From Methylotenera sp. (GTDB taxonomy: Bacteria > Pseudomonadota > Gammaproteobacteria > Burkholderiales > Methylophilaceae): 41,799 nucleotides of DNA. Below are positions 1-41,799 of the stretch, one piece after another (position 1 is the stretch's first letter; each line of letters opens with the position of its first letter). A program made the translations under genes and the position numbers. The stretch lies in the NCBI RefSeq assembly GCF_013141425.1, contig NZ_JABFRA010000056.1:1-41799 (forward strand), read 5' to 3'. The notes under the pieces were generated by a model. That model saw only the letters and a list, made by a program, of their open reading frames with translations. It did no database searches and had not been told where the DNA came from.

Positions 1-111
1 AATAAACTAAATCCTAACTATATGGGCTTTAGAGGCGGCGTTTGTGAAGGTAATCAGCGTCAATTAGAGCTAAATCCTGATAAAATCCAAGCAATACGTA
101 AATTATTGTAA
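1..111 (+). CDS. C-terminal fragment of an unidentified protein
   Basis: An open frame enters from the left edge and stops at TAA after 36 codons, ending in QRQLELNPDKIQAIRKLL. Only the C-terminus is present, with a GFRGG run, one cysteine and an amphipathic last helix. I do not recognise the family and assign no function. It runs in the same direction as the following ompA-like gene, but 149 bases and a promoter-like sequence separate them, so they are probably transcribed separately. Confidence 0.5.
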   Translation, partial: NKLNPNYMGFRGGVCEGNQRQLELNPDKIQAIRKLL

Positions 112-186
112 TTTTGTTGTAAAAATCCAACAAACTGTGCGACTTGTTCAAAGTTTTAGAGGATAAGTCGTTGCACTCACTTATGC

Positions 187-214
187 TTGTGAGTATCATC
201 AAATTATATAAAAT
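187..214 (+). promoter_or_regulatory. Candidate sigma-70 promoter of the ompA-like gene
   Basis: A TTGTGA hexamer and a TAAAAT hexamer lie 16 bases apart in an AT-rich stretch about 50 bases before the porin start. A 6-base inverted repeat (ACTCAC at 175-180, GTGAGT at 189-194) overlaps the -35 element and could be a small operator or a 5' hairpin. The hexamers match the consensus only partly, so this is a prediction. Confidence 0.4.
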
Positions 215-260
215 TTTAATTTAGAAGTACAAAAAGTTATTTAATTAGGAGCTAAAACGA

Positions 261-1337
261 ATGAAAAAAAATCTTATTAATATGGCAGTAGCGACAACTT
301 TAGGCTTAGCTGCCTTTGCTGTATCTGCAGAAGATCTCTACCGCGGAGCTTGGTATGCTGTTCCAGGTGTTTCTTATTTGCGCGCTGATGGCGATGTTGA
401 CAATACCAAACGCGGTGGCGGTGGTTTTATTAAACTCGGTAAAGAATTAAGTCCAAGCTGGGATATCCAAGGTGGTTTAGGTTACGACTCAAGTGGTGCC
501 TTAAAACAAACTACTTTGGGTTTAGATGCGTTATATGTTTTAAGCCGCGATAAATTCCGTCCATTCCTATTAGGTGGTTTGGGTGTAGCTAGAAACAAGC
601 TGGATTATCATGGTTTCGATGGAGCTAGCAGCAAAACATCACCATTGGTTAACTTGGGTTTAGGTGCACAATATCTGTTTAATGATAGCTTTGCTGTTCA
701 AGCAGACCTCCGTGAAGTTTGGAGCCGTGCGCAAGATAACAGCGCTAACCCAGCACATGATTTCAATACCGAAACGATTAGCAATACATTGTTTAATCTA
801 GGTGGTATCTTCCGTTTTGGCGCACCTGCTCCTGCACCTGTTGTTGCTGAAGCGCCAGTAGCAGAGCCAGCTCCAGCACCAGTTGCTGCACCTGCTCCAG
901 TGGTTGAACCAGCTCCTGCACCAGCACCTGTGGCTTGCAAACCAAATGTTGAAACAATTACGGTTGGTGCAGAAAAACTATTCGGCTTTGATAAATCTGC
1001 ATTGAAAGCTGAAGGTAAAGCGGCTTTAGATGAGGCGGCTGCAAAAATTAAGGCAAATCCTGAAATTAAAGCTGTGATTGTGACAGGCCATACTGACCGC
1101 ATTGGTTCAGATGCTTACAACCAAAAACTTTCAGAAAAACGTGCTAAGCAAGTTGCAGATTATTTAGTAGCTCAAGGTGTTGATTCAGCACTTATTACAG
1201 CGACAGGTAAAGGTGAATCTGAACCAGTAGTTAATCCTAAAGGTACTAAAGCAACTAAAGCCTTGATTGAGGCGCTTGCTCCAAACCGTCGTGTTGAAAT
1301 TCGCGCTGAAGGTACAAAAGAAGTTGGTTGCAATTAA
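261..1337 (+). CDS. ompA: OmpA-family outer membrane protein
   Basis: Encodes a 358-residue outer membrane protein that should anchor the outer membrane to peptidoglycan. Residues 1-23 form a signal peptide ending in VSA. Residues about 24-187 have the alternating pattern of an eight-stranded OmpA barrel. Residues about 188-228 are an Ala/Pro-rich hinge. Residues 229-358 are an OmpA C-terminal domain with the diaminopimelate-binding pair D279 (in TGHTDRIGS) and R294, ending in the NRRVEI strand. Two cysteines, near 226 and 357, could form a disulphide bracketing the domain. The start follows an AGGAG-like site (TTAGGAGCT). The gene is monocistronic and followed by a strong terminator, as expected for an abundant porin. 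Family assignment is secure; the exact orthologue is not. Confidence 0.93.
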   Translation: MKKNLINMAVATTLGLAAFAVSAEDLYRGAWYAVPGVSYLRADGDVDNTKRGGGGFIKLGKELSPSWDIQGGLGYDSSGALKQTTLGLDALYVLSRDKFRPFLLGGLGVARNKLDYHGFDGASSKTSPLVNLGLGAQYLFNDSFAVQADLREVWSRAQDNSANPAHDFNTETISNTLFNLGGIFRFGAPAPAPVVAEAPVAEPAPAPVAAPAPVVEPAPAPAPVACKPNVETITVGAEKLFGFDKSALKAEGKAALDEAAAKIKANPEIKAVIVTGHTDRIGSDAYNQKLSEKRAKQVADYLVAQGVDSALITATGKGESEPVVNPKGTKATKALIEALAPNRRVEIRAEGTKEVGCN

Positions 1338-1443
1338 TTTAAAATGAACTAAGCTAAGTTTTTTAGTAAATCGAATCTATTGGTAAAATAGATCTTTTAG
1401 TTAAGAATTACTGACTTAAACTCAATTTAGCTGAGTAATAATG

Positions 1444-1470
1444 AAAAACCTCGCATAAGCGGGGTTTTTT
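1444..1470 (+). terminator. Rho-independent terminator after the ompA-like gene
   Basis: The sequence AACCTCGC, a 4-base loop (ATAA) and GCGGGGTT followed by six T form a stable hairpin (one G-U pair) with a classic T tract. About 70 bases upstream a weaker hairpin (ATCTATT, loop GGTAA, AATAGAT, positions 1375-1393) precedes CTTTT and may be an accessory terminator. Confidence 0.9.
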
Positions 1471-1518
1471 ATTGCCTAAAAATATTCTTTCGATTTTATT
1501 TGTTGTTACATAAATCGC

Positions 1519-1524
1519 TATAAT
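1519..1524 (+). promoter_or_regulatory. Perfect TATAAT -10 box directly before the mtaD start
   Basis: A consensus TATAAT ends six bases before the ATG of the deaminase gene. Transcription would therefore start at or next to the A of the start codon, and there is no Shine-Dalgarno sequence between box and ATG. No good -35 hexamer is visible; TTGTTG lies too close. The arrangement predicts a leaderless or nearly leaderless mRNA. Confidence 0.5.
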
Positions 1525-1530
1525 AAACAC

Positions 1531-2856
1531 ATGAAAAAACAAGTCGATTTAATCATTGAGGCGCGTTGGTTATGCCCGATAGTTCCAAGTAATACAATAT
1601 TTGAACACTACGCAGTGGTAATTGTTACTGGGCAGATTATTGATATCTGTCCCATCATTAAAGCAAGCGAGCAGTATCAGTCGAATGAAGTAACACTATT
1701 GACCGAACACGTTTTAATTCCAGGATTAATAAATCTGCATACACATGCCGCGATGAGTTTAATGCGCGGTATGGCGGATGACTTGCCCTTGATGCCGTGG
1801 CTTGAAGAGCATATCTGGCCTGCGGAGCGGTCAGTAGTTTCTGGAGAATATGTACAGGATGCGACTTTGCTAGCATGCGCCGAGATGTTAAGTGGCGGCA
1901 TTACTTGCTTTAACGAAATGTATTTTTATCCAGAATTTGGCGCGCTGGCAGTTAATCAAGCAGGCATTCGTGCGAATCTCGGTCTGGTGGTACTGGAGTT
2001 TCCATCGACCTATGCAAATGACGCAGATGATTATTTGCAAAAGGGTTTTTCTGCACACGATAGTTGGCGCAACAATCCATTAATTTCCTCATCTATTGCC
2101 CCTCATGCACCCTATACAGTATCGAATCAGACGTTTAAAACCATCGTTACCTATGCTGAGCAACTTGGTTTAGGCATACATACTCACTTGCAAGAAACAC
2201 GTGATGAAATCCGTCAAAGTGAAGAAAAATACGGGTTGAGACCATTGCAACGACTTGCAGAATTTGGTTTGCTTGGGCCAAGTTTTGTTGCGGCGCATTG
2301 TGTACATTTATTAGCAAGTGAAATTGATCTGTTAGCAGAGTTTGGTTGCCATGTCGCACACTGCCCAACTTCTAATTTGAAATTAGCAAGTGGAATCGCG
2401 CCAGTGACACAGTTACTAGCAAAAGGAGTGAACGTTGGATTGGGCACGGATAGCGCAGCAAGCAATAACCGTTTAGATATGTTTTCTGAGATGCGATTAA
2501 GCGCGCTACTAGCTAAAGGGGTTACAGAAGATGCAGCGGTATTGCCTGCACATCAAGCATTAGAAATGGCGACGATTAACGCTGCAAAGGCTATGGCTTT
2601 GGATCATAAGATTGGGTCAATTGAGATAGGAAAGCTGGCTGATTTAACGGCGGTAAAATTAAGTGATTTCAACACAAATCCTTGTTATGACCCCATTTCG
2701 CATTTGGTGTATACCTGTGGTCGTGAAAATGTGACTCATACTTGGGTGGCAGGGGAATTACGCTATAGTAATGGGGTCTACGCTAATATAGAACCCATTG
2801 AGTTAAGGGAAATTATCAATACATGGCAACCAAAATTAAGGCAGTACAAACATTGA
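1531..2856 (+). CDS. mtaD: TRZ/ATZ-family amidohydrolase, probable 5'-methylthioadenosine/S-adenosylhomocysteine deaminase
   Basis: A 441-residue cytosolic metallo-dependent amidohydrolase. Family members deaminate S-adenosylhomocysteine, methylthioadenosine or related adenosine compounds. Visible landmarks are the metal-binding HTH at 70-72, followed by AAMSLMRG and the substrate-pocket signature [30 protein letters not shown] near 217-222; [19 protein letters not shown]; and [11 protein letters not shown] with the metal ligand and catalytic aspartate D307. Length fits the family. The gene overlaps ubiG by 34 bases. Its neighbour is a SAM-dependent methyltransferase that releases S-adenosylhomocysteine, so a role in recycling that by-product is plausible. 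Substrate cannot be read from sequence; a guanine or chlorohydrolase-type activity is the alternative. Confidence 0.88.
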
Positions 2857-3575
2857 CCACTAAAAAAAAGCTAGATGAAAATGCGGATGATTTGGAACTG
2901 CAGAAATTCGGCGAATTAGCCCATAAATGGTGGGATAGGCAGAGTGAATTTAAACCGCTGCATGAAATCAATCCTTTAAGATTAAATTGGATTGATAATA
3001 TAGTCGGCTTGCAAGGTAAGCGCGTACTGGATGTAGGTTGTGGAGGTGGCATTTTATCTGAATCAATGTTTTTTAAGGGCGCGGAAGTGACCGGCATTGA
3101 CTTGGGCGAAAAAGCACTTAGTGTTGCTAAATTGCATCAGCTCGAAAGCGGCGCTCAAGTTAATTATCGCTATATTGCTGTCGAACAGTTAGCTGTGGAA
3201 CAAGCCGCAAGCTTCGATGTAGTGACATGCATGGAAATGTTGGAGCATGTACCTAATCCAGAAGCCATCGTGCAGGCCTGTGCTAAGTTAGTTAAGCCAG
3301 GCGGCTCAGTATTTTTTTCAACTATTAATCGAAATCCTAAATCCTATTTATTCGCAGTTGTCGGCGCGGAATATATACTGAATCTTCTACCAAAAGGCAC
3401 TCATGATTACGCTAAATTCATCAAGCCATCGGAATTAAGCGCTTGGGCTAGGCAGGTTGATTTGAATGTGGCGAGCCTGCGCGGTATGACGTACAACCCC
3501 ATCACTCAACATTATCGCCTGAGTGAGGATGTGTCGGTAAACTATCTCCTCCACACAGTTCTATCCCCCTCATGA
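2823..3575 (+). CDS. ubiG: Bifunctional ubiquinone biosynthesis O-methyltransferase UbiG
   Basis: A 250-residue class I SAM-dependent methyltransferase for the two O-methylation steps of ubiquinone synthesis. It has the family signature [11 protein letters not shown]...[12 protein letters not shown], the SAM-binding loop [10 protein letters not shown] at 69-78, the acidic motif [10 protein letters not shown], and the post-motif [21 protein letters not shown] typical of UbiG. The chosen ATG lies inside the 3' end of the deaminase gene, 12 bases after AAGGGA. It gives about 20 more N-terminal residues than usual. A TTG at 2853 that overlaps the deaminase stop is a possible alternative. Translationally coupled to the next gene. 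Confidence 0.93.
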
Positions 3576-4231
3576 CCATCGTTTTATTTGATTTAGACGG
3601 CACTCTAGTAGATACCGCCCATGATTTAGGCTTGGCACTCAATATGCAATTAGCAAGGCATGGCAAGCCCGCATTATCGCATGAAAAAATATGGCCTGTG
3701 GCCTCACATGGTACGCGTGGCTTACTTGCTTTAGGTTTTGGTATTAATCCCCATGATGCTCACTTTGAAGCAATGAAGCATGAATATTTAGACTTGTATG
3801 ACACGGTATTTACCTACACCCCTACTTTACTGCCTGGAATTGCTGAATTGCTAGATAGATTGGACGCTCAAGGCGTAAAATGGGGTATTGTCACGAATAA
3901 ACCAAGGCGCTTTTCGGTTGATTTAACAAAAGCGGTAAAAACAGGTAGTACTGATTTATATCAGCGTTCAGCGTGCTTATTTTGTGGGGACGATGCCGCA
4001 CAGCCAAAACCAGCACCAGACACCCTTTTAATGGCTTGTGATTTTCTTAACGTCGCGCCTAGTCAGTGCCTTTACGTGGGTGATGCTGAGCGTGATGTTC
4101 AGGCGGGGAAAGCCGCTGGCATGAAAACTGTAGTGGCGTTATTTGGTTATATTGCAGAAACTGATCAGCCCAAAGCATGGGCGGCAGATGTTTTAATCGC
4201 TAGTCCAGTTGAGTTACTCGATCTGCTTTAG
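3572..4231 (+). CDS. gph: Phosphoglycolate phosphatase (HAD superfamily)
   Basis: A 219-residue HAD hydrolase that should dephosphorylate 2-phosphoglycolate. HAD motif I is [10 protein letters not shown] with nucleophile D7 and acid/base D9; motif II is IVTNKP; motif III and IV are KPAPDTLL and [17 protein letters not shown]. The helical cap lies between motif I and II. The start overlaps the ubiG stop in an ATGA, and the ubiG-gph pair is common in betaproteobacteria and gammaproteobacteria. HAD substrate ranges overlap, so the name rests on motif and context. Confidence 0.88.
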
Positions 4232-4279
4232 CGGTATCAAAATATTGGCATTAAAACGAAATAAATTCTTAAGGTGGCG

Positions 4280-4891
4280 CTAAACGCTTCTGCGCTCTAA
4301 CATTGCTTGCGCCAATGTTCCGCTGTCCACATATTCAATCTCGCCGCCCATTGGCATGCCGCGAGCAATTCGGCTTGTTTTAATGCCTCGTGCTTTTAAT
4401 AATTCGCAAATGTAATGTGCGGTAGCATCGCCCTCAACCGTGTAGTTGGTAGCAAGAATCACTTCTTGAACAGGGCCTTGGTTAAAGGCACCATCTTGGG
4501 CACGCTTGATGAGCTTTTCTAAATGAATTTCTTTGGGGCCAATGCCATCTAGTGGCGATAATCTGCCCATCAGCACAAAGTACATACCCGTATAAGCTTG
4601 AGTATTTTCAAGCATTAGTAGGTCAGTTGGCATTTCTACCACACACAATAAGTTTTTATCACGTTGCTCGGAACTACAAAGTGGACAAATAGGTTGTTCG
4701 CTAAAGGTATTGCAAAGTTTGCAATGGTCAACCACTTGCAAAGCGATGTCCAAGGCATTGGCTAAGCCACTAGCACCTTTTCTATTACGCTGTAACAAAT
4801 AATAGGCCATCCGCTGCGCTGACTTTGGGCCAACGCCTGGCAGGCAGCGCAAGCTTTCAATCAGTTGTTCTAGCGCGGGTGGGTTTTTCAT
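4280..4891 (-). CDS. recR: Recombination mediator protein RecR
   Basis: A 203-residue DNA-binding protein that, with RecF and RecO, loads RecA onto SSB-coated gaps. It has an N-terminal helix-hairpin-helix ([17 protein letters not shown]), a four-cysteine zinc finger at C57, C60, C69 and C72, and a Toprim domain with [14 protein letters not shown] and [16 protein letters not shown]. It is the last gene of a dnaX-ybaB-recR unit, a very conserved order, with 13 bases to ybaB. It converges with gph over a 48-base gap in which I see no clear terminator. Confidence 0.96.
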
Positions 4892-4904
4892 TAATAGCTA
4901 TTGG

Positions 4905-5213
4905 TTAAAATGGCAATTTCATGCCGGCTGGCATGAAATTAGCCATACGTGCTGATGCTGTCGCTTCAACCTTTGCCCCCGCATCTTTTAATGCGATGAC
5001 TAATAAGTCTTCAAGTGTTTCTTTGTCGTCCATTAGGCTGTCATCTAAAACCACGCGCTTTACTTCGTTTTTACAGGTCATCTGTATTTTCACTAAGCCA
5101 TTTGCCGCAATGCCTTCTACTTCAATATTGGCAAGTTCGTCCTGTGCCTTTTGCATATTGGCTTGCATTTGCTGGGCTTGCTTCATTAAATTGCCCATGC
5201 CACCTTTCATCAT
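4905..5213 (-). CDS. ybaB: YbaB/EbfC family nucleoid-associated protein
   Basis: A small 102-residue DNA-binding protein that acts as a dimer. It begins with the typical MMKGGMGNLMKQAQQMQANM, followed by a coiled helix (QKAQDELANIEVEG), a three-stranded sheet and the C-terminal NFMPAGMKLPF. AAGGAG sits six bases before the first ATG. It lies 10 bases after dnaX and 13 before recR, and is probably cotranscribed with both. Confidence 0.95.
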   Translation of the reverse strand: MMKGGMGNLMKQAQQMQANMQKAQDELANIEVEGIAANGLVKIQMTCKNEVKRVVLDDSLMDDKETLEDLLVIALKDAGAKVEATASARMANFMPAGMKLPF

Positions 5214-5223
5214 AATTTACTCC

Positions 5224-6909
5224 TTAGTTACTGATGGGTTTAATTGAATTGGGGATAATCGATGCCCCAAAATCGTTAATTAACGCTTGCACAAAACTAT
5301 CTTGGTCAATCGCATTTTCGGCGCCAGCTTGTGCTACAGCTTTTTCTTGTGCGACTTCTTTTGCAGGGGTGTTTACGCTACCTTCTACACTAAACTCTAG
5401 GCGAATTTTTCTACCAAAATGCTGTTGTAACGCTGAGCTTAGTTTATCTTGATACATGGCGCTGAGTAAGCTCTTGTCCTTATCTTGTATGGCAAAGCGC
5501 ATCGTGTTTTCGTCATAACTTAGTAGCGCACTATTTAGCGCTAAATTACGTGCTAGCCCTAGTTTTAGCTGGTCTAATAAACCACGCCAGTTACCATTGA
5601 ATTGGGTTGCTGAGCCATTTTCTGAACTCTGTTCCGTAGAATTGAGATTGCTTGATTCTACGGCTGTATCTGCTGCTTGCTCAATGAGCGTATTTGCTTG
5701 CTGAGGATGCGTTTTATCTAAACTCGATGGAATTTGTTCTTCTGCCGGCTTAACAATGGGCTGTGACGCCATGGCTGGTTTAGGCTCATTAACGGGTTTT
5801 GATAGCGGCTTTTTTGTTTCACTTTCACTGGGTGTAAAAGCCAGCATGCGCAATAAACTCATGGTAAACCCAGCAAATTCGTCGGGTGCCAAGCTGATAT
5901 CACGACGCCCTAGCAAAGCGATTTGATAATAAAGTTGTAAGGTTTCTGGCGATATTCTTTGGGCAAGGTCAAGCAGTAGATTGCGTTCTGGCAAATCATC
6001 TGCCACGCTATCAGGCACGGTTTGAGCAACGGCGATTTGATGCAGTAACTGAGCTAAATCATTCAGGGCGGATTCAAACGATAAACTGCGTTCTTCCATC
6101 GATCTTGCTTGCGCAATGATGCCCGCGCCATCATTGGCTAACAGCGCATCAATTAATTGGTATAAATAGCTTTGGTCAATCGCGCCGAGCATCGCGCGTA
6201 CTTCTGATTCATTCACTGTTTGGCCACCGTAAGCAATGGCCTGATCGGTAAGCGATAAGGCATCACGCATGCTGCCTGCAGCAGCACGTGATATTAAATG
6301 CAGCGCTGTTGGTTCGTAAGAAATTTTTTCCTGACCGAGAATATTTTGCAAATGCGAGATGATTGAAGTGCCAGCCATTTGGCGCAAATTAAATTGCAAA
6401 CAGCGAGAGAGTACGGTGACAGGTACTTTTTGCGGGTCAGTTGTAGCTAATATGAATTTAACGTGAGCAGGCGGTTCTTCTAGCGTTTTAAGCATTGCGT
6501 TGAATGCGCTTTTAGACAGCATGTGTACCTCATCGATGATGTACACTTTAAAGCGTCCGGCAGTGGGCGCATATTGGGCGTTGTCGAGCAAATCGCGCAT
6601 GGCGTCTACTTGTGTGTTGCTGGCAGCATCTACTTCAATTAAGTCAACAAATCGGCCACGGTCGATTTCCGTACAAGCATCGCAGATTCCACAAGGTTTA
6701 GCCGTAATTCCTGTTTCACAATTCAGCGATTTCGCTAGAATTCGTGCAACGGTTGTTTTCCCAACCCCTCGAGTGCCAGTAAATAAATAGGCATGGTGTA
6801 AACGGTTTTGTTCAAGCGCATTGGTTAATGCACGAACCACATGGTCTTGGCCAACCAAGGTTTCAAACGATTTTGGCCGCCATTTACGGGCTAGGACTTG
6901 ATAAGACAT
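5224..6909 (-). CDS. dnaX: DNA polymerase III subunits tau and gamma
   Basis: The clamp-loader ATPase and replisome organiser. Residues 1-370 hold the AAA+ module: Walker A GTRGVGKT at 45-52, zinc-binding cysteines C64, C73, C76 and C79, Walker B IIDEVHM near 124-130, and an SRC-type motif in LSRCLQFNL. A flexible linker follows, then a C-terminal tau-specific region (WRGLLDQLKLGLARNLALNS) that contacts the polymerase. At 561 residues it is shorter than the E. coli protein (643), mainly in the linker. An in-frame slippery heptamer at codons 365-367 would yield a short gamma form (separate entry). It heads the dnaX-ybaB-recR unit, with SRP RNA just upstream. Confidence 0.96.
   Translation of the reverse strand: MSYQVLARKWRPKSFETLVGQDHVVRALTNALEQNRLHHAYLFTGTRGVGKTTVARILAKSLNCETGITAKPCGICDACTEIDRGRFVDLIEVDAASNTQVDAMRDLLDNAQYAPTAGRFKVYIIDEVHMLSKSAFNAMLKTLEEPPAHVKFILATTDPQKVPVTVLSRCLQFNLRQMAGTSIISHLQNILGQEKISYEPTALHLISRAAAGSMRDALSLTDQAIAYGGQTVNESEVRAMLGAIDQSYLYQLIDALLANDGAGIIAQARSMEERSLSFESALNDLAQLLHQIAVAQTVPDSVADDLPERNLLLDLAQRISPETLQLYYQIALLGRRDISLAPDEFAGFTMSLLRMLAFTPSESETKKPLSKPVNEPKPAMASQPIVKPAEEQIPSSLDKTHPQQANTLIEQAADTAVESSNLNSTEQSSENGSATQFNGNWRGLLDQLKLGLARNLALNSALLSYDENTMRFAIQDKDKSLLSAMYQDKLSSALQQHFGRKIRLEFSVEGSVNTPAKEVAQEKAVAQAGAENAIDQDSFVQALINDFGASIIPNSIKPISN
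5789..5815 (-). promoter_or_regulatory. Predicted -1 programmed frameshift site in dnaX
   Basis: On the coding strand the heptamer A AAA AAG (5815 to 5809) is in the phase needed for -1 slippage: codons 365-367 read ACA AAA AAG. After slipping, translation reads six new codons (AAIKTR) and stops at TAA (5791-5789), giving a 373-residue protein that ends after the AAA+ and collar domains. This is the same heptamer that makes gamma in E. coli. I see no strong upstream Shine-Dalgarno-like sequence and no stable GC-rich stem downstream, so efficiency is unknown. Confidence 0.6.
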
Positions 6910-6988
6910 AGGCTCAACTTTAGCTGAAAATTTAGATTACGCAATGTAATTCATATGTAGCAAAAACAGGATTGCCCAAAAATAAAGA

Positions 6989-7082
6989 GGCGAGCCTTTA
7001 CCCCGGCACTTGCTTAATAGTTGTGGCTGCTTGCTTCCGCACCTGACCAGATTGGCTACTTCACAATGCGGGGAGGCCCGCC
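6989..7082 (-). ncRNA. ffs: Signal recognition particle 4.5S RNA (small bacterial type)
   Basis: Read on the minus strand, the segment contains the SRP hallmark GGTCAGGTGCGGAAGCAAGC followed by AGCC, which closely matches the Ffh-binding tetraloop and symmetric-loop region of E. coli 4.5S RNA (GGTCAGGTCCGGAAGGAAGCAGCC). The ends pair: GGCGGGCCU at the 5' side with AGGCUCGCC at the 3' side, extended by CCCC/GGGG. About 94 nucleotides fits the family. A run ending TTTATTTTT follows the 3' end and should terminate it. A TAAAAT box (weak -35) lies just upstream. Ends are estimated from the outer stem. Confidence 0.93.
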
Positions 7083-7247
7083 AGATGCAATTTTACAATA
7101 CTTTGGGGTTTAAACTACCTTAGCTGTAAGAATATTTTTTTAAACAGAACGATAAAAGCATTCTTAAATTTGCCTTTGATTTTAATAGATAGCCACAAAA
7201 TAGACACTGTCTCAAATTTTGAAATTGTATGCCAACCAACCAAGACC

Positions 7248-9170
7248 ATGACCCAAGCTAAACAAAGTAAATCAGAACTCGCACCGCAGGACATAGCGCG
7301 TGAAACATTTAAACAAATGGCACTGCGTCGCGTAGTACCCACGCCCGATAATTATGCGCTGATTTACCATGAAATTTCTGGAACCCCAGCAAAAGAAAAC
7401 TTCAATAGCGCATTTAAAGCAGCGCTTAAAAAGTTGCCAAATGATACTGCCGAGCAAGAAAAATGGCGTATTCGTTGGGAAAAATTGCTTAAGCAAGAAA
7501 ATTGGTCGGCTTTGCCTGCTTTATTGAACGAAGGCATGGACATCAGCTTAAACTTTTCTAAACAGTGGCCAGAGGCTATACGTGAGTTATTGCAAAGTTG
7601 GGATGCTAAACAGTTGGGGCTTGATTTACCAAGAAAAAAAGAAACCTTGGAAAAGGTGCTGATTAACTTTGGTAATGATCCATTACTGGCACAAAAACTT
7701 TTGGCAATGACGAATAACTGGAAGGAATATGGCACCATTGAAGGCAGTTCAAAAGCCATTGAATTGGCTTTTGAGACTGCTGAATCGGAAAAAGTAGCGA
7801 CGCAATATGCGTTGGTTGACCAAGATCAATTTGCAAATTCAGCGCTTGTACAAACTTTAGCAAGCCCCAATGAGGTTAAACCTAGTGCGGAATCAACGGA
7901 ATTGCAGAGCCTTTCGAACTATGAGCCTGACCAGTTTCAAGAAACTTTTCGGGCATTGCAAGACATGCTTAAGCAGTCGCTCAATCATGGTTTGATTCCA
8001 AGGTTGGACGGTTACCCTGATCTGAAAGAAGAAGCTGAGAAAATTTTTATACTTTCTGAAAAAGCGCGCAAGTTGAAAGACTGGCTGGAAATAACCAAAA
8101 AGTTCAGGGCGTTTTTGGTTCGCGTTGAATTGATAGGTGCAAATGAAAATGATATGAAGCACGATTTATTGCGCTTACTTAAATTGCTTATTGATAATAT
8201 TGGCGAACTCGTGGCCGATGACCAATGGTTACATGGTCAGATTTCTGTTGTACAAACTATTGTTTCAGGACCACTCGATAGAGTGTTGATAACAGAGGCA
8301 GAAAAAAGTTTGAAAGAGGTTATTTTCAAGCAAGGGGTATTGAAGCACAGCTTGAACGAGGCTAAAAATGCTTTTAAGGCGATGATTGCAACCTTTGTGG
8401 ATAGGTTGTCGCACATGTCAAGCTCCACTGGTGCTTATCACGATAAGGTGGAAATTTGCGCTGAAAAACTGGCTAAAACGGAAGACATTGCACAGATTAA
8501 CGCATTGTTAGAAGATTTAATGATTGATACGCACACAATGCAAACTGATATTGTGCGCTCTCGTGAGGCCATGATTAAGCAGACGGATGAGGTGATATCC
8601 GCACAAGAAAAAATCATTAAATTGCAGACCGAGCTGTCACAATTAAGCGAAAAAGTATCCATTGATCAGTTAACGGGCGTGCTTAATCGCCGCGGTTTAG
8701 ATGAAGCTATGTTAAGGGAAATTGCGCGGGCTAAACGTAGCGGCGCGGAACTTTGTGTGGCATTGCTCGATATCGATAATTTTAAATTCTTTAATGACCA
8801 TTATGGACATCAGGTGGGCGATACGGCATTGCAACACTTGGCAAAAGTCATTCAACAAACTTTAAGGCCGACCGATGCAGTGGCGAGATTTGGTGGTGAA
8901 GAGTTCGTCATATTGTTACCAGACACAAGTATAGAGGCTGCTGTTGAGACGGTTTCACGCTTACAGCGCGCATTAACTAAACAGTTTTTTTTAGGCAATA
9001 ATGAGCGCTTGCTAATTACGTTTAGCGCAGGGGTGGCGTTGTTTAAAAAAGAGGAAGAACAAATTGCGGTGTTAAATCGTGCTGATCAAGCGATGTACCT
9101 AGCTAAAAAATCCGGTAAAAATCGCGTCATGACGGAAATGGACCTTATCAATAGCGCTGCTAATTTTTAA
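7248..9170 (+). CDS. GGDEF-domain diguanylate cyclase with coiled-coil sensor region
   Basis: Makes cyclic di-GMP from two GTP. The C-terminal GGDEF domain (about residues 470-640) starts with SIDQLTGVLNRRGLDEAM and carries the active-site signature GGEEF at 549-553. An inhibitory-site RxxD (R540-D543) lies exactly five residues upstream, so product inhibition is likely. The N-terminal 450 residues are soluble, mostly helical, with a coiled coil just before the catalytic domain; no membrane segment is seen, so the protein should be cytosolic. I chose the ATG giving MTQAKQSKSELAP (640 residues) over a TTG 78 bases upstream. It may feed the HD-GYP and YcgR proteins of the flagellar region. The N-terminal ligand is unknown. 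Confidence 0.9.
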   Translation: MTQAKQSKSELAPQDIARETFKQMALRRVVPTPDNYALIYHEISGTPAKENFNSAFKAALKKLPNDTAEQEKWRIRWEKLLKQENWSALPALLNEGMDISLNFSKQWPEAIRELLQSWDAKQLGLDLPRKKETLEKVLINFGNDPLLAQKLLAMTNNWKEYGTIEGSSKAIELAFETAESEKVATQYALVDQDQFANSALVQTLASPNEVKPSAESTELQSLSNYEPDQFQETFRALQDMLKQSLNHGLIPRLDGYPDLKEEAEKIFILSEKARKLKDWLEITKKFRAFLVRVELIGANENDMKHDLLRLLKLLIDNIGELVADDQWLHGQISVVQTIVSGPLDRVLITEAEKSLKEVIFKQGVLKHSLNEAKNAFKAMIATFVDRLSHMSSSTGAYHDKVEICAEKLAKTEDIAQINALLEDLMIDTHTMQTDIVRSREAMIKQTDEVISAQEKIIKLQTELSQLSEKVSIDQLTGVLNRRGLDEAMLREIARAKRSGAELCVALLDIDNFKFFNDHYGHQVGDTALQHLAKVIQQTLRPTDAVARFGGEEFVILLPDTSIEAAVETVSRLQRALTKQFFLGNNERLLITFSAGVALFKKEEEQIAVLNRADQAMYLAKKSGKNRVMTEMDLINSAANF

Positions 9171-9319
9171 TGGTTTTGGTGTTAGTTAATAACGTGCTGG
9201 AATTAACTGTTAGTATAGCTTGGCTAAAGTGCCTTGGTAAGTGATTGCTGAATATTGTATTCCTGTAAGTATTAGTTAATAATGCTCAGCGATATAAAAT
9301 TCTTGAATATAAATTAAGC

Positions 9320-10801
9320 TTGTTTACAAAGGTTGTTAAATTGCTTCAATTGCCTGATACCTCTTCATTATTAGACGCCCTGTTGTTGGGGGTGACCGAC
9401 GAGGTGTACCTTGTTAATGTGCCGACGATGCAATTGGTGTATGTGAATGAGAGCGTACTAAAAGATACGGGTTATGACTTAGAGGGCTTAAAAGAACTCA
9501 ATACAGAAAGCATTCTCGGGATTGATGAGCAATCGCTACAACGCTATGTGGAAAATCATCGACACCATTCGTACTTTGTTGAATTATTGCAAGACCAAAC
9601 ACCGATTATTGGTAACATCAACCATAACAAATTACGTTTAATGGTTTTACAGTCAGGTCAGCAAGAGTTTATTCTTATTATCAAGAACGACAATCTTGAT
9701 ACATCGGCAGTCGGTGAGACAGTAAAAAGCGACCATAAGAATGCCATAGGCGACCATGAAACACGCTATCAAACGATGATTGCCAATACGCCTGCCTTGG
9801 TTTTTCAATTTCAACTCGATAGCAATGGCGAAATAAAATTTATCTACCTAACCGACGGATGTAAAGCCCTACTGGGGTTAAATGCAGAAGATTTAAAAGA
9901 AGATTCAAGTTTGTTATACGCAATGATGAACGCAAGAGACCGCGCTACTTTACGCAAAAAACTTGAGCAATCTACAGTTAACCTGAGCTTGATGAACTGG
10001 GAGGGCAAGGTTTGGATTGATGGTTGGCAAGATAATAAATGGCTTGATTTGCGCGCTGTACCAAGAATGTTGAGCAACGGCGTGATTCAGTGGGAAGGTC
10101 TTATGACCAACATCACGCAAAGTAAAAATGCAAAACATGAAATTGAAAAATCGCGTCGTGAACTAGTCGAATTAACGGCGCATATCCATAAAATTAAAGA
10201 ACAAGAGCGAAGTGCAATCGCACGTGAAATTCACGATGATTTGGGTGGAAATTTAACCGCCATTAAAATGGGCTTATCCTCCATTATAAAAAAAATCAGC
10301 GCAGGCCAGCCTGTTCCTGTAGATCAGGCGCTGAACTTAGAAACCATTCTGGATAATACCTTTGAAGCTGTGCATCGAATTTCTCGCGATTTGCGACCTA
10401 ATGTACTGGATTTAGGCATTGTTGCGGCCTTGGAATGGCAAGCGAAAGAGTTCGAAAAGCAGTTAGCAATTAGTTGCCAATTTACCTGCAATCAGGCGGA
10501 GATTCCTGTCTCCACTGACCAAGGTATTACCTTATTTAGAATCTTTCAAGAATCGATGTCCAATATTGCTAAGCATGCCAAGGCAACATTGGTGATGGTG
10601 GATTTGAGTGCAGATAACCATGAAATTGTTCTGACAATTAGTGATAATGGCGTGGGGATTAAATCTAGTGATACGCTGAAATCCAATTCATTTGGTCTTC
10701 GTGGTATGCGTGAGCGAGTTACGGCGCTACATGGTACATTTAAAGTAACCGAATCAAACAAACAAGGTACGACGATTATTATTCGAATACCAGCCGAATA
10801 A
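9320..10801 (+). CDS. PAS-PAS NarL-type sensor histidine kinase
   Basis: A soluble-looking histidine kinase of the HisKA_3 (NarX/DegS/UhpB) class. Two PAS-like domains occupy about residues 10-115 and 145-275. The dimerisation helix EQERSAIAREIHDDLGGNLT carries phospho-acceptor H305, and the HATPase domain shows DNGVGI and SFGLRGMRERV. No transmembrane segment is seen, so it should sense a cytosolic or diffusible signal. The start is uncertain: the frame opens with TTG and has no early ATG. A TTG at 9341, eight bases after AAAGG, is an alternative. Its likely partner is the LuxR-type regulator 488 bases downstream on the same strand. Confidence 0.88.
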   Translation: MFTKVVKLLQLPDTSSLLDALLLGVTDEVYLVNVPTMQLVYVNESVLKDTGYDLEGLKELNTESILGIDEQSLQRYVENHRHHSYFVELLQDQTPIIGNINHNKLRLMVLQSGQQEFILIIKNDNLDTSAVGETVKSDHKNAIGDHETRYQTMIANTPALVFQFQLDSNGEIKFIYLTDGCKALLGLNAEDLKEDSSLLYAMMNARDRATLRKKLEQSTVNLSLMNWEGKVWIDGWQDNKWLDLRAVPRMLSNGVIQWEGLMTNITQSKNAKHEIEKSRRELVELTAHIHKIKEQERSAIAREIHDDLGGNLTAIKMGLSSIIKKISAGQPVPVDQALNLETILDNTFEAVHRISRDLRPNVLDLGIVAALEWQAKEFEKQLAISCQFTCNQAEIPVSTDQGITLFRIFQESMSNIAKHAKATLVMVDLSADNHEIVLTISDNGVGIKSSDTLKSNSFGLRGMRERVTALHGTFKVTESNKQGTTIIIRIPAE

Positions 10802-10877
10802 TTCGTAAGGCTTGTGTTGAGTCGCTAGTCCGTAGCGATTATCCAAAAAAATAGTACAAAACAATCCATAAGTTCAA

Positions 10878-10910
10878 ATTTCGTCATAGTCGTGACGTAT
10901 TTCGTCATAG
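10878..10910 (+). repeat. Phased 12-base direct repeat upstream of the regulator gene
   Basis: ATTTCGTCATAG occurs twice, at 10878-10889 and 10899-10910, with a 21-base period equal to two helical turns. The segment between contains CGTGACG, so CGTCA (10882-10886) and TGACG (10893-10897) also form an inverted repeat. This looks like a tandem activator site, possibly for an enhancer-binding protein acting on the sigma-54 promoter about 300 bases downstream. The binding protein is unknown. Confidence 0.45.
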
Positions 10911-11209
10911 CGTTGGAATTTCAACGGCAATGTCGATTATTTATATGTATTTTCTTTAGTTAAAAAAATCTTACTGGATATATGCGTTCAATTGATTCAA
11001 ATTTTAGCTTAACGATACTTAAAATTTGCAAGGTCGCGTTATCTGCCTGATTTAATTAGCTTTTTAAGGTATTGATACTTTTCTAAAAACCAATTTAACT
11101 GAGTAAAACTATTCAGAATTTTAAAATTAGTTCTAATAAAACTCAAAAAAGAATAGTTTTTCATAATTAAATGACGACATATTTTTTGTTAGAAATGCCA
11201 ATACTCGGC

Positions 11210-11225
11210 TGGCACATAGTTTGCT
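11210..11225 (+). promoter_or_regulatory. Consensus sigma-54 (RpoN) promoter
   Basis: TGGCAC, five bases, TTGCT matches the -24/-12 consensus exactly, with GG and GC separated by 10 bases. Transcription should start near 11236, about 55 bases before the regulator's first ATG. Sigma-54 promoters need an enhancer-binding activator; none is encoded in the window. Confidence 0.75.
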
Positions 11226-11289
11226 TATATGTAATTAAGTAAGTAATAAAGTGAATTAAAACTTAATTACTCAATATCAGTTACATCAC

Positions 11290-11955
11290 ATGGGTATGGA
11301 TATTAGTATGACAAATAATAAACAAATCAAAGTTATTATCGCTGATGATCACGCTATATTAAGAGCCGGCCTAAAACAGATTTTGGCCGAAACAGACGAT
11401 ATTGTGGTGGTTTCAGAAGCAGAAAATGCGGCTGAAGCGATTAGATTAGGCTGTCAACCCGATGCCGATGTCATTCTGATGGACATTGCCTTACCTGATC
11501 GTAGCGGCATGGATGCACTGAAATACATAAAACATGTTAACAACCATATTGCTGTACTCATGCTTTCCATGTACAAAGAAGATCAATATGCGGTCCGTGC
11601 CTTAAAATCAGGTGCTGCAGGGTATCTATGTAAACAAAGCGCATCATCAGAATTGGTGAATGCGATTCGCGTGGTAGCCAAAGGTAAAAAATACATTACG
11701 CCAGAAGTTGCCGAAATATTAGCCAATCAAGTTGGAATTGAAAACGAAAAAGCGCCACACGAAAGTTTGTCAGACCGGGAGTTTCAAACCATGACGATGA
11801 TTGCCTCTGGTTTTTCAGTGGGTGAAATCGCCGAGAAATTAGCGTTGTCTGTTAAAACAATCAGCATGTACCGCACACGCATGCTAGAAAAAATGCAATT
11901 CCGTCACAATGCCGAAATAACGCACTATGCAATCAGAAATCATCTGGTTGATTAA
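11290..11955 (+). CDS. NarL/FixJ-family response regulator with LuxR-type DNA-binding domain
   Basis: A two-domain transcription regulator. The receiver (about residues 10-125) has the acidic pair in IIADDH, phospho-acceptor D65 in VILMDIALP, and a conserved lysine in YLCKQS. The C-terminal helix-turn-helix is LSDREFQTMTMIASGFSVGEIAEKLALSVKTISMYRTRMLEKM. It is the obvious partner of the upstream histidine kinase. Neither of the possible starts (first ATG, or ATG at 11308 giving MTNNKQIKV) has a convincing Shine-Dalgarno sequence; the second gives the more usual N-terminus. Its position between that kinase and the glycosylation and flagellar genes suggests, but does not show, a motility or surface regulon. 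Confidence 0.92.
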   Translation: MGMDISMTNNKQIKVIIADDHAILRAGLKQILAETDDIVVVSEAENAAEAIRLGCQPDADVILMDIALPDRSGMDALKYIKHVNNHIAVLMLSMYKEDQYAVRALKSGAAGYLCKQSASSELVNAIRVVAKGKKYITPEVAEILANQVGIENEKAPHESLSDREFQTMTMIASGFSVGEIAEKLALSVKTISMYRTRMLEKMQFRHNAEITHYAIRNHLVD

Positions 11956-11970
11956 TAAGCACTAATTACC

Positions 11971-12087
11971 AGAACTACGCTTCCAGTTCCTCGATACCGG
12001 AGCTTGTAGAAGGGTGTTGGCGCAGTCCCTTTGGTAAGCTTAGGGAAATCCTAAGTACTCGTTCTGCACGTTTGCCCAATCCCATCT
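11971..12087 (+). repeat. Structured intergenic element, possible degenerate dispersed repeat
   Basis: This segment is clearly more GC-rich than its surroundings and folds into nested pairs: AGAAC (11971) with GTTCT (12061-12065) closes hairpins AAGGG/CCCTT (12010-12031) and CTTAGG, loop GAAAT, CCTAAG (12039-12055). On the opposite strand a 36-codon frame reads MGLGKRAERVLRISLSL through HPSTSSG to EELEA and stop. HPSTSSG-like translations are familiar from dispersed CTTCGACAAGCTCAG-type repeats in proteobacterial genomes, so a decayed copy of such a repeat is my first guess. A structured RNA or a small gene are alternatives. The rest of the 380-base gap is plain AT-rich sequence. Confidence 0.35.
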
Positions 12088-12192
12088 GTATTAAAATTCA
12101 AATAGTATTATCAATAAAGTTAATTTAACTAACTTTTATCCCTCTGTTTCACACATCCAATTGTCTTGATATTTTTCATAATGTAGACATTG

Positions 12193-12208
12193 TGGCACCT
12201 ATATTTGC
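12193..12208 (+). promoter_or_regulatory. Near-consensus sigma-54-like element before the giant glycosyltransferase gene
   Basis: TGGCAC and TTGC are both present but six bases apart, so GG and GC are separated by 11 rather than 10 bases. Spacing is strict for sigma-54, so this may be weak or not functional. It is listed because the next gene upstream has a perfect site of the same type. Confidence 0.25.
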
Positions 12209-12335
12209 AGTGTTGATGTTTGTGGTGTCGACAAAATAACAAATTTGATTAATTCAATCATGGCGCTGTTTAAAATAAATTAGCGGCTAGGATTATTTTA
12301 ATATTTTGCGACGCAAAGCTTGAAAAAGGTGAGTG

Positions 12336-15300
12336 ATGATTGCAACGGAAAGCAGAAATAAGGCTAGTCAGGGCGCTATAGATAGAGCTAGCTTGTCTGA
12401 AATGAATTTACTAGCCACTAAGTTTAACGATGGACAACTAGCTGAAAGCGAGCAGTTGGCGATTAGGCTTACGCAAAGCTACCCGAGTGATGGATTCGGT
12501 TGGAAAGTATTGGGGGCAATCTTGCAACAGCAAGGTTTAATTACAGAAGCCGGTGAAGCATTAAAAAAAGCTGCAGCTTATTTGCCACAAGATAGTGAGG
12601 CGCAATATAACTTAGGTAACTTTTACTACGATCAACAGCAATTAGATGCGGCTGCAACGCATTACAAAAATGCAATTAAATTGGCACCAACTTTTGCTAA
12701 AGCACATTACAATTTAGGCAATGTACTAAAAAGCCAGAACGAATTAGATCAGGCTAAAATTAGCTATAACAATGCCTTAAAAATAGATTCCCAAAACGTG
12801 CATGCTACATGCAATTTAGCTCAGGTATTTTACGAGCAGGAACTCTTTTCAGATGCAATAATTTATTATAAGCAAGCGTTACAAGTGCAGGTAGATTTTG
12901 CTGCGGCTTACATCGGTTTAGGTGCATCCTTGCAGGCGATTGGTCAATTACCAGAAGCTGAGCAGAATTTTAGGCAGGCGATAATGATCAACCCAAATGA
13001 TGCTGATGCCCATCAGAATCTAGGTGGGTTACTAAAAGCATTGGGACGGTTAGAAGAAGCCGAATCTAGCTATAGAACTGCACTGACCATTTCACCAGAG
13101 AATGCAGATGCTTACACCAAGTTAGGGTCTATATTAAAATCCATGGGCAAGACTGCTGAAGCAAGTGATTGCTTCAGTAAAGCATTGAGTATCAACCCGA
13201 TGCTAGAAGAAGTTCAGAACGATTTAGGCTTAGCGCTGGCAGATCAAGGTCGTTTTTCAGAAGCAGAAGCGTGTTATCAAAAAGCCATTGAGATTGCACC
13301 CGTGTTCTGGAAAGCTTATAACAATCTTGGCTTGGCTTTGTATGGCATGGCAAGATTTAAAGAGGCTGAATCAGCTTTTGAAACAGCCATTGATTTAAAT
13401 CCTCATGAAGCTCTAATTCATAGCAATTTAAGTTTGCCATTAGTGGCGCAAGGGCAAATTAAAAAAGCCGAAGTCAGTCTAAAGTATGCGATAGAAATTT
13501 CCCCAGGATATGTCAATGCCTACATCAATCTAGGGACTAACTATTTAGCGCAAGGCTTAGCTCAAGAGGCCGAAGCTGCTTTTGTTGAGGCGCTAAAGAT
13601 AGATCAAGATTCGACTAAGGCAAGAAGTAATCTACTGTTTACACTTAATTACTCGGGTAGGCATAGTGCTGAGTTTCGCTTAGACCAAGCCAGCCAATAT
13701 GGACAAATCGCCGATAAAAATTCAAGTGTGGTGTTTACCGAATGGCAAGATAAATTGCAAGCAAAGCGGCTAAAAATCGGGCTGGTTTCTGGTGATTTGC
13801 GTCAGCATCCCGTTGCATATTTTTTAGAAAATTGGGCAAAACATATCGATTTTTCACGTTTTGAACTCATTGCTTATCCAACCGACCTTCGTGAAGATGA
13901 ATTTACCGACAGACTTAAACCTTACTTTTCAGGCTGGAAATCACTTGTAGGCTTAACTGACCAAGCAGCGGCCGAACTTATTCATGGTGATGGTGTGCAT
14001 ATATTGATGGATTTGTCTGGGCATACGGCAGAAAATAGACTGCCTGTTTTTGCAAGAAAGCCAGCTCCAATTCAGGTAAGCTGGTTGGGATATTTTGCGA
14101 CCACTGGAATGAGCACAATGGACTATTTTATTGCCGATGAAGTAGGCGTGCCTGAACAGAATAAAACGCAATTTGTTGAAAAAATCAAATACCTAGCGGA
14201 TACGCGACTTTGTTTTACCGCACCCCATAACTCAATAGAAGTTTCAAACTTACCAGCCTTGAAAAATGGCTATGTTACATTCGGCAGTTTTCAAACAATG
14301 GTTAAAGCTAGCAATGAGGTGCTTTCATTATGGGCTGAAGTAATTAAATCAACGCCAAATTCAAAATTGCGCTGGCAATGCAAGTCACTTGGTGATTCTG
14401 CGATTGTTGAAGATTTAAGGCAACGTTTTGCTAAGTACGGTATTGGTTCTGAACAATTGATCTTATTAGAATCTGTTTCGCGCGATGAATACTTAAAAGC
14501 ACATGCCGAAGTTGACCTGATACTCGATACGTTTCCATACCCAGGCGGCACAACCACCTGTGAAGGCCTGTGGATGGGGGTTCCGACTTTGACGCTAGCA
14601 GGTGATACATTAATTGCTAGGCAGGGTGCCAGTATGCTCACTGCGGCAGGGTTGGCAGATTGGGTTGCTGAAGATAAATCAGACTATGTCAATAAGGCAT
14701 TGTCATGCTGTGCGGATTTGACCAAACTGGCTAAATTGAGGGCTGGAATGCGAGCAAAGGTAATTGCTTCCCCCTTGTTTGATGGTCAGCGGTTTGCAAA
14801 AAATATGGAAAAAGCTATTCTGGAAATGTGGGATGAGTATTCAAAAAATTCCTTATATTTTCAAGCAGCTGTGAATATACCTGCTTCACACATGCAAGAT
14901 GCTAACGCATTTATGGCGCCCCAGAAACTTGCGATTGAAATTGTGAGTGCTACTCGATATTCAGAAGCTGATTTTTGGACTAAATCGGCTTTAGGGCTTT
15001 CCTTAACAAGGCATCTTAAGCAGGATGCTAGATTAAGTGCAAAAATTTCTTTTGAAAATACACGTGGATTATCTGAAGTGTTTAATGCAGCGATTGATCA
15101 AGCCGACACAGACGCGACACTGGTATTTATCCATGATGATGTGTGGATAGATGAAGCGAATTTTGCTGAGGTGGTCGCAGAAGGACTTGAGCATTTTGAC
15201 ATTATAGGCATTGCCGGGAATAAACGTAGATTACCAAATCAGCCAGGCTGGGTAATAGTAGACCTGAATTTCAAATGGGACGAACAGGAGAATTTAAGCG

Positions 15301-17336
15301 GCCAAGTTGCTCACAGTAAAAGTGCTTTTGGCGCGGCTAAGGTTTTTGGGGAAGCGCCAGCAACGTGTGAGTTATTAGACGGAGTTTTTCTTGCTGTAAA
15401 GAAAAGTAGCCTCGATAATAAAGGTGCGAGATTTGATGAGCAGTTTGATTTTCATTTTTATGATTTAGATTTTTGCCGTACAGCAAAACAAGCCGGTTTA
15501 ACTTTAGGGACTTGGCATATTCAATTAACGCATCAAAGCATTGGTCAATATGGCACTAAACAATGGCATGAAAAATATCACCTTTATTTAAATAAATGGG
15601 AAGAGTCAGGCATACAAAAAGTAAAGATTCCTGAAAATTCTGAGCCAAATCAAAATAATCAAGCCTTGCAGCAAGCAATTGAAGACGTGGTTGACATTGC
15701 CTTAGAACATCAAAGAGCTGGACGTTTGGAGCAAGCTGAACAGTTTTATCATGAGATTATTAGTATCAGTGCAAATCACGCGGCAGCCAACCACAATCTT
15801 GGTGTTATTAAGGCTGGCTTTAAAAACGTGCAAGAGGCTTTGCCATACTTAGAAATAGCCGTGCAAGAGAAACCAGACATAGAGCAGTATTGGGTTACTT
15901 ATATTGATGCCTTAATGCAGTCTGGTGCTATTGATACCGCAGCTGAAGCCTTGGAACTCGGGCAGAAATTTGGTTTGCGTCCGGGAGTTGCAAAAATGTT
16001 AGCCGCTGATTTTGTAAAGCAGTTCGATGCAAGGGAAAATAAGTTACAGTCTTTGAGAAACCAAGCTTTAGATGCACTGCAAGTAGAGTTAAGACCACGA
16101 GCAGTAATCCGCGCAAATGCTAATAAAAATGCAGGAAAACCAGTGTTTTATATCTGGTCACCTGATTACACCGAGTATTCTTCTGGTATTAAAGCTTTGC
16201 ATCTATTGTGCGATCGTTTAAATAACTTGGGTTACGAGGCCTACATTTCATCCGCTAAAGTGAATGAACTGATCAATACTCCGAAAATTACTAGCTACTT
16301 AATAAGTCAGCATAAACAACAAAATCGATTGCAAATAGCTATTTATCCTGAAACTCATGTTGGAAATCCACTTTTGATTCCTAATGTTGTGCGTTATTTA
16401 TTAAATAAGCCCAACTTTTTTCTGAAAACTTCTTGGTTTGGTAGTTATCACAAAGATGAAAAAATCCTTCATTATGACGATTCCTTTGCCATACCTTGGA
16501 TAAAATCTGATTGTGTAAGAGTGCAGACCATCGATCGCAATACATTTAAGTTGGCAGAGAATTCAAATATAGAGCGTTCTGGATTTTTGGTCTATTCACA
16601 TCGCGTGGAGCCTGACCTAACCTTAATTCCTGATTGGTGCAAACCATTTCAAGTAATTTCCATGGAAAATCCGAGGTCTGCAAAAGAGTTGTCTACCATG
16701 TATCAACAGTCTTCGGGTTTAATTGTTTTTGAAAGAACAGCGGCAATCGTTGAGGCTATTTTTTGTGGCTGCCCAGTAATTGCGAGTTCACAATATGGAT
16801 TTAAAGACTTCTCTATATATGATCAAGCTGTTGATATCGCCTGGGATTTTGATTTGTCTAGCTACGAACGTGCAAAACAATCAATTCCTTTATTCCCTAA
16901 AATTTACGATGCAAATGAGTATGTTGATACTCAAGCGCTTTTGGTTGCAGTAAAAGATATTGTTCATCATTTTCAATTTGACGAGTTAGATGCCCCTGAA
17001 TTTAATCACAGTGTGATATTTGAGCAAGCTAAGAAAAATCTACAGCTGGGAATGGTAACTGATTCGATTATCGCCTTTAGGCAATTGATTTTAGACAATC
17101 CCCAAAGTGTAGATGTCTATTTTTATTTAGCTCAGGAATTGATGGCGTTAAATTTAGCTAAGCCAGCGCAAGAAACCCTGCTAAATGGTGAATTATATCT
17201 AGAGAAATTACCTGAGCATGAATCCTTGAATGCAATTAGAGAGATCTATTACCAATTGCTTAGTGCTGCCTGTCGTGGGGTAGGTGATTTGGTCTTATCA
17301 AATCAATATATTGAAAAAAGTGGGCAGTATCAATAG
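12336..17336 (+). CDS. Giant TPR protein with three glycosyltransferase-like regions (SPINDLY/OGT type), probable flagellin glycosyltransferase
   Basis: A 1666-residue cytosolic protein. Residues about 30-440 are roughly 12 TPR units. Residues about 475-840 form a family 41 (OGT/SPINDLY-like) domain with H491 in LRQHPVAYF, LMDLSGHT, PIQVSWLGYFATTG, K657 in FGSFQTMVKAS, the position of the OGT catalytic lysine, and TFPYPGGTTTCEGLWMGVPTLT. Residues about 865-1090 resemble a family 2 (StrF-like) domain with FIHDDVWI. Residues about 1108-1230 are a second TPR module, nearly repeated in a downstream methyltransferase. Residues about 1265-1550 look like a GT-B fold (FERTAAIVEAIFCGCPVIA), and a helical tail follows. 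AAGGTGAG precedes the ATG. OGT-type enzymes put sugars on Ser/Thr, and flagellin lies downstream. Sugar and target are inferred. Confidence 0.85.
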   Translation: MIATESRNKASQGAIDRASLSEMNLLATKFNDGQLAESEQLAIRLTQSYPSDGFGWKVLGAILQQQGLITEAGEALKKAAAYLPQDSEAQYNLGNFYYDQQQLDAAATHYKNAIKLAPTFAKAHYNLGNVLKSQNELDQAKISYNNALKIDSQNVHATCNLAQVFYEQELFSDAIIYYKQALQVQVDFAAAYIGLGASLQAIGQLPEAEQNFRQAIMINPNDADAHQNLGGLLKALGRLEEAESSYRTALTISPENADAYTKLGSILKSMGKTAEASDCFSKALSINPMLEEVQNDLGLALADQGRFSEAEACYQKAIEIAPVFWKAYNNLGLALYGMARFKEAESAFETAIDLNPHEALIHSNLSLPLVAQGQIKKAEVSLKYAIEISPGYVNAYINLGTNYLAQGLAQEAEAAFVEALKIDQDSTKARSNLLFTLNYSGRHSAEFRLDQASQYGQIADKNSSVVFTEWQDKLQAKRLKIGLVSGDLRQHPVAYFLENWAKHIDFSRFELIAYPTDLREDEFTDRLKPYFSGWKSLVGLTDQAAAELIHGDGVHILMDLSGHTAENRLPVFARKPAPIQVSWLGYFATTGMSTMDYFIADEVGVPEQNKTQFVEKIKYLADTRLCFTAPHNSIEVSNLPALKNGYVTFGSFQTMVKASNEVLSLWAEVIKSTPNSKLRWQCKSLGDSAIVEDLRQRFAKYGIGSEQLILLESVSRDEYLKAHAEVDLILDTFPYPGGTTTCEGLWMGVPTLTLAGDTLIARQGASMLTAAGLADWVAEDKSDYVNKALSCCADLTKLAKLRAGMRAKVIASPLFDGQRFAKNMEKAILEMWDEYSKNSLYFQAAVNIPASHMQDANAFMAPQKLAIEIVSATRYSEADFWTKSALGLSLTRHLKQDARLSAKISFENTRGLSEVFNAAIDQADTDATLVFIHDDVWIDEANFAEVVAEGLEHFDIIGIAGNKRRLPNQPGWVIVDLNFKWDEQENLSGQVAHSKSAFGAAKVFGEAPATCELLDGVFLAVKKSSLDNKGARFDEQFDFHFYDLDFCRTAKQAGLTLGTWHIQLTHQSIGQYGTKQWHEKYHLYLNKWEESGIQKVKIPENSEPNQNNQALQQAIEDVVDIALEHQRAGRLEQAEQFYHEIISISANHAAANHNLGVIKAGFKNVQEALPYLEIAVQEKPDIEQYWVTYIDALMQSGAIDTAAEALELGQKFGLRPGVAKMLAADFVKQFDARENKLQSLRNQALDALQVELRPRAVIRANANKNAGKPVFYIWSPDYTEYSSGIKALHLLCDRLNNLGYEAYISSAKVNELINTPKITSYLISQHKQQNRLQIAIYPETHVGNPLLIPNVVRYLLNKPNFFLKTSWFGSYHKDEKILHYDDSFAIPWIKSDCVRVQTIDRNTFKLAENSNIERSGFLVYSHRVEPDLTLIPDWCKPFQVISMENPRSAKELSTMYQQSSGLIVFERTAAIVEAIFCGCPVIASSQYGFKDFSIYDQAVDIAWDFDLSSYERAKQSIPLFPKIYDANEYVDTQALLVAVKDIVHHFQFDELDAPEFNHSVIFEQAKKNLQLGMVTDSIIAFRQLILDNPQSVDVYFYLAQELMALNLAKPAQETLLNGELYLEKLPEHESLNAIREIYYQLLSAACRGVGDLVLSNQYIEKSGQYQ

Positions 17337-17379
17337 AACGCCCTGTCTAAGCACTTTGAAACACTTAACGATAAAATAT

Positions 17380-18495
17380 ATGGAAACTCAACATCCGCCA
17401 ATCTACGTAACACAGCCAAGTCTGCCGCCGCTTGAGGAGTTCACTCCTTATCTTAAGCAGATTTGGGAGAGCAAAACTTTAACGAATGGTGGTCCTTTTC
17501 ATCAGGAACTTGAGCGGGCGCTATGTAAACATCTAGGCGTTAAGCATTTAGCCTTATTTACCAATGCAACAATTGCTTTAGTCACTGCTTTGCAGGCGCT
17601 ACGTATATCGGGGGAGGTGATTACTACGCCCTATTCATTCGTCGCTACGGCTCATTCCTTGTTGTGGAATGGCATCAAGCCTGTATTTGTTGATGTTGAT
17701 CCTAATACCTTGAATCTTGATCCATCAAAGATTGAAGCGGCTATTACCTCTCATACCACAGCCATTATGCCGGTACACGTTTATGGACATCCCTGCGATG
17801 TTGAGGCCATTCAGAAAATTGCAGATCGATATAACCTGAAAGTTATCTATGATGCTGCTCATGCCTTTGGTGTGCAGCGAGAAGACGGGAGCGTACTGAA
17901 TCATGGAGACTTGTCTATTTTAAGTTTTCATGCAACTAAAGTATTTAATACCTTTGAAGGCGGGGCAATTATATGCCGCGATGCTAAAACAAAAAATCAC
18001 ATCGATCATTTAAAGAATTTTGGTTTTGTCGATGAGGTAACTGTCGTGGCTGCAGGAATTAACGGAAAAATGAGTGAAGTTAATGCAGCTTTTGGTATGT
18101 TGCAATTGAAGCATATTGAGAATTCGATTCTACTGCGTAAAGGAATTGATGCTAACTATCGCCGCCAATTAAATGAAGTGAAAGGTATTCGTTGTTTGAA
18201 TTTATCTGGGGAAACGATAGCTAATTATGGGTATTTTCCCATTCTTATTGAAGCGGAATATAGTCTGAGCCGTGATCAGTTATATGAAAAAATGCGTGAA
18301 AACAATATTTATGCAAGACGGTATTTTTATCCTTTAATTTCAGATTATCCAATGTATCGAGATCTGCCCTCTGCACAACGCAGCAGCCTTCCTGTTGCAG
18401 TTCGTGCATCAGAGCAAGTTTTATGTTTACCTATTTATCCTGCCCTGCAGCAGTTCGAGCAGCAACGCGTAATTGATCTTATAAGGAGCATCTAA
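17380..18495 (+). CDS. DegT/DnrJ/EryC1-family sugar aminotransferase, VioA-like
   Basis: A 371-residue PLP enzyme that aminates a nucleotide-linked keto-sugar. It has the fold-type I landmarks NGGPFHQELERAL, FTNATIALVTALQAL, ITTPYSFVATAHS, IYDAAHAFG and the PLP lysine K187 in FHATKVFN. The N-terminus (YVTQPSLPPLEEFTPYLKQIWES) reads like VioA, which makes dTDP-4-amino-4,6-dideoxyglucose (viosamine); that substrate is from remembered similarity, not proven. The frame extends upstream into the giant glycosyltransferase gene through a GTG, but the ATG giving METQHPP starts the conserved part. No strong ribosome binding site is seen. Lies 43 bases after the giant gene and two bases before the acyltransferase. 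Confidence 0.87.
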   Translation: METQHPPIYVTQPSLPPLEEFTPYLKQIWESKTLTNGGPFHQELERALCKHLGVKHLALFTNATIALVTALQALRISGEVITTPYSFVATAHSLLWNGIKPVFVDVDPNTLNLDPSKIEAAITSHTTAIMPVHVYGHPCDVEAIQKIADRYNLKVIYDAAHAFGVQREDGSVLNHGDLSILSFHATKVFNTFEGGAIICRDAKTKNHIDHLKNFGFVDEVTVVAAGINGKMSEVNAAFGMLQLKHIENSILLRKGIDANYRRQLNEVKGIRCLNLSGETIANYGYFPILIEAEYSLSRDQLYEKMRENNIYARRYFYPLISDYPMYRDLPSAQRSSLPVAVRASEQVLCLPIYPALQQFEQQRVIDLIRSI

Positions 18496-18496
18496 A

Positions 18497-19063
18497 ATGG
18501 CAATGCTACCGCGTGAAGCCGTTGAAAAGATTGGCTTCTTTTCAATAGGAAAAAATGTTCAGATTTCAGACCGAGCATCATTTTATGGTCTTGCTAGAAT
18601 TTCTGTTGGGGACAATGTTCGCATTGATGATTTCTGTGTAATTGCAGCGGGAGAAGGCGGGATATCAATCGGCAATAATGTTCATATTGCCGTTAGTGCT
18701 TCAATTATTGGCGCAGGAAAGATCACGCTCTCCGATTTTAGTGGAGTATCGTCTAGAGTATCAATCTATTCAAGTAGTGATGATTACACTGGAGCCACCA
18801 TGACAAACCCTACGGTGCCTAGTCAGTTCACAGGTGTTACACATGCCGATGTATTTCTTGGGCGTCATGTAATTGTTGGTAGTGGAAGTGTAATTTTGCC
18901 TGGTGTAACGATAGAAGAGGGGGCAGCTATCGGAGCGCTTACTTTAGTAAATAAGAACTGTGAGGCGTTTGGCATTTATATGGGTAATCCTGCTAGGCGA
19001 ATATCTGAACGCAAGCGTGATTTACTGGAACTAGAGAAGCAATATTTGAGTACTCAAAATTAA
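18497..19063 (+). CDS. Left-handed beta-helix acyltransferase
   Basis: A 188-residue enzyme of the hexapeptide-repeat (WbbJ/maltose O-acetyltransferase-like) class that should move an acyl group from CoA to a sugar. Repeats such as ISVGDNVRIDDFCVIAAG, ISIGNNVHIAVSASIIGAG and VFLGRHVIVGSGSVILPGVTIEEGAAIGA mark the helix, and the C-terminus GIYMGNPARRISERKR is typical. AAGGAG lies eight bases before the ATG and the gene starts right after the aminotransferase stop, so they are cotranslated. The likely job is acylation of the amino sugar made by the preceding enzyme; whether N- or O-acylation cannot be read. Confidence 0.87.
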   Translation: MAMLPREAVEKIGFFSIGKNVQISDRASFYGLARISVGDNVRIDDFCVIAAGEGGISIGNNVHIAVSASIIGAGKITLSDFSGVSSRVSIYSSSDDYTGATMTNPTVPSQFTGVTHADVFLGRHVIVGSGSVILPGVTIEEGAAIGALTLVNKNCEAFGIYMGNPARRISERKRDLLELEKQYLSTQN

Positions 19064-19084
19064 TATTAATTAGGAATATTTAGC

Positions 19085-20107
19085 ATGAAAACATTTTTAC
19101 ATGTAGGTTGTGGCCCTCAATATTTTGACGTGGTAACTAAAAAACCAAGCCGTCCAATGGGGTTTAATGTTGAAAATTGGCATGAGCTTCGCTTGGATAT
19201 CAATCCAGAAGTAAAGCCTGATGTAATTGGTACCATGACTGACATGTCGGCGTTGGCTTCAGGCAGTGTGGATGCGATTTTCTCATCCCATAATATTGAG
19301 CATTTGTACCCGCATGAAGTGCCAATTGCGCTAGCAGAGTTTAACCGAGTGTTACGTCCAGATGGATTTGTCGTTATTACCTGTCCAGATTTGCAATCGG
19401 TTTGTGCTTTAGTCGCGCAAGGAAAGCTTACTGAGCCTGCTTATATTTCTCCTGCAGGCCCTATTGCACCATTAGATATCCTGTACGGACATCGGCCACC
19501 AATGAGTCAGGGTAATCTTTATATGTCACATCGGTGTGGGTTTACCTTAAATGTGTTGCTTGCTACGTTAGAATCTGCCGGTTTTGCTAATACGATAGGA
19601 TTGTGCAGAGTCGATTGCTTTGATTTGTGGGCAGTGGCTAGTGTTTCAAGTCTTGAAGACTATCAACTATTAAGTATTGCAAATACACATTTTCCTCCTG
19701 AAGCTGGAGCCGCTAAACACAGGCCTCAGACTGAACGCGAGTTAGAACAAGCGGTAGACGAGGTTTTGGCAATTGCAGTACACCATCAAAATACGGGCAA
19801 TATTAGTCAAGCGGAACAACTCTACCGTGAGATTCTAGAGATTCAGCCACGTCATGCGCAAGCAAGTCATAATTTAGGGGTGATAGAAGCCAGTACTAAG
19901 GGCGCTGCTGCTGCACTTTCAAGGTTAGAGTGTGCAGTGGAATCAGAGCCCACAAATGAACAGTATTGGGTAAGCTACATTGATGCACTGATGCAGTCTG
20001 GCTTGACTGATGCTGTAACAAAAATGCTTGCGCTAGGTCAGAAGCAGGGATTATCAGCAGAAACTGCACAATTACTTGCTGCAGAATATGAGCAAACGCT
20101 TGTTTAG
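19085..20107 (+). CDS. SAM-dependent methyltransferase fused to a TPR module
   Basis: A 340-residue two-part protein. Residues 1-210 are a class I methyltransferase: FLHVGCGPQYFDV (SAM loop), RLDINPEVKPDVIG, AIFSSHNIEHLYPHEVPIAL and FNRVLRPDGFVVITCPDLQSV. Residues about 217-340 are a TPR module that closely resembles residues 1108-1230 of the giant glycosyltransferase, sharing HNLGVI and QYWV.YIDALMQSG. TAGGAA sits before the ATG. It could methylate the flagellin glycan, as VioM does in Pseudomonas syringae, with the TPR tail docking it to the glycosyltransferase or a common partner. That role is inference. Confidence 0.85.
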   Translation: MKTFLHVGCGPQYFDVVTKKPSRPMGFNVENWHELRLDINPEVKPDVIGTMTDMSALASGSVDAIFSSHNIEHLYPHEVPIALAEFNRVLRPDGFVVITCPDLQSVCALVAQGKLTEPAYISPAGPIAPLDILYGHRPPMSQGNLYMSHRCGFTLNVLLATLESAGFANTIGLCRVDCFDLWAVASVSSLEDYQLLSIANTHFPPEAGAAKHRPQTERELEQAVDEVLAIAVHHQNTGNISQAEQLYREILEIQPRHAQASHNLGVIEASTKGAAAALSRLECAVESEPTNEQYWVSYIDALMQSGLTDAVTKMLALGQKQGLSAETAQLLAAEYEQTLV

Positions 20108-20131
20108 CGAGTCAGTTTGCAATCACTACAT

Positions 20132-21193
20132 ATGCCGTTGAATTGCACCTTAAATGCCGTAATCATTGCTAAAAACGAATCAAGTTCTATTGGCAAGTGT
20201 ATTGAAAGCGTAATCAGTTCAGTAGATCGTGTTGTTGTTTATGATACGGGTTCTACTGATAATACAGTCAATATCGCAATTGCGGCAGGCGCAGCAGTGT
20301 TGCAAGGTAGTTGGCAAGATGATTTTTCACTTGCTCGGAATGCCGCTTTAGCTTATGCAGATGCAGACTGGAACCTCATTATTGATTCGGACGAGTGGCT
20401 AATAAGTGGTGGCGATAATTTACGGACTTTAATTTCAGGCGATGCTTTTCTAGGCGTTGTTTCAGTGCGTAGCGATTATGAGGTTGCCGATGCGCAATCT
20501 GTCGCAAATTCCTGGATTACGCGATTACTTCCCCGTGGTGTTTTATATCAAGGCCGCATTCATGAACAACCGCAATCTAATCTACCGCGTGTACGCGTTC
20601 CACTGGTATTTGGCCATGACGGCTATACCAAAATAAAACAGGAAAAAAAAGCAGGGCGTAATCGTAAACTACTGGAACTAGAGCTTGATAAATTGCCAGA
20701 AGATGCTTATTTACGTTATCAAATCGGCAAAGACTGTGAGGTGGCAGATGATTATTCTGCAGCCTGTTTACATTACAAAATGTCTTTAGGCCTTACTTCC
20801 AAAAACGCGACTTATTACCATGATTTGCTCGTTAGGTTGTTACATTGCCTAAGCAGATTGCAATTATTTGAGCAGGGCATTCAATTAGTCAATGAGGCGA
20901 TGCCCGATTTTTCTGATTCTCCCGACTTTTTCTTTGTGTATGGCAACCTTTTATTAGACTGTGCCGTAAGTAGGCCACAAGAGGCTTTTGAAAAATGGTT
21001 GCCTTTAGCTGAACTGGCTTGGCGAAGATGTATTGAAATAGGCGAGCGCCCAAATTTAGAAGGCAATGTTATTGGCCGTGGCAGTTACCTCGCCGCACAT
21101 AATCTGGCGGTCATTTTCCGTGGCCGTGGCAACCTAGAAAAAGCCAATCAATACGATATTCTTGCAAAAAAATTGCAAAACGCAGCCTTGTAA
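20132..21193 (+). CDS. Family 2 glycosyltransferase with TPR-like C-terminus
   Basis: A GT-A fold glycosyltransferase of about 353 residues. The N-terminus LNAVIIAKNESSSIGKCIESV is the nucleotide-sugar-binding strand, VYDTGSTDNTV is the second family motif, and IIDSDEWL is the DxD-type metal site. The region after GRIHEQPQ is helical and TPR-like, as in WaaE/KdtX-like or flagellin/SunS-type GT2 proteins. The frame opens with a TTG 15 bases upstream; I prefer the ATG (MPLNCTLNAVI), though neither has a clear ribosome binding site. Last gene of the glycosylation group, 24 bases after the methyltransferase stop and 369 before fliC. Confidence 0.85.
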   Translation: MPLNCTLNAVIIAKNESSSIGKCIESVISSVDRVVVYDTGSTDNTVNIAIAAGAAVLQGSWQDDFSLARNAALAYADADWNLIIDSDEWLISGGDNLRTLISGDAFLGVVSVRSDYEVADAQSVANSWITRLLPRGVLYQGRIHEQPQSNLPRVRVPLVFGHDGYTKIKQEKKAGRNRKLLELELDKLPEDAYLRYQIGKDCEVADDYSAACLHYKMSLGLTSKNATYYHDLLVRLLHCLSRLQLFEQGIQLVNEAMPDFSDSPDFFFVYGNLLLDCAVSRPQEAFEKWLPLAELAWRRCIEIGERPNLEGNVIGRGSYLAAHNLAVIFRGRGNLEKANQYDILAKKLQNAAL

Positions 21194-21358
21194 ATATCCT
21201 TTTATCTTATTACCAATTACCTTGGCAACTACCTTTTTTAGTGTGTTTATGCACTCATATACTAAAACCACACTGTAGTCTTACATACAATTTTTATATT
21301 TAACGTAATGATTATTAAGTAATAATTAATAAAATCTGGTTAAATTTCCAGTTCATCC

Positions 21359-21385
21359 TAAAGTTTTAACTAAACCCTCCGATAC
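21359..21385 (+). promoter_or_regulatory. Sigma-28 (FliA) promoter of fliC
   Basis: TAAAGTTT, 11 bases, TCCGATAC matches the flagellar class III consensus TAAAGTTT-N11-GCCGATAA at all eight -35 positions and six of eight -10 positions. It lies about 175 bases before fliC, giving a long leader. Confidence 0.85.
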
Positions 21386-21424
21386 CCTTTACATCAGGAT
21401 TGCTTATTCGGCAAAACGAAAAAA

Positions 21425-21523
21425 AGAAAATTTAAGCCTTACCCTAAATTTTCTGAAAAGCTTACCGATAACAGTAACAACAGCGGCGCAAATAGAAATT
21501 AAACGCATCGCTAACAGTAACAA
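21425..21523 (+). promoter_or_regulatory. Structured leader of fliC
   Basis: The leader contains a perfect 10-base inverted repeat, AGAAAATTTA (21425-21434) and TAAATTTTCT (21445-21454), with a 10-base loop. Downstream is a direct repeat TAACAGTAACAA at 21469-21480 and 21512-21523. The start codon follows TTAGGAGA. Such a leader could control mRNA stability or translation (for example by CsrA, whose core site GGA occurs at the ribosome binding site), but no regulator is shown by the sequence. Confidence 0.5.
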
Positions 21524-21562
21524 GGTGTAATTGAATTTTTATTTAAATTTAGGAGAATTATC

Positions 21563-22360
21563 ATGGCTTCAGTAATTAATACCAACATTGCTTCATTAAA
21601 CACACAACGTAACTTATCTGCTTCACAGCACTCACTTTCTACTTCATTGCAACGCTTATCTTCAGGTTTGCGTATCAACAGTGCTAAAGATGATGCGGCG
21701 GGCTTAGCGATTGCGACACGTATGGATTCACAAGTACGTGGTCAACAAGTTGCTATCCGTAACGCAAACGATGCAATCTCATTTGCACAAGTGGCTGAAG
21801 GTGGCTTGTCTAAACAAACCGATGCATTACAACGTATGCGTGAACTTGCAGTTCAGTCTTTAAACGGCACTAACACAACGACTGACCAAGCTAACTTAGA
21901 TGCAGAGTTTACACAATTGACTGCAGAGGTAACACGCTTAGCAACTGCAACAAAATTTAATGGTACCGCAGTGTTTGGCGCCTCACAAACTTTCCAAGTT
22001 GGTGCAGATGCTGGTGACACAATTACTACGGCTTCTGTAGCTGCGGCGACTATTGCTGGTACTGTTTCTACTACAGCGGGTGCCTCTGCTGCCGTTACTG
22101 CGATTGATGCCGCTCTAACTGCTGCCAATACTAACCGTGCGACATTAGGTGCTATCCAAAACCGTTTTGAGTCAGTGGTAAGCAACTTACAAGTTTCTGT
22201 AGAAAACCAATCAGCAGCTAAATCTCGCATTGTAGATGCAGACTTTGCGGCAGAAACAGCTAACTTGACTCGCGGCCAAATCTTGCAACAAGCAGGTACA
22301 GCAATGTTAGCGCAAGCGAACTCCTTGCCTAATGGTGTGCTAGCACTGTTAAGAGGTTAA
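21563..22360 (+). CDS. fliC: Flagellin
   Basis: The filament subunit, exported by the flagellar type III system. At 265 residues it is short: conserved D0/D1 N-terminus (MASVINTNIASLNTQRNLS, LQRLSSGLRINSAKDDAAGL) and C-terminus (SRIVDADFAAETANLTRGQILQQ, ending ALLRG) flank a small centre with no D2/D3 domains. Residues about 150-180 are rich in Thr, Ser and Ala (DTITTASVAAATIAGTVSTT) and are the best candidate sites for O-glycosylation by the genes just upstream. TTAGGAGA precedes the ATG. It has its own sigma-28 promoter and is followed by a hairpin, so it should be made in large amounts separately from flaG. Confidence 0.97.
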   Translation: MASVINTNIASLNTQRNLSASQHSLSTSLQRLSSGLRINSAKDDAAGLAIATRMDSQVRGQQVAIRNANDAISFAQVAEGGLSKQTDALQRMRELAVQSLNGTNTTTDQANLDAEFTQLTAEVTRLATATKFNGTAVFGASQTFQVGADAGDTITTASVAAATIAGTVSTTAGASAAVTAIDAALTAANTNRATLGAIQNRFESVVSNLQVSVENQSAAKSRIVDADFAAETANLTRGQILQQAGTAMLAQANSLPNGVLALLRG

Positions 22361-22390
22361 TTAGCAATTTTAAAGTTTAAACCCTTATCA

Positions 22391-22420
22391 CCCACAGGCC
22401 TGATCAGTCTGTGGGGTTTT
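22391..22420 (+). terminator. Hairpin between fliC and flaG
   Basis: CCCACAG, an 11-base loop and CTGTGGG followed by GTTTT form an intrinsic terminator with a short T tract. flaG has its AAAGGAG site immediately after it, so leakage through this hairpin probably sets the low level of flaG relative to fliC. Confidence 0.75.
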
Positions 22421-22435
22421 GCAAAGGAGAGAATC

Positions 22436-22819
22436 ATGTTCAACACATCAATAGATGGTTATGGCTCAGTTAGAAAACTGGCTGCTGTGCAAACTGCCAG
22501 CAGCCAAAATGCCATTGAAAAGACAACAAGCCCAGGTGGGCTTAAGCCCGTTGTGGGAGCTGAAACTAAAGTGGATGTTAAGCCTGCTGTAGTGAATAAG
22601 GCAGATTTAGAAACGGCAGTTAAAAAGCTAAATGAATTAGTTGCACCTGCACTGCAAACTGTACAGTTTTCACTGGATGATCAGACAGAACGCATGGTGG
22701 TGAAAGTGGTGGATACCGCTTCTAAGCAAGTGCTAAGACAAATACCAAATGAAGAAGTATTGGCTATGTCAAAAACTCTGGATAAGCTACAGGGGTTGAT
22801 GATTAGGCAAACTGCTTAA
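22436..22819 (+). CDS. flaG: FlaG family flagellar protein
   Basis: A 127-residue protein. Residues about 55-127 are the FlaG domain: KKLNELVAPALQTVQFSLDDQTERMVVKVVDTASKQVLRQIPNEEVL. The N-terminal half is low-complexity. FlaG proteins are encoded next to flagellin in many bacteria and influence filament length or FliD function; the mechanism is poorly known. AAAGGAG lies eight to nine bases before the ATG. Read-through from fliC is its apparent source of transcription. Confidence 0.9.
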   Translation: MFNTSIDGYGSVRKLAAVQTASSQNAIEKTTSPGGLKPVVGAETKVDVKPAVVNKADLETAVKKLNELVAPALQTVQFSLDDQTERMVVKVVDTASKQVLRQIPNEEVLAMSKTLDKLQGLMIRQTA

Positions 22820-22871
22820 TCGTTGTTTGTTTCATCGCTAAGGTTTTTTACTAAGTGTGAAAGCACTTTTA

Positions 22872-22924
22872 AAGTCGTAGTTTCAAGTCGTAGGTAGGAG
22901 CGATCTAAAGATCGCTCCTACCTA
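22872..22924 (+). repeat. REP-like palindrome between flaG and fliD
   Basis: A perfect 16-base inverted repeat (TAGGTAGGAGCGATCT at 22891-22906 and its complement at 22909-22924) with only two bases between arms. The GTAGGAGC core resembles REP sequences of Pseudomonas and Xanthomonas that are spread by RAYT (TnpA_REP) transposases. A 9-base direct repeat AAGTCGTAG (22872-22880, 22885-22893) abuts its left side. There is no T tract after it, so it would be a poor intrinsic terminator. Copy number in the genome is unknown. Confidence 0.6.
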
Positions 22925-22978
22925 TTTGTGCTTTGATTTTCTTTGCATTTTGATTTAAGGCATTAAAGTAGATTTAAT

Positions 22979-23006
22979 TAAAGTTTTTGAATAATCGTGT
23001 CGATAT
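22979..23006 (+). promoter_or_regulatory. Sigma-28 promoter of the fliD operon
   Basis: TAAAGTTT, 12 bases, GTCGATAT. The -35 half is identical to that of fliC; the spacer is one base longer and the -10 half matches GCCGATAA at six of eight positions. It lies about 65 bases before fliD. Confidence 0.65.
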
Positions 23007-23069
23007 ATACTTAATGGCGATTAATTTAGTCGCGTTAAATATAGTCATCGTTGTATAAGGATATTCAAA

Positions 23070-24737
23070 ATGAGTATTTCATCTGCAGGTTTAGGTTCAG
23101 GTTTAGATGTGAATGGCATCGTAACCAGTTTGATGGCGATTGAACAAAAGCCATTAACAGCCGTTACCAAGCAAAAAACTGAATACCAATCAGAAATATC
23201 CGCCTATGGCACATTAAAAAGTGGCTTGTCTACTTTTCAAACCGCAGTCAGTGCGCTTTCAAGTGCAGCAAAATTTAATGCCCAAACTGTTACTTCAGGC
23301 AGTCCAACAGTTTTTACGGCCACTTCAGACGGTAGTGCAACCCTGGGTAGCTATGCCGTTAACGTGAGTCAATTGGCTAAATCCCAAAAATTAGCGATTT
23401 CTGGCTTTACCAATACTACTGATGTAGTTGGTACAGGCACATTGACCATTTCATTTGGTAGTTATGCAACGGTCGGTAATACATTTACCCCGAATGCGGC
23501 TAAAACAGATCTAAACCTCACCATTGATAGTTCAAACAACACACTCGCTGGCGTGCGAGATGCCATCAACGCTGCAAATTCCAGCGTGAGTGCGACAATT
23601 ATTAACGATGGTACAAGCAATCATTTAGTTATCACTTCAAAAGATACTGGTGAAGTGAATAGCTTAAAAATAGTGGTGGCCGATAGTGGTGATGGAAATA
23701 ATACTGATACGCTAGGTTTATCCAGATTGGCTTATGACCCTACAGCAGCTGCAGGTAGCGGCAAAAACTTGACGCAGATGCAAGCCGCACAAAATGCACT
23801 CTTAGATATTGATGGCATTGCTGTAGTAAAAGCGAGCAATACCGTGACTGATGCGATTAGTGGGGTAACGCTCAACTTACTGACCACCAGTAGTGGAACA
23901 AGCGCAAATTTAGGCATTGCCAGCAATAAAGACAAAGTTAAAGAATCCATTACGGCTTTTGTTGATGCCTATAACAAATTAGACACCACTCTGCGTAGCC
24001 TGACGAAATACGATGAAACTGGCAAGGCTTCTGGTGCATTGCTAGGTGATGCAACGGCTAGATCAGTCATCAATCAGTTAAAGTCTGTGATGACAAAATC
24101 TATCACAACAGGCAATGGCTTAACAACACTCAGTCAAGTTGGTGTGTCTTTTCAGCGAGACGGTAAGTTGGCCTTAGACGCAACTAAGTTGGATGCCGCA
24201 GTTGCAACTAATTTTAGTGATATTGCCAGCCTGTTTGCTACGACGGCTAAATCAACCGATTCACAAGTCACCTATCTTGGCAGCACCAGCAAGACTCAGG
24301 CTGGCACTTATGCAATTAATGTGACTGGATTCGCTCCGACGACCGGTACGATTAACGGTGTAACCGCCACAGGTTCTGGCACTAATCTAATTGGTGCTGT
24401 GGGCGATGCAAGCGAAGGTCTGAATGTAAAAGTGACGAGTGGTGCACTTGGTGCGCGAGGCACAGTTAATTTTAGTATTGGTTATGCCGCGCAATTTGAT
24501 AGTTTAGTGACTAGTTTATTAAGTGAGAGTGGAATTTTAGCTTCAAGAACAGAAGGTATTAACAGTTCGATTAAACGCTTAGATAAACAAGCGGAGTCAA
24601 TCACTGTGCGCTTAACCGCCATCGAGGCACGTTATCGTGCGCAATTCACTAAGTTGGATACGCTAATGTCTAGTATGAGTACCACAAGCGCTTTCTTAAC
24701 CCAGCAAATTGCCACAATTAATGCGAACAGCAACTAA
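23070..24737 (+). CDS. fliD: Flagellar filament cap protein FliD (HAP2)
   Basis: A 555-residue cap protein that folds and inserts flagellin at the filament tip. The N-terminal FliD_N region begins SISSAGLGSGLDVNGIVTSLMAIEQKPL; the middle has a flagellin IN-like motif, and the C-terminal helical region (LLSESGILASRTEGINSSIKRLDKQAESITVRL...AIEARYRAQFTKLDTLMSSM) is the standard cap-leg. ATAAGGATA precedes the ATG. It heads an operon with fliS, fliT and two export-related genes, behind a sigma-28 promoter. Confidence 0.96.
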   Translation: MSISSAGLGSGLDVNGIVTSLMAIEQKPLTAVTKQKTEYQSEISAYGTLKSGLSTFQTAVSALSSAAKFNAQTVTSGSPTVFTATSDGSATLGSYAVNVSQLAKSQKLAISGFTNTTDVVGTGTLTISFGSYATVGNTFTPNAAKTDLNLTIDSSNNTLAGVRDAINAANSSVSATIINDGTSNHLVITSKDTGEVNSLKIVVADSGDGNNTDTLGLSRLAYDPTAAAGSGKNLTQMQAAQNALLDIDGIAVVKASNTVTDAISGVTLNLLTTSSGTSANLGIASNKDKVKESITAFVDAYNKLDTTLRSLTKYDETGKASGALLGDATARSVINQLKSVMTKSITTGNGLTTLSQVGVSFQRDGKLALDATKLDAAVATNFSDIASLFATTAKSTDSQVTYLGSTSKTQAGTYAINVTGFAPTTGTINGVTATGSGTNLIGAVGDASEGLNVKVTSGALGARGTVNFSIGYAAQFDSLVTSLLSESGILASRTEGINSSIKRLDKQAESITVRLTAIEARYRAQFTKLDTLMSSMSTTSAFLTQQIATINANSN

Positions 24738-24769
24738 TTTAATAATTAAAATAGAAAAAGGATACGATC

Positions 24770-25249
24770 ATGTTTGGACTTAATCAACGCGGAGTTAATG
24801 TATACGCCAAAGTCGGTTTGGAAACGGGCGTGGTGGCCGCAAGCCCAAATAAATTAATTGTGATGCTTTATGAGGGCGCGATTAGTGCTTGTTACAGCGC
24901 CATTACTTATATGCAAAAGGAAGATATCCCTAACAAAGGTGCCATGCTGTCAAAGGCGATTTCGATTATCGAAAGTGGATTGCGCTTAAGTTTGGATAAA
25001 AAAGTAGGTGGTGAAATTGCCGAAAGTCTAGATGCACTCTACGCCTATATGAGTAAGCGATTGATGATGGCGAATATTCACAATAAACCAGAATTAGTGC
25101 ATGAAGTGATTAAATTGCTGTTAGATTTAAAAACAGCGTGGGAAACCATCGCTAGTTCACCTGTTGTCTCGGCAGAAGTGGCTAATATAATACCAAATCA
25201 GGTTGCGGCTACAATTAACCGCAATGTTGCACAATACGCGAAGGTTTAA
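24770..25249 (+). CDS. fliS: Flagellar export chaperone FliS
   Basis: A 159-residue four-helix chaperone that binds the C-terminus of flagellin and prevents early polymerisation. Family marks are GVNVYAKVGLETGVVAASPNKL, IVMLYEGAISA, DIPNKGAMLSKAISIIESGLRLSLD and LDALYAYMSKRLMMANI. AAAAAGGA lies before the ATG. The C-terminal tail after about residue 130 is longer than in E. coli FliS. Confidence 0.95.
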   Translation: MFGLNQRGVNVYAKVGLETGVVAASPNKLIVMLYEGAISACYSAITYMQKEDIPNKGAMLSKAISIIESGLRLSLDKKVGGEIAESLDALYAYMSKRLMMANIHNKPELVHEVIKLLLDLKTAWETIASSPVVSAEVANIIPNQVAATINRNVAQYAKV

Positions 25250-25274
25250 AACAGTTTAATTTAAAGGTGTATCA

Positions 25275-25598
25275 ATGGAACAGCAAAACACAATTGTGAT
25301 TTATGAAACCGTCGCAGGGCTCACAAAAGAAATGTTAGCCGCAGCCAGACAGCAGGATTGGGAAGCTCTGTCAGCACTTGAGGCAGATTGCGCACAGCAC
25401 ATTGCTACATTAAAGATGGCTGAAGAACCTCAATCACTATCGCGTGATGTGCGTGCGCGCAAGTTGGCGAGCATTAAAAGCATCCTTGCAGATGATCGTG
25501 AAATTCGTAATATTGTTTCACCCTGGATGGTGCGCCTGAATTCATTGATGAGTAGTTTGCAAATGGAAGGTAAACTGACGCGGGCTTACAAGCAGTAA
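25275..25598 (+). CDS. fliT: FliT-like flagellar chaperone
   Basis: A 107-residue helical protein placed exactly where FliT is expected, after fliS. Features that fit are the short length, an all-helical profile and WEALSALEADCAQHIATLK plus IKSILADDREIRNIVSPWM. FliT binds FliD and, in enterics, restrains FlhDC. Sequence conservation in this family is low, so the call leans on position and profile. AAAGGTG precedes the ATG. Confidence 0.82.
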   Translation: MEQQNTIVIYETVAGLTKEMLAAARQQDWEALSALEADCAQHIATLKMAEEPQSLSRDVRARKLASIKSILADDREIRNIVSPWMVRLNSLMSSLQMEGKLTRAYKQ

Positions 25599-25613
25599 CG
25601 CGTCACACTTAAG

Positions 25614-26582
25614 ATGTTTAAACCGCCCGATATCGCCAGCATACAACCTGTCGCTAGAATTTCACCACTACTAGCAGTAGATGCTATTGGCGGAACTGCG
25701 CAGGAACTTACAGATCGGGCAACGCAGTTTGTAAAGGGACAAGATTATATTGCCCATGTGTTATCCAAAGTAGGTGAATCTACCTTTAACGTAAAAGTTG
25801 AAAATGAAAACCTTAAGGGTACTATTCTCAAAATGGACTTAGGGACAGCCACAAAAACTGGCCAAACCCTGGTATTGAAATTTCTACAAGACAGCCCAGT
25901 GCCTACTTTTTTATTGGCTTCAGCCGCAACAGAAGTTGCAGAGAGCAATACCAAAATAAGTACAGCGGCCAATTTAATTAGTCAATATTTAAAACAAGCC
26001 GAAGGCGATGGTATGTCGAATCGATTTGTCGCGACCACCCTAGTTTCACATAACCCTAGCAATCCACAAGTTCTGGCAAAAGATTTGCAAAATTCATTAG
26101 AGAAGAGTGGCTTGTTTTATGAATCGCATTTAAGTGATTTTGTACAAAGCAAACAAACGTTGACAGCTCTTAGGCAAGAACCGCAAAACCAAAACGGCAC
26201 CCAACTTTCGGGTTTACTTGCACAACAATTAACCATATTAGAAAATCAACGCCTAGCATGGCACGGGGAGGTCTGGCCGAGACAAAAAATGGATTGGGAT
26301 GTTTACTTGCAGGAACATAGCACTGAAGGCGACCATCAGACTGCAAATGAATCTGACGACAATCAGGCAAGGCCAATTTTTAGCGAAATGACCTTGCATT
26401 TACCGCATCTAGGTAAAGTTTCAGCCAGAATAAGCTTGGTGGATGGGCGCATGCGCGTGAACATTCTTGCTGAGCAACTTGAAACTTTACAAGTACTCAA
26501 GAGCAAAAGTGTTAATTTGGCTGAAGCCATTGGCAAAAATGGTCAGCCACTAGATGCGTTAACGGTGGTTCGTCATGAGTAA
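25614..26582 (+). CDS. FliK-like hook-length control domain protein
   Basis: A 322-residue protein with a C-terminal region resembling the Flg_hook domain of FliK (MTLHLPHLGKVSARISLVDGRMRVNILAEQLETLQVLKSKSVNLAEAIGKNGQ). The N-terminal part is soluble and variable. It is distinct from the canonical fliK found in the fliF operon. It overlaps the FlhB-like gene by eight bases, so the two are translationally coupled, which suggests they act together on export specificity. Start ATG has no clear ribosome binding site. Confidence 0.75.
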   Translation: MFKPPDIASIQPVARISPLLAVDAIGGTAQELTDRATQFVKGQDYIAHVLSKVGESTFNVKVENENLKGTILKMDLGTATKTGQTLVLKFLQDSPVPTFLLASAATEVAESNTKISTAANLISQYLKQAEGDGMSNRFVATTLVSHNPSNPQVLAKDLQNSLEKSGLFYESHLSDFVQSKQTLTALRQEPQNQNGTQLSGLLAQQLTILENQRLAWHGEVWPRQKMDWDVYLQEHSTEGDHQTANESDDNQARPIFSEMTLHLPHLGKVSARISLVDGRMRVNILAEQLETLQVLKSKSVNLAEAIGKNGQPLDALTVVRHE

Positions 26583-26910
26583 CAGTAATTATAAGCCTGT
26601 CGATTCAGGCTTAAATTTAAAAGCCCAGTTTAATCCAAATCAGCAAGCAATTGCGTTGGCTTATGCTTCTGGCGATTATGCGCCCAAAGTGTTAGCTAAG
26701 GGCCGTGGCCTGATTGCAGAGCAGATTATTGCTCGAGCAAAAGAGAATGCTATTTTTGTGCATGAATCAAAAGATCTAGTTGCATTGTTGATGCAGGTAG
26801 ACCTGGATGACCACATTCCGCCAGCACTTTATCAGGCCATAGCCGAAATTTTAGCTTGGTTGTATAAGTTGGAAGAAGGCAAGGCAGACGCAGAAGATGT
26901 TATTTTTTGA
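26575..26910 (+). CDS. FlhB C-terminal paralogue (FlhX-type export switch protein)
   Basis: A 111-residue protein matching only the cytoplasmic C-terminal domain of FlhB/YscU: FNPNQQAIALAYASGDYAPKVLAKGRGLIAEQIIARAKENAI...PPALYQAIAEILAWLYKLEEG. There are no membrane helices. Aligned to FlhB, the autocleavage tetrapeptide NPTH is NPNQ here: the cleaved Asn-Pro is kept, but Thr and the helper His are replaced. Such stand-alone FlhX proteins can partly substitute for the FlhB C-terminal fragment. Coupled by overlap to the FliK-like gene. Confidence 0.88.
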   Translation: MSNSNYKPVDSGLNLKAQFNPNQQAIALAYASGDYAPKVLAKGRGLIAEQIIARAKENAIFVHESKDLVALLMQVDLDDHIPPALYQAIAEILAWLYKLEEGKADAEDVIF

Positions 26911-26986
26911 GGTGCAGTTTAAGAAAGTAACGACTCCATGCACCTTAACAGTCAGTTTCATCATCCAGCAATTAGAAATCTTCTAA

Positions 26987-28333
26987 ATGCAAACACTCAA
27001 GCTATCTGAACTCATCGGTGCGTTAAGTCACGCGCTCGACATCACCGAAGGGCAGCCAGAAGGCCATTGCATTCGTTGTTGTTGGATTGGCATGCACATT
27101 GGTGAAAAGCTGGGCATGGCCACAGAGCAGCTTTGGGAACTCTATTACACCTTATTGCTGAAAGATTTAGGTTGTAGCAGTAATGCATCGCGTATTTGTG
27201 AATTATATTTAACCGATGATTTAAGCTTTAAGCGCGATTTTAAATGGGTCGATGGCAGCTTGCCGCAAGTGTTACGTTTTGTTTTGCGCCACTCTGGGCC
27301 AAGTGCAGGGTTGGTTGACCGTTTAAAAACGCTCGGTGGTATTTTGACCAATGGCGACGAAATTGCTCAAGAACTCATTCTAACGCGTTGCACTCGTGGT
27401 GCAGACATTGCAAGGCAATTACGCTTTTCTGAAGGTATTGCACAGGGCATTCACTCGCTTGATGAGCATTGGGATGGCCAAGGTCGACCCGAGGGATTGC
27501 AAGGCTCAAAAACTCCGCTTTATTCGCGAATTGCTTTGTTAGCGCAAGTCATTGATGTGGTGAATAAATCAGAAGGCCAATTTTCTACACTGACTGAGGT
27601 AAAAAAACGCAGTGGTACTTGGTTTGATCCAGAAACGGTAGAAGCATTTTTGTCGGTGGCGCAATCAGCCGAGTTTTGGGAAAGTCTTAACTCACCTGAA
27701 GTTGAGACGCTAGTCTTTGCCTTAGAGCCGGGTGATCATCAAGTGCCACTCGATGAAGATTATTTTGATGATATAGCCGAAGCCTTTGGCAAAGTAGTGG
27801 ATGCGAAAAGTCCTTATACGGCTGGGCATAGTGCGCGTGTTGGTTTATATACTTCTTTGTTAGCTGAGTCTATGGCGATTCCTGAATCGCGAAGGCGCTG
27901 GCTCAAGCGCGGTGCGTTGTTGCACGATGTTGGAAAATTGGGCGTCAGCAATCGCATTCTAGATAAACCTGGCAAGCTCGATGCAGAGGAATGGTCTGCT
28001 GTTCAACGACATGCAGCTTATACGGAAGCTATTTTAGGACGCGTCAGTAATTTTAGTGAGTTGGCGCGCGTTTCTGCCGCGCATCATGAGCGACTGGATG
28101 GCGCTGGCTACCCGCGTGGGCTAAAAGAGGCCGATATTGCACTGGAAACCCGCATTATTACTACGGCAGATATTTTTGATGCCATCACCGCTGAAAGACC
28201 TTATCGTGGTGCGGTATCCGTAGATAAGACACTGCAGATTATGTCTGAGTCGGTAGGTATGGCGATTGATGCCAGATGTTTTGCGAGCCTGAAAAATATC
28301 ATTCAACATCACCCAGAATTTTTCCCAAGTTAA
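26987..28333 (+). CDS. HD-GYP cyclic-di-GMP phosphodiesterase with degenerate N-terminal HD domain
   Basis: A 448-residue soluble protein. The C-terminal HD-GYP domain (about 265-445) has AGHSARV, the metal-binding HD at 313-314 (LLHDVGKLG), a downstream H in AVQRHAAYTE, and the hallmark HHERLDGAGYP at 366-376, so it should hydrolyse cyclic di-GMP. The N-terminal half (ITEGQPEGHCIRCCWIG, LLKDLGCSSN, SLDEHWDGQGRPEG) looks like a second HD domain that lost the HD pair and the GYP. It lies 76 bases after the FlhB-like gene, last in the fliD operon, and is followed by a terminator. No clear ribosome binding site. Confidence 0.92.
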   Translation: MQTLKLSELIGALSHALDITEGQPEGHCIRCCWIGMHIGEKLGMATEQLWELYYTLLLKDLGCSSNASRICELYLTDDLSFKRDFKWVDGSLPQVLRFVLRHSGPSAGLVDRLKTLGGILTNGDEIAQELILTRCTRGADIARQLRFSEGIAQGIHSLDEHWDGQGRPEGLQGSKTPLYSRIALLAQVIDVVNKSEGQFSTLTEVKKRSGTWFDPETVEAFLSVAQSAEFWESLNSPEVETLVFALEPGDHQVPLDEDYFDDIAEAFGKVVDAKSPYTAGHSARVGLYTSLLAESMAIPESRRRWLKRGALLHDVGKLGVSNRILDKPGKLDAEEWSAVQRHAAYTEAILGRVSNFSELARVSAAHHERLDGAGYPRGLKEADIALETRIITTADIFDAITAERPYRGAVSVDKTLQIMSESVGMAIDARCFASLKNIIQHHPEFFPS

Positions 28334-28358
28334 AAAATCAGTGTTTTGGTTTTGTTGG

Positions 28359-28396
28359 AATAGCCGCTATTACTATAGAGAAAACGGCTATTTTTT
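28359..28396 (+). terminator. Terminator after the HD-GYP gene
   Basis: AATAGCCG (28359-28366) pairs with CGGCTATT (28385-28392) across an 18-base loop, and the 3' arm runs into six T. It marks the end of the fliD operon. Confidence 0.75.
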
Positions 28397-28464
28397 CACT
28401 GAAATTAACGGGTTAGCATGGTTTTTTAATTTTAATCACATACAAAATCAGAGATGCGATTTAC

Positions 28465-28485
28465 AATACCGAAACCCACGGTATT
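28465..28485 (+). promoter_or_regulatory. Hairpin abutting the ribosome binding site of the cytochrome gene
   Basis: AATACCG (28465-28471) and CGGTATT (28479-28485) form a perfect 7-base stem with a 7-base loop, ending directly before GGAAAAATG. The stem could limit ribosome access or be an operator. No T tract follows, so it is not a terminator. Confidence 0.45.
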
Positions 28486-28491
28486 GGAAAA

Positions 28492-29067
28492 ATGAAAAAA
28501 CTTATACTGATTTTCTTGTTTTTGGTTCCTTTGTTTGCAAATGCGACTACCGCATGCAATGGTCGCTGGTTGGAGCGCAAGAACTGGCCGCTTACAGGCG
28601 CACATGCCAAAGAAAAATGTGCCTGCACCCATTGCCATCAAGGCGCGTTAGTGGCTGAAACGGCTCCGACTACCTGTGTGGGTTGTCATCAGAACGCAAA
28701 ATTAGTGACTACAAAATTACCTAAAGTACATTTGCCAACGGGCGCTATTGATTGTGGTTATTGCCACACAGTGCATAGTTTTTTAGGAACCAAGACCGAT
28801 CATTCGGCGTTTGCAAAACAAACTTGTGATAGCTGTCATAACCAGACTTTTCAATTAGAAGCGCCGTTTCAACATGTTAAAACTAAGTTGGATTGTGCTG
28901 TGTGCCATCAGGCTGATAGTTGGGCGGCTAAGTTTGACCACGATAAAGCTAAAGTTAAACCCGCCACGTGTAATAATTGCCATTTATTTGGCAAAAATGG
29001 CGCAACGCTCAAGCCCAGCGGGCATATTATTACTTTTGAAAGTTGTGATACCTGCCACAGTCGATGA
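28492..29067 (+). CDS. Periplasmic multiheme cytochrome c with seven CXXCH motifs
   Basis: A 191-residue protein with a signal peptide (MKKLILIFLFLVPLFANA). The mature part has seven heme c attachment motifs: CTHCH, CVGCH, CGYCH, CDSCH, CAVCH, CNNCH and CDTCH, almost one per 22 residues, with extra histidines that could serve as distal ligands. It resembles small cytochrome c3-like/doubled-CXXCH electron carriers. It sits alone between the fliD operon terminator and the inverted fliE, and no other redox gene is in the window. Partner and role are unknown. Hemes would be attached in the periplasm by the Ccm system. Confidence 0.9.
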   Translation: MKKLILIFLFLVPLFANATTACNGRWLERKNWPLTGAHAKEKCACTHCHQGALVAETAPTTCVGCHQNAKLVTTKLPKVHLPTGAIDCGYCHTVHSFLGTKTDHSAFAKQTCDSCHNQTFQLEAPFQHVKTKLDCAVCHQADSWAAKFDHDKAKVKPATCNNCHLFGKNGATLKPSGHIITFESCDTCHSR

Positions 29068-29119
29068 GGCAAGAAATGTTGTTCGGCTTGAAAAATTTTA
29101 CTGGCTAAACTCTTACTGA

Positions 29120-29482
29120 CTAAACTTGCATATTCATAATGTCATGGTATGCCGACACTAATTTGTTACGCACTTGCACGGTTGCCTGAAACGAAATGTT
29201 GGCTTTTTGTCCAGCAATCATCACGTCAGAAAGACTGACGCTATCATCCCCCATGGCGAAATTCTTCCCAAGTTGTTCCGCCTCTACTTGTACTTTATTC
29301 ACTTGATTAAGCGATGTTTTCAGAGCGTCAGAAAAGTTAACCCTTCCAGTACCCTGACTTTGTTGTACGTTGGCAGAGGGCGCTAAGCTGCCTATAGCAT
29401 CACTTTGCGGTCGCTGGGCGGCCGCTTTAAGCTGCGCAAGCATTGATTCAATTCTACTAGCATCAATTCCACCGGCTTTCAT
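29120..29482 (-). CDS. fliE: Flagellar hook-basal body complex protein FliE
   Basis: A 120-residue rod adaptor that joins the MS-ring to the proximal rod. The C-terminus is typical: NFSDALKTSLNQVNKVQVEAEQLGKNFAMGDDSVSLSDVMIAGQKANISFQATVQVRNKLVSAYHDIMNMQV (family core read in pieces). I chose the ATG giving MKAGGIDAS because TTGGAGG lies five bases upstream; the TTG four codons earlier is inside that site. It is transcribed away from fliF, unlike the usual fliEFGHIJ order, and converges with the cytochrome gene over 52 bases. Confidence 0.95.
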   Translation of the reverse strand: MKAGGIDASRIESMLAQLKAAAQRPQSDAIGSLAPSANVQQSQGTGRVNFSDALKTSLNQVNKVQVEAEQLGKNFAMGDDSVSLSDVMIAGQKANISFQATVQVRNKLVSAYHDIMNMQV

Positions 29483-29757
29483 GATTGCCTCCAATTCATC
29501 TTAAATTTTAACGATTCATTTCTAATTAACGCGCTCAAATTAGGCTGGTTATTACTGCCTAACACTGACAATTGCTAATTTATCACTCTGCTGTATTAGC
29601 GAGTGTTCAAATAGGCCAATGAAAAGCGCTCTATTCCCAAAATTGAAAATCCAAGCTATTGGCATAATGGTATCCAATTGGTTAATGAAGTAGTGGTGTC
29701 GATGATTAAGCACTTCAGTTAACAACCCTATATTGAGTAGTAAATTGGAGAAATACG
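29483..29757. promoter_or_regulatory. Divergent fliE-fliF intergenic region
   Basis: A 275-base gap that must hold promoters for both fliE (minus) and the fliF operon (plus). I found no consensus sigma-28 or sigma-54 element on either strand, so class II flagellar control through another activator and sigma-70 is likely. A GCTAAT/ATTAGC pair lies near 29574-29600. TTGGAGA precedes fliF. Confidence 0.4.
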
Positions 29758-31428
29758 ATGGCAGCAGGTAATGACGCAGCCTTAATGAATCAAGGTGCAA
29801 TGAGTCAGGGAGTAATTGGTTTGAACCCACAATTAGGTAATAAGTTACTTTTAGTTTTCGCCGCAGCGGCTGTCATTGCTGTGATGGTGGTGTTTTGGCT
29901 ATGGAGTCAGCAGCCTGATTATCGCGTGTTGTTTTCTAACTATTCCGATAAAGATGGCGGTTCAATTGTTGCAGCGCTTGAAAAAATGAATGTGCCTTAT
30001 AAATTCTCTGATAGCGGCACAGCAATTTTGGTACCAGCGGCACAAGTGCATCAGGCACGTTTAAAGCTAGCGGCTGATGGCTTGCCAAAAGGTGGCAATA
30101 TTGGTTTTGAAATTTTAGAAAATCAAAAATTTGGCGTGTCACAATTTGTTGAGCAAGTGAATTTTCAGCGCGCTTTAGAAGGTGAGTTAGAGCGTAGCAT
30201 TCAATCGATTGGTGCGGTGGAGATGGCCAGAATTCACTTGGCGATTCCTAAAGCAACGGTATTTGTAAGAGATCAACAACAGCCGACAGCTTCGGTACTA
30301 TTAAACCTGCGCGCAGGTCGTAGTTTGGATGCCCAACAAGTGGGTGCAGTCGTGCATTTGGTAGCGAGCAGTGTGCCTAATCTGCCAGTGGCTAATGTGA
30401 CGGTGGTCGATCAAAACGGTAATCTACTCTCCGATACGTCTAAAAAAATGGGTGCTAACAACTTAGACCCAACGCAACTGAAATACATTGATGACATTCA
30501 GCAAAGTATCGTTAAACGTGTTGAATCGATAATTACTCCGATTGTTGGAGCTAAAAACGTACGCGCAGAAGCAAGTGCCGAAATTGATTTTTCAAGTATA
30601 GAGCAGGCAGCCGAAACCTTTAAACCTAACCAAAAGCCAGACGATGCAGCGATTCGTAGTTTGCAAAGCAATGAATCACAGACTTCTAATGGTGGCGGTG
30701 CCTCTGGCGTGCCAGGTGCGCTATCTAACCAGCCACCTGCCAATGCCACTGCACCAATTACTGCGCCAGTAGCTACGGCATCAGGCGCTACAACGGCAGA
30801 AGCTGTGCCAGTGAATAATCAAAAAAATATCATGACCAACTATGAAGTGGATAAAACAGTGCGTTATTCACAACAAGGTATGGGCGGCATCAAGCGCTTG
30901 AATGTGGCTGTAGTGGTCAACAATATGCCTGTGGTGGATAAAAAAGGAAAAGTAACATATCGACCCTTGACCGCTGCGGAAAAAACACAAATCAATGATT
31001 TAGCGATGCAAGCCATGGGATTCAATAAAGAGCGTGGTGATGCGCTTACCGTGGTGAATAGCTCCTTTGCGGGTGAACCTGTTGAAATTATTCCTGAAGT
31101 GCCATTGTGGAAAAATCCAGAAACTATTGAGTACGGTAAAGATGCCTTGCGCTTTTTAGTGGGTATCGTGGTGTTGCTCATGCTATACAAACGCGCACTG
31201 AGCCCAATGTTGCGTAAGTTAACCACACCTTCACCTAAATTATTGGCTTCGCCTAATGATGAAGATGCAGTCGTGAACTTAAGTGGCAGCAATGGCGAGG
31301 GTGCGCAAGCGCAACTAGCGTCTGGGCAGGGTGGCAAAAACAATTTAGCCGCAGTGAAGCAATTAGCAAAAGATAACCCAAGAATGGTAGCAAGTGTCGT
31401 GGCAAACTGGACAAGTGGAAACGAGTAA
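29758..31428 (+). CDS. fliF: Flagellar MS-ring protein FliF
   Basis: A 556-residue inner membrane protein forming the MS-ring. An N-terminal transmembrane helix (LLLVFAAAAVIAVMVVFWLW, about 30-50) is followed by the YscJ/FliF ring-building motif domain (YRVLFSNYSDKDGGSIVAALEKMNVPYK, EGELERSIQSIGAVEMARIHLAIPK). A Gly/Ala/Pro-rich disordered loop (about 310-350) precedes a second ring domain, a second helix (ALRFLVGIVVLLMLY) and the cytosolic FliG-binding tail (LAKDNPRMVASVVANWTSG). TTGGAGA precedes the ATG. First gene of fliFGHIJK. Confidence 0.97.
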   Translation: MAAGNDAALMNQGAMSQGVIGLNPQLGNKLLLVFAAAAVIAVMVVFWLWSQQPDYRVLFSNYSDKDGGSIVAALEKMNVPYKFSDSGTAILVPAAQVHQARLKLAADGLPKGGNIGFEILENQKFGVSQFVEQVNFQRALEGELERSIQSIGAVEMARIHLAIPKATVFVRDQQQPTASVLLNLRAGRSLDAQQVGAVVHLVASSVPNLPVANVTVVDQNGNLLSDTSKKMGANNLDPTQLKYIDDIQQSIVKRVESIITPIVGAKNVRAEASAEIDFSSIEQAAETFKPNQKPDDAAIRSLQSNESQTSNGGGASGVPGALSNQPPANATAPITAPVATASGATTAEAVPVNNQKNIMTNYEVDKTVRYSQQGMGGIKRLNVAVVVNNMPVVDKKGKVTYRPLTAAEKTQINDLAMQAMGFNKERGDALTVVNSSFAGEPVEIIPEVPLWKNPETIEYGKDALRFLVGIVVLLMLYKRALSPMLRKLTTPSPKLLASPNDEDAVVNLSGSNGEGAQAQLASGQGGKNNLAAVKQLAKDNPRMVASVVANWTSGNE

Positions 31429-31431
31429 AAA

Positions 31432-32430
31432 ATGAGTGATGCTGGCGTAATGAGAAGCGCAATCTTAATGCTTGCGTTAGGTGAAGACGAAGCTGCTGAA
31501 GTGATGAAATTTCTCAGCCCAAAAGAAGTGCAGAAACTGGGCACCGCGATGTCAACATTAAAATCGGTCGGACGTGACCAGGTAGAAACAGTGGTGACGG
31601 AGTTTTTAACCGAGGCCGAGCAAAGCAGTGATTTTGGTTTAGATTCCGATGAATACATTCGTTCTGTTTTGAATAAAGCTTTAGGTGAGGACAAAGCTTC
31701 AGGTTTACTCAACCGTATTTTGCAGTCACGCGACGCAAGCGGCATAGAAAGTCTTAAATGGATGGATGCCTTGACTGTTTCTGACTTTATTAAAAATGAA
31801 CATCCACAAATTATTGCCACTATCTTGGTGCATTTAGAACCTGATCAGGCTTCTGAAATTATTGGTCATTTCCCTGATCGTTTACGTCAAGACGTGATGT
31901 TGCGCATTGCGACTTTAGATGGTGTTAAACCAATTGCGCTGCGTGAATTAAACGAGGTGATGACGAAGTTATTAACCGGCAACGAGAACCTTAAAAAACA
32001 AACCATGGGTGGCATAAAAGTGGCAGCCGAAATTATGAACTACATGAGTGGCGATAATGAAGCCGCCATTATGGAAGGACTAAAAAGCTACGACGATGAA
32101 ATGGCACAGAAGATTATGGATGAGATGTTTGTTTTCGACAATATCATGGATATCGATGATAAGGGCATTCAAGTCATGTTGCGCGAAGTCCAGTCTGAAA
32201 CACTGATTGTTGCACTTAAAGGTACGACAGAAGAAATGCGCGAAAAAATCTTCAAGAATATGTCTTCTCGTGCGGCAGAAATGATGAAAGAAGATTTGGA
32301 ATCGAAAGGTCCAGTCAAACTTTCAGAAGTGGAAGCCCAACAAAAACAAATCTTGCAAATTGTTCGCCGATTAGCGGATGAAGGTCAAATCCAATTAGCA
32401 GGTAAAGGTGGAGATGATCAATATGTATAG
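31432..32430 (+). CDS. fliG: Flagellar motor switch protein FliG
   Basis: A 332-residue rotor protein that contacts FliF through its N-terminus and the stator through its C-terminal domain. Motifs seen: AILMLALGEDEAAEVMKFLSP, the EHPQ motif (EHPQIIATILVHLE), DRLRQDVMLRIATLDGVKP, and the charged torque helix MFVFDNIMDIDDKGIQVMLREV. It starts three bases after the fliF stop. Confidence 0.97.
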   Translation: MSDAGVMRSAILMLALGEDEAAEVMKFLSPKEVQKLGTAMSTLKSVGRDQVETVVTEFLTEAEQSSDFGLDSDEYIRSVLNKALGEDKASGLLNRILQSRDASGIESLKWMDALTVSDFIKNEHPQIIATILVHLEPDQASEIIGHFPDRLRQDVMLRIATLDGVKPIALRELNEVMTKLLTGNENLKKQTMGGIKVAAEIMNYMSGDNEAAIMEGLKSYDDEMAQKIMDEMFVFDNIMDIDDKGIQVMLREVQSETLIVALKGTTEEMREKIFKNMSSRAAEMMKEDLESKGPVKLSEVEAQQKQILQIVRRLADEGQIQLAGKGGDDQYV

Positions 32431-32437
32431 GAGTGCT

Positions 32438-33088
32438 ATGACGATACCTAAAGAACAACAGACCGCTTATGAACGCTGGGAAATGTCTTCATTTGCAGAA
32501 GGTAATCAATCCATAAGCGGGATAAAGGCAAAGAAAAAAGAACACGATTCAGTAGCCTCAGAAAAAATCTCACAGATTTTTGAAACGGCACGTAAAGAAG
32601 CTTATGCCAAAGGCATGCAAGAAGGTTTTGCTGTCGGCATGGCAAAAGCCCGCGAATACGCACAGGATGAAAAACAGCAGTTTATTAAATTGATGGAATC
32701 ATTTAGCGATGCGCTAGAAAAATCAGACGAGCAGATTGCCGATGATGCTTTGTCGCTAGCGCTTGAAATTGCTAAAGCCATGCTAAAGACCAAGTTGAAT
32801 ATTGACCATTCCGTGGTATTGCCTGTGGTGATGGATGCGATTCATTACCTGCCTTATGTACAAAAGCCCGCCAGAATTTTAGTGAATCATGAAGATGCTC
32901 AGATTTTGCGTGAATATTTGGCTGAAGAAATTGCTAGTCAGCATTGGCAGATTCAAGAAGATATTAATGTAGAGCGCGGTGGCTGTATCGTAGAAACAGG
33001 TGCCAATCAGATTGATGCCACCAATGAAGTCCGCTGGAAAAGAATTAGTGAAGCATTAGCACAAAAAAGTGATTGGCTATTACCATGA
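32438..33088 (+). CDS. fliH: Flagellar assembly protein FliH
   Basis: A 216-residue regulator of the FliI ATPase. It contains an extended helical stretch with small-residue repeats ([21 protein letters not shown]), the FliH/HrpE core ([18 protein letters not shown]) and [23 protein letters not shown]. The start is the ATG four bases after AGGAG, overlapping the end of fliG only by its ribosome binding site; an upstream in-frame ATG lies inside fliG and is less likely. Confidence 0.95.
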
Positions 33089-34623
33089 ATCTAGCTACTT
33101 TAACTCAGCAAGAAACAAGTCCAGAGAATTTAGCTGCCTTTGGCTTGAATGATCTTGATGTTGAACAACGCCGACAAGTGCAGCCAGACGCAATTCCACC
33201 CAAAGTGGATTTGCAAAATATACACAGACAAAGATGGCATGATCATATTCGTGATTGCAAAGAAATTTTACGCATCGTCGAGCCGTTAGAAATTGCAGGC
33301 CGTATTACTAAGCTTACGGGATTAGTTATGGAGGCCGCAGGCATTAAGTTGCCGATTGGCAGTGCCTGTTATGTACCCTTAGCAGAAGGCCGTCGCGTAG
33401 AGGCAGAAGTGGTAGGGTTTGATGGTGAGCGTATGTTACTGATGCCACAAAGTAGTGTGGATGGCGTGATGCCAGGCGCTAAGGTATTTGCGTTGGAAGT
33501 CGCTGAAGCTTTACCTAAGCCACATCACGGACATCCGCCACGCCGTCGTGTTACCGACCGTGCACGTCATTTGCCTGTTGGCAATGAGCTGCTTGGCCGA
33601 GTGGTAGATGGCGCAGGAAATCCATTAGACGACTTGGGTAAGATTGAAGCCACACAAAGTTCACCTCTCAATGCACGCCCAATGAACCCATTAATGCGCG
33701 CCCCTATTGAAGAGATTTTAGATGTAGGTGTGCGTGCCATTAACAGCATGCTGACGGTTGGCCGTGGCCAACGTATGGGGTTGTTTGCAGGTTCAGGCGT
33801 TGGTAAAAGTGTGCTACTCGGCATGATGGCCCGTTACACCACCGCAGATGTGATTGTCGTTGGCTTAATTGGTGAACGGGGACGCGAGGTCCAGGAGTTT
33901 ATTGAACAAATTTTAGGTCCAGTCGGCTTGGCACGTTCTGTTGTAGTTGCTGCACCAGCCGACGCACCAGCGTTGATGCGATTGCAAGGTGCAAATTACG
34001 CCACTACCATTGCTGAAAATTTCCGCGATCAAGGCAAAAACGTATTGCTGATTATGGATTCATTAACCCGTTACGCCATGGCGCAACGTGAAATTGCTTT
34101 GGCTATTGGTGAACCGCCAGCGACAAAAGGCTATCCACCCTCCGTGTTTGCAAAATTGCCAGCACTGGTTGAGCGCACTGGCAACGGTAAACGTGGCGAA
34201 GGCTCCATCACCGCTTTTTATACGGTGCTAACAGAAGGCGATGACCAACAAGACCCGATTGCCGATGCCGCACGGGCGATTTTGGATGGTCATATTGTTT
34301 TAAGCCGTAGCTTGGCTGAAAGCGGTCATTATCCAGCCATTGATGTAGAGCAATCCATCAGCCGCGCCATGCACAACATTACCAGCCCAGAACATCAAAA
34401 ACTTGCGCGTAAATTAAAACAACTGAACTCACGTTACATGCGCAGTGTGGATTTAATCAACGTTGGTGCCTACGAAGCGGGCAGCGATGCCGTGCTTGAT
34501 CAAGCCATTGCTAGACATGACAACATTGATGCCTTTTTGCAGCAAGGGATTGCTGAGCGATCTGGCGTGGAAGAAAGCATTGCCCATCTTGCTCATGTGC
34601 TTGATGGCGTAGCGATTAATTAA
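33085..34623 (+). CDS. fliI: Flagellum-specific ATPase FliI
   Basis: A 512-residue ATPase of the export apparatus, related to F1 beta. Walker A is AGSGVGKS at 235-242 (K241); Walker B region is [37 protein letters not shown]; catalytic [10 protein letters not shown] is present. The ATG overlaps the fliH stop (ATGA); a TTG four codons upstream is discarded. Confidence 0.97.
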
Positions 34624-34661
34624 TGATTGCCACTAGATAGTAAAACTTGAGATAAAAAACC

Positions 34662-35111
34662 ATGGCTACACCATCAACTAATGTTTTAAATATGTTGCAA
34701 GGCATCGCTTCCAAAGAAGTTGACGAAGCGACAGAGGCCTTAGCAAAAGCCATGAAAGTGGCGGCTGAAGCGCAGTCTAAGCAAGACATGCTCAATGAAT
34801 ATCGGTTGGATTATGTGAAAAATCTTAACAATATTCTTGAGGCGGGAATGGGCGCAGAAGCTTACCAAAACTTTCAAAATTTTTTCGGTAAATTGGATCA
34901 AGCCATAGCAGGGCAACAAGAAGTGGTGGAGTTGGCTAATCAGCAAGTAAAAGCTAAGAAATTTTTATGGCAAGAAAGTCAGCGCAAAAAGTTATCTTAT
35001 GAAGTGTTGTCTGATCGTTCTGAGAAGCGCGTGCTTAAAGTGGAACAAAAGAAAGATCAGAAACTGATGGATGAATTTGCCATGCGCATTACCAGAACCA
35101 AGGCTAACTAA
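34662..35111 (+). CDS. fliJ: Flagellar export protein FliJ
   Basis: A 149-residue coiled-coil protein, the stalk of the export ATPase. Two long helices (EVDEATEALAKAMKVAAEAQSKQDMLNEYR and QQEVVELANQQVKAKKFLWQESQRKKLSYEVL in part) and a basic tail (KVEQKKDQKLMDEFAMRI) fit FliJ. TTGAG lies before the ATG; 38 bases after fliI. Confidence 0.93.
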   Translation: MATPSTNVLNMLQGIASKEVDEATEALAKAMKVAAEAQSKQDMLNEYRLDYVKNLNNILEAGMGAEAYQNFQNFFGKLDQAIAGQQEVVELANQQVKAKKFLWQESQRKKLSYEVLSDRSEKRVLKVEQKKDQKLMDEFAMRITRTKAN

Positions 35112-35161
35112 CAGGGTTTTAGTTTTCAAAGCATTAGTTTTAATTTTCGGAGTTTAGCAGT

Positions 35162-36526
35162 ATGAAAAATTTATCATTACCAACGGCAGACGCTAGAACT
35201 TTAAAAAGCCCTGAAGCTTCTAATAAAAGTAATGTGGTCGCTAGCAATGTTGATGTGGCTGAGTCGCAAACTTCATTTCAGAAGCTGTTGCACAAACAGA
35301 CGCAAGCCAAGCATGTCTTGGCGCAAGAGAATCAAGTCAAGCAAACCCAATTAAAAAAGACCACATTAAAAGAGCCTCAAGTCAAAAATGCAGATATGGC
35401 AGAGGTAGCGAAGGACAACAGCCAAAATTCGAGTCACTTGCAGTACGTCATTACTGCAACAAAACACACAAAAGCCATGGCTGACAAGGCTGCGATCGAT
35501 GCGCGCCAGCAAGTTGAAAAAGAGCGGACAACTTTAAATTCCGATATTCTTATCGACCCCAATGCTCAATTGAATTCAAGCTTTGATTCACGTTTAAAGT
35601 TAACAGAAGAAACTGGAGATTTTGCCAAACAGGAGGTCACACTCAGTAACGCGCCAGACGTAAGTCTGCCAGTAGTCAATGCCTTGGCGCAGACGTTGCC
35701 ACTAGTAACAACTGTAGCCAATACTAGCGTTGAGGAGCATATTTCCTCCGATGTAAGGGCAGAAATGCAACGTAATTTAGGCGCAGAGATAAGAGATACG
35801 GCATTAAGCCATGCGCTACAAGGGAAAAGTACTTATCTGGCGGAGCAAGACGCAACGCGTTCAGAGCTTGCGGACGAAAAGCAAACACAGAGTAATTGGC
35901 TAGAGGCTATGTTGCCAAATGTAGCCAAAGCCCCAGCAGGAGATGATGCTGCTACAAAAGTCATGCAAAATGGAATTAAAGAAAGTGCGATTAAGGCAAC
36001 AACAATTTCAGAAAATGCAATATCAGCCAATGTTCAGGCAACTCCACAAATTAAAATGGCCGAAGTAAGCCAGCAATTAGCCAGTAGCAATGTGATTAAT
36101 ACTTATCCTGGCAAGACTGGCTGGGATCAAGCCATTAGCCAAAAAATTGTGTGGATGGTTGGCGCTCAAGAGCAATCTGCAACGCTCACCCTTAACCCGC
36201 CTGATATGGGGCCATTACAAGTGGTGATTCATGTGCACAATGATCATGCCGATACTACGTTTATTTCCGATAACGCAGAAGTCAGACAAGCGTTGCAAGA
36301 CGGCATGGCGAATTTGCGCGATAAACTTAACGAATCTGGTATTCAACTTGGCCAAGCCAATGTAAATTCTGGTGGGCAAATGCAGCAGCAGTTTCAGCAG
36401 TCAGCGCAAAAAAGTGCTACGCGCACAGTAGCTGCCAATAATAGCCAAACTTCTCAAACCGATAACCTGAGTGTTACTCGTCCAGCCGTGCGCGTTGCAA
36501 ACGGATTGGTCGATACTTTTGTTTAG
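35162..36526 (+). CDS. fliK: Flagellar hook-length control protein FliK
   Basis: A 454-residue secreted ruler. The first 300 residues are low-complexity, rich in Gln, Lys, Ala and Thr. Residues about 330-400 are the Flg_hook domain (TLTLNPPDMGPLQVVIHVHNDHADTTFISDNAEVRQALQDGM in part). The C-terminus is Gln/Ser-rich. Last gene of the fliF operon; a second FliK-like protein is encoded after fliT. Confidence 0.93.
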   Translation: MKNLSLPTADARTLKSPEASNKSNVVASNVDVAESQTSFQKLLHKQTQAKHVLAQENQVKQTQLKKTTLKEPQVKNADMAEVAKDNSQNSSHLQYVITATKHTKAMADKAAIDARQQVEKERTTLNSDILIDPNAQLNSSFDSRLKLTEETGDFAKQEVTLSNAPDVSLPVVNALAQTLPLVTTVANTSVEEHISSDVRAEMQRNLGAEIRDTALSHALQGKSTYLAEQDATRSELADEKQTQSNWLEAMLPNVAKAPAGDDAATKVMQNGIKESAIKATTISENAISANVQATPQIKMAEVSQQLASSNVINTYPGKTGWDQAISQKIVWMVGAQEQSATLTLNPPDMGPLQVVIHVHNDHADTTFISDNAEVRQALQDGMANLRDKLNESGIQLGQANVNSGGQMQQQFQQSAQKSATRTVAANNSQTSQTDNLSVTRPAVRVANGLVDTFV

Positions 36527-36872
36527 TTATGAGCAATTTAGGTCATCGAATGTTTAAAGCATTCCGTGTTTAAGCTATTAAAATTAGCATTATGTTGTCG
36601 TCAATCAATGAAGATACGTACTAATACAGCAAGTTATTATGCTAGAGATGAAGCAATCTAATAAGAAATTAATTCATTAGCGAATTGCATAGCCTAACAA
36701 AATACACACCATATTCTTACCGTTGTAAATGCAAACTTCAATTTAACGGCTTTTTCCCCCTCTTATCTAAGCATGTCTTTGGGTCATTTCTTTCCATAAT
36801 ATAGCCATCAATCACACCAATGTCAGCCAAGTGGACTGTACATGGTAGGCGTTTAATAGGGAAAGGCACAAA
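36527..36872 (+). promoter_or_regulatory. Intergenic region between fliK and fliL, with a possible terminator
   Basis: A 346-base AT-rich gap without a gene. A possible terminator is CCGTT (36720-36724) with AACGG (36745-36749), extended by AAAT/ATTT across a bulge, followed by CTTTTT (36750-36755). A small GAATG/CATTC hairpin lies at 36548-36564. The fliL operon promoter should be near 36770-36830, but no consensus sigma-28 or sigma-54 element is seen. AAAGG precedes fliL. Confidence 0.4.
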
Positions 36873-37364
36873 ATGGCAGCAGATCCAAAGCCTGATGGCG
36901 CTGAAGCAGCGGCACCAGCATCTAAAAAGAAACTTATCATCATTATTGCGGCGGTCGTACTTTTGGCTGGCGGTGGCGGTGCGGGCTGGTTTTTAATGCA
37001 GCCAAAAGATGCACACAAAAAAGAAGTGAAACACGAAGAGCCTGTGCATGCGCCGGTATTTCTGGCATTAGATACCTTTACTGTTAATCTCCAACCTGAC
37101 CCGGACGAGAAATTTTTGCAATTAGAAATTTCACTCCAATTGGCTAGTCCTGAACAGGCTGAGTTGATAAAAACGCAGATGCCAGCGGTAAAAAACCGTT
37201 TGTTAATGCTGCTAACTAGCAAAATGGCCTCCGAGATATCAACAACCGAAGGAAAACAAAAGTTAAGTGATGAAATTGTTGCTGAAGTAAAAAAACCTTT
37301 TTCTAAAGAAGCAAAACCGCAAGAAGTGACTGGCGTGTTTTTTACTTCTTTCGTGATTCAGTAG
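36873..37364 (+). CDS. fliL: Flagellar basal body-associated protein FliL
   Basis: A 163-residue single-pass inner membrane protein that supports stator function. A transmembrane helix (LIIIIAAVVLLAGGGGAGWFLM, about 24-45) is followed by a periplasmic domain (FLALDTFTVNLQPDPDEKFLQLEISLQL, LKNRLLMLLTSK-like region). AAAGG lies before the ATG. First gene of fliLMNOPQR. Confidence 0.95.
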   Translation: MAADPKPDGAEAAAPASKKKLIIIIAAVVLLAGGGGAGWFLMQPKDAHKKEVKHEEPVHAPVFLALDTFTVNLQPDPDEKFLQLEISLQLASPEQAELIKTQMPAVKNRLLMLLTSKMASEISTTEGKQKLSDEIVAEVKKPFSKEAKPQEVTGVFFTSFVIQ

Positions 37365-37382
37365 TTGAAAAGTTAACTCGCC

Positions 37383-38387
37383 ATGGCTGATAAATTTTTA
37401 TCTCAAGACGAAGTAGATGCCTTACTAAAAGGAGTCGACGGAGATCATGATGATGCCGCGCCAGCCGGTGACTCAGGTGAGGTGCGTGAGTACAATCTGG
37501 CAACGCAGGAGCGTATTGTGCGTGGGCGTATGCCTACGCTGGAGATTATCAATGAGCGATTTGCCCGCCTAGTTCGGATTGAACTGTTTAACTTTTTACG
37601 TCGTACCGTTGAAGTTTCGGTTGGCCCAGTGCGCATTACTAAATACAGCGATTTTGTGCGTAATTTGGTGGTGCCGACCAATCTAAATTTAGTGCAAGTC
37701 AAACCGCTTCGAGGCACCGCATTGATGGTGTTTGATCCAACACTGGTATTTTTGGTGGTGGATAACATGTTTGGTGGCGATGGCCGCTTTCACACACGTG
37801 TTGAAGGCCGTGATTTTACCCAAACCGAGCAACGTATTATTCAGCGTATTCTCAATATTGTCTTTGAAACCTACGCAAAATCTTGGGAGCCAGTTTACCC
37901 AGTGCAGTTTGAATATGTACGCTCTGAAATGAACACCCAGTTTGCCAACATTGCCACGCCAAATGAAGTGGTGGTAGCGGTTACGTTTAATGTAGAGCTT
38001 GGTCCTGCCAGTGGCGAAATTCACTTCTGTTTCCCTTATTCGATGATCGAACCGATTCGCGACATGCTTAGTTCATCGCTGCAAGGTGAAGTGTTAGGTG
38101 CCGATAAACGCTGGGTCAAACTGATGACACAACAAGTGCAAGCGGCAGAAGTAGAAATTGTGGCCGACCTTGCTAAAACGAATATGCAGATTGGCGAAGT
38201 GCTCAATATGAAAGTGGGTGATGTGATTCCGCTGAATATTGATGAATCAATCGAAGCCCAAGTAGACGGCGTGCCTGTCATGCTTTGTAAATACGGCATG
38301 TTTAATGGCCAGTATGCGCTCCGTGTAGAAAAACTTTTAAGATCCAATTCAACCGAATATATTAAAGGAGAATCTTATGGCGACTGA
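37383..38387 (+). CDS. fliM: Flagellar motor switch protein FliM
   Basis: A 334-residue C-ring protein. The N-terminal CheY-P-binding segment is FLSQDEVDALLKG at 4-16; the CheC-like middle domain carries GPVRITKYSDFVRNLVVPTNLN and FGGDGRF; the C-terminal SpoA domain (LNMKVGDVIPLNIDESIEAQVDGVPVMLCKYG in part) is related to FliN. It overlaps fliN by 11 bases. Full length for the family. Confidence 0.97.
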   Translation: MADKFLSQDEVDALLKGVDGDHDDAAPAGDSGEVREYNLATQERIVRGRMPTLEIINERFARLVRIELFNFLRRTVEVSVGPVRITKYSDFVRNLVVPTNLNLVQVKPLRGTALMVFDPTLVFLVVDNMFGGDGRFHTRVEGRDFTQTEQRIIQRILNIVFETYAKSWEPVYPVQFEYVRSEMNTQFANIATPNEVVVAVTFNVELGPASGEIHFCFPYSMIEPIRDMLSSSLQGEVLGADKRWVKLMTQQVQAAEVEIVADLAKTNMQIGEVLNMKVGDVIPLNIDESIEAQVDGVPVMLCKYGMFNGQYALRVEKLLRSNSTEYIKGESYGD

Positions 38388-38811
38388 TGCTGTAGAGGAT
38401 GTAGTGGCTGATGCAGAGGCAATGGACGATTGGGGTGCCGCAATGGCCGAACAAACGGCGGCAGAATCTTCTGTACTGCAAAATAATGGCAATGAGCAAA
38501 CGCAGGTTTTTACCGAATTTACCGCTAAAAACAAATTGCAAGATACGCAAAACGATATCGACTTTATTTTGGATATTCCCGTGCAACTTACCGTTGAATT
38601 GGGCCGTACCAAGATTGCCATTAAAAATTTATTGCAATTAGCACAAGGTTCTGTGGTTGAGCTTGACGGCTTGGCGGGCGAGCCAATGGATGTGTTAGTG
38701 AATGGCTGCTTAATCGCACAAGGTGAAGTTGTGGTGGTGAATGATAAGTTTGGTATTCGCTTAACCGACATTATCACGCCGGCCGAGCGTATACGCAAAA
38801 TTAATCGCTAA
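38377..38811 (+). CDS. fliN: Flagellar motor switch protein FliN
   Basis: A 144-residue C-ring protein. An acidic N-terminal extension (about 1-60) precedes the SpoA domain: DIPVQLTVELGRTKIAIKNLL, LAQGSVVELDGLAGEPMDVLVNG and LIAQGEVVVVNDKFGIRLTDI. AAAGGAG precedes the ATG, which lies inside the fliM 3' end. Confidence 0.97.
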   Translation: MATDAVEDVVADAEAMDDWGAAMAEQTAAESSVLQNNGNEQTQVFTEFTAKNKLQDTQNDIDFILDIPVQLTVELGRTKIAIKNLLQLAQGSVVELDGLAGEPMDVLVNGCLIAQGEVVVVNDKFGIRLTDIITPAERIRKINR

Positions 38812-38828
38812 TGAATTCAAACTGAACT

Positions 38829-39305
38829 ATGACGAAAATTCCAATGAACAACTTGATTAAATCGCTAATGTTAAGTCTTATTCCTTCACTGTCTTTTGCA
38901 GCCGAAGTGGCACCAGTGTCACCCACAGGTGGCGTATTGAAAATGGTGATTGGCCTAGCGGTGGTATTGGGGGTTATGGCGCTGATTACCTGGGTTTTAA
39001 AACGCCTAGTACCAGGGGTAGGCAATAAGCAATCAGTCGTTCGTATTGTCGGAGGCGTAAGTGTCGGTTCGCGTGAACGGGTCATGGTGCTAGAAATCGC
39101 AGGTCGCTGGATTGTGGTTGGTGTGGCTTCTGGGCAGGTGAGTCGGCTTGCAAATTTGGAGGCAAATTCCAGCAAAATTGAGGAAGCAATACCGACAGGC
39201 AGAAGCATGTCGAATGCCGGCGCAGAAGGCTTTACCGACACCTTTGCAGTCTGGTTAAAAAAATCAACTGGCAAAATTTTAGAGAAAAAAGACATCAGAA
39301 ATTAG
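38829..39305 (+). CDS. fliO: Flagellar biosynthetic protein FliO
   Basis: A 158-residue membrane protein that helps assemble FliP. A signal-like N-terminus ([14 protein letters not shown]) precedes one transmembrane helix ([19 protein letters not shown]) and a cytosolic FliO domain ([36 protein letters not shown] in part). Position between fliN and fliP supports the call. Confidence 0.93.
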
Positions 39306-39342
39306 ATTTCATCTAACACCATCTAAACACAAGACAATACAC

Positions 39343-40107
39343 ATGACGAAACAGATGATTAAATCCATTATTACGCTTGGGGCGCTGCTTTTAGCAGGCC
39401 TCTTCTTGCTTCCAGCAAGCGCATTGGCAGCAGAGGGCATGCCCTTGGTGAATGCTGTACCTTCAGCAGGTGGTGGCCAAAACTATACTTTGAGCCTGCA
39501 AACACTCATTTTACTAACTTCGCTTACCTTCTTACCTGCAGCTTTGCTCATGATGACAGGGTTTACACGAATCATTATTGTGTTGTCACTGCTTCGCCAA
39601 GCTTTAGGTACGCAATCCGCACCGCCCAATCAGGTAATGGTTGGCTTGGCCTTATTTCTTACTTTTTTTGTGATGAGTCCAACCATCGACAAGATTTATG
39701 TGGATGCCTATCAACCGCTTTCCGAAAACAAAATCAGCATGCAAGAAGCCATGGATAAAGGCTCTGCGCCACTTAAGGCGTTTATGATGAAGCAAACGCG
39801 CGAAAGCGATTTGGCTTTGTTTGTGAAAATGGCGCAAGTGGAGAAAATTGAAACGCCAGAACAAGTGCCATTGCTTGTGTTAGTGCCAGCCTTTATGACC
39901 AGCGAATTGAAAACGGCGTTTCAGATTGGCTTTGCAATTTTTATTCCCTTTTTGATAATCGACATGGTGGTTGCAAGCGTATTAATGGCGATGGGGATGA
40001 TGATGGTGTCACCTTCTATTGTGTCTTTGCCATTTAAATTGATGTTGTTTGTACTGGTCGATGGTTGGCAGTTACTGCTCGGTTCGCTCGTGCAAAGCTT
40101 CTATTGA
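39343..40107 (+). CDS. fliP: Flagellar export gate protein FliP
   Basis: A 254-residue core component of the type III export gate. It has a cleaved signal peptide ([16 protein letters not shown]) and the family signatures [24 protein letters not shown] and [22 protein letters not shown], with four transmembrane helices. No obvious ribosome binding site before the ATG. Confidence 0.97.
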
Positions 40108-40163
40108 TGACCCCATTTTGTTAGGCAAGAAAAAGTTGAATAGTAATTTTTAAGGAAATAAAA

Positions 40164-40433
40164 ATGACCCCAGAAAGCGTGATGACCCTCGGTAGAGATG
40201 CAATGGAGATTACCTTAATGGTGGCAGCACCGATTTTGTTGGTGGTGCTTACGATTGGTCTGCTGGTCAGTATTTTTCAGGCGGCAACACAAATTAATGA
40301 GGCCACTTTATCGTTTATCCCAAAATTAGTTGGGGTTTTTGCAACCTTGATGTTTGCTGGTCAATGGATGCTGACAACCATGGTGGATTATATGCATTTG
40401 GTCTTTACCAGCATCCCCAGCATGGCAAACTAA
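40164..40433 (+). CDS. fliQ: Flagellar export gate protein FliQ
   Basis: An 89-residue protein with two transmembrane helices and the family motif GLLVSIFQAATQINEATLSFIPKL. TAAGGA precedes the ATG. Standard length and position between fliP and fliR. Confidence 0.96.
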   Translation: MTPESVMTLGRDAMEITLMVAAPILLVVLTIGLLVSIFQAATQINEATLSFIPKLVGVFATLMFAGQWMLTTMVDYMHLVFTSIPSMAN

Positions 40434-40485
40434 CTGCGGTTAAATTATTTCAAGGTTAGATAAAGTTCAAGAACAAAGGTGAAAA

Positions 40486-41286
40486 ATGGTTTCTGTCAGC
40501 AGCGATCTTCTGCAAACTTGGATTATTAGCCTGCTTTGGCCGCTCACTAGAATTCTAGGCGTCATAGCGGCGGCGCCTATCTTTAATCATTCGTCTATTC
40601 CAAATCAAGTTAAGCTCGGTTTGGGCATTACGCTTACCTTGATAATTGTGCCAACATTGCCAGCAATGCCAAATTTTGAGATTTTTTCATTTCAAGGTTT
40701 GCTAATTCTGGTGCAGCAACTGGTAATTGGCCTTGCTATTGGCTTTAGCATGCGTCTGGTTTTTTCGGCGGTTGAGTTAGCTGGTCAGTTAATCGGCATG
40801 TCCATGGGCTTAGGGTTTGCCAGCTTTTATGATCCCCAAACACAAGGTCAAAGCACTGCCGTGAATCAATTTTTAGTATTACTCTCTATGCTGATTTTTT
40901 TAAGTTTAGATGGTCATTTACTCATTGTAACCGCCGTTGCAAATAGCTTTACCTCCATGCCCATTTCGGTTGGTGGCAGTAGTATCAACCCCATGAAAAT
41001 TGCCCTCTGGGGTGAAACAATATTCAGCGCGGGTTTATTATTAGCCTTGCCCGCAGTAACAGCCTTGTTAATTACCAATATGGCGCTTGGCATACTCACC
41101 AAAACAGCACCGCAGCTCAATTTATTTGGTATTGGCTTTCCAATAACCTTAAGCATTGGCTTTGTGGTGCTGGCATTATCTTTGCCTGGTATGCTAAAGC
41201 CGATTCAAAACTTTATCGAGCAAGGGGTAAATAATATGTCGCAAGTGGCGGTGCCGACGGTGGCTACAACTCTTCCTGCAAAGTAA
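40486..41286 (+). CDS. fliR: Flagellar export gate protein FliR
   Basis: A 266-residue polytopic export gate protein. Family motifs: PLTRILGVIAAAPIFNHSSIP, ELAGQLIGMSMGLGFASFYDP and LALPAVTALLITNMALGILTKTAPQLNLFGIGFPI (in part). AAAGGTG precedes the ATG. Confidence 0.96.
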   Translation: MVSVSSDLLQTWIISLLWPLTRILGVIAAAPIFNHSSIPNQVKLGLGITLTLIIVPTLPAMPNFEIFSFQGLLILVQQLVIGLAIGFSMRLVFSAVELAGQLIGMSMGLGFASFYDPQTQGQSTAVNQFLVLLSMLIFLSLDGHLLIVTAVANSFTSMPISVGGSSINPMKIALWGETIFSAGLLLALPAVTALLITNMALGILTKTAPQLNLFGIGFPITLSIGFVVLALSLPGMLKPIQNFIEQGVNNMSQVAVPTVATTLPAK

Positions 41287-41364
41287 GTCAGGCCAACTAA
41301 AAATATGATAAATTAACTGAATATTTAACATAAATCACTAAAAGCAAGGCGAGATAGAATTTTC

Positions 41365-41799
41365 ATGGAACAAGCGGTACAACAATTTGATGAAGAACAA
41401 TATTTTGTTCAAAATCCTAAGGCGATTATTCAGATTCTTACGGATTTATCTAAGCACCATGAGATGCTCAAAGTATCATTTAACCATGATGTATGCCTCA
41501 CCAATGTTATTTCGGTGGACGCAAAAAATCATGTGGTGTATTTAGACATTGGCTTGGATGATGCCTTCAACAGCCGCCTGCTAGCGAGCCATCATGTGGT
41601 TTTCTCTAAAGATGACGGCATCCGCATTAAATGGACCAGTACCAATATTTCACTAGCCAATTTAAAAGACGGTAAAGCAATTAAGATTGCCTTACCGCAA
41701 AAACTAATGCGCTTGCAACGCCGAGAATTTTTTCGCCTTGCTACGCCTATCGTTAACCCAGTGCAATGCCAAATACCCATTACCGATTTAACAGACCCG
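41365..41799 (+). CDS. ycgR: Flagellar brake protein YcgR, N-terminal part (cut by window end)
   Basis: An open frame of 145 codons that runs off the right edge. Residues about 1-110 fit the YcgR N-terminal beta-barrel, and LQRREFFRLATP contains the PilZ RxxxR cyclic-di-GMP site (R120-R124). The second PilZ motif ([D/N]xSxxG) would lie beyond the window. YcgR binds the motor when cyclic di-GMP is high and slows swimming. It follows fliR by 78 bases. AAGGCGAGA precedes the ATG. Confidence 0.88.
   Translation, partial: MEQAVQQFDEEQYFVQNPKAIIQILTDLSKHHEMLKVSFNHDVCLTNVISVDAKNHVVYLDIGLDDAFNSRLLASHHVVFSKDDGIRIKWTSTNISLANLKDGKAIKIALPQKLMRLQRREFFRLATPIVNPVQCQIPITDLTDP

Follow-up and report, generated by a model that had tools for sequence, protein, structure and literature searches.

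The window analysed here, a stretch of 41,799 nucleotides from a Methylotenera contig, raises the question of what is done by an ORF of 1666 residues that carries several glycosyltransferase-like regions and lies upstream of the flagellin gene fliC. The first-pass annotation of the locus had proposed that this single polypeptide might start, extend and finish a flagellin glycan. The reading reached here, which is held with moderate confidence, is that the ORF encodes an enzyme that O-glycosylates flagellin in the cytoplasm of Methylotenera, and in which the front end is fixed while the tail can be exchanged. What is directly established is the architecture of the protein, the transferase folds of two regions, the joint occurrence of the enzyme and fliC, the variability of the tail and the point at which orthologues diverge.

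Domain architecture of the enzyme

The ORF occupies positions 12333-17336, where a start ATG at 12336, preceded by AAAAAGG, gives 1666 residues (coding 12336-17333). Its domains follow one another in the order TPR1, GT41/SPINDLY, GT2, TPR2 and C-terminal region, and four sugar genes and fliC are located downstream (Table 1). Upstream of the gene lies a two-component pair. Chance is ruled out as the origin of the ORF, because there is a full-length relative in genome G003 (62% over residues 16-1660) and the core has 16 further orthologues.

Table 1. Features of the enzyme gene and of the genes that follow it in the window
Feature	Coordinates	Strand	Evidence
TPR1, N-terminal TPR array, residues 1-444	12336..13667	+	Pfam TPR_1, E 2.9e-70, 9 stretches over whole protein
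GT41 domain, residues 445-860, with H491 and K657	13668..14915	+	Pfam, SPINDLY structure, orthologues
GT2 region, GT-A fold, residues 868-1095, HDDV motif	14937..15620	+	PF13712, model, 2qgi
TPR2 module, residues 1107-1232	15654..16031	+	Own profile, 197 bits; orthologues diverge at its C-terminal edge
Variable third module, type A, probable GT-B (profile match residues 1268-1534)	16032..16937	+	Weak Foldseek and profile matches
C-terminal helical tail, TPR-like	16938..17333	+	Helices in model; matches to TPR structures
DegT-type sugar aminotransferase, nearest DesI	17380..18495	+	PF01041 E 1.6e-103; TIGR04427 307.3 bits (below cut-off 650); 2po3 E 2.5e-64
Hexapeptide acyltransferase	18497..19063	+	Hexapep E 5.1e-11; 3vbi E 5.4e-47
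Methyltransferase with C-terminal TPR2-type module (about 19730-20095)	19085..20107	+	Methyltransf_11 E 4e-9
GT2 glycosyltransferase, distantly SunS-like	20117..21193	+	Glycos_transf_2 E 1.5e-14; TIGR04195 72.8 bits (below cut-off 350)
Sigma-28-like site before fliC	21445..21471	+	Pattern scan, one mismatch to consensus
fliC flagellin, probable substrate	21563..22360	+	Flagellin_N E 2.7e-42; Flagellin_C E 1.5e-24

The length of TPR1 is compatible with about 12 TPR units. Behind these repeats, the Glyco_transf_41 family of Pfam is matched with 183.7 bits (cut-off 25), and the region aligns to the solved SPINDLY structure 7y4i (E 3.5e-80), with H491 and K657 facing a His and a Lys. Both residues, the catalytic His and Lys of GT41, are kept in 18/18 orthologues, and the arrangement of a GT41 enzyme, a catalytic domain behind TPR repeats together with this His and Lys, is present. 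Within the GT2 region, Glyco_tranf_2_5 (PF13712) is matched over residues 907-1061 with 40.6 bits (cut-off 27) and the model (pLDDT 85.7) matches 2qgi with a TM of 0.71; family score and GT-A fold together identify a PF13712-type GT2, whose HDDV motif has DNV in place of DDV in two of the 18 orthologues (G003 and G013). Both assignments are solid, that of GT41 by sequence and that of GT2 by Pfam and a confident GT-A model, and the GT41-GT2 fusion is retained in all 18 orthologues. The first-pass annotation, which had listed a TPR array, a GT2 region and a second TPR module as well as a GT41 domain with the expected His and Lys, is borne out on each of these.

Its view that such a polypeptide is unusual needs amending. 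GT41 and a PF13712-type GT2 share one ORF, of 966-2521 aa, in 34 of the 80 named loci retained (some of these ORFs end at contig ends), and large or GT41-type flagellin transferases have been published, as discussed below. The GT2 region occurs without GT41 in 31 of the 80 loci, in many cases within a protein of roughly 224-310 aa. For Methylophilaceae, no report of a GT41-GT2 fusion was found in the literature searched, with subscription journals mostly outside it.

The third region

The third transferase-like region of the first-pass annotation, described as GT-B-like, is plausible as a GT-B enzyme. It includes a hydrophobic strand, then an E-x6-E pattern and G-C-P-V, which are GT-B/GT4-like features, and it has matches to WbaZ-1 and, in Foldseek, to the transferase structure 8xsg (E 6.2e-4, TM 0.33); moreover, its relatives make up the N-terminal parts of ORFs that contain additional GT2 domains. 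All of this argues against a non-transferase module, for instance a sugar-modifying or purely structural one, that would leave a two-transferase enzyme. We consider such a module rather unlikely, while noting what favours it: no Pfam family is matched above cut-off in the region (about 1268-1534; Glycos_transf_1 reaches E 0.14), the model is weak (pLDDT 66.0, as against the confident GT2 prediction) with structural matches mostly on TPR proteins, and hhalign profile-profile comparison with GT4-like, GT41 and GT2 profiles, made with thin profiles (Neff 2.6), gave no support. Against the PDB, the type A profile matched 2f9f at E 0.015, which weakened to 0.17 once more relatives were added, and a viral fold library returned weak glycosyltransferase and TPR matches, none at E <= 0.001.

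For type B, the uncharacterised module of other orthologues, there was no match in Pfam or NCBIfam (two members each) or, as a profile, in the PDB. Its reading as GT-B-like had been made by eye only and was set aside.

A variable tail behind a conserved core

TPR1, GT41, GT2 and TPR2 form a conserved core, in which the orthologues share 51-66% identity with the enzyme of the window. Behind it, the 18 orthologues carry type A, as in the window (2), type B (8), a GT2-like module (1), a methyltransferase-bearing tail (2) or no tail (5). A polypeptide that starts, extends and finishes the glycan is hence not a fixed design, the third module being absent in 5/18 and different in 11/18. In the pairs compared, the variable block begins at the TPR2 end or just after, and in one pair of single-contig genomes the block edge falls within the gene. 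Between G046 and G042, DNA homology ends at residue 1217 (the TPR2 end) and returns 8.1 kb on. For the block common to G060 and G061, a start at the beginning of TPR2, as blastn had seemed to show, was rejected, since in a windowed profile the step falls immediately beyond the end of the gene.

Tail type and adjacent gene are partly correlated: of the pairs with the same tail, 20 of 40 have the first gene behind the enzyme in common, versus 7 of 113 other pairs. The two type A genomes differ in their next sugar genes. On the GT41+GT2 tree, the tail states require 6 changes over the 18 Methylotenera rows (the minimum possible is 4), the GT2-like tail falls within the clade of type B, and one protein that lacks a tail has a type A protein as its sister; all 24 tree rows require 11 changes, against a shuffled mean of 13.9 and with a value as low in 6 of 200 shuffles. 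As the tail states cluster on the tree, descent accounts for much of them. Related strains appear to swap the last part of the enzyme, often together with neighbouring sugar-making genes.

Downstream genes and a possible donor sugar

The aminotransferase, acyltransferase, methyltransferase, GT2 and fliC genes expected at first pass were all found, and the TPR tail of the methyltransferase is an addition to that list. Transferase and sugar genes adjoin fliC, as in a flagellin glycosylation island, with 369 bp between the last sugar-gene stop and the fliC start; the site at 21445..21471 is sigma-28-like, with one mismatch to the consensus. The best PDB matches of the aminotransferase and the acyltransferase are 2po3 and 3vbi, respectively, and RmlA and RmlB are found above their cut-offs on other contigs of the genome. 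By their families, these four enzymes fit a dTDP-4-amino-4,6-dideoxyglucose route, and the cassette suggests a viosamine-type sugar. TPR2-type modules are also present on other island enzymes. The module on the methyltransferase and TPR2 of the large enzyme share 50% identity, a level at which gene conversion between the two in the window is unsupported.

Distribution and linkage to fliC

Across the 52 Methylotenera genomes surveyed, a FliC-type match (over 120 bits) was found in 25 and the full enzyme ORF in 18, that is, in 18/25 fliC-bearing genomes and in 0/27 without such a match (Fisher p 1.1e-8, ignoring relatedness and genome completeness). Since 7/25 fliC-bearing genomes lack the full enzyme, it is not required for flagella in general. 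The two genes share a contig in 14/18 genomes, always with the enzyme upstream and on the same strand (14/14), and they are <=16 kb apart in 13/18. In G059 the distance is 30 kb, and in G019 they are on different contigs, with the enzyme far from contig ends. Cultured relatives, among them Methylotenera oryzisoli La3113 and Methylotenera mobilis 13, also have the enzyme. Related multi-GT ORFs are found directly ahead of flagellin genes in loci L097 and L098, and on the opposite strand about 4 kb from flagellin in L096. The GT2+TPR2 segment had no tblastn match in a phage collection, and PADLOC matched the TPR part only. Conservation of the gene set beside fliC, suggested as a check at first pass, is seen for the core, while the tail and the next genes vary; the flagellin role proposed there is supported by linkage and co-occurrence in the genus, and it is on these that we infer it.

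Proposed mechanism and alternatives

Flagellin as acceptor, the transfer order, the sugars and the role of TPR2 are what we infer. TPR1 would hold FliC ahead of export, GT41 would place the first sugar on Ser/Thr of FliC, probably in its short central segment, and GT2 (GT-A) would add the second. TPR2 would act as an adaptor that brings a third enzyme, specific to the strain, to the glycan as it grows. In the window this enzyme is probably a GT-B transferase, and the sugar it transfers, a dTDP-4-acylamido-4,6-dideoxyglucose (viosamine-type) one, would be made by the next genes. More tentatively, TPR2 could be a standard adaptor by which the large enzyme, the methyltransferase and further enzymes of the island are marked for work on one glycan. 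Its C-terminal edge would be the joint at which the last transferase and matching sugar genes swap as a block, so that the flagellar surface is rewritten (for example, under phage or grazer pressure) and the initiating enzyme is kept.

Alternatively, the regions may not act in sequence on one glycan: GT41 would modify flagellin, and GT2 and the tail would be separate activities (on other sites or acceptors, or in sugar modification) carried by one chain. Methyltransferase domains in 2/18 tails, the five tail-less orthologues and the 31/80 loci with GT2 on its own suit this arrangement, but a fusion kept throughout the orthologues, and a tail that partly tracks the adjacent gene, as suits a terminal step, make it unlikely. 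Still less probable is that the acceptor is another surface molecule or protein, the position in the flagellar cluster being regulatory or incidental. The lack of the enzyme wherever a FliC-type match is missing, the close linkage in 13/18 and the arrangement in L097 and L098 speak against this, as opposed to the distant or unlinked genes of G059 and G019, the upstream two-component pair and the seven fliC genomes that do without the enzyme.

Comparison with known systems

If the sequential reading with an exchangeable tail is true, part of flagellin glycan diversity would come from swapping an enzyme domain and sugar genes as a block at a fixed intragenic joint, in contrast to diversity solely by turnover of separate genes. 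This would offer a natural rule for making chimeric multi-transferase enzymes, and it would make the relation of domain type to terminal sugar readable.

Large or GT41-type flagellin transferases are already known. FlmG of Caulobacter crescentus, a soluble protein of 596 residues with one transferase and pseudaminic acid as donor, glycosylates flagellin in the cytoplasm and resembles the Methylotenera enzyme in its N-terminal TPR half, which binds flagellin, and its C-terminal GT-B-type half; the part of the source available describes it without the GT2, TPR2 and exchangeable tail seen here (PMC7591256). In enterobacteria, SPINDLY-type GT41 enzymes likewise adjoin fliC in variable islands, most of them with an added methyltransferase domain. 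As far as the accessible text describes them, every island there has transferases from a single GT family, whereas the Methylotenera protein fuses GT41 to GT2 and differs between strains in a further module, a distinction drawn by description (PMC4875605). VioT (1,173 aa) and Fgt1 of Pseudomonas syringae and OrfN of P. aeruginosa PAK are also large flagellin transferases, and the viosamine island has an aminotransferase, an acyltransferase and a methyltransferase; compared by description and not by sequence, they appear in the excerpted source without mention of GT41 (PMC3927599). Finally, Fgi-1 of Aeromonas is a GT2/GT-A enzyme acting on a pseudaminic acid derivative and proposed, like the GT2 region here, to add a further sugar to the flagellin glycan, but it is a stand-alone protein of 313-327 residues, whereas in the Methylotenera enzyme that region is fused (PMC7874193).

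Architecture of the large enzyme

The long reading frame proposed in the first-pass annotation is real, and its product has the 1666 residues claimed for it (features and coordinates are collected in the table). Many TPR units are followed by a GT41 domain, a GT2 region and the second TPR module that had been described, here called TPR2. The succession of sugar genes and fliC is also as it had been read: four same-strand genes lie 3' of the large enzyme, fliC is next, and more flagellar genes lie beyond it. The C-terminus of the cassette methyltransferase is itself a TPR2-type module, 50% identical to TPR2 of the large enzyme.

Features of the large enzyme, its upstream region and related proteins (window coordinates unless a locus or genome is named)
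Feature	Position	Detail
Sigma-54-type site	11210-11225	exact
LuxR-type response regulator	11290	
Large enzyme ORF	12333-17336	likely start ATG at 12336
TPR units, many	up to about residue 440	Pfam
GT41 domain		Pfam, 183.7 bits, above cut-off
GT2 region (PF13712)		Pfam, 40.6 bits, above cut-off
TPR2	residues 1107-1232	
Cassette GT2 gene	20117-21193	
Second GT41 protein, L038	13858-15936	
Second GT41 protein, L040	4087-6315	
Second GT41 protein, L044	6253-8337	
Second GT41 protein, L045	6801-8879	
Orthologue with two TPR2 copies, L040	13421-19255	genome G022
Triple-GT41 ORF, L116	558-7088	2176 aa
Triple-GT41 ORF, L128	4373-11482	2369 aa
GT41-like and TPR pieces, G000	C89:4-360, C72:96-584	contig ends

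The three transferase-like regions claimed for this protein differ in their standing, as GT41 holds by sequence, GT2 by sequence and model, and the third region is only probably a transferase. The closest solved relative of the GT41 domain is SPINDLY (E 3.5e-80), and the expected His and Lys are present as H491 and K657, which lie opposite those of SPINDLY and are kept in 18/18 Methylotenera orthologues; on sequence grounds, this region is assigned as a transferase. The GT2 region, for which structure prediction had been suggested, gives a model with mean pLDDT 85.7 and pTM 0.86. Its top PDB match is a Rhodobacter blasticus protein in complex with UDP (2qgi, TM 0.71), GalNAc-transferases and further glycosyltransferases rank next, and the region is a transferase. 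Within its HDDV motif, DDV is found in 16 of the 18 orthologues and DNV in the other two (G003 and G013).

The region after TPR2 has no Pfam family match above cut-off in the large enzyme, and its predicted structure is weak (66.0). Most structure matches are TPR proteins, and one at E <= 0.001 is the UDP-bound glucosyltransferase 8xsg (E 6.2e-4, TM 0.33). A profile built from six relatives matched the mannosyltransferase WbaZ-1 at E 0.015, weakening to E 0.17 with 12 relatives; profile-profile comparison of the region was negative, and Pfam on 12 members gave two families in one member each, at E 0.0053 (DUF6798) and 0.077. Relatives occur in 5/274 genomes of the class and 12/398 of the phylum, own genome counted in both. 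Three of the four class relatives form the N-terminus of a 1223-1500-aa ORF with GT2 domains. This ORF directly precedes a flagellin gene at two loci (L097, L098); at L096 there are two flagellin genes, about 4 kb away and on the opposite strand; at L099 the relative is a 348-aa protein without flagellin nearby. The G+C content of the window's tail is 36.8%, versus 41.0-43.3% for TPR1, GT41 and TPR2 and 39.6% for GT2.

Upstream, an exact site of the sigma-54 type, TGGCAC-N5-TTGC, precedes the response regulator gene by about 65 bp; a similar site near 12190, before the large gene, has a spacing that is off by one, as judged by eye.

Tail variation and probable exchange at the end of TPR2

The core of the orthologues is 51-66% identical to the window's protein in BLAST alignments, and five tail states follow TPR2 among the 18. 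These are type A (G000, the window's own genome, and G003), type B (eight genomes), which shows no BLAST similarity to type A and no family match, a GT2-like tail (G046), a methyltransferase-bearing tail with a second TPR2 copy (G022, G055), and absence of a tail (G013, G019, G059, G060, G061). The GT2-like tail scores 22.8 bits with Glycos_transf_2, just below the cut-off of 23.3, and its relative in L107 scores 31.6 bits.

Junctions were mapped in selected genome pairs only. Between the single-contig genomes G046 and G042, DNA identity is 82% through residue 1217, the end of TPR2, falling from 73% at residues 1201-1220 to 35% at 1221-1240; an 8.1-kb stretch without blastn homology follows, after which identity is 84% from a point two genes ahead of the methyltransferase. 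In the G022-G055 pair, similarity runs through the first TPR2, the module behind it differs, and similarity returns in the second copy. Within G022, one copy is 85.6% identical to the other and neither is as close to G055; the module may recently have undergone duplication or gene conversion. The large genes of G060 and G061 are dissimilar along their length (56% protein identity before TPR2), but from about 110 nt past the gene's end DNA identity is 93-100%; these are two MAGs whose bins are named alike, so a chimera is possible. The G013 protein ends inside TPR2, with the methyltransferase immediately next.

The identity of the following gene partly tracks the tail: a counterpart with 50% identity or more is present in the other genome for 20/40 same-tail pairs versus 7/113 different-tail pairs. 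G013 is involved in six of these seven, and there the gene behind the enzyme is the conserved methyltransferase. Type A is an exception, as G000 and G003 have a common tail but different following sugar genes. On the GT41+GT2 tree, tail states need 6 changes with 18 rows (minimum 4) and 11 with 24 rows and seven labels (minimum 6); shuffled labels on 24 rows give a mean of 13.9 and reach 11 in 6/200. These counts point to a tail history of inheritance plus exchange or loss. Starred branches nest G046 inside the type B clade, and G013, which has no tail, is the sister of G003 (type A) with support 100/100.

TPR2 modules in other proteins

In the Methylotenera loci, scores of more than 60 bits against the TPR2 profile are reached by the terminal part of the fliC-proximal methyltransferase in 11 ORFs, by 5 cassette ORFs encoding 537-963 aa, and by 5 ORFs for a second GT41 protein ahead of fliC. 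Both cassette ORFs checked by Pfam, in L042 (878 aa) and L043 (1021 aa), contain GT61, and TPR is present in the former and absent from the latter. TPR2 also stands ahead of tails in L107, L108, L117, L124, L127 and L137, among other records. Proteins of 2491-2521 aa in Methylophilus have a second GT41 behind a weaker TPR2 match; seven such ORFs (L119, L121, L122, L123, L125, L148, L173) have two GT41, GT2 and TPR2-like copies, and fliC was not found in the stretches fetched around them.

The second GT41 protein (692-742 aa) lies just before fliC in several Methylotenera. Its place is occupied in the window by the cassette GT2 gene, whose product distantly resembles SunS, a peptide S-glycosyltransferase (72.8 bits against a cut-off of 350). 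The contig-end pieces of G000 are perhaps a second OGT split by assembly. The L116 and L128 ORFs, with three consecutive GT41 domains plus GT2, lie directly behind a flagellin gene.

Distribution and linkage to fliC

GT2+TPR2 is matched at E <= 1e-8 in 20 of 52 Methylotenera genomes, of which 18 have the GT41-GT2 ORF; G064 has a fragment of GT2, and in G021 there is a TPR2-like piece. Flagellin_N matches occur in 27/52, and FliC, counted at >120 bits, in 25; G020 and G058, with weak Flagellin_N matches only, are probably FlgL-like. The ORF is present in 18/25 fliC genomes versus 0/27 others (Fisher p 1.1e-8, uncorrected for relatedness or the incompleteness of some genomes). The large enzyme and fliC share a contig in 14/18 genomes; in all 14 the large enzyme lies upstream on the same strand. 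The distance is at most 16 kb in 13/18 and 30 kb in G059. The two are on separate contigs in G019, G056, G062 and G067, and in G019 the large gene is >80 kb from its contig's ends.

Outside the genus, GT2+TPR2 is matched at E <= 1e-20 in 27/300 genomes of the order (own counted), many matches covering TPR2 alone. Among 80 loci kept from 128 named relatives, 34 have GT41+GT2 in a single ORF and 31 have GT2 without GT41; ORF picking yielded no GT2 in 15.

Predicted sugar and relation to known systems

The window aminotransferase is nearest to DesI (PDB 2po3, which we take to be DesI), below the cut-off of the DesI model, and the acyltransferase is nearest to 3vbi, presumably AntD, the acyltransferase of the anthrose pathway. 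RmlA and RmlB are encoded on other contigs of the genome. The last sugar is predicted to be a 4-acylamido-4,6-dideoxyglucose. The methyltransferase recurs in many islands, and its substrate may be a different sugar.

A literature search found no GT41-GT2 fusion with a tail changing at the TPR joint along with sugar genes. Related enzymes have been described: FlmG is a TPR-GT flagellin transferase, enterobacterial flagellin islands encode GT41 enzymes with methyltransferase domains, large flagellin transferases occur in Pseudomonas, and the Aeromonas GT2 Fgi-1 is proposed to extend a flagellin glycan. In Pseudomonas syringae, VioA, VioB, VioM and VioT (1,173 residues) are reported to make and transfer a modified viosamine (PMC3927599), and the window cassette with its methyltransferase resembles that viosamine island as described there.
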